A DNA stretch of 45,308 nt from Fibrobacter sp. UWEL (GCF_900142535.1 NZ_FRBE01000024.1:1-45308), one strand, 5' to 3'. Counted from the stretch's first letter, positions 1 through 45,308 are shown. Numbers and translations are program-made. The notes: generated from the sequence alone by a model not told the origin.

Positions 1-612
1 TGGAGAATTGTTGACGCAAGTATCCGTAGTTTCATGAGTCCACAGCAGGTTCGCTGGAGATGCAGGCTTATGGGCCTGAAATGTCCTTGCGAGGAGCTCA
101 TCTACCGTCACATCTGGGAGGACAAGCGGCATGGCGGAGACCTCTACAAATGCCTAAGGCACAAGAACAAGAAATACGCATCCAGGGGTCGTAAGAACGA
201 CTACAGAGGAAGGATTGTCGGCCTAGTATCTATTGACAAGCGACCTGCGATCGTTGATAAAAAGGAACGTTTCGGTGACCTTGAGGTAGACCTTGTCATC
301 GGTAAGGATCACAAGGGAAAGCTGCTCACCATAAACGACAGGGCAACGAACCAAAGCTGGATTAGAAAAATCGGAAGCAAGAATTCTGACGAGGTTGCAG
401 CTGCCATCGTGGAAACCCTTCTCCCGTACAAGGGGTTGCTTAAGACGATAACTTCAGATAACGGAAGGGAGTTTGCGGACCACGTAATCGTGGCGAAGGC
501 CCTTGGCATCAAGTACTATTTTGCGCATCCATATCATTCATGGGAGCGAGGTGCGAATGAAAATATGAACGGGCTGATTCGCCAATTTATTCCAAAGGGT
601 GCAAAGATTGAA
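1..612 (+). pseudogene. IS30-family transposase, 5' part, split by IS21 element
   Basis: The frame is open from base 1, so the N-terminus lies outside the window. The visible 204 residues carry an IS30-type DDE integrase core: the IYRHIWEDK motif before the domain, the first catalytic Asp in DLEVDLVIG, the second in TSDNGREF, and the region of the catalytic Glu in ERGANENMNGLI. Translation stops at 613-615, but that TGA belongs to the left tip of the inserted IS21 element. Joining base 612 to base 3185 restores AKIE-DVDERY in frame and reaches the natural stop at 3302-3304. IS30 transposases move the element by a copy-out mechanism; this copy is disrupted and presumably inactive. Family assignment is firm from the motifs; exact element ends cannot be seen. 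Confidence 0.88.
606..612. repeat. Target-site duplication, left copy (GATTGAA)
   Basis: The 7-bp sequence GATTGAA directly precedes the left tip of the IS21-family element and recurs at 3178-3184 directly after its right tip. Seven base pairs lies within the 4-8 bp usual for IS21. Removing one copy plus the element restores the IS30 reading frame. Confidence 0.93.
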
Positions 613-684
613 TGATTATTCCGGCATACTTTGAGCCACCAGTCCGGTACTTGAGAGCCGCTATTCCGGAAAATACGGAGCCAC
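613..684 (+). repeat. IS21 left end with multiple terminal repeats
   Basis: The left end contains TGATTATTCCGG at its tip, then GAGCCACC, AGTCCGG, GAGAGCC, TATTCCGG and GGAGCCACC blocks. The same order and spacing appear on the opposite strand of the right end (about 3106-3177). These are the likely transposase binding sites. Confidence 0.82.
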
Positions 685-783
685 CCTTCCGGAGGCTGAG
701 AGCCATCCACAAAATGTCATGAAAACTCTATAATGCGAATGTCCACGACAATGAATGTCGCGGACTTTTTACATGGAGGTCTC

Positions 784-2322
784 ATGACCAAATATCGCGA
801 AATACTCCGGCTGAAGCATCTAGGCTTCAGCGAGCGAAATATCGCAAGGAATGCGGGGGTATCCCGCAATACGGTGAAGCGCGTCGCCCAGGCAGCTTCG
901 GCGAACAATATTGACTGGAAAACGGCCGAACAGATGGACGACGCGACGATAGAGAATCGTCTCTTCCCGAATCGGAAAACGTCGGAGCCAGCCCATACCA
1001 TAGACTTCGAATATATCCGCAAGGAGCTGATGCGCAACGGGGTCACCAAGAAACTCCTGTGGACGGAATACTGCGAGAGCTGCAGGCTATGCAACCGGGA
1101 ACCGCTGATGTATTCCCAGTTCTGTTACTACATCCAGCAGGAGGAACAAAAACGCAGGGCAACCATGCACATCCCTCGCCGTCCAGCAGAAATGGTGGAA
1201 GTGGACTGGGCGGGCGATCCGGCCCACATAATAGACCCCGACACCGGAGAACTCCTGAACGCCTACCTGTTCGTCGCCACGCTTCCGTACAGCCAGTACA
1301 CCTACGTGGAGGCGTTCCTTGACGAAAAGACCAGAAACTGGATCAGGGCGCATGTGCACATGTACGAGTTCTTCGGAGGAGTAACGACGATGCTCGTTCC
1401 TGACAACTGCACTACGGCAGTGAATCACGCGCGAAGCGACTGGTACACGGCCGCTCTGAACCGGACCTATGGCGAGATGGCGGAACACTATGGCACAGCG
1501 GTAGTCCCGGCAAGGGTGAGACACCCGAAGGACAAGGCCAGCGTAGAGGGGAACGTGGGCAAGATATCCTCATGGATAACAGCAGCCCTCCGTAACGAGG
1601 AGTTCTTCTCGCTTGCGGAACTCAATGCTGCCATAAGGAACCGTCTTGACCAGTTCAATGCGAGACCCTTCCAGAAGAAGGAATGCAGCAGGCAGGAGAT
1701 CTTCGAGAACGAGGAGCGTCCGCAGCTAAGGCCCCTGCCCGCCACACCCTTCGAGGTTGCGGAATGGAAGACATCCACCGTCCAGTTCAACTACCACATC
1801 GTCCTGGATGGCATGTACTACTCCGTCCCCTATCAGTATATAAAAAAGCAGGTGGAGTCACGGTTGACCGACTCCACGGTGGAGGTGTATTACGAGCATG
1901 AACGAATCGCCAGCCACGCAAGGCTTCACGGAAGGCCGAGCCAATACTCCACGGTAAAATCCCATATGCCAGACAGCCACCAGGGATACCTGGAATGGGA
2001 CGGAGAACGGTTCCGCCGCTGGGCCACCGGGGTGGGTGAAAATACAGCCGCCGTGATAAACGCCCTGCTGTCGGGAAGCTACGCTGAACAGCAGTCCTAC
2101 AGATCCTGCATGGGGGTACTGAAACTGGGCAAGCGTCACGGCAACGCCATGCTTGAGTGGGCCTGTGAGAGGGTTCTACGATACACAAGCAGACCAAGCT
2201 ACAAGAATATCCGGGATCTGCTGCTGGGCGGAAGTGACAGGCAGCAGGCAAAACCTGACGGGGAAAAAGAGTCTCGTCGAGGAATCACCCGCGGAGCGAG
2301 AAACTACGGAGGAAACAAGTGA
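784..2322 (+). CDS. istA: IS21-family transposase IstA
   Basis: IstA is the DDE transposase of IS21 elements and works with the ATPase IstB. The protein is 512 residues. An N-terminal helix-turn-helix (LGFSERNIARNAGVSRNTVKR) is followed by an rve integrase core. Likely catalytic residues are Asp near 141 (EVDWAGDP), Asp near 207 (LVPDNC) and Glu near 255 (KASVEGNVG), and a Mu-transposase-like C-terminal region follows. An upstream in-frame ATG exists at 733, but the ATG at 784 has a good ribosome-binding site (TGGAGGTCTC just before it) and gives the family's usual N-terminus, MTKYREIL. The stop overlaps the istB start (GTGA), indicating translational coupling. The length is normal and no frameshift is seen. 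Confidence 0.94.
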   Translation: MTKYREILRLKHLGFSERNIARNAGVSRNTVKRVAQAASANNIDWKTAEQMDDATIENRLFPNRKTSEPAHTIDFEYIRKELMRNGVTKKLLWTEYCESCRLCNREPLMYSQFCYYIQQEEQKRRATMHIPRRPAEMVEVDWAGDPAHIIDPDTGELLNAYLFVATLPYSQYTYVEAFLDEKTRNWIRAHVHMYEFFGGVTTMLVPDNCTTAVNHARSDWYTAALNRTYGEMAEHYGTAVVPARVRHPKDKASVEGNVGKISSWITAALRNEEFFSLAELNAAIRNRLDQFNARPFQKKECSRQEIFENEERPQLRPLPATPFEVAEWKTSTVQFNYHIVLDGMYYSVPYQYIKKQVESRLTDSTVEVYYEHERIASHARLHGRPSQYSTVKSHMPDSHQGYLEWDGERFRRWATGVGENTAAVINALLSGSYAEQQSYRSCMGVLKLGKRHGNAMLEWACERVLRYTSRPSYKNIRDLLLGGSDRQQAKPDGEKESRRGITRGARNYGGNK

Positions 2323-3095
2323 ACAATAGCAGTACAATCGACAAGTTGATAGAGATGCGCATGACCACCATGTCGGACATGTTCGTCAACCAGCAAAAGG
2401 ACCCGAACATGGCGGGAATCCCCTTCGAGGAGCGCTTCGGCATGCTGGTCGATGCCGAATACGCCAGCCGCAAGAGCCACGCCCTGGAGCGCCTGGTAAA
2501 GAGAGCCGAACTGGAACAGAATGACGCCAGCATAGCCGCGCTGGACTATCACTCCGGACGCAAGCTGAACAAGGCACTCATCCAGAAACTGGCCAGCTGT
2601 GAATACATATCCCAGTACAGGAACATCTTCATCACTGGAGCAACAGGCAGCGGGAAGACATATCTCGCATGTGCCTTCGGGATGGAGGCCTGCAAGCGGT
2701 TCTATTCCGTAAAGTTCACTAGGTTGCCCGACCTTCTGATAGACCTGTCGGCCGCGGAGGATCGGCATACGCTTGAAAACGCCCTGCAGAAATACACCAA
2801 GCCCACGCTCCTAATCATCGATGAATGGCTCCTGTTCAAGTTGCGGGAAAACGAGGCTAGGTTGCTCCTGGAGGTAATCCACAAGAGACGCAGGAAGTCT
2901 TCGACCATATTCTGTTCGCAGTTCGAGGAGAAGGACTGGTATGACCAGATATGCGAAGGTGAAAGTACGCTTGCGGATGCTATAATGGACCGGATATCCT
3001 TCGACTCCTACAAGATAAACATCGAGTACGTCGACAAGTCCGTTGACAAATCCATGCGAGAAGTGTATGGGTTGAACCCTTCTGAAGCACAATAA
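2319..3095 (+). CDS. istB: IS21-family helper ATPase IstB
   Basis: IstB is an AAA+ ATPase related to DnaC that assembles on target DNA and stimulates IstA. The 258-residue protein has a Walker A motif GATGSGKT at about 107-114 and a Walker B motif LLIIDEW at about 164-170. The start is GTG, overlapping the istA TGA, with AACTACGGAGG upstream as ribosome-binding site. The C-terminus includes the typical region DAIMDRI near the end. Length agrees with the family (about 250 residues), so the helper is intact. Confidence 0.95.
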   Translation: MNNSSTIDKLIEMRMTTMSDMFVNQQKDPNMAGIPFEERFGMLVDAEYASRKSHALERLVKRAELEQNDASIAALDYHSGRKLNKALIQKLASCEYISQYRNIFITGATGSGKTYLACAFGMEACKRFYSVKFTRLPDLLIDLSAAEDRHTLENALQKYTKPTLLIIDEWLLFKLRENEARLLLEVIHKRRRKSSTIFCSQFEEKDWYDQICEGESTLADAIMDRISFDSYKINIEYVDKSVDKSMREVYGLNPSEAQ

Positions 3096-3177
3096 CCCTA
3101 AAACAGGTGGCTCCGTCAGACCGGACTAGTGGCTCTCACTTCTCCGGACTGGCGGCTCCGCCGCTCCGGAATAATCA

Positions 3178-3184
3178 GATTGAA
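3178..3184. repeat. Target-site duplication, right copy (GATTGAA)
   Basis: Exact copy of 606-612 on the other side of the IS21 element. It is part of the IS30 transposase reading frame that resumes here. Confidence 0.93.
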
Positions 3185-3304
3185 GATGTCGATGAACGCT
3201 ATATCCGATGGATCGAGAACAATCTGAACAATAGACCAAGAAAAAGGCTTGACTACCTAACACCAAATGAGTATCTTTTGAAAAAGTTCAACATTATGCG
3301 TTAG
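3178..3304 (+). pseudogene. IS30-family transposase, 3' part
   Basis: After the IS21 right tip the frame continues with DVDERYIRWIENNLNNRPRK and ends in a TPNEYL motif plus 10 residues. This is the characteristic C-terminus of IS30 transposases (LNNRPRKRL.Y.TPNE). It completes the gene fragment that ends at 612. Just after the stop, GCGATT-AGA-AATCGC (about 3304-3318) forms a small palindrome that may belong to the IS30 right end. The outer IS30 terminus cannot be fixed because its left end is outside the window. Confidence 0.9.
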
Positions 3305-3371
3305 CGATTAGAAATCGCCTAATAACGTGAGTATTTATATATTTGGAAATAGAGCAAAGAGGGAGGTCTCT

Positions 3372-3938
3372 ATGTCCTTTGATATTAACAAATTAATTGG
3401 CTTCGCAGCCTATGTAATGAGGGTGATGGGCTCTGACTCCCTTCAGTATATTATGCTCATCAAATTGATGTACCTTTCGGACCGTAAGTTCCTGGATTTG
3501 TATGACGAAACGATTTCAAATGACAGTTTCGTATCGATGGATCAGGGACCTGTTCTTTCTAGGCTTTTAAACCTTATCCATGGAGAATGCGCTCCGAATC
3601 TTCAAGATGCATGGGACAAGTGTTTCGCGACGACGGGCTATAATATTAATGTAGCCTCTGAAAATACGTTAGTGAATGAACGTATGCTTTCTAGAGCTGA
3701 AATGAAAGTGATTGAAAGTGTAGTTGAGGAATTTGGGAAACGTGATGTTTGGGATCTTATCAATAACTATATGCACGCCCTCCCTGAATGGAAGAATCCT
3801 CACGGATCCTCAATTCCTATTAGATTGGAAGATATGATGAAAGCCCTGAAAAAGGATGAATCCGAAATTAAGGCCGTAATAGAATCCAACGAAGAAAGAC
3901 GCCATGAAGAGGAACTCCTTAAAAAGGCTCTTGCATAA
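3372..3938 (+). CDS. Panacea-domain (SocA/DUF4065-like) antitoxin-like protein
   Basis: The 188-residue protein matches the Panacea (SocA-like, DUF4065) pattern. LIKLMYLSDRKFLDLYDETI is followed by FVSMDQGPVLSRLLNLI, corresponding to the conserved Lys-Leu-Tyr-hydrophobic-Asp stretch and the GPV segment of that fold. Known family members neutralise very different toxins encoded next to them, and in phage-derived or ClpX-linked cases act as adaptors. The start at 3372 is chosen for the strong GGGAGG five bases before; an in-frame ATG at 3327 has none. The C-terminus is a charged helix (about 150-188). Here the gene sits between an IS30 remnant and a lipoprotein gene, and its stop overlaps a 28-codon frame (TAATG) where a toxin would be expected. 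The domain call is good; the antitoxin role is inferred. Confidence 0.75.
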   Translation: MSFDINKLIGFAAYVMRVMGSDSLQYIMLIKLMYLSDRKFLDLYDETISNDSFVSMDQGPVLSRLLNLIHGECAPNLQDAWDKCFATTGYNINVASENTLVNERMLSRAEMKVIESVVEEFGKRDVWDLINNYMHALPEWKNPHGSSIPIRLEDMMKALKKDESEIKAVIESNEERRHEEELLKKALA

Positions 3939-4024
3939 TGGTTCAAAATGAGAGGATTCGAAAAGGCGTTATTGAGTCTGAACATACTCCGATGAATATC
4001 GTTGATTATTTCAATAAGCATTAA
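3938..4024 (+). CDS. 28-residue ORF coupled to the Panacea gene
   Basis: The frame starts at an ATG overlapping the last base of the Panacea stop codon and encodes MVQNERIRKG at its start and IVDYFNKH at its end. The TAATG junction is typical of coupled genes. I do not recognise the product. It may be the stub of a lost toxin gene, a genuine micro-protein, or a chance frame. It has no Cys, no membrane segment, and mixed charge. Confidence 0.35.
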   Translation: MVQNERIRKGVIESEHTPMNIVDYFNKH

Positions 4025-4076
4025 GCCTGTAATGGATGATGGTTTGACGTTGCTGGGTTTTGAATAAGGATGTAAA

Positions 4077-5765
4077 ATGAAGAAGTTTTCTTTATGGGGC
4101 ATGTTGGTTGCTGTAGCCACGATGATTTGTGGCTGTGGCGACGATACATTGAATTCTTCTGAAGCAGAGAGCTCCTCTTCGGAGGTGCTGATTTCTTCTT
4201 CTGAGGAAACGATTCCTGCTAGCAGTTCTCTTCCTGTTTGTCTCGCCGAGGTTCCCGAGTGTGGTTATACGCCGCCCTCATCCTCAAGTGCAAATCCAGC
4301 ATTGGATTCTGTTGTAAATACTGATACGACAAAGGTTTCTTATTCTCTAAAAGCATTTAAAGGACCCTTTACCAATCCCCACAAGGGTTTCTGCGTCACT
4401 ATTGAGGGTACCTGGGCGTTTTCGGAAGAATGGGATTACGCTCCTACGGGGGCCAAGAACAATAAGGCTTGGGATGTGGTTTCCCATGGCTGTGGTTACC
4501 AGCGTTGGAATAAGTTGAACCCGGCGAAGGGCGTTTACGACTGGACTGATTTTGAAAAGTTGCTGAATGCCCATGCGGAGCATGGCTTGGGCTATGGCCT
4601 GCGCGTGTTCCCTTATGCGTCGCCTATGGGCCGCAAGAATAAGTACACAGTGGAATCGGATTACGACTGGACACCGTCTTTTGTTTATGAGGCTGGCGCC
4701 AAAAAGGATTACGCTAAAATGACGGATGGGGGAGTGGAGTATACTTTGGCGGTGCCTCGCTGGGATGATCCTATTTACATCCATGCGGCGAAGGATTTTG
4801 CGGCTGCTCTGGCGGCGAAGTATGATGGTGACCCTCGCCTGGAATATATTGACGTCCGCGCATTTGGCAACTGGGGCGAATGGCACATTTCTCATTTTGA
4901 TGGCAGTCAGATGCCCTCGGATTCTGTGCAGATCGATATGCTGGAATACTACGCTTCCCTGTTCAAGAAAACGTTGCTGGTGTTGCCTTCCGATGGAAAG
5001 GGCGAACCCTTTGAACGAGCTATGGAACTTGGCATTGCGAAGCGTGATGATGGCTTAATTGGGACGCCCTGGCGAGAAGATTCCCTGGCTATTGCCTATA
5101 AGGCGGGCCTGCCTACTATTGGCGAGAACATCAGCACCTACGAAATCATGCTGACTTATGATAACGTCATCCCTGGCGGTTATTTGAAATGGACTGTGGA
5201 TCGCTGGAAGGAAGTTGTCTACAAGTCTCACATGACCTACTATGTTCTGGACCAGGATAACTATGCGGGATATCAATTCTATTTGGATAATAAGGAAGAT
5301 GCGGATTCCTTGAGCAAGGTGCTGGGCTATAATTTCTCCATCTCTAAGGCTGAACTTGTTGTTGTCGGAAATGCATCGGATGTCGCCGCTGGCTCGGATG
5401 CATCGGGTGATGTCGCCGGGGGCTCGACTACGTTGAATATTACGGTGAAGAATACGGGCCTGGCGCCTTGCTTCTTTGACGTTTATATAGTGGCGGAGCT
5501 GGTGGATTCCGCAGGGGTTGTTTTGGAACAGCTGGGCAAGACCGTCTACATTCCTAAGGGAACTTTCAAGGATGAAGATGTAAAGGAATTCTCCTTTACC
5601 AATAAGATTGCCGGTGGTGTTGCCGATGTTGCTGCCCAGCCGGGAGTGACCGTAGCTCTATCCATCTACGAAAACGAAGAAGCGTACAAGTCCGGCAAGA
5701 ATCCCACCGTCAAGTTTGACAACGACGGAATTATGGAAAACAACAAGTTACTGCTGAAACAATAA
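4077..5765 (+). CDS. Lipoprotein with glycosidase-like barrel (DUF4874/DUF4832-like)
   Basis: A 562-residue exported lipoprotein. The signal peptide ends in a lipobox (MICGC, probable lipidated Cys20), followed by a Ser-rich linker at about 27-70 (SSEAESSSSEV, PPSSSSAN) typical of Fibrobacter surface proteins. The body (about 85-430) looks like a TIM-barrel glycoside hydrolase. NPHKGF begins the domain, YQRWNKLNPAKGVYDW resembles GH5/GH42 openings, and GNWGEWH holds a likely acid/base Glu. This arrangement matches DUF4874 followed by DUF4832; that match is from memory of the patterns. A beta-sandwich with a short Ser/Gly/Asp-rich loop (about 440-460) closes the protein. The start has AATAAGGA upstream. 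It stands alone, with a bidirectional terminator after it. Substrate is unknown; a role in plant polysaccharide attack is inferred. Confidence 0.65.
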   Translation: MKKFSLWGMLVAVATMICGCGDDTLNSSEAESSSSEVLISSSEETIPASSSLPVCLAEVPECGYTPPSSSSANPALDSVVNTDTTKVSYSLKAFKGPFTNPHKGFCVTIEGTWAFSEEWDYAPTGAKNNKAWDVVSHGCGYQRWNKLNPAKGVYDWTDFEKLLNAHAEHGLGYGLRVFPYASPMGRKNKYTVESDYDWTPSFVYEAGAKKDYAKMTDGGVEYTLAVPRWDDPIYIHAAKDFAAALAAKYDGDPRLEYIDVRAFGNWGEWHISHFDGSQMPSDSVQIDMLEYYASLFKKTLLVLPSDGKGEPFERAMELGIAKRDDGLIGTPWREDSLAIAYKAGLPTIGENISTYEIMLTYDNVIPGGYLKWTVDRWKEVVYKSHMTYYVLDQDNYAGYQFYLDNKEDADSLSKVLGYNFSISKAELVVVGNASDVAAGSDASGDVAGGSTTLNITVKNTGLAPCFFDVYIVAELVDSAGVVLEQLGKTVYIPKGTFKDEDVKEFSFTNKIAGGVADVAAQPGVTVALSIYENEEAYKSGKNPTVKFDNDGIMENNKLLLKQ

Positions 5766-5770
5766 GTCAT

Positions 5771-5785
5771 CTCGAGCTTGTCGAG
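5771..5785. repeat. Small palindrome CTCGA-N5-TCGAG
   Basis: A 5-bp-arm palindrome, inside the longer ATCTCGAG...AGAGAT, directly follows the stop of the preceding lipoprotein gene. It resembles extragenic REP-type palindromes found in many genomes. There is one copy in this window. Confidence 0.5.
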
Positions 5786-5796
5786 AGATCAAAAAA

Positions 5797-5825
5797 GAGG
5801 ACGTCCTGATGGACGTCCTCTTTTT
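5797..5825. terminator. Bidirectional intrinsic terminator
   Basis: A perfect 10-bp stem (GAGGACGTCC, loop TGAT, GGACGTCCTC) has TTTTT to its right and AAAAAA to its left. It can stop the plus-strand lipoprotein gene and, on the other strand, valS. Confidence 0.9.
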
Positions 5826-5842
5826 GAATGTTGGACTGCTAG

Positions 5843-5863
5843 ATCCCCGGTCAAGCCGGGGAT
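5843..5863. repeat. REP-like palindrome ATCCCCGG-N5-CCGGGGAT
   Basis: A perfect 8-bp-arm hairpin with loop TCAAG lies between converging genes. A close relative (ATCCCCGA-N5-TCGGGGAT) is at 23644-23664. Such GTCATCCCCG-type palindromes are common extragenic repeats. Confidence 0.7.
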
Positions 5864-5877
5864 GACGAATTGAAGGG

Positions 5878-8625
5878 TTACTTCAGTTCTTCGAGTGCCT
5901 TTTCATTCTTGGCTACGATATCCAGCTGGGTCGCAAGCTTGGTGCGTTCAGCGTTCACGACTGCTTCGGGAGCGCCAGAAACGAACTTCTCGTTGGAGAG
6001 TTTCTTTTCGATGCTTGCTGCGAAGCTCTTGGCCTTTTCGATTTCCTTTTCGAGGCGTGCAATTTCTGCAGCCGGGTCAAGGATACCTTCCAGCGGAATG
6101 AAGAGTTCGCCACCAGGAACAACGGCGGATGCGCTGAACTTGGGCTTGTCTGCCTTGACGCCAACGGTAATGCTTTCGATGCCACCCAGTTCGGTAATGA
6201 TGGCGAGGCATGCATTCACGGAAGCTTCGGTAGCTGCGTCATCAACGCTCACGACAGCCTTCAGCTTGGTAGCCGGAGAAACGCTGTAGCGGCCACGGAC
6301 TCCACGGACTGCTTCCACCACGGCGAATGCCTGGTCGAAGGCGGCTTCGATGTCCTTGTTGATGAGAGATTCATCGGCGGTGGGCCAGGGGCGGCTAATC
6401 ACCATTTCGGAACCCTGGAACAGGATGCTGTTCAGCTCTTCGGTAATGAAGGGCATTACCGGGTGGAGAAGGTCAAGGACGTTCTTCAGCACGTAGCTGA
6501 GGATTGCCATGGCGTTCTTCTTTTCGGCGTCGAGAGTTTCGCGGTTGATCACTGCCTTCTTGATTTCCAGGTACTGGCTGCAAACGTCATCCCACACGAA
6601 GCGGTAGAGGAAACCGGCAAGTTCTGCGAAGTGGTATTCTTCCAGCATGCGGGTTGCATCCTTGATGGTGGTCTGCAGGCGGGAAAGGATCCACTTGTCT
6701 TCGAGAGTGAAGAGTGCCTTGTCCATGGGGAGCTCTGCGGTGAGAGCGCCAGCCTGTTCCAGCTGCGGATAAAGGAAGCGGCATGCGTTCCAGATCTTGT
6801 TGGAGAAGTTACGACCGATTTCGAACTTTTCAGAAGTGTTGATTTCGGTACCGTCTTCCTGCTTTTCCTTCTTCACCGGCAGACGAACGTCTTGGTTGTC
6901 GGTGCAGAGGCTAGCCATCACGAAACGCAGAGCGTCGGTGCCGTACTTACGTTCGATGTCCATGGGGTCCACGCCGTTACCCTTGGACTTACTCATGGTC
7001 ATGCCATTGCCGTCCAAAATCTTCGGGTGGATGTAAACAGTATGGAACGGGATAGTACCCATGTTTTCCTGGCTGAACAGCACCATGCGAGCCACCCAGA
7101 GGGTGATGATGTCGCGGCTGGTCACCAGCACGGAAGTGGGGTAGTACTTCTTAAGAGTGTCGGTGTTTTCGGGCCAACCCATGGTAGAGTGGGGCCAAAG
7201 ACCACTGGAGAACCAGGTATCCAGAACGTCGTCTTCCTGCTTGAGAACGTGGCCCGGAACTGCATCTTCCTTCAGGTTTTCTTCCTGAGAGCAAACCAGG
7301 TAGCCGCCGTTTTCGGCCTTGTAGAAGAAGATGTCTTCGCGGTTGCCGAACACGGCCTTCAGTTCTTCTTCGGTAGCGTCGGTGTGCCAGATAGGAATGC
7401 GGTGGCCCCACCAGAGCTGGCGGCTAATGCACCAGTCGCGCTTTTCGCCAAGCCAATCCAAGTACTTGTTGGCGTAGCGTTCCGGAATAATCTTGATTTC
7501 GCCGGACTTCACAGCGTTCATTGCGTTTTCGGCAAGAACGTCCATCTTCACGAACCACTGGTCGCTGAGGTACGGTTCAATAACGGTCTTGGAACGGTCA
7601 GAATGGCCCACGTCCATTTCGTGGTCTTCCACCTTAATGAGGAGGCCCAGTTCTTCGAGGCCGGCAACAACGGCGTCGCGAGCAGCCTGGCCCTTCATGC
7701 CCTGGAACTTGCCTGCGTTTTCATTGAGGGTGCCGTCGTCGTTCATGATGTTGATCATGGGGAGCTTGTGACGGAGACCAGTTGCATAGTCGTTGGGGTC
7801 ATGAGCCGGGGTCACCTTCACGGAACCGGTACCGAAGTCCTTGTCCACGAGAATGGCGTCGGCAATGACGGGGATTTCACGGTCGACGAAAGGAACCTTC
7901 AGAGTCTTGCCGATGAACTGTGCATAGCGTTCGTCGCTGGGGTGCACGGCAAGAGCGGTATCGCCCATGATGGTTTCGGGACGGGTAGTAGAAACGGGAA
8001 TAAAGCCCGAACCGTCGGCCAAAGGATACTTGAAGGTCCAGAAGTGGCCCTTCACGTGTTCGTAGTAGATTTCGTCATCTGCAACTGCAGTCTGGAGCTT
8101 GGTATCCCAGTTCACCAGGCGCTTGCCGCGGTAGATCAGACCCTTCTTGAACAGGTTGAAGAAGGCGTGACGCACAGCCTTTGCACAGATGGGGTCCAGA
8201 GTGAAGCGCTGACGGCTCCAGTCGCAGCTCACGCCAAGGCTCTTCAGCTGCTTGGTGATGCGAGCTTCGTATTCTTCCTTCCATTTCCAGATGCGTTCCA
8301 CCAGAGCGTCGCGGCCAATGTCGTGACGGGTCTTGTGTTCGTCCTGGAACAGGCGCTTTTCAACCACAGCCTGAGTTGCGATGCCAGCGTGGTCGGTGCC
8401 CGGGATCCACAAAGTGTCGCGGCCGGTCTTACGGCGGTAACGGACGAGGATATCCTGGAGGGTGTCGTTGAGAGCGTGGCCCAAGTGCAGGGCGCCAGTT
8501 ACGTTAGGAGGCGGAATGACGACAGAGAACGGTTCGCCCTTACCGCTAGGTGCAAAACTATTTTTGTCAGCCCAGGTCTGGTGCCAGCGGGCTTCCACTT
8601 CAGAAGAATTATAACGAGATTCCAT
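5878..8625 (-). CDS. valS: Valyl-tRNA synthetase
   Basis: Class I aminoacyl-tRNA synthetase that charges tRNA-Val with valine in the cytoplasm and edits misactivated threonine. The 915-residue protein has the HIGH-type motif NVTGALHLGHAL (HLGH at about 47-50), the editing (CP1) domain in the middle, the KMSKS-type motif GMTMSKSKGN at about residue 540, and an anticodon-binding region. The C-terminal coiled coil is typical of ValRS (IARLEKEIEKAKSFAASIEK and onward). The start at 8625 (MESRYNSSEVEARW) matches the family. Upstream in-frame codons run through low-complexity G/C-rich sequence and are rejected. AGGGAT lies about 12 bases before the start. The gene is single, with a terminator at 5797-5825; the upstream G-rich tract may affect expression. 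No T-box leader was recognised. Confidence 0.97.
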   Translation of the reverse strand: MESRYNSSEVEARWHQTWADKNSFAPSGKGEPFSVVIPPPNVTGALHLGHALNDTLQDILVRYRRKTGRDTLWIPGTDHAGIATQAVVEKRLFQDEHKTRHDIGRDALVERIWKWKEEYEARITKQLKSLGVSCDWSRQRFTLDPICAKAVRHAFFNLFKKGLIYRGKRLVNWDTKLQTAVADDEIYYEHVKGHFWTFKYPLADGSGFIPVSTTRPETIMGDTALAVHPSDERYAQFIGKTLKVPFVDREIPVIADAILVDKDFGTGSVKVTPAHDPNDYATGLRHKLPMINIMNDDGTLNENAGKFQGMKGQAARDAVVAGLEELGLLIKVEDHEMDVGHSDRSKTVIEPYLSDQWFVKMDVLAENAMNAVKSGEIKIIPERYANKYLDWLGEKRDWCISRQLWWGHRIPIWHTDATEEELKAVFGNREDIFFYKAENGGYLVCSQEENLKEDAVPGHVLKQEDDVLDTWFSSGLWPHSTMGWPENTDTLKKYYPTSVLVTSRDIITLWVARMVLFSQENMGTIPFHTVYIHPKILDGNGMTMSKSKGNGVDPMDIERKYGTDALRFVMASLCTDNQDVRLPVKKEKQEDGTEINTSEKFEIGRNFSNKIWNACRFLYPQLEQAGALTAELPMDKALFTLEDKWILSRLQTTIKDATRMLEEYHFAELAGFLYRFVWDDVCSQYLEIKKAVINRETLDAEKKNAMAILSYVLKNVLDLLHPVMPFITEELNSILFQGSEMVISRPWPTADESLINKDIEAAFDQAFAVVEAVRGVRGRYSVSPATKLKAVVSVDDAATEASVNACLAIITELGGIESITVGVKADKPKFSASAVVPGGELFIPLEGILDPAAEIARLEKEIEKAKSFAASIEKKLSNEKFVSGAPEAVVNAERTKLATQLDIVAKNEKALEELK

Positions 8626-8674
8626 GGTGTTATTATCCCTATAAATTTTTATGGGCGGAAAGATAGAAAAAGGA

Positions 8675-8775
8675 GTGGGGCCGCGGTGGCCGAGGGGTGC
8701 CGCGGGGGGCGTTTTGTATTGCCGGGGGGGGTGCCGCAGGGGGCTCAGGTGCGTCGCGAGGGGGCGTTTTGGCGA
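8675..8775 (+). other. G-run tract with G-quadruplex potential
   Basis: At least five runs of four to eight G lie within 100 bp on the plus strand, several separated by short loops such as TGCCGC and TGCCGCA. The minus strand, which is the valS sense strand, is correspondingly C-rich. The tract starts about 50 bp upstream of the valS start codon. Confidence 0.6.
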
Positions 8776-8779
8776 TTTG

Positions 8780-8996
8780 CTAGTGCAAATGGGGGAAATG
8801 GCGCCGATTTGCACTAGGATTTTTAGTTTGTATGTAGAAAAAGGCCGGTTTTGGGGTGGATTTAGTGGCCGAGTTAGTGCGAATTCGGGGAATGGCGATG
8901 TTTTGCACTAGCTTTGGGGGGCGTGGGTGTGAAAATTGTATTATTTTGTTCAAAAATTGTAGTGCGGATTGCTTGAAAAATACCCTTTTGCACTAC
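8780..8996. repeat. Three 38-bp paired-arm repeats, TAGTGC arm type
   Basis: Units at 8780-8817, 8874-8911 and 8959-8996 each consist of an 11-nt arm, a 16-nt core and an inverted 11-nt arm. The first is perfect: CTAGTGCAAAT, 16 nt, ATTTGCACTAG. The others keep TAGTGC and GCACTA exactly 24 nt apart, with GCGAAT or GCGGAT on the left and TTTTGC on the right. The cores differ. The same 11-16-11 geometry occurs in the TACTAAA-type repeats at 15.7, 20.1 and 34.6 kb. These units lie between divergent genes, unlike the other clusters. Confidence 0.85.
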
Positions 8997-9165
8997 GATT
9001 TTACGAAAATGCCACTTGAAAATCGGCGGAATGACCATTAAAACGGTGGCTTGGCCGCGCGGATTAGCCCAAATGGCTGCGCGGATTTGCGAAAATGGGT
9101 CGCAAGAATATATCTTTAAGGCGGTGGGATGAATTTAATCGCGGGATGAGTCCGGTGAGGTTCTT

Positions 9166-10560
9166 ATGAAGGGTGATTTTTTCGGGTTTGCGTCGGCGAA
9201 GCTGCGTGAGGCGGCGAAGCTGGGCGCGGGTTTGAAGCGTGGCGCGGGTTTGTTCGTCGCGGGCATCGCTTGCGTCGCGAATATTGCATGGGCGGATCCG
9301 CCGGCGAATTTCGGCGGGTGGGATCTTGTTTTCGAGGATAATTTCGACGGGACTTCGCTGGACACGAGCAAGTGGAATCCGACGTACAACTGGGGGCACA
9401 CGCATAACCATCGGGCTTACTGCGATGCGGCCAACGTGATTGTGGCAGATGGCCTGCTGAAGCTGAAGGGCGAGGCCAAGAAACATCCCGATGCGCCCGC
9501 CACCGCAAAATTCAGCGGGAAGGAAATTCCTGTAGATTACACCAGCGCCGCCATTGACACCCGCGGCCATTTCGAGGTGAAGTACGGCTACATCGAGGGG
9601 CGCTTCAAGGCCCCGAAACACAAGGGCACATGGCCCGCGTTCTGGACCCTACAGGACGGCTGGCCTCCCGAAATCGACATTCTGGAAATTCCTGCATCCC
9701 GAAAGCAACATCATTACTATTTGCATTACACCACAACCGACTGGTACAATTCCCACGGTTCCGCCTGGGATCACGAGGCGTCCTTCGGTGGGCATAAGGA
9801 TGATGACGTGGACCGCTCCGCAGACTTCCACACGTACGCGGTGGAGTGGGATCAGAACAACCTGAATTTTTATTTCGACGACAAGAAATTCGCCAGCTAT
9901 AATCGCCCCACGGAACTGAAACAGCTGACGGCCCAATACATTATTGTGAACCTTGCTATTGGCGGGTGGGCCGGCGATGACATTGAAGTGACTGCGGACA
10001 ACCCGGCGTATTTTGAGGCAGACTGGATTCGCGTTTGGCAGGCGAAGCCTGTGAAGCCCGACACCGTGCTTTTGCAGAACGAAGCCTTCGGAACCTGCAT
10101 GCTACCCGGCGATGACAAGCGCATGTATCTTGGCGATTGCAATGACCCGGGCGCCTTGGCGGTGATGACGCAAACCAGCGGCAACACCTTCCGAGTGGAC
10201 TTTGGCGAAATGACCCTGGAAATGCCCAACGAAACCACTGACGCGGGCACCACCGTAGGCGTTTACAGCTGGAATGGAAAGAACCACCAGAAGGTGGTTT
10301 TCGAAAATCAGTTTAGCAATCAGTACCGCCTGAAGATGCTCCACAGCGGACATTATCTGCGCTCCACATCCGACGGGACTCGCGTTGTGCAGGACTGGAA
10401 TGATTCCTGGGAATGGAACCAGAAGTGGCGTATTATCAAGCCCGCGGATTTGAAGACGGAAACTCCCGTGGATCCGGATGGGATTCGCAAGGCTGCCCTT
10501 TCCCGCATTAAGCAAATCCTGAAGGGCCGCACCTTCGACGTGAAGGGCCGAGTTCGATGA
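9166..10560 (+). CDS. Secreted GH16 beta-glucanase with ricin-type C-terminal domain
   Basis: A 464-residue exported enzyme. The signal peptide (residues 1 to about 43) ends ANIAWA before DPPANFGG. The GH16 catalytic domain spans about 47-290 and contains the active-site motif EIDILE at about 168-173, in which the first Glu is the nucleophile and the last the acid/base. Surrounding family motifs include GYIEGRFKAPKHKGTWPAFW and FHTYAVEWDQNNLNFYFD. Residues about 300-430 resemble a ricin-type beta-trefoil (CBM13-like). The last 25 residues are strongly basic, as in many Fibrobacter secreted proteins. GH16 enzymes cleave beta-1,3, beta-1,3-1,4 or related glucans; the exact substrate cannot be told. 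GTGAGG precedes the ATG. The stop overlaps the next gene's start (ATGA), so the two are probably made together. Confidence 0.9.
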   Translation: MKGDFFGFASAKLREAAKLGAGLKRGAGLFVAGIACVANIAWADPPANFGGWDLVFEDNFDGTSLDTSKWNPTYNWGHTHNHRAYCDAANVIVADGLLKLKGEAKKHPDAPATAKFSGKEIPVDYTSAAIDTRGHFEVKYGYIEGRFKAPKHKGTWPAFWTLQDGWPPEIDILEIPASRKQHHYYLHYTTTDWYNSHGSAWDHEASFGGHKDDDVDRSADFHTYAVEWDQNNLNFYFDDKKFASYNRPTELKQLTAQYIIVNLAIGGWAGDDIEVTADNPAYFEADWIRVWQAKPVKPDTVLLQNEAFGTCMLPGDDKRMYLGDCNDPGALAVMTQTSGNTFRVDFGEMTLEMPNETTDAGTTVGVYSWNGKNHQKVVFENQFSNQYRLKMLHSGHYLRSTSDGTRVVQDWNDSWEWNQKWRIIKPADLKTETPVDPDGIRKAALSRIKQILKGRTFDVKGRVR

Positions 10561-12533
10561 ATTTTTTATTCCTTGGCTTTATTGCGTTGATTGCGTTGGC
10601 GGGATGTTCCCATGATGATGGGGATAGCGTCGCACCTGATGACGGCAAGAATTTGCCGGAGCAGATGGTGCTGATGAAAGCCCGCGGGAAGAGCGCGCAA
10701 CTTGCTTCCAACGTGACGGCGGAATTCACCTACAATTTTTATGTGGGTCGGCACGAAGTGACCTGCGCTGAATTTGGGCTGGATTGCGGTGAACTCCCTG
10801 CGACTGGCATGACGTTTTATGACGCGGTGCTGTATGCCAATGAATTGAGCCTGCAGGAAGGCTTTGACACGGTTTACACCTACAGCGGCGTATTCCGCGA
10901 CGGGGCGGGCCATGCGCTGGGGCTGGAAAATTTCCGATTCCATCTGACGGTCGAGGGATATCGATTGCCCACGGAGGCCGAGTGGGTCTTTGCCGCTAGT
11001 GATTATTTTGATCCGCAGAAATCATGGAACGCTGATAACTCAGATTATGAAGCTCATGAAGTTTGCTCTTATGCTAGTGCGTCTGGTTTGCGTAAGGACG
11101 CTTCTGCCTTGCGTAAGGAAGCCTCGGGTTCGCGTGGGGATGTTGATGCCGCCGGGCTTTGCGATATGGCGGGGAATGTGGCTGAATGGGTGAACGACTG
11201 GTCCCATAAACTCTCTGACACTACGGTGGTAAACTTCGTGGGACCTGCGGAAGCCATCGGCTTTGGAGAGCGTATTCTGAAGGGCGGAAATTACCGGAAT
11301 AGACCTGCGGCCATGAGCTTGACTAGCCGCACGGATATTTATACGGTTACGTCTTCGACATATGCAGATTACGTAGGGTTTCGAGTTGCGTTTGGTGCGA
11401 TCCCCGACGCCACATGGCTTGGAGATACAACCGCTGTGGAATCTTCTTCAAGTAGTGTTGAATCGTCATCCAGTGAAGTCGAGTCTTCGTCTAGTGAAGT
11501 TGAGTTGTCGTCCAGTAGCGTTGAGTCTTCTTCAAGTGATGTCGAAGTTTCGTCGGATAGCGTGGAAAGTTCCTCAAGCGGCGAGGCGAATTCCTCAAGC
11601 AGCGTAGGGGATACAACTGCCGTCGCGGTAGAATTGGATAGGGATAGCGCCGGGATGTATTATGTCTCGGGTGGCAGCGAAGGTGCCATGATGCTTCGCT
11701 TCAAGATGGAAGTTTTTTGGCAGTACTGCAAACAAAGTAAGCTTGTGGTGATGGGCTCCTCAAGATCTCTGGATGGTGTCAACCCAATGCTGATGGATTC
11801 GAGCTTGATGGCCATCAACTTGTCCCATGTTCCTAACTCGCTTTTTGATACCTATTACTTGCTCAGAAATTACGTGCTGATCCATGTGCAGAATTTAAAG
11901 TTTGTGGTTCTGTCTCTGGATATTGATATGTGGTGGCGTGATCCGACGGATTCCTACGACAATTTCTTCTTGAGTGAGTACGAGCTTTATCCCGGATATG
12001 TTTATGACGAAAATCATGGTTTCTGGCGTGACGGTTATCCCGAGGGAATGTACGAGAAATCACAGGCGGCGCCGGGCTTTGAGTCGTACGGAAATCTCTT
12101 CCGGGGCGCCCGCGGGTTCTTCGCGGAGGGGGATGGTTCCTGGGAGACGGATCCGTCTGTGGATTATGACAGTACTTGGCTGGATAAGAAACCTGAGTTG
12201 TATCGCACGAATCTTGAAGCCTTGCGCAGAATCATCGCGATGGCGCAAGCGCATGACGTACGGGTGATTGGCGTTATATTCCCGCAGAGTCCCGGATATA
12301 AGCTGACAGGAGCCTACGGCAAGTACGGTCCTCGCCGGAGTCAGGCGGACTCCCTCGTGAATGAACTGGCGGGGCTGTCGCTGGAATATGAGAATTTTAT
12401 CCTGATGGACGAATATAAGGGCGGCGATCATGACTATAGCGATGATATGGCCGTCAATCGCGATCATCTCAACGAAAGAGGCGCGGCCCAGCTGACAGCT
12501 CGATTGGATTCTCTTGTCGCGAAGTATAAGTAA
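10557..12533 (+). CDS. TIGR02171-like lipoprotein: formylglycine-enzyme-like plus SGNH-like domains
   Basis: A 658-residue lipoprotein (lipobox LAGC, Cys17). The N-terminal region (about 40-280) resembles the sulfatase-modifying/formylglycine-generating fold: RHEVTCAEF, YRLPTEAEWVFAASDYF, DMAGNVAEWVNDW and GGNYRNRP are its usual signposts. A Ser-rich linker with seven VESSSSE-like repeats (about 295-350) joins it to a C-terminal domain. That domain has MGSSRSLDGV (block-I-like Ser) and DHLNERGAAQL (Asp/His block), pointing to an SGNH-type hydrolase or relative. This two-part arrangement matches TIGR02171, a paralogous family reported from Fibrobacter succinogenes with unknown function. Coupling by ATGA overlap to the GH16 gene suggests a joint role at the cell surface on plant polysaccharide. 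The 3' end overlaps the convergent nucleotidyltransferase gene by 65 bp. Confidence 0.75.
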   Translation: MNFLFLGFIALIALAGCSHDDGDSVAPDDGKNLPEQMVLMKARGKSAQLASNVTAEFTYNFYVGRHEVTCAEFGLDCGELPATGMTFYDAVLYANELSLQEGFDTVYTYSGVFRDGAGHALGLENFRFHLTVEGYRLPTEAEWVFAASDYFDPQKSWNADNSDYEAHEVCSYASASGLRKDASALRKEASGSRGDVDAAGLCDMAGNVAEWVNDWSHKLSDTTVVNFVGPAEAIGFGERILKGGNYRNRPAAMSLTSRTDIYTVTSSTYADYVGFRVAFGAIPDATWLGDTTAVESSSSSVESSSSEVESSSSEVELSSSSVESSSSDVEVSSDSVESSSSGEANSSSSVGDTTAVAVELDRDSAGMYYVSGGSEGAMMLRFKMEVFWQYCKQSKLVVMGSSRSLDGVNPMLMDSSLMAINLSHVPNSLFDTYYLLRNYVLIHVQNLKFVVLSLDIDMWWRDPTDSYDNFFLSEYELYPGYVYDENHGFWRDGYPEGMYEKSQAAPGFESYGNLFRGARGFFAEGDGSWETDPSVDYDSTWLDKKPELYRTNLEALRRIIAMAQAHDVRVIGVIFPQSPGYKLTGAYGKYGPRRSQADSLVNELAGLSLEYENFILMDEYKGGDHDYSDDMAVNRDHLNERGAAQLTARLDSLVAKYK

Positions 12534-13698
12534 GTGTGTTTCGCAGGGAGAGGCGGCGCTGCTTGATTCTCCGCGGGAGATAGCGGAAAAAATCCAGCCA
12601 GGTGCGGATTTCGCGCCAGAGGGCTTCCGACGGATTGAAGCGCAGTAAATGCAGGAACCTCTTGCGTTTGTGCAGCCAATAGCGGGGGAGTGCAGCGGTT
12701 TTGATCGGGCTATACTTCCCGAAGTTACCGCCCTCGATGGCGGCGTCCAGCAGTTCCTTACCCCAGTAGGCGTCGGGCTTGCAGAGCATACGGTCTTTGT
12801 CCAGATGGAACGTGTATTCCATAATCCACATGACGGCGCCCGCGGTTTTTGTAAGGCCGAAAACGCCCAGCAGTGCGGAAACTTCCTGGCGGGTTTGTGA
12901 CGTACTATGCTGCAATAGCTGGTGATAATCCGCCAGCTGTCGCAACCCGATTCCGTCCCCGATGAAGTGTTTCTGCAAATGTGCCAGCTGCATGAGCAAC
13001 GAGAATTTTATGGATGGTTCATTGAAGTGCGCGGGCTCGTACCAGCGGGATTCTGCGGGGGCTGTCCTATCCAGATATTTCCGCAGGGCGCCGCCTTTCC
13101 CGATGGGGCAACCGCTGATGGACTTGAAGTGAATTTCCAGAGTGATATTGTCAAAGAGGGAAGAATTCAGCGTGACGTGATGCTGGTATATATCCGCTTT
13201 GTCTAGAAGTTTCATTTCCCGAAGGGTGCGTAAGGTTGACCGCTTTCCACCCTCGACGAAAACGTCAATATCCCCGGCCTGTCGGGAATGTACGTCGGGA
13301 TAGAGATGGGCATTTGCTTGCCCCTTCAAAATGACAGGGTGGAGCCCCCGCTGGCTGAACATCTGGGTGACTCTCCCGCAGACCTGATTCATCAGGAGGT
13401 TGTCTTGATGAATGTAGAAAGCCTCGCTGGTCCAATCATCAAGAATATCTTTGGGAGGTTGCTGCTCTGTAGGGAGCTTCGCGATGGCTACCCGCAGGAT
13501 GCCAACAACACTCTGGCGAGCCGCCTCACGATACAACTCCTGCCATTCATCCCGCTGAATGCCTTGAAATTGCGAGCTACCTTGAAATTGCGCTTCATCG
13601 CAATTTGTTTGTAATGTGGATGTTTCCGCCCCGCCCTGAGGGATGCTGAGGGCTAAACGCAAAAGCGCGAAGAATGTTTCCTGTAGGGCGGAATTCAT
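12469..13698 (-). CDS. Nucleotidyltransferase-family protein (NTP_transf_5-like, PF14907)
   Basis: A 409-residue protein. LHPVILKGQANAHLYPDVHSR followed by QAGDIDVFV matches the KG...LY...R..DIDLLV signature of the uncharacterised nucleotidyltransferase family PF14907, where the two Asp residues would bind metal. His/Asp-rich helical regions follow (MQLAHLQKHFIGDGIGLRQLADYHQLL), as usual for the family. Members often sit in polysaccharide or peptide-modification loci but have no settled reaction. The ATG at 13698 is chosen; a TTG nine bases upstream is possible. No clear ribosome-binding site is seen. The last 65 bp run antisense through the end of the TIGR02171 gene. It shares its upstream region with the divergent secretin gene. 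Confidence 0.72.
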   Translation of the reverse strand: MNSALQETFFALLRLALSIPQGGAETSTLQTNCDEAQFQGSSQFQGIQRDEWQELYREAARQSVVGILRVAIAKLPTEQQPPKDILDDWTSEAFYIHQDNLLMNQVCGRVTQMFSQRGLHPVILKGQANAHLYPDVHSRQAGDIDVFVEGGKRSTLRTLREMKLLDKADIYQHHVTLNSSLFDNITLEIHFKSISGCPIGKGGALRKYLDRTAPAESRWYEPAHFNEPSIKFSLLMQLAHLQKHFIGDGIGLRQLADYHQLLQHSTSQTRQEVSALLGVFGLTKTAGAVMWIMEYTFHLDKDRMLCKPDAYWGKELLDAAIEGGNFGKYSPIKTAALPRYWLHKRKRFLHLLRFNPSEALWREIRTWLDFFRYLPRRIKQRRLSLRNTLTYTSRQENPIELSAGPRLFR

Positions 13699-13738
13699 GG
13701 AACTCAATATACATTTTACAGGGGCATGACCTCGTCCG

Positions 13739-13761
13739 TGTCAACAGTTGTTTGCAAAATT
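13739..13761 (+). promoter_or_regulatory. 23-bp element shared with the facing secretion operon
   Basis: The sequence containing CAACAGTTGTTTGCAAAATT starts 83 bp before the secretin start codon. An exact 23-bp copy lies on the minus strand at 19131-19153, upstream of the GspL/GspC-like gene and in the same orientation relative to it. It contains the near-palindrome CAAC-A-GTTG and, on the strand facing away from the secretion genes, a consensus TTGACA. It could be a shared operator or promoter part, or a remnant of a duplication. Confidence 0.6.
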
Positions 13762-13821
13762 ACTGGCGGGGTTGTTTTGCGGGGTCCTTGTTATTATATT
13801 GAGCGGACCATCCTAAATTAG

Positions 13822-15633
13822 ATGCGTTGCCAGTTTAGACTTTTGTCTATTCCCAGAGTTTTTTTATATGAACTTTTGCGGGTTTTAGGGCCTCTCTTGA
13901 AACAGATTTTTATTGTGCTGCTGGCAGTGCTTGCGGCGAATGGATACCCGTCGAAGGGTATCGTCTTGGATTTTGTGGAAACGCCGATTGTGGATGTGGC
14001 GCGGGCGATTTCGTTGGCTTATGACACGCCGATTCTTGTGGATGAGGGGTTGAACCTGAAGGTAACTTTTCACTTAGAGGGTGTGGGCTTGCTGGAAGGC
14101 GTGTCTGCCCTATGTGGGGCCAACGGGTTGACCGTGGTTCAGGAGGGGCGAGTGTTTCATATCCGGCGGGCCGTGGACCGCGGGGTGCATGATTTTTCCA
14201 TCAAGAATGGGCGGGTGAATGTCTCCGCTCGGGATAAACCTGTGGGGGATTTTGTCCGAGAGTTCGCCTTGAATTCGGGGCTGAACATTCTGGCGAGCCC
14301 TGGGTTGTCAGGGGTGGTGACCGGCGAGTTGCGGGATATGGACGCGGAGGCTGCGTTTCGTGCGTTGATGAAAGCCAATGGATTTCGGGTCTGGCGTGAG
14401 GGGGAATGCCTCCGTGTTGACGCTGCAGGTGCGTTGGGCGCTTTGCAGGCAGGTGGCGCGGGGAGCCGCGGAGGTTCGCGGGAAGGCGTCAATGTGCGTG
14501 TGGAACGAGACGGCGATTTGTTCTCGCTGGAATGTAACGGCGGGGAGCTTGGGGCGGTGTTACAATCGCTGGCGGAAACGGCGGGCTTGAACTTGGGTAT
14601 GTACGGCGACATCCGTGAGGCGGTGCACTTGAAGTTTTCGGGTGTGCCGCTGGAGGAATTGTTGAGCGCTCTCTTTAAGGATAGGCGGTACAGCTACGTG
14701 CTGGAAGGCGGTTCCCTGCTGGTGTCCGAGGGTGGTTCCCGCAGGGCGCTGTCGGGTACCCGACTTGTGGCCTTGAAGCATGTGAACTGCGAGAAGGCGA
14801 TGGGATACTTCGCCAAGTTCATGCCCAGCGAGAGCTTTGCCGTCACGGAGGTTCGGGAGCAGAATGCGCTTCTGTTGGGCGGAACTCCCGCGGAATTGGA
14901 AATGGGGGAGGCGTTGTTGCGGCTGGTGGATGTTCCCGCCCTGCAGGTAACGCTCTCCTGCATTATCGTCGAGCTGAAGCGGGGACGCAATTTTGAAATC
15001 GGGTTTCACAGCGGGGCGACGCGGAAGACTGCGGCATACGACGTGGGGGCCCGAGGGTATTTTGATTTCCTCGGGACGGATTTTTCTAAGGCGGGTGCGT
15101 TCGGAAAGGTGGGGCTTTTGCCGGACCGTTTCGAAGTGGAGTTGGCGTCGCTGGAGGAAAATAACCGCGGGAAAGTTCTGGCCCGACCGCGCCTTACCAC
15201 ATTGAACGGCAATAAGGCGGAACTGAATGTGACAAACACGGTGTATTACTTAGTGAGCCAGGTATCCGCTGATGGATATCCCATCACGGATTACCGCTCC
15301 TTCAATGACGGAATTTCTCTGGAGATGATTCCGTCGGTCACTCTGGATGGGAACATCACTCTGGAGGTGTCCCCCGAGATCAAGACTGCGGGCCGATCGA
15401 CGGGGGATGGGCCTCGCGATATCAGCACCCGCAATTTAAAAACGGTGGTGGTGCTGAAGGATGGGGAGTCCCTATGCCTGGGCGGCCTCATTCGCAAGAA
15501 TAAAACCGAGGTAAGGTCCGCGGTACCTTTCCTCGGGAGCATTCCCCTCATCGGGCGGCTGTTTAGCTATGTGTCTGAGGAGGAAGAAGAAAATGAGCTG
15601 GCGATTTTCATTACACCCCATGTGGAAAAATAA
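13822..15633 (+). CDS. Secretin (GspD/PilQ family) outer-membrane channel
   Basis: A 603-residue secretin. After an N-terminal hydrophobic segment (KQIFIVLLAVLAANG) come three successive STN/N0-like modules at about 48-115, 130-200 and 225-300. An N1-like module follows (LVALKHVNCEKAMGYF to LRLVDVP), then the secretin domain (about 370-600) with VLARPRLTTLNG, the D-I-T-R-like DISTRNL and the terminal signature VPFLGSIPLIGRLF. Secretins form the oligomeric channel of type II secretion and type IV pili. The ATG at 13822 gives an unusually long leader. A TTG at 13897, preceded by AGGG at 13887-13890, yields a standard signal peptide and may be the real start. Pseudopilin and assembly genes face it on the minus strand, and it shares an upstream element with them. 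GspE/F/G-type genes are not in the window. Confidence 0.9.
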   Translation: MRCQFRLLSIPRVFLYELLRVLGPLLKQIFIVLLAVLAANGYPSKGIVLDFVETPIVDVARAISLAYDTPILVDEGLNLKVTFHLEGVGLLEGVSALCGANGLTVVQEGRVFHIRRAVDRGVHDFSIKNGRVNVSARDKPVGDFVREFALNSGLNILASPGLSGVVTGELRDMDAEAAFRALMKANGFRVWREGECLRVDAAGALGALQAGGAGSRGGSREGVNVRVERDGDLFSLECNGGELGAVLQSLAETAGLNLGMYGDIREAVHLKFSGVPLEELLSALFKDRRYSYVLEGGSLLVSEGGSRRALSGTRLVALKHVNCEKAMGYFAKFMPSESFAVTEVREQNALLLGGTPAELEMGEALLRLVDVPALQVTLSCIIVELKRGRNFEIGFHSGATRKTAAYDVGARGYFDFLGTDFSKAGAFGKVGLLPDRFEVELASLEENNRGKVLARPRLTTLNGNKAELNVTNTVYYLVSQVSADGYPITDYRSFNDGISLEMIPSVTLDGNITLEVSPEIKTAGRSTGDGPRDISTRNLKTVVVLKDGESLCLGGLIRKNKTEVRSAVPFLGSIPLIGRLFSYVSEEEEENELAIFITPHVEK

Positions 15634-15648
15634 GAGGTAATTGTTGCT

Positions 15649-15722
15649 GGTTGTTGCAGGTTGTTGCGGCGGCGGGTGCAGGTGATTTCGGGTTGTTGCA
15701 GGTTGTTGCGGCGGCGGGTGCA
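15649..15722 (+). repeat. 32-bp GC-rich direct repeat, two copies
   Basis: The 32 bp starting GGTTGTTGCAGGTTGTTGCG and ending GGCGGGTGCA occur at 15649-15680 and again, identically, at 15691-15722, with 10 bp between. The second copy runs straight into the first paired-arm unit of cluster A. A related GC-rich repeat lies on the other side of cluster A (16040-16096). Confidence 0.85.
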
Positions 15723-15993
15723 TACTAAATGGCTTTTTAGGGCGCGTTAGTAGGTATCCGATTTTTTATTTGTTTGGGTTGGTGCATACTAAAAGCGCTT
15801 GGCGACCTGTTTAGTATGCATCAAATTGATTGCGGGCGGCTAACTGGAGGGGAAAATCCTTAAATTACAACTTCCAAACTCGCCGCCATACCTACTAAAT
15901 CCTTTGCGAGGGGTGTTTAGTATGCATACACATTTTTCGGTGCGGAAAGAGGTACCTACTAAATAATGGTTTTTAACTGTTTAGTAGGTATGC
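15714..15993. repeat. Cluster A: four 38-bp paired-arm repeats, TACTAAA type; inverted copy of cluster B
   Basis: Four units have TACTAAA cores at 15723, 15787, 15893 and 15957. Each is followed after exactly 16 nt by TTTAGTA (GTTAGTA in the first). Arms extend outward by either TACC/GGTA or TGCA, in all combinations: TGCA/GGTA, TGCA/TGCA, TACC/TGCA and TACC/GGTA. From 15714 to about 15963 the block, including sequence between units, is about 95% identical to the reverse complement of 20107-20379. It lies between the converging secretin and pseudopilin genes, with no gene inside. No transposase is encoded in it. Confidence 0.92.
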
Positions 15994-16039
15994 ACTATGA
16001 AAAAGGCTCAAAAATGTTGCGGATAAGTGCGGGAGTTTG

Positions 16040-16096
16040 CGGGTTACCGCAGGTTGATTTCGGGTTACCGCAGGGAATGGCGGGTTACTGCGGGAG
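16040..16096 (+). repeat. Three 20-21 bp GC-rich direct repeats
   Basis: CGGGTTACCGCAGG or a close variant recurs at 16040, 16061 and 16081. The stop codon of the short pseudopilin gene lies inside the third copy. GCAGGTTGATTTCGGGTT here resembles GCAGGTGATTTCGGGTT at about 15678, on the far side of cluster A. Confidence 0.75.
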
Positions 16097-16339
16097 GTTG
16101 CGTCGACGGCGGTCTGGTCCGTAGGGATGAACTTGGCGCATTTCGTCAATGAGGGTTTCTGTATCCAGCAGGTAGGTTTTAACCAGATGGTGGTGGGTGG
16201 AGTGAGTGCCCTGCCAGAAAGCAAGCGCGGTTCCTGTCAGTAAGCCCGCAAGAACCATCGCGATAAGAAGCTCCATCAAGGTAAAGCCTCTGGCTGCATT
16301 TGATTTCAAGAGGAGATCCGCCCGCGGGTTTATTTGCAT
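16085..16339 (-). CDS. Short type IV pilin-like minor pseudopilin, probably truncated
   Basis: An 84-residue protein with the prepilin motif RGFTLMELLIAMVLAGLL: cleavage after Gly, Glu at +5, hydrophobic helix. Minor pseudopilins (GspJ/PilW-like) are usually about 150-220 residues with a globular domain. Here the frame ends soon after the helix with a basic tail (DRRRRNLPQ) encoded by the GC-rich direct repeats beside cluster A. This suggests the 3' end was lost by rearrangement. The start overlaps the preceding gene by 10 bp. It is the last gene of a minus-strand operon whose products would be processed by a prepilin peptidase not encoded here. Confidence 0.75.
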   Translation of the reverse strand: MQINPRADLLLKSNAARGFTLMELLIAMVLAGLLTGTALAFWQGTHSTHHHLVKTYLLDTETLIDEMRQVHPYGPDRRRRNLPQ

Positions 16340-16794
16340 GTCAGCAGCCTCCGGAGGGTTACATCATGAGCCATCGGGATGGCAGCGATAGTTAGACGGC
16401 TTACGCCGGGAATAGGAGACAGCAAGACGGTCGTCTCCGTGCAGGGACGGTTCGTGGGGACGCCACCCGACGAAACATTCCCGCTGGGGACGTCACCCGA
16501 CGAAACAATCCCGCTGGGGACGCCGCCCGACGAAACGTTCCCGCTAGGGACGCGTCCGGAAATTTTCACAGAGGGTAGTCCACAGAGGGGCGGCGTCTGG
16601 AGGAGTTGTTCCATAGCGGAGACGGAACATATGTAAGCGTCCACCGCTTGTATTTCGAGACGTCGCTGGTTGTTGAAGTTGACGTAGATAGAACTGAGGG
16701 CGGCCACCCCGATGGACAGAACCGCGGAAGCAACAAAAACTTCCATCAGGGTGAAACCTCTAGACGAGTGCGGCGAACCGGCGGGACGTTTCAT
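16330..16794 (-). CDS. Minor pseudopilin (GspI/PilV-like) with 10-residue repeats
   Basis: A 154-residue prepilin. The N-terminus starts MKRPAGSPHSS, followed by RGFTLMEVFVASAVLSIGVAAL, in which cleavage after Gly leaves Phe1 and Glu5. This is the GspI/PilV style. The start at 16794 overlaps the upstream stop as ATGA; an in-frame ATG at 16851 inside the upstream gene is rejected. Residues about 85-115 are three-plus copies of a 10-residue repeat (SGNVSSGGVP-like), encoded by a 30-bp tandem repeat, in place of part of the globular domain. It is translationally coupled to its neighbours on both sides. Confidence 0.82.
   Translation of the reverse strand: MKRPAGSPHSSRGFTLMEVFVASAVLSIGVAALSSIYVNFNNQRRLEIQAVDAYICSVSAMEQLLQTPPLCGLPSVKISGRVPSGNVSSGGVPSGIVSSGDVPSGNVSSGGVPTNRPCTETTVLLSPIPGVSRLTIAAIPMAHDVTLRRLLTCK
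16456..16545 (+). repeat. 30-bp tandem repeat, three copies, inside the pseudopilin gene
   Basis: Three 30-bp units starting GGGGACG and containing CCCGACGAAAC lie at 16456, 16486 and 16516, with a partial fourth. Because 30 is a multiple of three, copy-number change would lengthen or shorten the protein by 10-residue steps without a frameshift. Confidence 0.88.
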
Positions 16795-17765
16795 TCTAGA
16801 CTCCACTGGATGGAAACTTTCTTGCCGCCCACGATCGCGGGAAGTAAACACCCGAGGGGAGCGGCGGACTCGAGTGTCGCATCCCGACGGGCTGAAACAT
16901 CCTGATGATTTTCCCGAAGAACTGTGGGAGCGACGGAGATGAGATGTATGGGACCTGTGGTGTCGACGCAGTCTGCGGGACTTGTCCTGCGGCGAGATAG
17001 CCTGCTGTTCATGCCCCGAAGGGTGATGCCGCCGGACGAATACATAATGCCGGAAAACGAAACCGCCCGAGACAACTCGATGTTGCCCCTGCTGTATACT
17101 TCCAGATGTCGTGCGTTCACCTCCCCCGTCAAGACGATATTGCCCGAGGCGTAAAGCCGTAGCGTGTCATATCGGGCAGCGCCCCTCACGTTTACATCCC
17201 CATCGCATTTGATGTTCACGGATCCTACGTTCCCGTCAAATCCTAGCGTCACATCACCTGCGGAGACATTCATGGCGAAGCTCTCGCCGCGTCCTGTGAA
17301 ACGCCGGCTGCCGGACTTGACTTTCAGATTGGAGCGGCCCAGGATTTCGCGATTGAGGTTTGCCTCCAGCTGGTCCGCCACCTCCCGCAATTCGTCGCGG
17401 CTCAGGGTGCGAAACGTGGAGCCAACTTGCGCTACAACCCGCCGGGACGATTCGCATCCTGATGTTCTCCCGCGTTCGTCGGATGCGCCGCGTTCACATG
17501 CAGTGCAGGCGGCCGCAGAAACCTTCAGCCAGGGGAAGCCGCCTTCCTCCTGGACCGCGGGCAACCGCAGGTTCCAAGGCGCCTCCGCAAAATAGTCCGC
17601 AGGAAATTGTTCCATCCAGGCGACAATCGCAGACTCTCCCAGGTACACACCCGCCAAGTCTTGCTGGTAGCGGTTCACCAGGCGCCGTACGCCGCCAGGC
17701 AATTGCAACAAACTAAATGCAAGGAGCGTCGCCGACAAAAGCACCGTGAGCACCAGGGCCATCAT
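16791..17765 (-). CDS. PilX/GspK-like membrane-anchored protein with beta-helix region
   Basis: A 324-residue protein. The N-terminal helix (MALVLTVLLSATLLAFSLLQ) starts almost at residue 1 and resembles the anchor of PilX/GspK-type pilin-like proteins, although the classical prepilin cleavage site is absent. Residues about 170-260 contain short repeats of the VNIKCDGDVNVRG / LRLYASGNIVLTG / LEVYSRGNIELS type, suggesting a bactofilin-like or beta-helical fold. Both ends overlap neighbours by ATGA junctions (17765/17762 and 16794/16791), so it belongs to the minus-strand secretion operon. A role as a tip or minor component of the pseudopilus is inferred from position. The exact family is uncertain. 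Confidence 0.65.
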   Translation of the reverse strand: MMALVLTVLLSATLLAFSLLQLPGGVRRLVNRYQQDLAGVYLGESAIVAWMEQFPADYFAEAPWNLRLPAVQEEGGFPWLKVSAAACTACERGASDERGRTSGCESSRRVVAQVGSTFRTLSRDELREVADQLEANLNREILGRSNLKVKSGSRRFTGRGESFAMNVSAGDVTLGFDGNVGSVNIKCDGDVNVRGAARYDTLRLYASGNIVLTGEVNARHLEVYSRGNIELSRAVSFSGIMYSSGGITLRGMNSRLSRRRTSPADCVDTTGPIHLISVAPTVLRENHQDVSARRDATLESAAPLGCLLPAIVGGKKVSIQWSLE

Positions 17766-18985
17766 GGGGAGGAAACCTCAAAAGTTTTCCCGCGGCACTT
17801 GAGAATCAGGTGATCGCGGGTGATTCCGCTAATTACGAATGCGCCATTGGACGCGGCCAGGGAATCGCCTAGAGACAAGGTTTCTGTCCGACCGTTCACT
17901 TCCGCGATGGCAAGTTTTTCGCCAGCGATTCCTCGAAGTTTTATGGAAGGCGGGACGCAACTGGGAGCGAGTCCACCCCGCGCGCGCCCAGCATTCCTAG
18001 CGGGTCCAACCTGCACGCGCCCGAGAGAAAATGCATGCAGTTCCTTGATGGATGCCTGCGGCTCCTCGACGGTTTCTTCCATCGGGGGCAAGTCCAACTC
18101 CACGGCGATTGCGTCTGGAATTTCTGCGGGAGTCCCGAAGCCATCCAATGGCATCCCGAGAATTGACGCGACGAAAAAGACCAGAGCGAAGACGAATAAA
18201 GCCAGCGATGCGGCAACCACCTGCAGCCTCCTGCGGTGCGGCAAGCGGTGCAGCAGCCCGCGGTGCGGCCATTTGCGGCCCGGCCCCAAGGGGAAAAGGG
18301 AATCGCCTGCGGCCTCCTTCAGATCCATCCCGCGAAAGAACGGATCGCGAGAAGCGTCGCGGAACTGCTCCAGAGAAAAGCCTGACGAATCCACCTGCAA
18401 CTCGACTACATCAAAATGTTCTGCTCTTGAAAAAAGACTGTCCTGTTCCAGAAACTTCCGGAAACGCGCCAAGCGATCATCCACCAAACTCCTGACGCAA
18501 TCCCCCGCGCCACTTGACATCGCGACATATCCCAGCTCCTCGGACCAGTGGCAAAGCCGACCTTCAAAATACACCAGAAGATAAAGCAAATCCGAATGCA
18601 ACGCCCAGAAAACACAATTCCCGCTATTGCCATTTTGCTGTTCCATCAGGAACTTGTTCGCCAGAGCCGCCAAACTGATTTGTTCCGGCAAAAGTCGCTC
18701 CGATTTGCGCGCACCGGAATCCAGCAATAGCCCACCATTCATTGACGAAGGCAGCGCCACCAAATATCGCCACAAACGCCCCTCCGTCGCGTTGAAGGAA
18801 ACCATGGGCCACATTTTCACAAGAAGCGATCCTCCCGCAAGTTCGACCCGGCGAGGCATTTCACGCAAGAATTCTTCCAGCACTTTGCTGGCCGAGGGCT
18901 CCCCATCAAAAGTGGTGCAGTATTCCCAAGTCATCAAGCGGCAAGGAACAGGCACACGCCTGTCCATGAACAAATCAATGAGCAT
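17762..18985 (-). CDS. GspL-like / GspC-like fusion, inner-membrane secretion platform protein
   Basis: A 407-residue protein. The first ~250 residues are soluble and lack an ATPase motif; their position before one membrane span suggests the cytoplasmic actin-like half of GspL/PilM, but sequence support is weak. A single transmembrane helix lies near 262-284 (VVAASLALFVFALVFFVASI). After a proline/acidic linker, the last ~60 residues (IKLRGIAGEKLAIAEVNGR, then LSLGDSL and FVISGITRDHLILKCRGKTFEV) match the HR domain of GspC/PilP, which docks on the secretin's N0 domain. This would join cytoplasm, inner membrane and secretin in one chain. It is the first gene of the minus-strand operon and overlaps the next gene (ATGA). 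The 23-bp element shared with the secretin gene lies upstream. Confidence 0.65.
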   Translation of the reverse strand: MLIDLFMDRRVPVPCRLMTWEYCTTFDGEPSASKVLEEFLREMPRRVELAGGSLLVKMWPMVSFNATEGRLWRYLVALPSSMNGGLLLDSGARKSERLLPEQISLAALANKFLMEQQNGNSGNCVFWALHSDLLYLLVYFEGRLCHWSEELGYVAMSSGAGDCVRSLVDDRLARFRKFLEQDSLFSRAEHFDVVELQVDSSGFSLEQFRDASRDPFFRGMDLKEAAGDSLFPLGPGRKWPHRGLLHRLPHRRRLQVVAASLALFVFALVFFVASILGMPLDGFGTPAEIPDAIAVELDLPPMEETVEEPQASIKELHAFSLGRVQVGPARNAGRARGGLAPSCVPPSIKLRGIAGEKLAIAEVNGRTETLSLGDSLAASNGAFVISGITRDHLILKCRGKTFEVSSP

Positions 18986-19130
18986 AAAATTCGAAGAATG
19001 AATTGCAATCGCTTTCTTGCATCAATACTGCAGAAAACACCTGGATATATCAACCACAGCAAAAGCCATGTACCTAGCAAATCTACATTCCCCCGTCCCC
19101 GTTCGTCAAGTAACGAAAGCCAATACAAAA

Positions 19131-19153
19131 AATTTTGCAAACAACTGTTGACA
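19131..19153 (-). promoter_or_regulatory. Second copy of the 23-bp shared element
   Basis: Exact reverse complement of 13739-13761. On the minus strand it points toward the GspL/GspC-like gene (start 18985). On the plus strand it ends in TTGACA (19148-19153), facing the nuclease gene. Only the 23 bp match; the flanks differ. Confidence 0.6.
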
Positions 19154-19179
19154 AAATGAAAGCTGTTACAGACAAACTC

Positions 19180-19208
19180 TTGTCTTTTCAAAAAATCAAA
19201 TCTATAAT
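19180..19208 (+). promoter_or_regulatory. Sigma-70-type promoter of the nuclease gene
   Basis: TTGTCT (19180-19185), a 17-bp spacer and a perfect TATAAT (19203-19208) precede the ATG at 19218. Transcription would begin at about 19215, leaving almost no leader and no ribosome-binding site, so the mRNA may be leaderless. Confidence 0.65.
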
Positions 19209-19217
19209 AAGCCCACC

Positions 19218-20081
19218 ATGAAAAAGAAAGTCAAACCTATTCAAAAGAAATCAACACGCAACGCGGTCAGCACACTCTCTACAGATAATATTGTAGAAGC
19301 CGCGACCAAACGTCTTCAAGAACTCGAAGCAGTCTTACCTATCTTAGAAGGGGCTTGCGCCAAGAAAGTTACAGAAAGACTTCGCATTCTCCAGAAGAAA
19401 AATTCTTTCCAATATTACGTCATTCCTAAGGGAGATAACTCCAACGGAATTTACCTTCACGCAAAACAGATTTCAAAAGCAGCGACCATCGCTCAATTTG
19501 ACTACAATCAGAAAGTCATCGACTTGATGAAGCGAGACGTCAAGACGCTTCAATCTTTTCTGAATAGCTACCATCCCGAAAAATACGATCAGGCTTTTAG
19601 CACTCTAAACCCCGGGCGGAAACAAATTTTGAATCCTATCAGATATCCCGATGAAGAGTATGTGAAAAGATGGTGCGATGTTCCCTACGAAGGACTTTCC
19701 TTCCACAATGAGCATAACGAATACTTTACGGATAAAGGAATCCGCGTTCGTTCCAAGTCTGAGATGATTATTGCCAACAAGCTATCAAAAGCGGGAGTTC
19801 CCTTCCGGTACGAAGCCCCCGTCATCTTTGAAACACCACGACACATCAAGTTTCATCCCGACTTTACTTGCCTCAATGTCCGCACTCGAAAAGAAATCAT
19901 CTGGGAGCATTTCGGCATTATGGACGATCCCGATTACGCCAATGAAACCCTCCAGAAAATCGGGTTGTTCGCCGCCAACGGGTATAGACTGGGGGATAAC
20001 TTCCTGGCCACATTTGAAAACGGCAGGACTACACTTTCACTTCATCAAGTTGCGCAATACGTGAAGATGCTGGCAGAATAA
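19218..20081 (+). CDS. PD-(D/E)XK-superfamily nuclease-like protein
   Basis: A 287-residue protein with a Lys-rich start, a helical probably coiled-coil N-terminal part (about 25-135) and a C-terminal nuclease-like domain (about 170-285). Visible motifs are VRSKSEMIIANKL (Glu at about 182), HPDF (Asp at about 213) and IIWEHFG (Glu at about 230). They correspond to the E...PD...ExH/K pattern of restriction-endonuclease-like folds and to a family common in gut bacteria with the consensus RSKSE..IA, PDF, WEH. A conserved tail, NGYRLGDNFLATFE, follows. The biological role is unknown: restriction, repair or mobile-element defence are possible. The gene sits just inside cluster B, within the 4.1-kb block bounded by inverted clusters A and B, and has its own promoter. 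Confidence 0.65.
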   Translation: MKKKVKPIQKKSTRNAVSTLSTDNIVEAATKRLQELEAVLPILEGACAKKVTERLRILQKKNSFQYYVIPKGDNSNGIYLHAKQISKAATIAQFDYNQKVIDLMKRDVKTLQSFLNSYHPEKYDQAFSTLNPGRKQILNPIRYPDEEYVKRWCDVPYEGLSFHNEHNEYFTDKGIRVRSKSEMIIANKLSKAGVPFRYEAPVIFETPRHIKFHPDFTCLNVRTRKEIIWEHFGIMDDPDYANETLQKIGLFAANGYRLGDNFLATFENGRTTLSLHQVAQYVKMLAE

Positions 20082-20100
20082 AACAGCTCTTTTTCAGGAG

Positions 20101-20379
20101 GATACATACTAAACGCATCAAAAGCACAGTTTAGTAGGTACCTCTTTCCACACCGAAAAATGTGCATGCATACTAAACACCCCTCGCAAAGGATTTAGTA
20201 GGTATGGCGGCGAGTTTGGAAGTTGTAATTTAAGGATTTTCCCATCCGGTTAGCCGCCCTCGGCCAATTTGATGCATACTAAACAGGCCTCCAAGCGCTT
20301 TTAGTATGCACCAACCCAAACAAATAAAAAATTGGATACCTACTAACGCGCCCTAAAAAGCCATTTAGTATGCACCCGC
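20101..20379. repeat. Cluster B: four 38-bp paired-arm repeats; inverted copy of cluster A
   Basis: Units start their TACTAAA at 20107, 20171, 20277 and 20341 (TACTAAC in the last), each with TTTAGTA exactly 16 nt later. The block is the reverse complement of cluster A at about 95% identity, except in the innermost unit (20103-20140). There the arms are kept but the 16-nt core is entirely different from its cluster A counterpart. It lies between the converging nuclease and glycosyltransferase genes. Confidence 0.92.
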
Positions 20380-20390
20380 TCTACAATCAC

Positions 20391-20422
20391 ATAAAAAAAG
20401 AGACGCAGTATCCTGCGTCTCT
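20391..20422 (-). terminator. Intrinsic terminator of the glycosyltransferase gene
   Basis: A 10-bp stem (AGAGACGCAG, loop TATC, CTGCGTCTCT) is bordered on the left by AAAAAAA, which reads as a T-run on the minus strand. It lies just past the stop of the minus-strand glycosyltransferase gene. Confidence 0.88.
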
Positions 20423-20444
20423 TTAATCTCATCTTTAAGGTCTG

Positions 20445-22013
20445 TTACTTACCTAAGTCCACGCCTTCCACATGGTGGTTTTCATCCTTGCGAGCCTTGT
20501 GAACTTCCACCAGGTTGCCCAGGTAATGCATGAAGCTCAAAACACCCACAGAGAGGAAGCCGATGGAATAAAGTGCCAGGAACGGTCCGATAATGAACTT
20601 CTGTGCGCCGATGTATTCCAGCAAACCGAAAATACAGTAGACGCCCACGCCCAGTTCGAGAACTGCCTGCCAGGGGAACTTCTGCTTGTAGTGGCTGGTT
20701 GCCTTCTTCTTCTGGCCCACACCGCTCTTGGGGGTGCGGACGAAGCCGCTCTTATGTCCGGTCACTGCAGCGAATACTGCCTTGGTGTTGCTCACTGCGA
20801 TACCTACGCCCAGAGCCATGAGGATGGGCATGCTCAGCAGGCGAACCTTCCAACCAGTATAGCCGGAGCAGCGCTGTGCAACGAAGTAAAGAACAGAAGG
20901 AGCAATTGCAGCCAGGAAAATGAAAGTAAAGCCAACAGTGTAAGCCCAGACCGGCAGGTTAGCTACGGGCTGGAAGAATGCCAACAGAGGCCATGCACAC
21001 AGTGCAGTGAACAACATGCAGGGGTGGATGGAATAGTGGGTGGTATGAAGGATTGCACCGATCTTCACGCGGAAAGGAACGTTTGCCTTGAGAACGCGGG
21101 GGAGGATCTTCTTTGCGGTCTGGATAGAACCCTTTGCCCAGCGGAACTGCTGTGCCTTGAAGGAGTTGATATCGTTGGGAAGTTCTGCAGGGACGATCAC
21201 GTCGAACACGAACTTCATCTTCCAACCAGCAAGCTGGGAACGGTAAGAAAGGTCCATGTCTTCGGTCAGGGTATCGCCTTCCCAGCCGCCACCGCCATAG
21301 ATGGCCTGCTTGCGCCAGACACCTGCGGTACCGTTGAAGTTCATAAAGAGCTTGCCCCAGCTACGTGCGGACTGTTCCACCACGAAGTGGCCGTCGATAC
21401 CGATGGACTGAGCAAGAGTAAGACCGGATTCGGTGCGGTTCAAGTGACCCCAGCGGCCCTGGACCAGACCAATCTGTTCGTCCATGACCAGGTAGGGGAT
21501 GGTCTTCAGGAGGAAGTCCTTTTCGGGTACGAAGTCGGCATCGAAAATGGCAAGGAAATCGCCCTTGGCGATGGCCATGGCTTCCTTAAGGGCGCCGGCC
21601 TTGAATTCCTGGCGGTTCACGCGGTGGATCAGCTTGATGTCGTAACCCTGAGCCTGCAGTTCTTCCACCTTCTTCTTGGCCACTTCGTAGCATTCGTCGG
21701 TAGAGTCGTCCAGCACCTGGATTTCGTGCTTGTCCTTGGGGTAATCTATGGCGCATACAGCCTCAAGGAGACGTTCGACACAGTTAGCTTCGTTAAAGAC
21801 GGGAAGCTGGGTGGTGACCTGAGGCAGGTCCGCCATGCTGTGTTCGCGATAGAACTGCAAGATCTTCTTGCGGTCGGAAAGGCGTGTGGTACGGCTGTTC
21901 TTGAGGAACAAGTAGATACTGTAGTAACAGCTGAAACCGTAGATAACGAGACCAACACCCGCAATCACATAGACTGCGAACATGATGTCCAGTAGGATTG
22001 TACTGATTGCCAT
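20445..22013 (-). CDS. Processive family-2 glycosyltransferase (cellulose/mannan synthase-like)
   Basis: A 522-residue membrane glycosyltransferase. One N-terminal membrane segment (AISTILLDIMFAVYVIAGVGLVIYG region) precedes a cytosolic GT2 domain. The processive D,D,D,QxxRW motifs are all visible: LDDS at about 102, FDADF at about 159, TED at about 251 and QQFRW at about 289. Several C-terminal membrane helices follow (CMLFTALCAWPLLAFF, FIFLAAIAPSVLYFV and others). Such enzymes polymerise beta-linked glucose or mannose and may export the chain; the CslA/CslC-like group is the nearest in feel. A TTG-initiated extension to 22064 is possible, but the ATG at 22013 starts directly before the membrane segment. 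It is transcribed alone, with a terminator after it, and is divergent from the TusA-like gene. Confidence 0.9.
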   Translation of the reverse strand: MAISTILLDIMFAVYVIAGVGLVIYGFSCYYSIYLFLKNSRTTRLSDRKKILQFYREHSMADLPQVTTQLPVFNEANCVERLLEAVCAIDYPKDKHEIQVLDDSTDECYEVAKKKVEELQAQGYDIKLIHRVNRQEFKAGALKEAMAIAKGDFLAIFDADFVPEKDFLLKTIPYLVMDEQIGLVQGRWGHLNRTESGLTLAQSIGIDGHFVVEQSARSWGKLFMNFNGTAGVWRKQAIYGGGGWEGDTLTEDMDLSYRSQLAGWKMKFVFDVIVPAELPNDINSFKAQQFRWAKGSIQTAKKILPRVLKANVPFRVKIGAILHTTHYSIHPCMLFTALCAWPLLAFFQPVANLPVWAYTVGFTFIFLAAIAPSVLYFVAQRCSGYTGWKVRLLSMPILMALGVGIAVSNTKAVFAAVTGHKSGFVRTPKSGVGQKKKATSHYKQKFPWQAVLELGVGVYCIFGLLEYIGAQKFIIGPFLALYSIGFLSVGVLSFMHYLGNLVEVHKARKDENHHVEGVDLGK

Positions 22014-22118
22014 ATAACCGTATAACCTATTTAAATTGGTGCTTTTTACAAAGCTTGGCGCCAAATATAGAAACGCTACAGGAACTTTGCTACATTTATC
22101 CCGTAATTTTTACCTAAA

Positions 22119-22700
22119 ATGAGCCCTATGTTTCATTTTTGGCTAAAAATGACCAACATTGTAATAAAAATGGCACAAAATCAAAATTCTGACAGTCCTA
22201 TCGTCCGATGGCTCAAAGCCAATCAAAATTCCCCTTCTTTTCAGGGGGCTTTACGGAAATTGCTGTCTTTTGCCTGTGCCGAATGGTTTTTGAAGGGCTC
22301 TGGCACGGTGGTTCCCCCTGAACAGGCGCTTTCCTGGGTGGTTTCGGCGAATTTGCCCCAGTTTCCCCTGGGGCAGTGGCTGGAAGACCAGGACCATCTG
22401 GATGAAATAGCCGGTTTTTGCGAATCCGTCAAGACTTTGCCTCTTCCCGAGGGACTAGAGCGGGAGCTCCCGAAGGTCCTGGACCTCCGTGGCGTGGTAT
22501 GCCCGCGGAACTCCGCCCGCAGCAGGCTGGTCATGGCCGGACTCCCCGAAGGTTATCACATGACTATCTATCTGGACGAGGGGTCTCCTATCGAAAATGT
22601 GCCGGGTTCCCTGGTGGCAGATGGCCATATTGTTGAAAAAAGAGTGAAAAAAGAAGGTTTTTGGGAATTGACTGTGGTCAAACACTCTACAAGTGTGTAG
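22119..22700 (+). CDS. TusA-like sulfurtransferase-domain protein
   Basis: A protein of up to 193 residues. The C-terminal ~75 residues match the TusA/SirA sulfur-carrier fold. LDLRGVVCPRN contains the conserved Cys (Cys128 from this start) in the CPxP-like position, though the second Pro is replaced by Asn. DEGSPIENVPGSL and DGHIVEKR follow, as in the family. TusA-type proteins pass persulfide sulfur for tRNA thiolation or other biosynthesis. The N-terminal ~110 residues are a helical extension of unknown role. The start is uncertain: ATGs at 22119, 22149 and 22170 are all in frame and none has a good ribosome-binding site; 22170 (MAQNQNSD) gives the most natural N-terminus. It heads a tight operon, with the next gene 10 bp downstream. 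Confidence 0.75.
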   Translation: MSPMFHFWLKMTNIVIKMAQNQNSDSPIVRWLKANQNSPSFQGALRKLLSFACAEWFLKGSGTVVPPEQALSWVVSANLPQFPLGQWLEDQDHLDEIAGFCESVKTLPLPEGLERELPKVLDLRGVVCPRNSARSRLVMAGLPEGYHMTIYLDEGSPIENVPGSLVADGHIVEKRVKKEGFWELTVVKHSTSV

Positions 22701-22710
22701 ATTATAGTCA

Positions 22711-23289
22711 GTGGAAAACCGTACTCTTATTATAGGCGATGAACTTTTTGGCGACCAGGGTGAGGCTGCTCACCGCTGCGCTGAGCTTATTTTGTGCCTT
22801 GAGGCCAATCGCCCGGTCCAGTTTTCCATCAATGCCCCCGTTTCCCAGACATTGGCCCAGCTAAGAACCCGCGTATCTACGGATGTGATTGGAAAGAAGC
22901 CTGGTCGTATCGTCCTGGGGCTTGGGCTAAAGGATTTAAATAGGGGTGGGGCTGACTATAAGCTAGTATTTGAGCAGTACAGCCAGTTCGTGGATGACGT
23001 TTTGAACAAAACCTCGTCCCCGGTTCATCTCTTGACCATTCCAGAAGACATGTTGCCCAATGCTCGAAACCAGGTGGCTTGCCTCAACGATCTGATCCGC
23101 GGCTTGCAGGAAAAAGACCGCGTGAATGTTTTCGATTTTGCCGCCTACGCCGATATATATAAAGAGAAGCAGGTGGAAAGAGGCAAGTTTGGCCGCAGCA
23201 TCTACACGGAGGAAGGCAAGCCTACCTCCCTGTGCAATACCCTTCTGGCCCTGTTCCTACAGGAATGCATTTTGAAAGAATTAAAGTAA
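22711..23289 (+). CDS. SGNH/GDSL-hydrolase-like protein lacking the usual Ser
   Basis: A 192-residue protein. TLIIGDELFGDQG at the N-terminus occupies the place of the GDS block of SGNH hydrolases, but the nucleophile Ser is Glu here. IVLGLGLKDLNRGG resembles the GxND block, with the shape kept and details changed. The C-terminal helix has no clear DxxH. It may therefore be a non-hydrolytic relative or a different Rossmann-like fold. The start is GTG, 10 bp after the TusA-like gene, without a strong ribosome-binding site; coupling to upstream translation is likely. The next gene follows after 9 bp. Confidence 0.55.
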   Translation: MENRTLIIGDELFGDQGEAAHRCAELILCLEANRPVQFSINAPVSQTLAQLRTRVSTDVIGKKPGRIVLGLGLKDLNRGGADYKLVFEQYSQFVDDVLNKTSSPVHLLTIPEDMLPNARNQVACLNDLIRGLQEKDRVNVFDFAAYADIYKEKQVERGKFGRSIYTEEGKPTSLCNTLLALFLQECILKELK

Positions 23290-23298
23290 GGAGTTATC

Positions 23299-23637
23299 AT
23301 GAGCTTAACAGACGATCATTTCCAGCGTAAACTTGCAGCCCAGAGCCGTGCCTGGGACCAGACCAGCGAAGCTCCCAAGAAGGAACGCGCTCCCCGCGAA
23401 CCCGCCGCTCCCAAGATGGGTATTTGCGATAAGTGCAAGCAGGAAAAACTGCTCCGCTCTTTCCGCAGCAAGGAAACTACCGTTTCCAATGGCGCTGCTA
23501 GCTATGGCACCGTGGTCAAGCATCTCTGTGAAGATTGCGCTCCCAAGTCCCGTCGTGAAAGGGACGCCGAAGTCCCCCAGATGGACAAAAAGCAGGTGAA
23601 GGGCCTCCTGAGGGCCGCCCGCAAGGGACTCCTTTAA
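23299..23637 (+). CDS. Small zinc-ribbon protein
   Basis: A 112-residue basic protein. Four Cys in two pairs, CDKC (43/46) and CEDC (77/80), form a likely zinc-binding knuckle. Long charged, probably disordered regions lie on both sides, and the C-terminus is Lys/Arg-rich (KKQVKGLLRAARKGLL). AAGGAG stands seven bases before the ATG. It is the third gene of the TusA-like operon, closed by a terminator at 23689. No specific function is recognised; nucleic-acid binding is possible from the charge. Confidence 0.7.
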   Translation: MSLTDDHFQRKLAAQSRAWDQTSEAPKKERAPREPAAPKMGICDKCKQEKLLRSFRSKETTVSNGAASYGTVVKHLCEDCAPKSRRERDAEVPQMDKKQVKGLLRAARKGLL

Positions 23638-23643
23638 TGTGTC

Positions 23644-23664
23644 ATCCCCGACCTGATCGGGGAT
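23644..23664. repeat. REP-like palindrome ATCCCCGA-N5-TCGGGGAT
   Basis: An 8-bp-arm palindrome directly after the zinc-ribbon gene. It is a near copy of 5843-5863, differing by one compensating base pair in the stem, which is what a structure under constraint would show. Confidence 0.7.
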
Positions 23665-23688
23665 CCTGCCTTAAAAAGCTCAAAATTT

Positions 23689-23718
23689 TCCCCCTTAACA
23701 AGAAAGGGGGATTTTTTT
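23689..23718 (+). terminator. Intrinsic terminator after the zinc-ribbon gene
   Basis: Stem TCCCCCTT / AAGGGGGA with a 7-nt loop is followed by TTTTTTT. It separates the TusA-like operon from the SulP gene. Confidence 0.88.
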
Positions 23719-23754
23719 AAATTTGGCGCGCGCTTTTAAGAACGGAGACGCCAA

Positions 23755-25641
23755 ATGTCTAACATTAATGCAAAAGAATCCGTCAAGAAATTCCTGGCTG
23801 AATCTGTAGCAACTGTCACCCCCGAACTGGTCAAGTCCATCAAGAGGGGTTATACCAAGCAAAATCTCGTAAGCGACTTGATGTCCGGCGTAATCGTGGG
23901 CATCCTAGCATTGCCTCTGGCAATTGCCTTCGCTATCGCTTCCGGTGTGGGTCCTGAACAGGGTCTTTACACTGCCATCATCGCTGGCTTTACCATCAGC
24001 TTGCTGGGTGGTTCTCGCTTCCAGATTGGCGGTCCCACTGGCGCCTTCATCGTGATTGTCTACGGCATCGTGAGCCAGTATGGTTACGATGGCCTGGCTT
24101 CCGCAACTCTCCTGGCCGGTATCATCCTGATTATCTTTGGCCTTGCAAAGTTCGGCGCCATCATCAAGTTCATTCCTTATCCGGTGACTGTGGGCTTTAC
24201 CGCTGGTATCGCCGTGATTATCGCCCTGGGTCAGGTTCCCAACTTCTTTGGCTTGAAGTTCCTGGCTAAGGACCCTGCAGACGCTATCGGCAAGATCAAG
24301 CTTTATGCATCTTCCTTCGATACCGTCAACATCTACTCCGTCATCATCGGTATTATCGCTCTGGCTGTCTGCATTCTGTGGCCCAAGATTACCACTAAGG
24401 TTCCGGGCTCCCTCATTGCTATTATCGTTGCTACCGTCATCGTGAAGGTTCTTGGCTGGGACGATCCCGTTTCCGGTCACGGCGTTGTGACCATCGGTAT
24501 GAAGAATCACATTCCTTCCGGTTTCCCCACTCCGCACCTCCCGAACATTAGCTTGGCCATGATGCGTGAAGTGTTCCAGCCGGCTTTGACTATCGCTATT
24601 CTCGGTGCTATCGAATCCTTGCTTTCTGCAGTGGTTGCCGACGGTATGACTTCTACCAAGCATCGCTCCAACACCGAACTTTTCGGTCAGGGTGTGGCTA
24701 ACCTTCTTTCTCCCGTGTTTGGCGGTATTCCTGCTACTGGCGCAATTGCCCGTACTGCTACCAACATTCGTAACGGTGCTGTTTCCCCGATTTCCGGTCT
24801 TGTTCACGCTGTTGTGCTGCTCCTCATCATGCTGGTGCTGGGCAAGTATGCCGAAATGATTCCTATGGCAGCTCTTGCTGCAGTGCTCTTCCAGGTGGCT
24901 TTCAATATGTGCGGCTACCGCGCTGTGATCAAGATGTTCAAGCTTCCCAAGAGCGACGTGATCGTCATGCTGGTGGCTTTCTTCCTGACCGTGATCATCG
25001 ACCTGACTGTTGCTATCGAAGTGGGTGTGTTGCTTGCTGCAGTGCTGTTCATCAAGCGTATGTCTGATGTGGCTGAAGTGGAAGCTGTTACTACTGCTCT
25101 CAAGGCTGACGATGAAGAAGCTGCTCGCAATGAACTTGCCCGTCAGGTTCCCAAGGGTGTTGTGGTTTACGAACTGGCTGGTTCCCTGTTCTTCGGCGCT
25201 GTAGACAAGTTCAAGGAAACTCTGAACCGCATTGCTGTAAAGCCCAAGATTCTCATCATTCGTATGCGTTCTGTTTCCAGCATTGACGCCGCAGGTATCA
25301 ACATGATTGAAGACCTGATGAATCACTGCAAGAAGGATGGCACTCAGTTGCTGCTGTCTGGTGTGCATGCCCAGCCGGTGGTCGCTCTGACCCGCGCAGG
25401 CGTGCTGAAGCAGCTTGGCGAAGAAAATGCCCTGGGTAACATTGATGCTGCCTTGAACCGCGCCCGCGAAATCCTGGGCCTGCCGGTGGTTGACGTTTCC
25501 ATCGATCCGAACCCCACTGTAAGCTGGGAAAAGGGTCTGGACAAGCCTTGGCTTCCGGAAGAATCCAACGCTGCTGTGGCTGAAGGTACTCCCGAAGTCA
25601 TCGCAGAAAAGGTCTCCGAAGAACCCGTCTGGAAATTATGA
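23755..25641 (+). CDS. SulP-family anion transporter with STAS domain
   Basis: A 628-residue inner-membrane transporter. Residues about 30-430 are strongly hydrophobic with the SulP fold: LMSGVIVGILALPLAIAFAI, GPEQGLYTAIIAGF, and RFQIGGPTGAFIVIVYG, which is the conserved Q(I/V)xGPTGAF motif. A soluble STAS domain (about 455-565; GVVVYELAGSLFFGA and VSSIDAAGINMIEDL) and an acidic tail follow. The family moves sulfate, bicarbonate or dicarboxylates; substrate cannot be told from sequence. A nearby sulfur-carrier gene makes sulfate attractive but proves nothing. GGAG lies upstream of the ATG. It has its own terminator at 25766. Confidence 0.92.
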   Translation: MSNINAKESVKKFLAESVATVTPELVKSIKRGYTKQNLVSDLMSGVIVGILALPLAIAFAIASGVGPEQGLYTAIIAGFTISLLGGSRFQIGGPTGAFIVIVYGIVSQYGYDGLASATLLAGIILIIFGLAKFGAIIKFIPYPVTVGFTAGIAVIIALGQVPNFFGLKFLAKDPADAIGKIKLYASSFDTVNIYSVIIGIIALAVCILWPKITTKVPGSLIAIIVATVIVKVLGWDDPVSGHGVVTIGMKNHIPSGFPTPHLPNISLAMMREVFQPALTIAILGAIESLLSAVVADGMTSTKHRSNTELFGQGVANLLSPVFGGIPATGAIARTATNIRNGAVSPISGLVHAVVLLLIMLVLGKYAEMIPMAALAAVLFQVAFNMCGYRAVIKMFKLPKSDVIVMLVAFFLTVIIDLTVAIEVGVLLAAVLFIKRMSDVAEVEAVTTALKADDEEAARNELARQVPKGVVVYELAGSLFFGAVDKFKETLNRIAVKPKILIIRMRSVSSIDAAGINMIEDLMNHCKKDGTQLLLSGVHAQPVVALTRAGVLKQLGEENALGNIDAALNRAREILGLPVVDVSIDPNPTVSWEKGLDKPWLPEESNAAVAEGTPEVIAEKVSEEPVWKL

Positions 25642-25643
25642 TG

Positions 25644-25662
25644 TTGGGGGCTCTGCCCCCAA
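25644..25662. repeat. Palindrome containing GGGGCTCTGCCCC
   Basis: The palindrome TTGGGGGCTCTGCCCCCAA lies right after the SulP stop. The core GGGGCTCTGCCCC recurs on the opposite strand at 34956-34968, beside murA. Further short hairpins (CAAGAGC-TTCG-CTCTTG and CGGAG...CTCCG) follow to about 25755, so this is a block of extragenic structured repeats. Confidence 0.65.
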
Positions 25663-25765
25663 GCCCCCGTCGCAAGGCTACGGCTTCTCAAGAGCTTCGC
25701 TCTTGTTTACCTTGCCTTGCTCGTCGGAGGGAAGCGGAGCTTCCACTCCGATCTTCGCAGGAAAG

Positions 25766-25797
25766 GCTGCTGGATTGATTCCGGCGGCTTTTTTTTT
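25766..25797 (+). terminator. Intrinsic terminator of the SulP gene
   Basis: Stem GCTGCTGGA / TCCGGCGGC (with G-T pairs) and loop TTGAT is followed by nine T. Confidence 0.82.
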
Positions 25798-25939
25798 CGG
25801 GGTGTTGTATAGTGTTGTGATGTTCACCACAGCATATAGGGGGTGTGATTCCTGTCACTTTGGTAATTGAGGGCGGGTTTCTAACTTTGCAGCTGAAGAA
25901 CGGGTGGTGCCGTTTGGGATGTGGTTATTTGGAGCTACA

Positions 25940-26047
25940 GTGGACAAAAAAAATATCTTGTTACAGCGTCGCAGTACTTTTGGGGATTTCACCTTGAACT
26001 ATGTTGCTGCAATGATGGTTGTTTTAGGCGTACTTTTCTGCCTTTAG
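25940..26047 (+). CDS. Possible 35-residue membrane peptide upstream of purN
   Basis: A GTG-started frame with GGAG spaced five bases upstream. The peptide begins MDKKNILLQRRSTFGDF and ends in a hydrophobic segment (YVAAMMVVLGVLFCL), which fits a small basic-then-membrane protein. It lies 26 bp before purN in a 430-bp region that otherwise holds only hairpins and a terminator. No homolog is known to me; chance cannot be excluded. Confidence 0.4.
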   Translation: MDKKNILLQRRSTFGDFTLNYVAAMMVVLGVLFCL

Positions 26048-26073
26048 TATAGAATTTTTTTATCTTTGCGCCC

Positions 26074-26670
26074 ATGTTAAAAATAGGCGTTATGGCTTCC
26101 GGCGGTGGAAGCAACTTTAAAGCAATTATTGACCGTATTGGCGAAGGTGATCTGGAAGCCCAGTGCAAGTTCCTGATTACCAATAACGCTGGCTGCGGAG
26201 CTGTGGGACATGCCAAGACTTATGGCATTCCTGTCCATCATATTTCTGGAAAGACTCATCCTGAACAGGAAGCCTACGAGGCTGCCCTGCTGGAAGTGCT
26301 GGACAAGTATGATGTGGACCTGCTGATTCTGGCGGGTTACATGAAGGTGCTGCCCCTGTGTGTCCTGAAGCGCATGCCGGATCGCGTTCTGAACATCCAC
26401 CCGTCCTTGTTGCCGAAGTTTGGCGGTAAAGGTTACTTCGGGATTCATGTTCACGAAGCAGTCCTTGCTGCTGGCGAAAAGGAATCTGGCCCCACGGTAC
26501 ACTTGGTTTCCGAGGAAGTGGACACCGGTCGCATCCTGGGCCAGGTGAAGGTTCCCGTGATGGATGGCGATACTGCTGCCGAACTGGCTGCCCGCGTCCT
26601 GGTTCAGGAACATGATTTGTTCTGGCGTGTCATCAAAGAATACGGCGAGACCATAACATCCAGAGGCTAA
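26074..26670 (+). CDS. purN: Phosphoribosylglycinamide formyltransferase
   Basis: The enzyme transfers the formyl group from 10-formyl-tetrahydrofolate to GAR in purine synthesis. The 198-residue protein starts MLKIGVMASGGGSNFKAII, the GAR-binding phosphate loop. It has the folate-site segment LILAGYMKVLP, the catalytic Asn-His of VLNIHPSLLPKF and the conserved Asp region EEVDTGRIL. Length is typical (about 190-215). No strong ribosome-binding site precedes the ATG. Confidence 0.95.
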   Translation: MLKIGVMASGGGSNFKAIIDRIGEGDLEAQCKFLITNNAGCGAVGHAKTYGIPVHHISGKTHPEQEAYEAALLEVLDKYDVDLLILAGYMKVLPLCVLKRMPDRVLNIHPSLLPKFGGKGYFGIHVHEAVLAAGEKESGPTVHLVSEEVDTGRILGQVKVPVMDGDTAAELAARVLVQEHDLFWRVIKEYGETITSRG

Positions 26671-26676
26671 ATGCTA

Positions 26677-26760
26677 GTTATGAGTTACGAATTATGAATT
26701 ACGAACTCATAACTCATATCTCATATCTCATATCTCATAACTCGTATCTCGTATCTGTCA
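26677..26760 (+). repeat. Inverted repeat plus heptanucleotide array before rnhB
   Basis: GTTATGAGTT (26677) and its perfect inverse AACTCATAAC (26704) enclose 17 nt. From 26705 a 7-bp unit of the form (A/T)CTC(A/G)TA is repeated seven times in a row, with a degenerate eighth copy ending at the rnhB start codon. A C/T-rich heptad array stands in the same position before proB (40213). Confidence 0.88.
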
Positions 26761-27518
26761 TGAAGTTTAAGGTTCCAGAGTTTTTAGAGGGGATTGAATC
26801 GCCTGTTGATGGTGAGGTTGCCATGCGCAACCACGCACCGGCGGCGATCGTCGTGGGAATCGACGAAGTGGGCCGTGGCCCACTGGCAGGCCCCGTGGTG
26901 GCCTGCGCCGCCGTCCTGAAGTCACCCGATGCCCTCTTGACTCTGAACGATTCCAAGAAGCTGACCCGCCCAAAGCGTGAGACTATGTACCAGGCGGTGA
27001 AAGACGCCTGCGTATGTTACGCCATCGCCAGTGCCAGCGTTCAAGAAATTGACGAAATAAACATTCTGGAAGCGGACTTCCTCGCGATGCGCCGTGCCCT
27101 GCAGGCCCTAGGCCTGCCTGGAATTAAAGAAACTGCGCCCCAGATTCCTATTGAGGTAAAAGGCAGTTTCGCCGATGCCGCCCTCCTGACGAGTCCCGCC
27201 GCCGACCCGCAGCAGCCCGCGGTCTTGATCGCTGTGGACGGAAATCTCAAGATTCGCGGGATCCCTCAGGAAATCCAACTTCCCGTAGTGAAGGGGGATG
27301 GTCGCGTCGCCAGCATTTCGGCCGCCTCCATCCTGGCGAAAGTTTTCCGAGACCGCTATATGGACGACCTGGAAAAGAAGTATCCCGGCTATGGCTTTGA
27401 CAAGCACGCGGGGTATGGTACCAAGGCCCATCTGGAAGCGATTAAAAAACAGGGGTATACTCCCGAGCATCGCATGAGTTTCCATCCCAAGTCCCTCCAA
27501 CTTGAACTGGAATTCTAG
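26760..27518 (+). CDS. rnhB: Ribonuclease HII
   Basis: RNase HII cuts RNA in RNA-DNA hybrids and removes single ribonucleotides from DNA. The 252-residue protein has the GIDEVGRGPLAGPVV motif (catalytic Asp-Glu), LNDSKKLTRPKRE, IAVDGN (catalytic Asp) and VKGDGRVASISAASILAKVFRDRYM (last catalytic Asp in RDRYM). The C-terminal GYGTKAHLEAI...TPEHRMSF is characteristic. The ATG at 26760 is preferred over an in-frame ATG at 26694, whose extension would be encoded by the heptad repeats. A central insertion (about 120-150) makes it longer than the usual ~200 residues. Confidence 0.95.
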   Translation: MKFKVPEFLEGIESPVDGEVAMRNHAPAAIVVGIDEVGRGPLAGPVVACAAVLKSPDALLTLNDSKKLTRPKRETMYQAVKDACVCYAIASASVQEIDEINILEADFLAMRRALQALGLPGIKETAPQIPIEVKGSFADAALLTSPAADPQQPAVLIAVDGNLKIRGIPQEIQLPVVKGDGRVASISAASILAKVFRDRYMDDLEKKYPGYGFDKHAGYGTKAHLEAIKKQGYTPEHRMSFHPKSLQLELEF

Positions 27519-27679
27519 TTTATTTTACTTTACATTCATTCTTTTTCCTTTTTTAAGGGATATTTTCTTTTAGAATGCCTTTCATCCGTGTGATGTGGGG
27601 CATAGTGTACCGATTATTTTAGTGGATTTGCTTGAATCTGGATTTTCTGTTGTTATCTTTTACGCCAAAGAGATTTGTC
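27519..27679. other. Intergenic region before the FecR-domain gene
   Basis: A 161-bp T-rich gap with no gene and no clear hairpin. It presumably holds the promoter of the lipoprotein gene at 27680. Confidence 0.5.
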
Positions 27680-29152
27680 ATGATTAGAAAGCACCTCATT
27701 TTTTTGATTAGCCTTTCCCTTGCATTTGTCGCCTGCAAGGAATCCGCTCAGGAAACCGTCAAGACAAGTATGACCCCCGCCAATGCCGCAAAAAGTGCCG
27801 CAGCATTTGAGGCGAAGGTCCGTAGCTCCTTGGGTACTGCCGAGTTGCGCAAGGCTCTGGACGAAAAATGGAAGAATCTTCGTGTGGGGCAGATGGTTCG
27901 CGATAACGACCGCGTTCGTACTGCCGCAGAATCGGAAGTGGTCCTCAATAACTTTGACGGTACCGTCTTCCTCATTTCCGAAAAATCCGACGTAGAATTT
28001 AATGCCGCCTTCCGTGACTCTGTCCGAGGCGAAGTGAATGTGTTTATCCGTAACGGTAACATCCAGTTCGATGTCCAGAAGCAGAAAAAGAGGCAGTACA
28101 ACTTCGGTACGGGTACAGCAACTGCATCGATCCGCGGTACGGCAGGGTTTGTGGGTAGCCTGGACGGCCAGCTGGTGGCTTCTCTCAAGGAAGGCCTGGT
28201 GGACGTGAAGGATATTAAGGGCGAAACCTCCGCTATTAAGGAAAACGAAACCATCCTGGTGACCAAGTCTGGTGAATCCATGACCATCAAGCTGGAATCC
28301 TCTGGTTCTCCCGCCTTGTTTGCAGCCCTGGACAGCATGGCCAAGGCAGGTGGCTTAAAGAACCTTGCCGATCTGAAGAAATCCCTGCAGGCTTTCGACG
28401 CCGCCTATGTGGCAGAAAAGAACAAGTTTGGCGAAAACCTAAAGTTCGAGCCGGTTTCTCTTCCCTCTAAGGTTTTCAGACCTTCTGTCACCCTGAAGGC
28501 TAAGCTCACTCCGGGCGTCTATGTGACTGTCATGGGTGTAACGGACAAGGTTCCCGAGTCCGGCATTTATGAACGTACCTTTACCTGGGATGAAAACGCA
28601 ACTGGTCCGAAGCGTTTCCTTGCAGTCTGTAGCGATGGTTCTGTGGAAGTCAAGTGCAACACCTGGAATACGGAGTACGTCAAGAGCGGTGCTGAACAGG
28701 CTCCCGAAGTCACTCCTGCAGAAAAGGCCGTAGAACCTGTTTCCAAGGCAAAGACTGCACCTGCAAAGCATGCCGCAAAGGCTGCTCGCGAACATAAGAA
28801 TAAGCTTGGTCTTGTGGTCAGCCTGCCGCCTTCCGAAGGGGGTGAAATTCTGGAAACGGACTCCCTGGGTCGTGACACTCTGGAAATGATCAAGGTTCCC
28901 AGCGGTCAGGTGCTGGTGGATGCCAACCTGAAGATTGTTCTGTCAGGAATTGACAGCGCAGGCGTTGCCGAAATCGATACCATCTTCATTCTCCGTATGG
29001 GGCATGCCGATGAGATCATTACCGACATTTCTGGAACCTCCTACAGCCGTAAGGTCACCTTCCTGAAGAATGAAATCGCCAAGTACGAAGTGGCCGCCAA
29101 GTTGAAGGACGGATCTTACGTCTGTGCTTTCAAGACCTACATCGTGGACTAG
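27680..29152 (+). CDS. FecR-domain lipoprotein
   Basis: A 490-residue lipoprotein (lipobox FVAC, Cys19). Residues about 60-210 form a FecR-type domain: LRVGQMVRDNDRVRTAAESEVVL is the typical entry, and FGTGTATASIRGTAGFVG the typical middle. Such domains occur in FecR anti-sigma regulators and in many periplasmic proteins of unknown role. A middle beta-rich region, an Ala/Lys-rich linker (about 345-375) and a last beta-rich domain follow. The ATG at 27680 gives a proper signal peptide; a frame extending to 27632 does not. No sigma factor lies next to it. A terminator separates it from tolQ. Function is unknown; it is probably a cell-envelope protein. Confidence 0.75.
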   Translation: MIRKHLIFLISLSLAFVACKESAQETVKTSMTPANAAKSAAAFEAKVRSSLGTAELRKALDEKWKNLRVGQMVRDNDRVRTAAESEVVLNNFDGTVFLISEKSDVEFNAAFRDSVRGEVNVFIRNGNIQFDVQKQKKRQYNFGTGTATASIRGTAGFVGSLDGQLVASLKEGLVDVKDIKGETSAIKENETILVTKSGESMTIKLESSGSPALFAALDSMAKAGGLKNLADLKKSLQAFDAAYVAEKNKFGENLKFEPVSLPSKVFRPSVTLKAKLTPGVYVTVMGVTDKVPESGIYERTFTWDENATGPKRFLAVCSDGSVEVKCNTWNTEYVKSGAEQAPEVTPAEKAVEPVSKAKTAPAKHAAKAAREHKNKLGLVVSLPPSEGGEILETDSLGRDTLEMIKVPSGQVLVDANLKIVLSGIDSAGVAEIDTIFILRMGHADEIITDISGTSYSRKVTFLKNEIAKYEVAAKLKDGSYVCAFKTYIVD

Positions 29153-29225
29153 AAATTCTTGCCTGATGGCGGGATTTGTAAAATAAACCATTAGTTTGTT
29201 AAATATACTGGACCTTGTGTCCCGA

Positions 29226-29249
29226 AGCCCCTTTTTGGGGCTATTTTTG
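29226..29249 (+). terminator. Intrinsic terminator after the FecR-domain gene
   Basis: Stem AGCCCC / GGGGCT with a T5 loop is followed by ATTTTTG. It lies 73 bp after the stop. Confidence 0.75.
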
Positions 29250-29381
29250 TATGGCAAAATTTGAACTGGGCGTTTTGGCGCCGTTTTTGTACATTGTGTG
29301 TGCAATGTTTAAAAATTTTGCGGAAAAAGTTTTTATCTTGTTGTCTGTCAATAAGTTACGTAGTTTCAAAGGGAGGCTATC

Positions 29382-30074
29382 TTGAACAACTCTGTTCCTC
29401 TGCTTCAAATGATTACCCAGTCGGATATCGCAACGATTGTGGTTCTCTCCATTTTAGCGATCATGTCTCTGGGTTGCTGGGGCATCATTATCGTGAAGTA
29501 CGTGGTGAACAAGAAAAACCAGCGCGCAAATGTGGTGTTTTTCCGCAAGTTCAGCAATGTGCAGCAGTTCGTGGAACTTCAGAGTCTGTGCGAATCCGCC
29601 GACGAAAGCGCCCTGCGCCGCCTGACGGACGAAGTGCTTAAAGAAGCCTCCAAGTTCAGTAACTTTGTGAGTTACGATTCCATCCAGCACCGCGCGTCCC
29701 TGCTGGAAGATACCATCCAGCGTTCCATCGAAGGCCTGCGCCTTTCCGAAGACCGCTACTTGAGCTTCCTTGCCACCAGCTCCAACCTGGCCCCCTTCTT
29801 CGGTCTGTTGGGTACGGTGTGGGGCATCATGGTTGCCTTCTTCCAGATCGGTCAGCATGGTTCTGCAGACCTTTCCGTGGTGGCTCCGGGTATCGCTATG
29901 GCTTTGATCACCACCGTCGCAGGTCTGGTGGTTGCAATTCCCGCCTCTGCCGGTTACAACTACTTTACCTCCCATAACGGTCAGAACGAAATTTCCTACT
30001 ACAACTTTGGTTCCCAGGTGCTGAGCTTGTTCAAGCGCGGCGACTTGCTCGCTCTTGAAGAAGTGGCTGGCTAG
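29382..30074 (+). CDS. tolQ: Tol-Pal system proton-channel protein TolQ
   Basis: TolQ forms, with TolR, the inner-membrane proton-driven motor of the Tol-Pal system, which tightens the outer membrane during division. The 230-residue protein has an N-terminal membrane segment (IATIVVLSILAIMSLGCWGIIIVKY) and the paired helices characteristic of TolQ/ExbB/MotA: SNLAPFFGLLGTVWGIMVAF and VVAPGIAMALITTVAGLVVAIPA. The start is TTG with GGGAGG six bases before it. It is the first gene of tolQ-tolR-tolA-tolB-pal-cpoB. Confidence 0.93.
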   Translation: MNNSVPLLQMITQSDIATIVVLSILAIMSLGCWGIIIVKYVVNKKNQRANVVFFRKFSNVQQFVELQSLCESADESALRRLTDEVLKEASKFSNFVSYDSIQHRASLLEDTIQRSIEGLRLSEDRYLSFLATSSNLAPFFGLLGTVWGIMVAFFQIGQHGSADLSVVAPGIAMALITTVAGLVVAIPASAGYNYFTSHNGQNEISYYNFGSQVLSLFKRGDLLALEEVAG

Positions 30075-30083
30075 GAGGCTTGA

Positions 30084-30497
30084 GTGAAGCGTAGCCGCGG
30101 AAAAGAACTGAAGCAGGAGATGAACCTGACGAACATGATCGATATCGTGTTCTCCATCTTGATTGTGTTCATCATTTCTGCGCCTCTCATGAGTCAAGGT
30201 GTGAAGGTTGACCTCCCCAAGGCCGAAGCACCTACCATGGAGCAGGAAAAACTTTTGAAGGTGTCCATCACCAAGAACGACGAGATCTACATCGCTGACA
30301 TGATGGTGGATTTCGACAGTTTCAACAACGTTTTTAAATCCCTGTGGAACGGCGAAATGGCCGTGGTCATCAACTCCGACGAGGACGTGAAGTACGGCCT
30401 GGTGATGAAGGTGGTGACCCAGGTGCAAAAGCTGGGCGTTACAAAGCTTGGGTTCCTTACCATGAACCCCAAGGAAAAGCCCGGTAAAAAGAGATAG
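30084..30497 (+). CDS. tolR: Tol-Pal motor protein TolR
   Basis: A 137-residue ExbD/TolR-type protein. A basic N-terminus (MKRSRGKELKQEMNLTNMIDIVFSILIVFII) carries the membrane helix with the conserved Asp that takes part in proton flow, followed by a periplasmic domain with VKVDLPKAEA. The start is GTG, nine bases after the tolQ stop, with AGGAGG upstream. It partners with TolQ. Confidence 0.93.
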   Translation: MKRSRGKELKQEMNLTNMIDIVFSILIVFIISAPLMSQGVKVDLPKAEAPTMEQEKLLKVSITKNDEIYIADMMVDFDSFNNVFKSLWNGEMAVVINSDEDVKYGLVMKVVTQVQKLGVTKLGFLTMNPKEKPGKKR

Positions 30498-30509
30498 TCA
30501 GGTATTTTT

Positions 30510-31286
30510 TTGAGCGACAAGAATCAACATATCGAGTACTTCTCGGACCACGACAATGGGATGGTTGCGAAGATTGTTATCTGCGCAGTGATTTTCCATG
30601 TGGCTATTGCTGGTGCTTGCTTTGCCCTGCATTTTGTGGACTTCAAGGAAGAGCCGGAACCCATTCCCGTATTCGAGATGGTGCAGGTACAGCCTCAGGT
30701 GAAGAAACCTCAGGCTCCTCGCGTGAAGCCTCCTGAACCTCCCAAGCAGGAACCGCCTCCAGAACAGCCGCCCGAGGTTAAGCCCCGTCCGGAACCCAAG
30801 CCCAAGGTGGATCAGGAACTGCCTCCGGATATCAAGCCCGAGGAAGAGCCGAAGCCAGAGCCGGAACCGGAAGAAGTGAAGGAAGAACCTGCACCGGAAC
30901 CCACTCCCGAGCCGGAACCTGTGGATGACTTTGAAGTAGACGATCTGGATCTTCCTGCGACCATGGAAGCTTCCAGCTTGAATCCTGTGGGATCTGTGGA
31001 TATGGACCCGCTGATGCAAGTTTATCTGGAACGTTTAAAACAAATTATTATGGGCAACTTTAATCCGCCGGCAAATCTGAACGTTCCGAAGTCTATCAAG
31101 ACTACGGTTCAGTTTACGGTGGACCGCTTTGGTACAATTTCTGCAGTGTTGTTGAAAAAGTCTTCTGGCAACAAGACCTGGGATCACCTGTCCGTTCGCG
31201 CGGTGAATATTTCCAAGGTGCCGGAACTGCCGCCTAACTTTAGAGCTCCCTCTCTAATCTTGCATTTCAACTTCACGCCGAACTAG
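30510..31286 (+). CDS. tolA: TolA/TonB-like energy-transducing protein
   Basis: A 258-residue protein: one membrane helix (about 19-41; MVAKIVICAVIFHVAIAGACF), a long Pro/Glu/Lys-rich stalk (about 47-145) and a C-terminal TonB-type domain (about 165-258) with VQFTVDRFGTISAVLLKKSSG. It would span the periplasm and couple TolQR to TolB/Pal. Position between tolR and tolB supports TolA; the domain itself is TonB-like. The start is TTG with a weak AGG; an ATG at 30561 just before the membrane helix is an alternative. Confidence 0.85.
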   Translation: MSDKNQHIEYFSDHDNGMVAKIVICAVIFHVAIAGACFALHFVDFKEEPEPIPVFEMVQVQPQVKKPQAPRVKPPEPPKQEPPPEQPPEVKPRPEPKPKVDQELPPDIKPEEEPKPEPEPEEVKEEPAPEPTPEPEPVDDFEVDDLDLPATMEASSLNPVGSVDMDPLMQVYLERLKQIIMGNFNPPANLNVPKSIKTTVQFTVDRFGTISAVLLKKSSGNKTWDHLSVRAVNISKVPELPPNFRAPSLILHFNFTPN

Positions 31287-31316
31287 GATTAGAAGAACAT
31301 AGAAGGTACTGAAAAA

Positions 31317-32666
31317 ATGACTGAGCGTAAACAAGTAATGGTCCGTCAAAAGGTGGGAAAGATTTTCCGCATTTCTTCCCTGGCGCTGTCCATCGTATTC
31401 TGGCTTTTGCTCTTGTTGCTCCCCTCCGTAAGTTCCGCAGCTATCGATACCATCGCTGTGGACGTGGGTATTTCTGTCTTCAAGACGATGCCCATTGGTG
31501 TGGTACCTTTCTCTGAAGCCAAGGGCAATATCGAATGGGTGGAAGAAAAACCTCATCAGATTGTGACCCGCGACGCAGAACTTTCTGGCCGTTTCGAGGT
31601 GATTTCCTCCGACAAGTTCAACCTGGCCTTGTTCAGCAAGAAGCGAGCAAAGCATTACATTACGGGCCGTGTGGCGCCTCAGCCGGGTGGCAAGCTGAAG
31701 CTGGAATGCTTCCTCTATGTGGCTCAGACGAAGGACCTTCTCCTTGGTGAAACCTACACGGTGTCCCAGCAGGATTTGCGCCGCGCCATGCACCAGTTCT
31801 TTGACGAGGTGATCATGCGTTTGTGGGCAGAACCGGGTGTGGCATCCACCAAACTGGCTTATGTATCCAAGATCGATGGCATCAAACAGGTGGTGGTTTC
31901 CGACTATGACGGCTTCCATCGCACCCAGGTGACCCGCGATACGGTTATTAGCATGATGCCTGTGTGGATGAAAGATAACAAGGGCCTAATTTATGTGAAC
32001 TTCAAGACCCATCGCCCCAAGCTTTACTCCAAGATGTTCGGCGGTTCTGAAAAGATGTTGTTCCCCCAGCTGGATCAGACTTACAGTCCGGCTGTGAACC
32101 CGAAGACTGGCGAACTGCTGTTCTCCAGTACGGTGGACGGAAAGACGGACTTGTTTATCGGTAACCCCGCTAATGGAAAAGCACGTAAGTTTGCTTACCT
32201 GAAGTCCAACCAGACGAGCCCCGCCTGGAGCCCCTACGCTTCCGAAGTGCTGTTTACCAGCGACCGTGGCGGTGGCCCGCAGATCTTTGTGATGGGAAGC
32301 GATGGCAGCGACCTGCGCCGCGTTACCTTCATGGGGCGTTATAACGAACGTGCCAGCTGGTCTCCCAAGGGTGACCGCATTGCCTATACCTCCATGGACG
32401 AAGGCAAGATGAATATTTATACCTGCGCTCTGGATGGCTCTGACATTGTCCAGCTGACCAGTAATGCAGGGAACAACGAACATCCGACGTGGTCTCCCGA
32501 TGGAAACCTGATCGCATTCTCCAGCAACCGTAGCGGTAGCTATCAGATTTATATCATGAGAATGGACGGTTCCAACGTGACCCGCATTACCAACTCCGGG
32601 GAAAACACTGCCCCCACATGGTCTTTTTATTACGAAAATCCTAACAAACAGGAAGGTGCAAAATGA
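31317..32666 (+). CDS. tolB: Tol-Pal periplasmic beta-propeller protein TolB
   Basis: A 449-residue exported protein. The signal sequence has a long charged N-region and ends near SSVSSAA. An N-terminal TolB domain (about 45-165; IGVVPF, ELSGRFEVIS) precedes a six-bladed WD40-like propeller built of repeats such as SPAWSPYASEVLFTSDRGG, RASWSPKGDRIAYTS and HPTWSPDGNLIAFSSNRSG. TolB binds Pal in the periplasm. The start has AAGG about a dozen bases upstream. Its stop overlaps the pal start (ATGA). Confidence 0.95.
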   Translation: MTERKQVMVRQKVGKIFRISSLALSIVFWLLLLLLPSVSSAAIDTIAVDVGISVFKTMPIGVVPFSEAKGNIEWVEEKPHQIVTRDAELSGRFEVISSDKFNLALFSKKRAKHYITGRVAPQPGGKLKLECFLYVAQTKDLLLGETYTVSQQDLRRAMHQFFDEVIMRLWAEPGVASTKLAYVSKIDGIKQVVVSDYDGFHRTQVTRDTVISMMPVWMKDNKGLIYVNFKTHRPKLYSKMFGGSEKMLFPQLDQTYSPAVNPKTGELLFSSTVDGKTDLFIGNPANGKARKFAYLKSNQTSPAWSPYASEVLFTSDRGGGPQIFVMGSDGSDLRRVTFMGRYNERASWSPKGDRIAYTSMDEGKMNIYTCALDGSDIVQLTSNAGNNEHPTWSPDGNLIAFSSNRSGSYQIYIMRMDGSNVTRITNSGENTAPTWSFYYENPNKQEGAK

Positions 32667-33268
32667 ATAAAGTAAAACTCGCTCTCATCGCCGGCGCTGC
32701 ATGCATTGCTCTGGTCGGTTGCTCCAAACGTCAGCCCGTGCAGACTGAACCTGCCGCAGCTCCCGCTCCCGCCGCACAGACTGAAGCTCCGGCTCCCGCA
32801 GCTGAAGCAGCTCCCGTCAACCAGGACTCCCTGGCTGCAGAACAGGCTCGCCTGGAAGCTGAACGCATCGCTGCTGAAAAGGCTCGCTTGGAAGCAGAAC
32901 GCGCTCGCCTGGAACAGCTGATCAACCAGATCATGAGCGAAGATGTTTACTTCGACTTTGACCGTTCTGAACTGACCGAAAAGGCTAAGGAATTGCTGGC
33001 TCAGGTTGCAGAACTTCTCCTGAAGGAAACTCGCTTTACTATCACTATCGAAGGCCATACCGATGCTCGCGGTACCGAAGACTATAACTTCACTCTGGGT
33101 GCAAAGCGCGCTATGAAGGTGAAGGAATTCCTGGCTGCTTACGGCATTGACGGCAAGCGTATGGAATCCGTGAGCTACGGTAAGGAAGCTCCCAAGGCAG
33201 AAGGCCAGACTGAAGAAGCCTATTCTCAGAACCGCCGTGCTAACTTCCGCGTGAATATCAAGGACTAA
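32663..33268 (+). CDS. pal: Peptidoglycan-associated lipoprotein Pal
   Basis: A 201-residue outer-membrane lipoprotein (lipobox LVGC, Cys20). An Ala/Pro-rich linker leads to a Glu/Ala/Arg helix (about 55-90), then the OmpA-like peptidoglycan-binding domain (about 93-201). That domain contains VYFDFDRSELTEKAKELL, TIEGHTDARGTEDYN and ENRRAN-type NRRANFRV, including the Asp/Arg pair that grips meso-diaminopimelate. The start overlaps the tolB stop. The length is slightly above E. coli Pal because of the helix. Confidence 0.96.
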   Translation: MNKVKLALIAGAACIALVGCSKRQPVQTEPAAAPAPAAQTEAPAPAAEAAPVNQDSLAAEQARLEAERIAAEKARLEAERARLEQLINQIMSEDVYFDFDRSELTEKAKELLAQVAELLLKETRFTITIEGHTDARGTEDYNFTLGAKRAMKVKEFLAAYGIDGKRMESVSYGKEAPKAEGQTEEAYSQNRRANFRVNIKD

Positions 33269-33328
33269 GTTCTAGGCCTTGATGGCCCGGGAATAATTGT
33301 CTTGAAATAGTTTTTTGAAGAGGTAAAG

Positions 33329-34342
33329 ATGAAACGTTTGGCTCGTGGTATTGTAAGCCTTGCCGTTTTGACATTTGCTTTGACGGGTTGTAGCCAGATC
33401 ACCATGCTGCGCACCCAGGAGATTCAGGATGTTGGTACTAACGTCCAGAAATCTGTGGGCAAGAAAATGAATTCTGCTGTGGCTAAGCTCACTGCTCAGA
33501 ATGATTCCTTGCGCGCCGCCCTGGATTCTGCAAACTACCGTCTGGATTCCATGATGACTGCCGCTACCTTCGCACAGAAGCGCATGCAGGCCGAAATCAC
33601 CATGCTCTCCCGCCGTGTGGCAGACGAATCTGAACGCAACGATTCTAGACAGGAAGAAATTATCTACCGTCTGGATATGCTGTTGGGTAAGTCTGACAAG
33701 ATCCTGGCAAAGAAGGTTGTGGTCAGCGGCGCTCCCGCTCCCATTTCCTTGGATAGCCTGGAACGTGAAGCCGAAAAGCTGGTGGAAGCAGAAGCCATGT
33801 TCAATACCGCCCGCAGTGACTATCACCGCGGTGAGTTCAAGCTGGCCTTTACCGGATTCAAGCAGGTTTATGAAACCATGAAGACTGGGGAACTGGCAGA
33901 GAATTCTCTCTACTGGATGGCCCTGTGCCTCATTGACGTAAACCAGATTGACAAGGCAAAGAAAGTCTTTAACAACATGACCGAAACCTTCCCGGAAGGT
34001 CAGAAGACTTGCCCGGCTCTGTTCAAGATGTCCTTGCTCTACTCCGAGGAATGTGACACCGAAAAGCAGAAGGCTTACCTCCAGAAGATTCTTTCCAGCA
34101 AGCATTGCGAAAAGTCCGCTGAATTCGAACAGGCCGCAGAAATTCTCCAGGAAATTCTGGAGAAGGAAGAAAAGGCCGCCGCTGGTGAACCCGTAGAAGC
34201 TTGCGTCCCTAAGGAACGTGTTGCATTGCCTGCTGCACCTCAGGCTGCAAAACAGAACGCTCCCCAGGCCGCTAGCGAAACTCCGGTGGACCCCGCTGCC
34301 GCCGCCGCAATGCCCGCTGCAGAAACCTCTGTAGCTCCGTAA
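33329..34342 (+). CDS. cpoB: CpoB/YbgF-like TPR lipoprotein of the Tol operon
   Basis: A 337-residue lipoprotein (lipobox LTGC, Cys21). A coiled-coil region (about 35-125) is followed by TPR repeats (about 155-275; FNTARSDYHRGEFKLAFTGFKQVYE, SLYWMALCLIDVNQIDKAKKVFNNM) and an Ala/Pro-rich tail. In E. coli CpoB coordinates Tol function with peptidoglycan synthesis and is periplasmic; here it appears lipid-anchored. GAGG lies eight bases upstream of the ATG. It is the last gene of the tol operon, and a terminator follows. Confidence 0.85.
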   Translation: MKRLARGIVSLAVLTFALTGCSQITMLRTQEIQDVGTNVQKSVGKKMNSAVAKLTAQNDSLRAALDSANYRLDSMMTAATFAQKRMQAEITMLSRRVADESERNDSRQEEIIYRLDMLLGKSDKILAKKVVVSGAPAPISLDSLEREAEKLVEAEAMFNTARSDYHRGEFKLAFTGFKQVYETMKTGELAENSLYWMALCLIDVNQIDKAKKVFNNMTETFPEGQKTCPALFKMSLLYSEECDTEKQKAYLQKILSSKHCEKSAEFEQAAEILQEILEKEEKAAAGEPVEACVPKERVALPAAPQAAKQNAPQAASETPVDPAAAAAMPAAETSVAP

Positions 34343-34458
34343 GTCATCTTTCGGGTTGACTGCAAGGTCGCTCGGATTGATCGCAGGATAGATTGCGCGC
34401 AATCATTAACGTAAAGATAGGCTGCGCGCCGCCCACAATTTTTTTCTAGAGAGAGAAG

Positions 34459-34488
34459 ATCCCGCAGGAGAAATCTTGCGGGATTTTT
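34459..34488 (+). terminator. Intrinsic terminator of the tol operon
   Basis: Stem ATCCCGCA / TGCGGGAT with a 10-nt loop is followed by TTTT. It lies 117 bp after the cpoB stop. Confidence 0.85.
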
Positions 34489-34578
34489 GCGTCATATGGT
34501 GGCTCGCGGGGATATTTGGGCTTCGCAGGATTGTCGGGACCCAGCGGGTGTGAAAAACCTTTGAAATTTGCCAACTGA

Positions 34579-34824
34579 TACCTACTAAATTGCTGAAAAG
34601 GGGCAAATAGTATGCATTGTCAAATGCTGTTTGTTTAGCGATACCTACTAAATGGCGTAAAATGGTTGTTTAGTAGGTATGAAATCCCCAAAATCCACTC
34701 GCATGGAGCCAAATTTATGGAGTAAAAGGGGCAAATTGCCCTTTTATAGGGACAAAATCCTCCCAAAAATGCCGACGGGTACCTACTAAATGGCGTAAAA
34801 TGGTTATTTAGTAGGTATGAAATT
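34579..34824. repeat. Cluster C: three 38-bp paired-arm repeats, TACTAAA type
   Basis: TACTAAA starts at 34583, 34646 and 34784, each followed after exactly 16 nt by TTTAGTA (AATAGTA in the first). Units two and three are nearly identical over 46 bp, including the core and a trailing TGAAAT, and lie in direct orientation 138 bp apart. Between them is another hairpin (AAAAGGGGCAA / TTGCCCTTTT, about 34723-34746). The sequence between units is unrelated to clusters A and B. The cluster lies between converging cpoB and murA; no gene is inside. Confidence 0.9.
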
Positions 34825-34906
34825 TTCAACCAGGGGGTGCTGTAACTTGACGAAAAAAATGAATACTTTGAGGAGGTGGTTTTACCACCCCTCAAACAAA
34901 AAAGAA

Positions 34907-34943
34907 AGATCCCAAAGCAAAACTTTGAGGATCTATTCTTTTT
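34907..34943. terminator. Bidirectional terminator between the tol operon and murA
   Basis: An imperfect stem (AGATCCcAAAG / CTTTgaGGATCT, loop CAAAA) has CTTTTTT to its right and AAAAAAG to its left, so it can act on both strands, mainly for minus-strand murA. A second hairpin (TTGAGGaGGTGG / CCACCcCTCAA, about 34868-34894) stands next to it without a T-run. Confidence 0.75.
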
Positions 34944-34953
34944 TCGGGGTTCC

Positions 34954-34970
34954 AAGGGGCAGAGCCCCTT
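34954..34970. repeat. Palindrome containing GGGGCAGAGCCCC
   Basis: AAGGGGCAGAGCCCCTT lies just past the murA stop. Its 13-bp core is the reverse complement of the core at 25646-25660, so it is probably the same extragenic repeat type. Confidence 0.65.
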
Positions 34971-34976
34971 GCGTCT

Positions 34977-36260
34977 CTATAAATTATCGTCTTCTTCGTC
35001 GTCGGAATGGCGAATCACGACACCGCCGATCTTGGCCACCTTATTCTCGAAGTCTTCGTAACCGCGGTCCAGATGGTACACGCGGCTGACGGTACTTTCA
35101 CCTTCGGAAATAAATGCTGCAAGAACCAGAGCTGCAGTAGCGCGCAGGTCACTGCCCATGATTTCGGTACCTTCCAGCTTGGTACCGCCCTTGATAATAG
35201 CGGTATTGCCGTTCACCTGGATGTCTGCGCCAAGACGTTGCAGTTCAGCCACATGCTTGAAGCGGTCATTGTAGACTGTATCCTGGATGGTGCTGTTGCC
35301 CGGGATGGAAACGAGGGTTGCCATGAGGGGTGCCTGCATATCCGTAGGATAACCCGGGTAGGGAAGGGTGGTGACGTTAATGGGCTTCAGTTCCATACCG
35401 CGGGCATCCACCTGGGCCCAGTCATTACCTACGTCCACCTTACAGCCCATATCGCGGAAAGCGTCAAGAGTGCTTGCAATATGTTCGGGGAAAACCTTGG
35501 TGACCTTGATACAACCGCGGGTGATTGCGGCGGCACAGAGGAAAGTGCCTGCCTCGATACGGTCCGGAATGGTGTAGCACTTTCCGGGGCGTAGAGCTTC
35601 TACGCCCTGCACCGTCAAGGTGCGTGTGCCGCGACCCTGGATCTTGGCGCCCATAGAATTCAGGAAGTCCACCAGGTTGTCAATTTCAGGTTCAAGAGCG
35701 GCATTCTGGAGAACGCTGGTGCCCTTGGCAAGAGTTGCTGCCATCAGGACGTTAACGGTGGCGCCTACAGAAGAAATGGGGAAGTTGAAGTTACCGCCGG
35801 GAAGACGTCCTTCACAAGTGGCTTCCACATAGCCGCGGGTAAGAGTAATCTTTGCACCCAGTGCTTCAAGACCCTTCAAATGCAGGTCCACAGGGCGGGG
35901 GCCCCAAGCGCATCCGCCGGGCAGAGAAACGCGGCAGCGTCCAAAGCGGGCTACCAGAGGGCCCAGCACGTAGAAGCTGGCGCGCATGGTCTTCACCAGT
36001 TCGTAAGGAGCTTCCAGATGGTCTGCGCCACGAGTGTCAATTTTAAGTTCGTGAGATTCACCGCTAATGCGGCAGCCAATGACGCGGAGCACGTCGGACA
36101 TGGTCTTCATGTCCTTCAGGTGAGGCACGTTGGTGATTTCAGAAACGCCATCTGCCAGGAGGGCTGCTGCCATCACGGCGAGAACTGCATTCTTTGCACC
36201 GGAAATTTCGACTTCACCTTCCAGGGGCTTTTCAACCTGATGAACTTCAAAACGATACAT
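34977..36260 (-). CDS. murA: UDP-N-acetylglucosamine 1-carboxyvinyltransferase
   Basis: MurA performs the first committed step of peptidoglycan synthesis, joining phosphoenolpyruvate to UDP-GlcNAc. The 427-residue protein has EGEVEISGAKNAVLAVM (active-site Lys-Asn), TMRASFYVLGPLVAR, and the catalytic loop LPGGCAWGPRPVDLHLKGL with the fosfomycin-target Cys at 117. In many MurA proteins the loop reads GC.IG.RP; here AW replaces part of it while the Cys is kept. The C-terminal acidic tail (HSDDEEDDNL) is unusual. It lies five bp downstream of the GYF-RDD gene, forming a two-gene minus-strand operon. Confidence 0.95.
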   Translation of the reverse strand: MYRFEVHQVEKPLEGEVEISGAKNAVLAVMAAALLADGVSEITNVPHLKDMKTMSDVLRVIGCRISGESHELKIDTRGADHLEAPYELVKTMRASFYVLGPLVARFGRCRVSLPGGCAWGPRPVDLHLKGLEALGAKITLTRGYVEATCEGRLPGGNFNFPISSVGATVNVLMAATLAKGTSVLQNAALEPEIDNLVDFLNSMGAKIQGRGTRTLTVQGVEALRPGKCYTIPDRIEAGTFLCAAAITRGCIKVTKVFPEHIASTLDAFRDMGCKVDVGNDWAQVDARGMELKPINVTTLPYPGYPTDMQAPLMATLVSIPGNSTIQDTVYNDRFKHVAELQRLGADIQVNGNTAIIKGGTKLEGTEIMGSDLRATAALVLAAFISEGESTVSRVYHLDRGYEDFENKVAKIGGVVIRHSDDEEDDNL

Positions 36261-36265
36261 ATAAA

Positions 36266-37105
36266 CTATTTCTCCTGGTCTTCTTCCTGAGAAGTACCAT
36301 TATTATTCTCATCGTTCTTTTCAATTACAGAACGAACTTTTATTTTGTATTCAATAACCACACGGGTACGGGCAATGTGGTCGTGAAGGGCCCTACGCTT
36401 GGGGTCAATCATCACGATCAGGTAACCAAGGCCGTACAGTACCAGGGTGAACTGGGTAAACATGCTGGCGATATAGCGGATAATGCTGGTGAGCCAGCAG
36501 ACCTTTTCGCCTTCGGAAGTTTCCACTCGCAGGTGCAAAAGCATCTTGCCGGGAGTGGCGCCCTTGATGGCTGTGAAAATGATAAAATACAGTGCCTGGA
36601 TAAAGCTTGTAATCATGAAGAGAATTTCCAGGCTGGGTTCCTTCAACATCTGGTCCAGAATTTCGCTGAAACTCGCATTGTTGCCTGCATTTGCGATGGA
36701 ATTCATGGCGTTATTCATGGACTCGGGATCGATTATCTGCAGCGCTGCAAGAACCTGCATGATGAGCAGGCCTATCAGAGTCAAGATGATGTTATCGATG
36801 GCGAATGCCAGACCTCTCGTAAAAAAGCCTGCGTATCTCTTTTGCAGCTTCTTCTCGGCGACTTGCTGGGCCAAAAGTTCCTCGATGGTCTTTTTCAGCA
36901 GTTCTTCGTCTTCGGAGGTGGTGAAGGTGGGCTTGGATTCTTCCATGTCCTTCCAGGGGACAAAATTGTCCAGGCCGGAGTGCCAAACCAGGGTGTCGTC
37001 CGTGATTTTTTTCTCCTGGACCAGGTCGCGAATTTCGTCGAGGTTGTAAGGACCCTTGCGACGTTCGCCGTCTGTAATGGATTCATCGATGTAGTACCAA
37101 GTCAT
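36266..37105 (-). CDS. GYF_2- and RDD-domain membrane protein
   Basis: A 279-residue protein. The N-terminal ~55 residues (WYYIDESITDGERRKGPYNL through VWHSGLDNFVPW) are a GYF_2 domain, a presumed peptide-binding module. After a charged helix, residues about 90-250 form an RDD domain: YAGFFTRGLAFAIDNIILTLIG, in which Arg and Asp sit in the first helix, then further hydrophobic segments and KGATPGKMLLHLRV, then IDPKRRALHDHIARTRVV. RDD proteins are poorly understood; some act in ion transport or stress. It is co-transcribed with murA, so an envelope role is possible. Confidence 0.85.
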   Translation of the reverse strand: MTWYYIDESITDGERRKGPYNLDEIRDLVQEKKITDDTLVWHSGLDNFVPWKDMEESKPTFTTSEDEELLKKTIEELLAQQVAEKKLQKRYAGFFTRGLAFAIDNIILTLIGLLIMQVLAALQIIDPESMNNAMNSIANAGNNASFSEILDQMLKEPSLEILFMITSFIQALYFIIFTAIKGATPGKMLLHLRVETSEGEKVCWLTSIIRYIASMFTQFTLVLYGLGYLIVMIDPKRRALHDHIARTRVVIEYKIKVRSVIEKNDENNNGTSQEEDQEK

Positions 37106-37219
37106 ACGGGCTACAATGTAGAAAAAATTATGGGGAATTTTTACAAAAGCGTGATTTGCTACCGATAAAGGAAAAAGGATAAAAGCCGAAATTCTGAAAA
37201 AAAACTAAATTGGGGGCTT

Positions 37220-40207
37220 ATGATGAATTTTAAGGTTGGCCAACGCTACGTAAGTCAATCGGAACCTGCTCTGGGACTTGGTATTGTCACAGAGGTTCAG
37301 GACCGTATTGTGAAGATTTCTTTCCCCGCCATGAACGATGTTCGTCTTTACCGTTCCATGGGGGCTCCTGTAGATCGATTCCAGTTGAATCCCGGTGAAA
37401 CCGCTAAGAACGATAAGGGTCTTTCCTTTTCCGTTGAATCCGTGAAGGAAGTGGACGGCTTGTTCATTTACGAAGGTCGTGGTGGACGTACCATGAAGGA
37501 ATCGGAACTGAACGCCAAGATTTCCATTGCCCGTCCGGCAGACTTGTTCCGTGCTCTTACGGAAAGTCGCGTTTCCGAAAGCGCCCAGTTCCGCCGTCGC
37601 GAAGAAGCCCAGCAGCTTTCCTGCAAGTGGATTTCTTCTCCTGTCCGCGGTATGATTGGCCCCCGCGTGAGCAAGATTCCTCACCAGTATTACTTGTGCC
37701 AGCGCGCTTGCTCCAGCTCCACACTGCCTCGCCTGATGCTTTCCGACGAAGTGGGCCTGGGTAAGACCATTGAAGCCGGCATGATTTGGCACGCCTTAAA
37801 GGCCCGCGGTCGCGTGAACCGCACCTTGGTCATTGTGCCGGAAACCTTGAAGCACCAGTGGCTGATTGAAATGAAACGCCGCTTCAACACCTTGTTTACC
37901 CTGGTGGATGAAGGCTACCTGAAGGGCATCTTTGTTGCCGATGACGACGACAAACCCAATCCGTTCAGCCTGGCCAACGACATTATCTGTTCCATCGACT
38001 TCCTGATTAAGCAGCCTGCTTTGATTGAAGACTTGCTGAAGGTGCAGTGGGACATGACCATCATCGATGAAGCTCACCATCTGGTGTGCGAAGATGGTTT
38101 TACTAGCCATGAATACCTGCTGGCAAACGCTGTGATCCAGCGTTCCAAGGGCGTATTGCTCCTGACGGGTACTCCGCTGCAGTTCCATCCGGAATCTCAG
38201 TTTAACCGCCTGAAGATGTTGGACCCGGTCCGCTTTGCGGACTACAATAACTTCATCAAGGACCAGGACGCTTACCGCAAGTTGGTGAACGAACTGAACA
38301 AGCTCCCCACCGATCCTGGCCAGCAGATGAGTTGGGACGACTTGAACGAAGCGGTTCCCAAGAAATCCATGATTAGACCTTGGCTGGAACAGGAAAGTGC
38401 AAAGTCCATGCCCGCCGACGAATGGATCCGCCGCATTGTGGATGCTGTAGGTACGGGTTCCGTGGTGTTCCGCAACACTCGTAAGGGCGTAGGCGGATTC
38501 CCCAAGCGTGTTCTGGACGAAGTGGCTCTGGAACCTAATGAACGTTACCGCGAGATGGTAAACGTTGCCGCTGAAAATGATCTTGATATGTCCACCGATA
38601 TCCAGGAAAACGGCTTGCTGTGCACCAGCTATTCCGATGCCTGGTGCATGGACGAACGCTACGTGTGGCTGAAGCAGTTCCTGAAGGACCATAAGGACGA
38701 CAAGGTTCTGTTAATTTGCGAATCCATCCAGGTGGTGCTTGCTCTGGAAGCACTCCTCACGGAATATCTGGGCGAAGGCGCCTTCTCCATGTTCCACGAG
38801 AACATGACCATTATGGCTCGCGACAAGGCTGCTGCCAACTTCAGTAAGGAAAATGGCGCTAACCTGCTGATCGCTTCTGAAATTGGTTCTGAAGGTCGTA
38901 ACTTCCAGTTTGCCCATCACCTGATCCTGTTCGACCTGCCGCTGGATGCGTCCCTGGTGGAACAGCGTATTGGCCGCTTGGACCGTATTGGCCAGACCGA
39001 AAACATTATCATTCACGTTCCTTACGTGAAGGGCTCCGGCCAGGAAGTGATGTTCCGCTGGTACCATAACGGCTTGAATGCTTTTGGCACTCCCATGATG
39101 AGTGGTGGTGAACTGTTCCTGAAGTATACGGACGACCTGATTGCCGCCCTTGCTGAACCGCAGAACTATCTGGAACACTTCATCGAGGAAGTGATCCCTC
39201 AGGTGAAGAAAGATTGCGATTCCATGCGCAAGAACATTGAAAAGGGTCGTGACCGCCTGCTGGAATTCAACTCCCGCAATCCTGCCAAGGCAAAAGAAAT
39301 TACGGACGAAATCGAACGTATCGATGGAGAAAAGGAATTGCAGACTCTGGTCTTCGATTCCCTCATGGATCGCGGTCTTGAAATCGACAAGAGCATTATC
39401 CCCGGTTGCTTCGTGGTGACCATGGGTACTCAGGTGGAAGCTGGCTCCGTTCCTGGCATGCCCGAAAACATTGGCGGCATCCCGGGAAGTAACGGTGGCG
39501 GTGGCCGTGTGGTCCAGGCTGTGGGTGACTTCTCCGAAGGCTCCGGCGGTGACGGCGACGCTCGCTACTCCGACTCTTCCAGCTTGACCATTACCTTCGA
39601 TCGTAAGGTGGCCATGATTCACGACGAAGTGGATTTCGTCAGCTTGGAACACCCGCTGTCTCAGGGCGTCCTGGATTTTGAAACCACTCTGGACAATGGC
39701 GCCGTGGCTTGCAACATTTGGCAGAACTCCGGAATGCGCGGCCTGGTCATGCAGTACAACTTCGCAGTGGAATTCTCCATCAGTGAAGATTGGGGCGTTT
39801 CCGACATTGCGGGTCCCAAGTACATCAGTGTGCTGGTGGCCGCCAACGGTGACGACCTTTCCGCAAAGATTCCGGAACTGAAGAACGCTTCCTTCAAGGA
39901 TGTGCCTGTTCCTCAGGGCAACGCCGCTGTGAATATGACCCTCAAGTATTTCGGTAAGGATGGTCTGGCCATCGCTCGCCGTGTGGTCATGGCTCAGGCT
40001 AAGGAAATGGCAGAAACTGCTGCCGCTGCAGTAGAAGCCCGCGCCGAGCAGGAATACCAGCGCATGAATCACTTGCTGACTATGCGTGGCAAGGCCGGTA
40101 ACAACGACCAGCTGAAGCAGCTCCGCAAGAATGCTCAGGAATGGAAAAAGATTATCAGCACCCCGCAGCTCCGTCTGGATGCAATCCGCCTGCTGGTTTG
40201 CCGCTAA
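37220..40207 (+). CDS. rapA: RapA-like SNF2/SWI2 ATPase of RNA polymerase
   Basis: RapA binds RNA polymerase and helps recycle it. The 995-residue protein starts KVGQRYVSQSEPALGLGIVT, a Tudor-like N-terminal module as in RapA. The helicase core includes Walker A DEVGLGKTIEAG (about 176-187), DEAH (about 284), and the motif V/VI region FDLPLDASLVEQRIGRLDRIGQT. A C-terminal RapA region ends with a long Ala/Glu helix. Length matches E. coli RapA (968). A Gly/Ser-rich insertion (about 750-790) is extra. The start is ATG 37220, with the adjacent ATG at 37223 also possible; GGGGG stands upstream. It is first of the run rapA-proB-scpB-mutS. Confidence 0.9.
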   Translation: MMNFKVGQRYVSQSEPALGLGIVTEVQDRIVKISFPAMNDVRLYRSMGAPVDRFQLNPGETAKNDKGLSFSVESVKEVDGLFIYEGRGGRTMKESELNAKISIARPADLFRALTESRVSESAQFRRREEAQQLSCKWISSPVRGMIGPRVSKIPHQYYLCQRACSSSTLPRLMLSDEVGLGKTIEAGMIWHALKARGRVNRTLVIVPETLKHQWLIEMKRRFNTLFTLVDEGYLKGIFVADDDDKPNPFSLANDIICSIDFLIKQPALIEDLLKVQWDMTIIDEAHHLVCEDGFTSHEYLLANAVIQRSKGVLLLTGTPLQFHPESQFNRLKMLDPVRFADYNNFIKDQDAYRKLVNELNKLPTDPGQQMSWDDLNEAVPKKSMIRPWLEQESAKSMPADEWIRRIVDAVGTGSVVFRNTRKGVGGFPKRVLDEVALEPNERYREMVNVAAENDLDMSTDIQENGLLCTSYSDAWCMDERYVWLKQFLKDHKDDKVLLICESIQVVLALEALLTEYLGEGAFSMFHENMTIMARDKAAANFSKENGANLLIASEIGSEGRNFQFAHHLILFDLPLDASLVEQRIGRLDRIGQTENIIIHVPYVKGSGQEVMFRWYHNGLNAFGTPMMSGGELFLKYTDDLIAALAEPQNYLEHFIEEVIPQVKKDCDSMRKNIEKGRDRLLEFNSRNPAKAKEITDEIERIDGEKELQTLVFDSLMDRGLEIDKSIIPGCFVVTMGTQVEAGSVPGMPENIGGIPGSNGGGGRVVQAVGDFSEGSGGDGDARYSDSSSLTITFDRKVAMIHDEVDFVSLEHPLSQGVLDFETTLDNGAVACNIWQNSGMRGLVMQYNFAVEFSISEDWGVSDIAGPKYISVLVAANGDDLSAKIPELKNASFKDVPVPQGNAAVNMTLKYFGKDGLAIARRVVMAQAKEMAETAAAAVEARAEQEYQRMNHLLTMRGKAGNNDQLKQLRKNAQEWKKIISTPQLRLDAIRLLVCR

Positions 40208-40212
40208 ACTCT

Positions 40213-40240
40213 AGCCCCTAACCCCTAACCCCTAGCCCCT
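40213..40240 (+). repeat. Heptanucleotide array A(A/G)CCCCT before proB
   Basis: Four consecutive 7-bp units (AGCCCCT, AACCCCT, AACCCCT, AGCCCCT) fill most of the 37 bp between rapA and proB, ending four bases before the ATG. This is in place of any ribosome-binding site. Confidence 0.9.
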
Positions 40241-40244
40241 AATC

Positions 40245-41384
40245 ATGAGTGAATTAAGAAAGAACATTTTGAATGAATCCCGCCGCATTGTGGTGAAGAT
40301 TGGTTCCCGCATCCTGGTGGATTCTGAAAAGGGTGGCGTTCGTACCCGTTACATCCAGAAGCTGGCTGACTCCGTCGCACGCCTGATGGAAGCTGGCAAG
40401 GAAGTTGTGATTGTGACTTCCGGTGCAGTAGGTACTGGTATGAGCCAGCTGGGCTACAAGGAAAAGCCTACCGTTATTGCTGAAAAGCAGGCTTGCGCTG
40501 CTGTGGGCCAGATTGACTTGATGTACGCCTATCGTGAAATGTTCCGCTGGTGTCAGCTTTCTGTGGGCCAGATTCTTTTGTCTGCTGATGACTTCCGCGA
40601 TCGCGGTCGCTACAAGAATTTGCAGAACACCATCAAGGCAATGCTTGCCCGAAAGATCGTTCCCATCATCAACGAGAACGACTCTCTGGCTGTTGCTGAA
40701 ATCAAGGTGGGCGATAACGATAAGCTGTCCTCTGACGTGGCTTTGTTCTTGGATGCAGACCTGCTGCTGATTTTCACTGACGAAGACGGTTTGTTTGACG
40801 ACAATCCCAAGAAGAATCCTAACGCACGTTTGCTGCGCTTTGTTCCCGAAATTACTCCTGCGGTTCTTGCTCTGGCTGGCAAGCCCGGCGAAGCCGGCTC
40901 CGCTGTAAGTACCGGCGGTATGCGCAGTAAGCTGGAAGCTATCCGTAACGTTACCAAGAGCGGTTGCAATGCGTTCCTGGCTTGCGGTATGCGAGTGCTT
41001 CCTCATGAAGTGATTCTTGAACAGGCTGAAGGTACTCTGTTTGTGGGCTCTGCAAAGAAGTTGAACAGCCGTCAGCGTTGGCTTAGCTTTATTACCACTC
41101 CCCGCGGAAGTGTGGTGGTGGACGAAGGCGGCGTAAAGGCTTTGCGCGAAAAGCATTCCAGCTTGCTGCCTGTTGGCGTTGTTGCCGTGAAGAAGCATTT
41201 CGACAAGGGCGACTTGATTGAAGTCCTTGATGCAAACGGCGAAGCTGTGGCCCGCGGTGTTGTAAAGTTTGATAGCGAAACTTTGAAGCTGGTGCTGCAC
41301 AAGAAAACTTCTGAAATCCACGCCTTGCTGGGTAAGGACGTGGCCGATGAACTTGTCCACAAGAACGACTTGGTTGTATTCTAA
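40245..41384 (+). CDS. proB: Glutamate 5-kinase
   Basis: ProB phosphorylates glutamate in the first step of proline synthesis. The 379-residue protein has the amino-acid-kinase core: RIVVKIGSRILV, VIVTSGAVGTGMSQLG, PIINENDSLAVAEIKVGDNDKLSS and GTGGM-like VSTGGMRSKLEA. A C-terminal PUA domain follows (about 280-370; SVVVDEGGVKALREKHSSLLPVGVVAV). The two-domain length is normal. No ribosome-binding site is visible because the heptad array occupies the leader. proA is not in the window. Confidence 0.95.
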   Translation: MSELRKNILNESRRIVVKIGSRILVDSEKGGVRTRYIQKLADSVARLMEAGKEVVIVTSGAVGTGMSQLGYKEKPTVIAEKQACAAVGQIDLMYAYREMFRWCQLSVGQILLSADDFRDRGRYKNLQNTIKAMLARKIVPIINENDSLAVAEIKVGDNDKLSSDVALFLDADLLLIFTDEDGLFDDNPKKNPNARLLRFVPEITPAVLALAGKPGEAGSAVSTGGMRSKLEAIRNVTKSGCNAFLACGMRVLPHEVILEQAEGTLFVGSAKKLNSRQRWLSFITTPRGSVVVDEGGVKALREKHSSLLPVGVVAVKKHFDKGDLIEVLDANGEAVARGVVKFDSETLKLVLHKKTSEIHALLGKDVADELVHKNDLVVF

Positions 41385-41395
41385 GAGGTTGCTCT

Positions 41396-42103
41396 ATGGC
41401 AGAGAATCAAGATATTGACGAATTGGCCGAAGAATCTGCGGAACTTCCTAAAGTTGAAAGTCAGGAAGACCTTGCCCGCATTATCCAGGCTCTGGTATTT
41501 GCGTCTCCGGATGTGGTGACATTGAAAAAGCTCCGCGAAATCCTGGGCGACTTTTTGGATGCTCGTTTGGTTTCTGATGCACTCATTGCTGCCAATGATT
41601 CCCTGAACAAGATCAACTCTCCGTTTGAAATTGTGGAACAGGCCGGCGGTTATCGCTTCCGTACCCGCGCCAAGTATTATCCTTGGGTCCGCAAGCTCTT
41701 CCCGGAAGTAAACGCTCGTCGCTTGAGCCAGGCCGCCTTGGAAACTCTGGCCGTGATTGCTTACCAGCAGCCCATAACCAAGGCCGCCATTGAACAGGTT
41801 CGTGGTGTGTCTTCTGTGGATGGCCCCATCCGTAACCTGCTGGACAAAAAATTTATTGCATTGGGTTCCCGTGCGGAAACTGTGGGCAATCCCTACACGT
41901 ACGTTACCACCCAGGAATTTATGAAGTACTTCGGCATCAATCGTATTCCCGAAGATCTGCCTCGCCTCCGCGAATTCAGTGAACTTCTGGAAGCTGGCGC
42001 ATTGGTACCTCAGTATGCCAAGCCGGAATCCATTGCTACCGAAGAACCTGTGGAACCGGAAGAAAATCCGGATCAGGTTGAACTTTCCATGGGAGATCTG
42101 TAA
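41396..42103 (+). CDS. scpB: Segregation and condensation protein ScpB
   Basis: ScpB is the winged-helix (kite) subunit that, with ScpA and Smc, condenses chromosomes. The 235-residue protein has an acidic N-terminus, then ARIIQALVFASPDVVTLKKL, FEIVEQAGGYRFRTR, and RLSQAALETLAVIAYQQPITKAAIEQVRGV, the most conserved block of the family, followed by GNPYTYVTT. A Glu-rich C-terminal tail is present. scpA is not in the window. It lies 11 bp after proB, and its stop shares one base with the mutS start (TAATG). Confidence 0.95.
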   Translation: MAENQDIDELAEESAELPKVESQEDLARIIQALVFASPDVVTLKKLREILGDFLDARLVSDALIAANDSLNKINSPFEIVEQAGGYRFRTRAKYYPWVRKLFPEVNARRLSQAALETLAVIAYQQPITKAAIEQVRGVSSVDGPIRNLLDKKFIALGSRAETVGNPYTYVTTQEFMKYFGINRIPEDLPRLREFSELLEAGALVPQYAKPESIATEEPVEPEENPDQVELSMGDL

Positions 42104-44751
42104 TGGCTTGCACTCCCTTAATGCAACAGTATTACGATATCAAGGCTCAGAACCCTGGTTGTATTCTGTTCTTTAGAATGGGCGACTTCTTTGAACTGTT
42201 CGAAGAAGATGCTGTCATTGCCTCTAAGATTTTAGGCATTACTCTCACGAGCCGTAACAATGGTGCCTCGGGTGCTACGCCCCTTTGCGGTTTCCCGCAT
42301 CACGCCGCCGAACGTTACGTTCCCAAGATGGTGGCCGCTGGTTATCGCGTGGCCATTTGCGAACAGGTGGAAGACCCTAAGCTAGCCAAGGGCATTGTCA
42401 AGCGCGACATTGTGGAAATCATCAGTGCCGGCACCGCCATGAACGAAGCCAACCTGGATGCCAAGGAAGCAAATTACCTTTGCGCTTACATCCCGGGAAG
42501 TGCCGACACCACGAAGGATGCCGCTGAGGGCAAGGCTGAAACCGCAGTGTTCTCTATCGCCGATGTGACCACGGGTTACCTTGCTACTTGCAAGAGTTCC
42601 ATTCAGGCTTTCGAATGCGAATTCTGCCGCCGCATGCCTAAGGAAATTCTCGTTCCCGAAGGAACCAAGATTCCCGCCGGCGTCATGGACTTGGTGAAAT
42701 CCGAAAACATTTTGATTACGGAGCTTCCGGGTTTCCAGTTCGGAGAAGAAGCCGCCCGCGACACGCTCTTTAGCCACTTCAAGGTTGAAGCCTTGGATGG
42801 TCTCGGACTTGACGGCCGCCCCGAAGAAACTGCTGTCACTGGAGCAATGCTTCAGTATTTGATGTACCAGAAAAAATCCGAGCTCTCGCACTTTACGGCT
42901 CTCGAGATTTTGAATCTGGACGACTATATGACTTTGGATCCGTCCACCTTGCGCAACCTTGAGCTGGTGCGCCCGCTGAACGCCGACGATATGAGCAGCA
43001 CTCTTTGCTACGTGCTGGACTTTACCGTTACTGCAATGGGTGGCAGAACTTTGAAGGATTGGGTGAGCCATCCGCTGATTTCCGTGGACCGCATCAAGGA
43101 ACGCGAAGAAGCTGTGGACGAACTGGTCAACAATCCTGTTGCACTTGATGAACTGAAGGAATCTCTCACTTCCATTCTGGATATGGAACGCTTGATGGGC
43201 CGCGTTGGTTCTGGTCGCGCCAACGCCCGTGACCTTGCTGGTATGGGCCGTTCCCTGGCTCAGGCTTCCAAGGTGGCTGAAGTTCTGGAAGGTTTGCGTT
43301 CCCCGATTTTTGAACCCATGCGTGACGCTTTGATGCGCGCCCAGGGTAGGGGAGAGGAACTTCTCAGCCAGTTCAATGATGACCTGCCGTTGACCGTCCG
43401 CGAAGGCGGTATGATTCGCGAAGGTGCCAACGCAGAATTGGACGCCATGAACGCTGACATTAAGGATCGCCGTCAGTGGATTGCCTCTTTGGAAACCCGC
43501 GAAAAGGAACGTCTTGGCATTCCCAGCCTGAAGGTGGGCTACAACAAGGTCTTCGGTTATTACATCGAAGTGACCCGCGCCGCCATGGCCAAGGCTACCA
43601 ACCCGATTCCTGACGAATACATCCGTAAGCAGACTACGGTAAATGCAGAACGTTACATCACTCCCGAAATGAAGGAATGCGAATCCGTCATTAGCAATGC
43701 GGAAGTGAACATTCACGCTCTGGAATACAAAATCTTTAGCGAACTCCGCGAACGCGTGAACTCCTGGCGCGCCGAGCTGCAGGAAATTGCAAATGCCATC
43801 GCCCGCGTGGATACGCTGTACAGCTTTGCTCGCGCCGCACGTAAGTACAATTACGTTTGCCCCGAGGTATTCGAAGGCTCCGGCATCGAAATCAAGGGCG
43901 GGTTCCATCCCGTGATTGTGGCGGTGAATCCGGACTTGGACTTCATTAGCAATGACGTGAAGCTGTCGCCTGAGGCCACCCGACTGATGCTGATTACCGG
44001 TCCCAATATGGCTGGTAAATCCACTTACCTGCGTCAGACCGGCCTCATTGTGCTGATGGCGCAAATCGGCTGTTTCGTGCCTGCGGAATCTGCCCGCATT
44101 GGCGTTGTGGACCGTATCTTTACCCGCGTGGGCGCCAGCGACCGCCTGAGCCGCGGCCTCTCGACCTTCATGGTGGAAATGATTGAAACCGCAAACATCC
44201 TGCGTAACGCAACCTCCCACAGCCTTGTGCTTCTGGACGAAATCGGCCGCGGTACCAGTACCTTTGACGGTCTCTCCATCGCATGGGCCATCGTTGAAAC
44301 GCTTCACGACGAACCCGCTCGCGCTGCCCTCACGCTGTTTGCTACCCACTACCACGAATTGACTGGTTTGGTGGATGGCTTGGAACACGCCGGCAACTAC
44401 CAGGTGGCCGTTCAGGAAAAGGGCGACAAGTTGCTGTTCCTCCACAAGATTCTTGAAGGTGCCTGCGACTCCAGCTATGGTATTCACGTGGCAGAAATGG
44501 CGGGCCTTCCCAACAACGTGTTGCGCCGTGCCCGCAAGATCCTGATGCGTCTTGAAAAGCATAAGATCGACCCCAGCGACGAAGCTGCCAACAAGAAACT
44601 GAAGGAAAAGCCCCAGGTGGATCTGTTCGCTCCTCCTGACGAAAGCACCACTCTCCTGAAGGAAGAAGTGCGTCGCCTCCGTCCCGAAGAAATGACCCCC
44701 ATGCAGGCTCTTCAGTATTTGATGGACCTGAAGGAACACTATGGGAAATAG
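42103..44751 (+). CDS. mutS: DNA mismatch repair protein MutS
   Basis: MutS recognises mismatches and starts methyl-independent or MutL-dependent repair. The 882-residue protein has the mismatch-reading motif RMGDFFELF (Phe29-x-Glu31), connector, lever and clamp domains, and the ATPase with Walker A TGPNMAGKSTYLRQ (about 633-643), VDRIFTRVGASDRLSRGLSTFMVEM, Walker B LVLLDEIGRGTSTFDG (about 706) and ATHYHEL. The C-terminal region includes the helix-turn-helix. Length is typical of MutS1. It is translationally coupled to scpB. Confidence 0.97.
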   Translation: MACTPLMQQYYDIKAQNPGCILFFRMGDFFELFEEDAVIASKILGITLTSRNNGASGATPLCGFPHHAAERYVPKMVAAGYRVAICEQVEDPKLAKGIVKRDIVEIISAGTAMNEANLDAKEANYLCAYIPGSADTTKDAAEGKAETAVFSIADVTTGYLATCKSSIQAFECEFCRRMPKEILVPEGTKIPAGVMDLVKSENILITELPGFQFGEEAARDTLFSHFKVEALDGLGLDGRPEETAVTGAMLQYLMYQKKSELSHFTALEILNLDDYMTLDPSTLRNLELVRPLNADDMSSTLCYVLDFTVTAMGGRTLKDWVSHPLISVDRIKEREEAVDELVNNPVALDELKESLTSILDMERLMGRVGSGRANARDLAGMGRSLAQASKVAEVLEGLRSPIFEPMRDALMRAQGRGEELLSQFNDDLPLTVREGGMIREGANAELDAMNADIKDRRQWIASLETREKERLGIPSLKVGYNKVFGYYIEVTRAAMAKATNPIPDEYIRKQTTVNAERYITPEMKECESVISNAEVNIHALEYKIFSELRERVNSWRAELQEIANAIARVDTLYSFARAARKYNYVCPEVFEGSGIEIKGGFHPVIVAVNPDLDFISNDVKLSPEATRLMLITGPNMAGKSTYLRQTGLIVLMAQIGCFVPAESARIGVVDRIFTRVGASDRLSRGLSTFMVEMIETANILRNATSHSLVLLDEIGRGTSTFDGLSIAWAIVETLHDEPARAALTLFATHYHELTGLVDGLEHAGNYQVAVQEKGDKLLFLHKILEGACDSSYGIHVAEMAGLPNNVLRRARKILMRLEKHKIDPSDEAANKKLKEKPQVDLFAPPDESTTLLKEEVRRLRPEEMTPMQALQYLMDLKEHYGK

Positions 44752-44756
44752 TTGCT

Positions 44757-44933
44757 CTACCTCTGCGTTTTCAGCCAGTGGGCGAAAAAATAATCGTAAA
44801 CCCGGTAACTGCCGGATTCTTGCGTAACGAGTTGCTATGCAAGCAATCCTTTTAGCGCTGCCTGAACACTGCTGGCTGATACCAGGTTGTATTTCTTAAC
44901 AAAGTCCGCAGAGGTCACATTGTTTGTCGACAT
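44757..44933 (-). pseudogene. C-terminal remnant of an AAA-type ATPase
   Basis: Reading the minus strand from an ATG at 44933, a 32-codon frame contains SADFVKKYNLVSASSVQAAL and ends in TAG at 44835-44837. Translation past that stop gives QLVTQESGSYRVYDYFFAHW to the next stop at 44757. Together this is the typical C-terminus of the ATPase family found as single genes in Bacteroidetes and relatives (F..KY.L.SASSVQ.A...LL...LVT.....Y.VYD.FF..WL). Only this tail is left and it carries an in-frame stop, so it is a decayed gene. Upstream in-frame sequence hits a stop within about 15 codons. Confidence 0.7.
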
Positions 44934-44976
44934 CTTTGATTTGGCAGGTTTTGCCCTGGGGTGTTGAACGCCTTAT

Positions 44977-44989
44977 ATACATTGTGTAT
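44977..44989. promoter_or_regulatory. Operator-like palindrome ATACA-N3-TGTAT, copy 1
   Basis: A perfect 5-bp-arm palindrome, ATACATTGTGTAT. An equal one lies 104 bp to the right. Paired operator-like sites upstream of a gene outside the window, or relics of the lost gene, are both possible. Confidence 0.5.
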
Positions 44990-45080
44990 GACTTCTCCAG
45001 CTATATTCTTGTTGTGCTTCGAAAAAAACTTCTCGCTTTGCTAATTCTGCAAAAAATGACAGTAAAAAATCAAAAAAAAC

Positions 45081-45096
45081 ATACATAGTGTATAAT
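45081..45096 (+). promoter_or_regulatory. Palindrome ATACA-N3-TGTAT, copy 2, overlapping a TATAAT box
   Basis: ATACATAGTGTAT at 45081-45093 overlaps a perfect TATAAT at 45091-45096 on the plus strand, a layout expected for repression by steric block. No good -35 is seen at 17 bp. Confidence 0.5.
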
Positions 45097-45196
45097 CTAT
45101 GTCACATTTTGATTTGTAAAAAAGTCTTGGATAAACGAAATTTTACACCCGAATTCTATTTGCAAATGCATAATCCGAGCGGAATCTGAAGGATGC

Positions 45197-45220
45197 AAAA
45201 AAGGCCCCCAGATGGGAGCC
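45197..45220 (-). terminator. Minus-strand terminator of a gene beyond the right edge
   Basis: Stem GGCCCCC / GGGAGCC (one mismatch) with loop AGAT is bordered on the left by AAAAAA, which is a T-run on the minus strand. An upstream hairpin on that strand (TGCAACCT...AGGTTGCA, about 45239-45269) suggests a structured 3' end. The gene or RNA it serves lies past 45308. Confidence 0.65.
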
Positions 45221-45308
45221 AGCTAGGATAACTAAATTGCAACCTTCTCTTACCACAAAGAGGTTGCATTGAGTCATCTTAACCGAGAGCAAAGATACAA
45301 AATTCTTG

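Follow-up and report, generated by a model that had tools for sequence, protein, structure and literature searches.

A Vsr/PD-(D/E)XK-like nuclease accompanied by phased palindrome arrays, and an apparently inverted pilin operon, in Fibrobacter sp. UWEL

The locus described here raises the question of why, in Fibrobacter sp. UWEL, four pilin and assembly genes face the neighboring secretin gene, and what the two similar clusters of palindromes that bracket these genes have to do with this arrangement. The whole stretch of DNA that was analysed, referred to below as the window, is 45,308 nucleotides long, and its features are listed in Table 1. A first-pass annotation had described the two clusters (arrays A and B) as inverted repeats enclosing a nuclease gene and a secretion operon, and had explained the facing layout either by an inversion between them or by the block being a mobile cassette. 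The contents of the block were as described, viz. two pilin genes with N-methylation motifs, a DUF7305 gene and a gene for a 407-aa protein on the minus strand, together with a nuclease gene on the plus strand, and the identity of the facing gene as a secretin is borne out by its Pfam match. The inverted match of about 95% claimed for the two clusters also holds (15714-15963 against 20379-20107, with about 11 differences per 250 bp); an ungapped comparison of 15714-16008 with 20085-20379 gave 91% over 295 nt, and an alignment restricted to the array gave 92%.

Table 1. Positions of the genes and palindrome arrays of interest within the window.
Feature	Position	Strand	Remarks
Secretin gene	13822..15633	+	PF00263, 5e-42; fixed flank of the inversion
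Array A	15714..15994	.	Inverted copy of array B; secretin-side breakpoint
Array A units	15723-15752, 15787-15816, 15893-15922, 15957-15986
Inverted segment between arrays	15995..20102	.	Flipped relative to all related genomes compared
Small pilin-like gene	16085..16339	-	N-methylation motif; inverted operon
Pilin-like gene	16330..16851	-	N-methylation motif; inverted operon
DUF7305 gene	16791..17765	-	Inverted operon
407-aa gene	17762..18985	-	GspL-like by position only, without Pfam match
Nuclease gene (287 aa)	19218..20081	+	Vsr/PD-(D/E)XK-like; N-terminal beta-hairpin 54-60/63-69; C-terminal catalytic domain
Array B	20103..20379	.	Starts 22 bp past the nuclease stop codon; glycosyltransferase-side breakpoint
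Array B units	20107-20136, 20171-20200, 20277-20306, 20341-20370
Glycosyltransferase gene	20445..22064	-	Fixed flank on the far side of the inversion
Array C	34579..34819	.	Third cluster, same palindrome family as A and B, three units
Array C units	34583-34612, 34646-34675, 34784-34813

A match to the secretin was found in all 61 genomes of the genus (in G062 to a weak paralog only), and the 407-aa gene was likewise present in 61/61. In every one of the 59 other genus genomes possessing both genes, the two are neighbors with a common orientation; a reversed operon, with both breakpoints marked by an array, is peculiar to the window genome. A gene-by-gene comparison of the window with four orthologous Fibrobacter regions (G077, G011, G025, and G005) revealed the order secretin, gspL-like gene, DUF7305 gene, pilB and pilA on one strand, followed by an opposed glycosyltransferase gene, and none of these four regions contained a relative of the window nuclease. 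In G077, which is the closest genome with this locus, the order is un-inverted and the arrays and the nuclease are both absent. The window shows the four genes of the operon in reverse, carries an array at each junction, and has the nuclease adjoining array B; when the flip is undone, one array and the nuclease come to lie between the secretin and 407-aa genes and the second array between pilA and the glycosyltransferase gene. The same facing layout lacking A and B was not seen in any of the Fibrobacter genomes compared. These gene orders support the suggestion of the first-pass annotation that the operon segment was inverted, apparently via recombination between the inverted repeats A and B. 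Its cassette reading stands only in part: the arrays and the nuclease appear to be mobile, but the pilin operon belongs to the resident DNA and became enclosed by them. The order in the window may otherwise reflect a misassembly or a mixed population, the genome being a 62-contig draft and the inverted repeats being 250 bp long.

Each A/B arm is comprised of four copies of TACTAAA-N16-TTTAGTA, an interrupted palindrome of 30 bp, whose starts are 64, 106, and 64 bp apart; the bases outside these units are TGCA, TACC or TACA. The homology between A and B is bounded at one side by the outer arm of the outermost unit and at the other by the TACTAAA of the innermost unit, in the interior of which A differs from B. 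In units 1 and 3 of array A, the arms are not fully complementary. The exact unit pattern occurs 8 times in the window vs. none in 100 shuffles; among the genomes tested, 12 of 37 from Fibrobacter and 0/24 from outside this genus contained it. At the position of array C, G077 has palindromes with a different half-site (CATACTAG/CTAGTATG). Contigs C7 and C13 of the window's own genome carry further clusters, as do the extreme starts of C23 and C45, which share 165 bp at 99% identity.

The assignment of the nuclease as PD-(D/E)XK-like by the first-pass annotation gains support from its predicted structure and from a domain match. No confident family was identified for this protein in Pfam, NCBIfam or PHROGs, a sequence-profile search of solved structures gave nothing credible, and a Foldseek search with the model produced no match at E 0.001. 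Its residues ~160-285 match the C-terminal domain of the PADLOC candidate PDC-S68 (1e-11 to 1e-25), a protein of ~1200 aa that differs in carrying other domains, whereas the nuclease genes studied here adjoin housekeeping genes in annotated loci. The predicted fold (mean pLDDT 93) consists of a helix, the beta-hairpin, a long helix and the C-terminal nuclease domain. The nearest solved folds of the catalytic domain by VIA-align were I-Bth0305I (3r3p, Z 7.8 over 90 residues), TnsA (1t0f, Z 7.7) and Vsr (1cw0, Z 6.0), all below the confidence level of the tool, and also Bax1; these moderate matches (Z 6-8) are suggestive of a Vsr-like relation of the modelled domain. The VIA-align matches of the N-terminal helices were rejected as helical-bundle noise. 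The catalytic domain has invariant residues within its SKSE, YE, F.C, and WEH.G motifs, and residues including R178, S179, K180, E182, Y198, E199, F216, E230, H231, and G233 are invariant in both of the alignments that were made, the second of which spans the phyla, as expected of an enzyme that is predicted to be active.

The enclosed nuclease is a member of an unannotated Vsr/PD-(D/E)XK-like family. Relatives, mostly 30-48% identical, are present in 41 of the 61 genus genomes, often several per genome, and a scan of 84,980 species genomes detected >570 of them, the best 80 of which came from Fibrobacter, Treponema, Butyrivibrio, other Lachnospiraceae, Clostridiaceae, and Oscillospiraceae. 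Many of the nuclease genes lie at long-held housekeeping loci (purA, a MiaB-like gene, cysS) and look vertically inherited.

The arrays were observed to accompany this family. With a detector requiring 10-bp arms with no more than one mismatch and at least two units with a common half-site within 700 bp of the gene, an array was found near 109 of 146 family genes, in contrast to 1/503 control windows from more distant parts of the same loci and to 0/284 shuffles; the 146 loci are not fully independent, some having been sampled twice via different collections, and 79 of the array-bearing ones are non-redundant. When seven of the undetected loci were viewed, several had degenerate arrays by eye. 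The pairing was seen in three phyla, represented by Fibrobacter, Treponema, and Lachnospiraceae/Butyrivibrio/Clostridiaceae. The arrays of the relatives have the same architecture, with a half-site that differs per nuclease: TTACATACTAA, GGGGCGTATAA, GTACCTATAA, TTACGTACTA, TACGGACTAAA, ATAGGACTAAA, and CACCCACTAAA in Fibrobacter, ACGGACGAAA, CCCACTTAAC, and TCATATAATT in Treponema, and ACCGGCAAAA in the Clostridiaceae. Most arrays contain 3-4 units (range 2-8) and are typically 270-300 bp long, with palindromes of 34-40 bp each. The unit centres are ~77-94% A+T, falling to 33-60% on both sides, and the arms within single units are often not fully complementary. The 162 spacings between units cluster at integral multiples of the helical repeat (R = 0.877 at a period of 10.55 bp, with an offset of 0.07 bp), these values being quoted without formal significance because the loci are related.

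One account of the window would be that the nuclease has nothing to do with A and B, these being ordinary intergenic repeats whose chance recombination inverted the operon. Such an inversion requires inverted homology alone, and further short intergenic repeats do occur in these genomes. We regard this account as very improbable, because in three phyla arrays occur beside members of the nuclease family (109/146 vs. 1/503) and because, as described below, their half-sites co-vary with the N-terminal domain of the protein and the solo arrays, i.e., those away from a nuclease gene, follow the cognate nuclease.

The part of the protein that tracks the half-site was examined in the 79 non-redundant nucleases. 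Half-site similarity correlated with the identity of the N-terminal region after controlling for the C-terminus (partial r 0.35, permutation p 0.001), whereas the C-terminus showed no such correlation once the N-terminus was controlled for (partial r -0.03, p 0.86). Of the nine residue columns with the strongest signal, seven (65, 60, 75, 61, 58, 74, and 76) are located within positions 58-76, which fall on the predicted hairpin and the loop that follows it. At one chromosomal station, adjoining purA and with upstream DNA that is 82-91% alike, the specificities differ between genomes; in DNA alignments of the station genes the first ~200 bases often drop out, while the remainder is 76-84% identical. 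It is thus well supported that specificity resides in the N-terminal domain, in the sense that this domain tracks the half-site. Most simply, the co-variation would mean that the half-sites are bound by the nuclease itself, although this interpretation is drawn from sequence comparisons.

The arrays are also dispersed in the absence of a neighboring nuclease gene. In pattern searches with exact half-sites, which give lower bounds for the number of arrays per genome, the GGGCGTATAA palindrome was found in all four genomes with a nuclease beside GGGCGTATAA arrays vs. 2/57 others (p 3e-5), and the GTACCTATAA palindrome in all five genomes with a nuclease beside GTACCTATAA arrays vs. 3/56 others (p 9e-6), both being specificities other than that of the window. 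Solo arrays of matching specificity are therefore almost confined to genomes with the cognate nuclease. Within one genome, the solo arrays align across the array, ending near its edges, and occur in both orientations; in G061, for example, four loci are ~69-77% identical. A solo array in G080 has no counterpart at the corresponding site of six relatives, one of which, G036, possesses a closely similar nuclease. The empty site in these six relatives showed no visible target-site duplication, the borders being diverged or blurred. Many other solo arrays are common to G036 and G080, which are sister species, indicating that their spreading or turnover is slow. In the window's own genome, a paralog of the nuclease on contig C4 lies between direct 300-bp array copies that are 94.7% identical, and in G077 both arrays and the nuclease are absent from this locus. 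These observations lend good support to A, B, and C being dispersed copies of an intergenic element.

The position of the arrays could indicate that they are operators, in which case the nuclease or a partner, bound to them, would loop the DNA to repress the nuclease gene, while a regulon would be under the control of the solo arrays. Most arrays are located 100-650 bp 5' of the nuclease gene, phased palindromes fit looping repressors, and a spacer motif (TTARTTTGT), present in 27 of 44 Fibrobacter arrays and 0/163 controls, could be promoter-like. However, several arrays are found solely 3' of the gene (at +22 bp in the window and at +2 to +4 bp in L101, L103, and L108), the solo arrays are homologous over their whole length including the spacers, and their presence or absence differs between close relatives. 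All of the ~31 solo arrays examined are intergenic, with neighbors that are codirectional in 12 cases, convergent in 9 and divergent in 9; this mixed orientation led us to discard a promoter or operator role for the solo arrays, and we consider the operator explanation as a whole unlikely. The arrays A, B, and C each lie between convergent genes, but a rule that every array does so failed in the wider set.

The catalytic domain brings to mind a different possibility, i.e., that the nuclease is a homing endonuclease which cuts solo arrays, repair of the break then inserting the nuclease gene to give an array-nuclease-array arrangement, with the dispersal of the arrays having some other cause. 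Its nearest fold is that of the EDxHD enzyme I-Bth0305I, which has been described as dimerising on a long target, almost 60 bp in length (PMC3943268), and in which, as predicted here, a Vsr-like catalytic domain at the C-terminus is joined to a distinct part that reads the DNA, and copies of the array flank the nuclease on both sides at six loci (L084, L085, L088, L104, L121, and L124). The likeness to EDxHD homing endonucleases is limited to the catalytic part, and it consists of the structural match only, without a sequence match. Unlike ordinary homing sites, the putative targets here are intact, arrayed beside the gene and themselves dispersed, and there is no intron or intein. Additionally, we encountered no site at which one genome has a solo array and another an array-nuclease-array arrangement, and the only such locus that was checked (L104 in G077) is fully empty. 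Hence, this explanation appears doubtful to us, while homing into arrays is partly compatible with the reading of the array and nuclease as a selfish pair.

The palindromes might instead be transcribed as hairpin guides of a CRISPR- or TIGR-like type, with the interiors of the units as guides. The interiors do differ from unit to unit, and VIA-align gave matches of the helical N-terminus with TasH structures (Z 7.2-8.0). These matches extend over only 66-69 residues of long helices with 7-8% identity, which is within the stated helical noise of the tool, and no sequence match of the nuclease to an RNA-guided effector family (CRISPR/TIGR) was detected. The units are inverted repeats at 63-106 bp from each other, at whole helical turns, rather than contiguous direct repeats, and the outer arms need not pair (as in array A), which fits a reading of the half-sites by a protein. 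Rfam likewise had no match to the arrays, either in the window or in five loci, its only hit being RNase P in a neighboring locus. A guide function is hence highly unlikely, and a hairpin of RNA or single-stranded DNA was more generally rejected, as half-site variants within a unit are often unpaired whereas the protein hairpin tracks the half-site.

The explanation that we judge to be the probable one is that the array and nuclease constitute a selfish system resembling REPIN/RAYT (PMC3116915) but built upon an unrelated nuclease, and that array copies of this system recombined and caused the inversion. In both systems, extragenic palindromes are dispersed, the gene for the cognate enzyme is located beside its own elements, the element population depends upon the enzyme, and the sequences are lineage-specific. 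However, RAYT is a Y1 HUH transposase, whereas the enzyme here has no Pfam or NCBIfam match and its model shows a Vsr/PD-(D/E)XK-like domain; and in place of REP doublets forming single-stranded hairpins, there are phased arrays of 2-8, mostly 3-4, interrupted palindromes with arms that are often not fully complementary. Differing in the fold of its enzyme as well as in the architecture of its element, the present system is not a member of REPIN/RAYT, and its helical phasing and the co-variation of hairpin and half-site point to a double-stranded reading, unlike in REPIN/RAYT. MITEs mobilised by IS transposases provide a second parallel, in that short non-autonomous copies exist alongside a full element that carries the enzyme gene, the array-nuclease-array loci resembling composite elements and the solo arrays resembling solo ends (cf. 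solo LTRs). In contrast to MITEs, no DDE transposase, no single pair of terminal inverted repeats and, at the one empty site compared, no target-site duplication was found here. The vertical inheritance suggested for many of the nuclease genes counts against a selfish module.

Comparison of the genomes and loci shows that arrays and nucleases are associated, that the units are phased, that half-site and N-terminus co-vary, that the arrays are dispersed and depend on the cognate nuclease, and that the gene order of the window is inverted; dimer binding, central cleavage and break-driven copying, as outlined next, are deduced from these results. In such a selfish system, a nuclease dimer would read one palindrome, the N-terminal beta-hairpin of each subunit reading one half-site, and the catalytic domains would be placed over the AT-rich centre, where we infer that cleavage occurs. 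Because the units are whole turns apart, several dimers could assemble on one face of the DNA. The arrays would spread to new intergenic sites as MITE/REPIN-like copies dependent upon the genome's own nuclease, probably via breaks and their repair, while half-site and hairpin would diversify jointly, giving each lineage its own private specificity. As a nuclease that cuts the array flanking its own gene should be harmful, cleavage must be restrained or conditional. In the window, the gap between the secretin gene and its neighbor in the operon would have received one array together with the nuclease, and another copy of the array would have settled between the terminal pilin gene and the glycosyltransferase gene; recombination of these inverted copies with each other may then have flipped the pilin operon.

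No description of the array-nuclease pairing was found in searches of the open PMC literature, although it is already known in broad terms that intergenic palindromic repeats can have an enzyme of their own. We see about an even chance that these pairs represent an undescribed selfish class in three phyla of gut and rumen bacteria, in which a nuclease directed at its own array brings about the dispersal of that array, is re-specified jointly with it, and maintains in each lineage a private network of sites that can rearrange the genome. If this is true, a second and unrelated type of enzyme would be added to the very few systems that spread intergenic palindromes in bacteria. The 79 non-redundant pairs of protein hairpin and DNA half-site, with >570 relatives from one scan, constitute a natural set in which a recognition code and its co-evolution are directly testable. 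Lastly, the system would account for the inversion of an operon, and possibly for breaks in assemblies, in rumen bacteria that are important for fibre digestion.

Within the nuclease-associated arrays of Fibrobacter, the palindromic units are frequently separated by the motif TTARTTTGT, which was present in 27 of the 44 non-redundant arrays from this genus but in none of the 163 control windows of equal length. This spacer motif is frequently longer, as TTAATTTGTTTGTAAA, and in a mixed-taxon set it was nearly absent (3/34 arrays vs 2/99 controls). A similar sequence is found in array A of the window. The motif could be a host-factor or promoter site.

Array A is bordered by short GC-rich repeats. 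Inside the second pilin-like gene, a 30-bp unit is repeated in tandem, with 3.3 copies that show 89% matches. In one clade, an additional conserved hairpin separates the array from the nuclease gene. In G077, the closest genome with the secretin/pilin locus, CATACTAG/CTAGTATG palindromes occupy, on contig C9, the position where the window has cluster C; these were not found beside any of the G077 nucleases examined.

Coordinates of the motifs, repeats and arrays
Feature	Locus	Position
TTARTTTGT spacer motif, Fibrobacter examples	L104, L094, L106	
Sequence resembling spacer motif	window	15764-15777
Tandem repeat, second pilin-like gene	window	16455-16553
GC-rich short repeats GGTTGTTGCGGCGGCGGGTGCA, GGTTGATTTCGGGTT	window	15641-15722; 16034-16103
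GC-rich short repeats GGTTGTTGCGGCGGCGGGTGCA, GGTTGATTTCGGGTT	L018/L019	1-35
Hairpin GCGTTGATAC...GTATCAACGC	L037, L038, L039, L042, L056, L058	near 5' side of nuclease start
CATACTAG/CTAGTATG palindromes	L220 (G077)	7288-7475
Window-type solo array with nearby PF04754 gene	L016 (contig C7)	5251-6177

Elsewhere in the UWEL genome, a window-type array lacking an adjacent nuclease gene lies on contig C7, about 140 bp from a gene for Transposase_31/YhgA-like (PF04754), another recombination-linked family. The GC-rich repeats again adjoin arrays where contigs C23 and C45 begin. The first 165 bases of these two contigs are the same array-bearing sequence (99%), and the array thus marks an assembly break; from this shared sequence, it is perhaps the site of another rearrangement.
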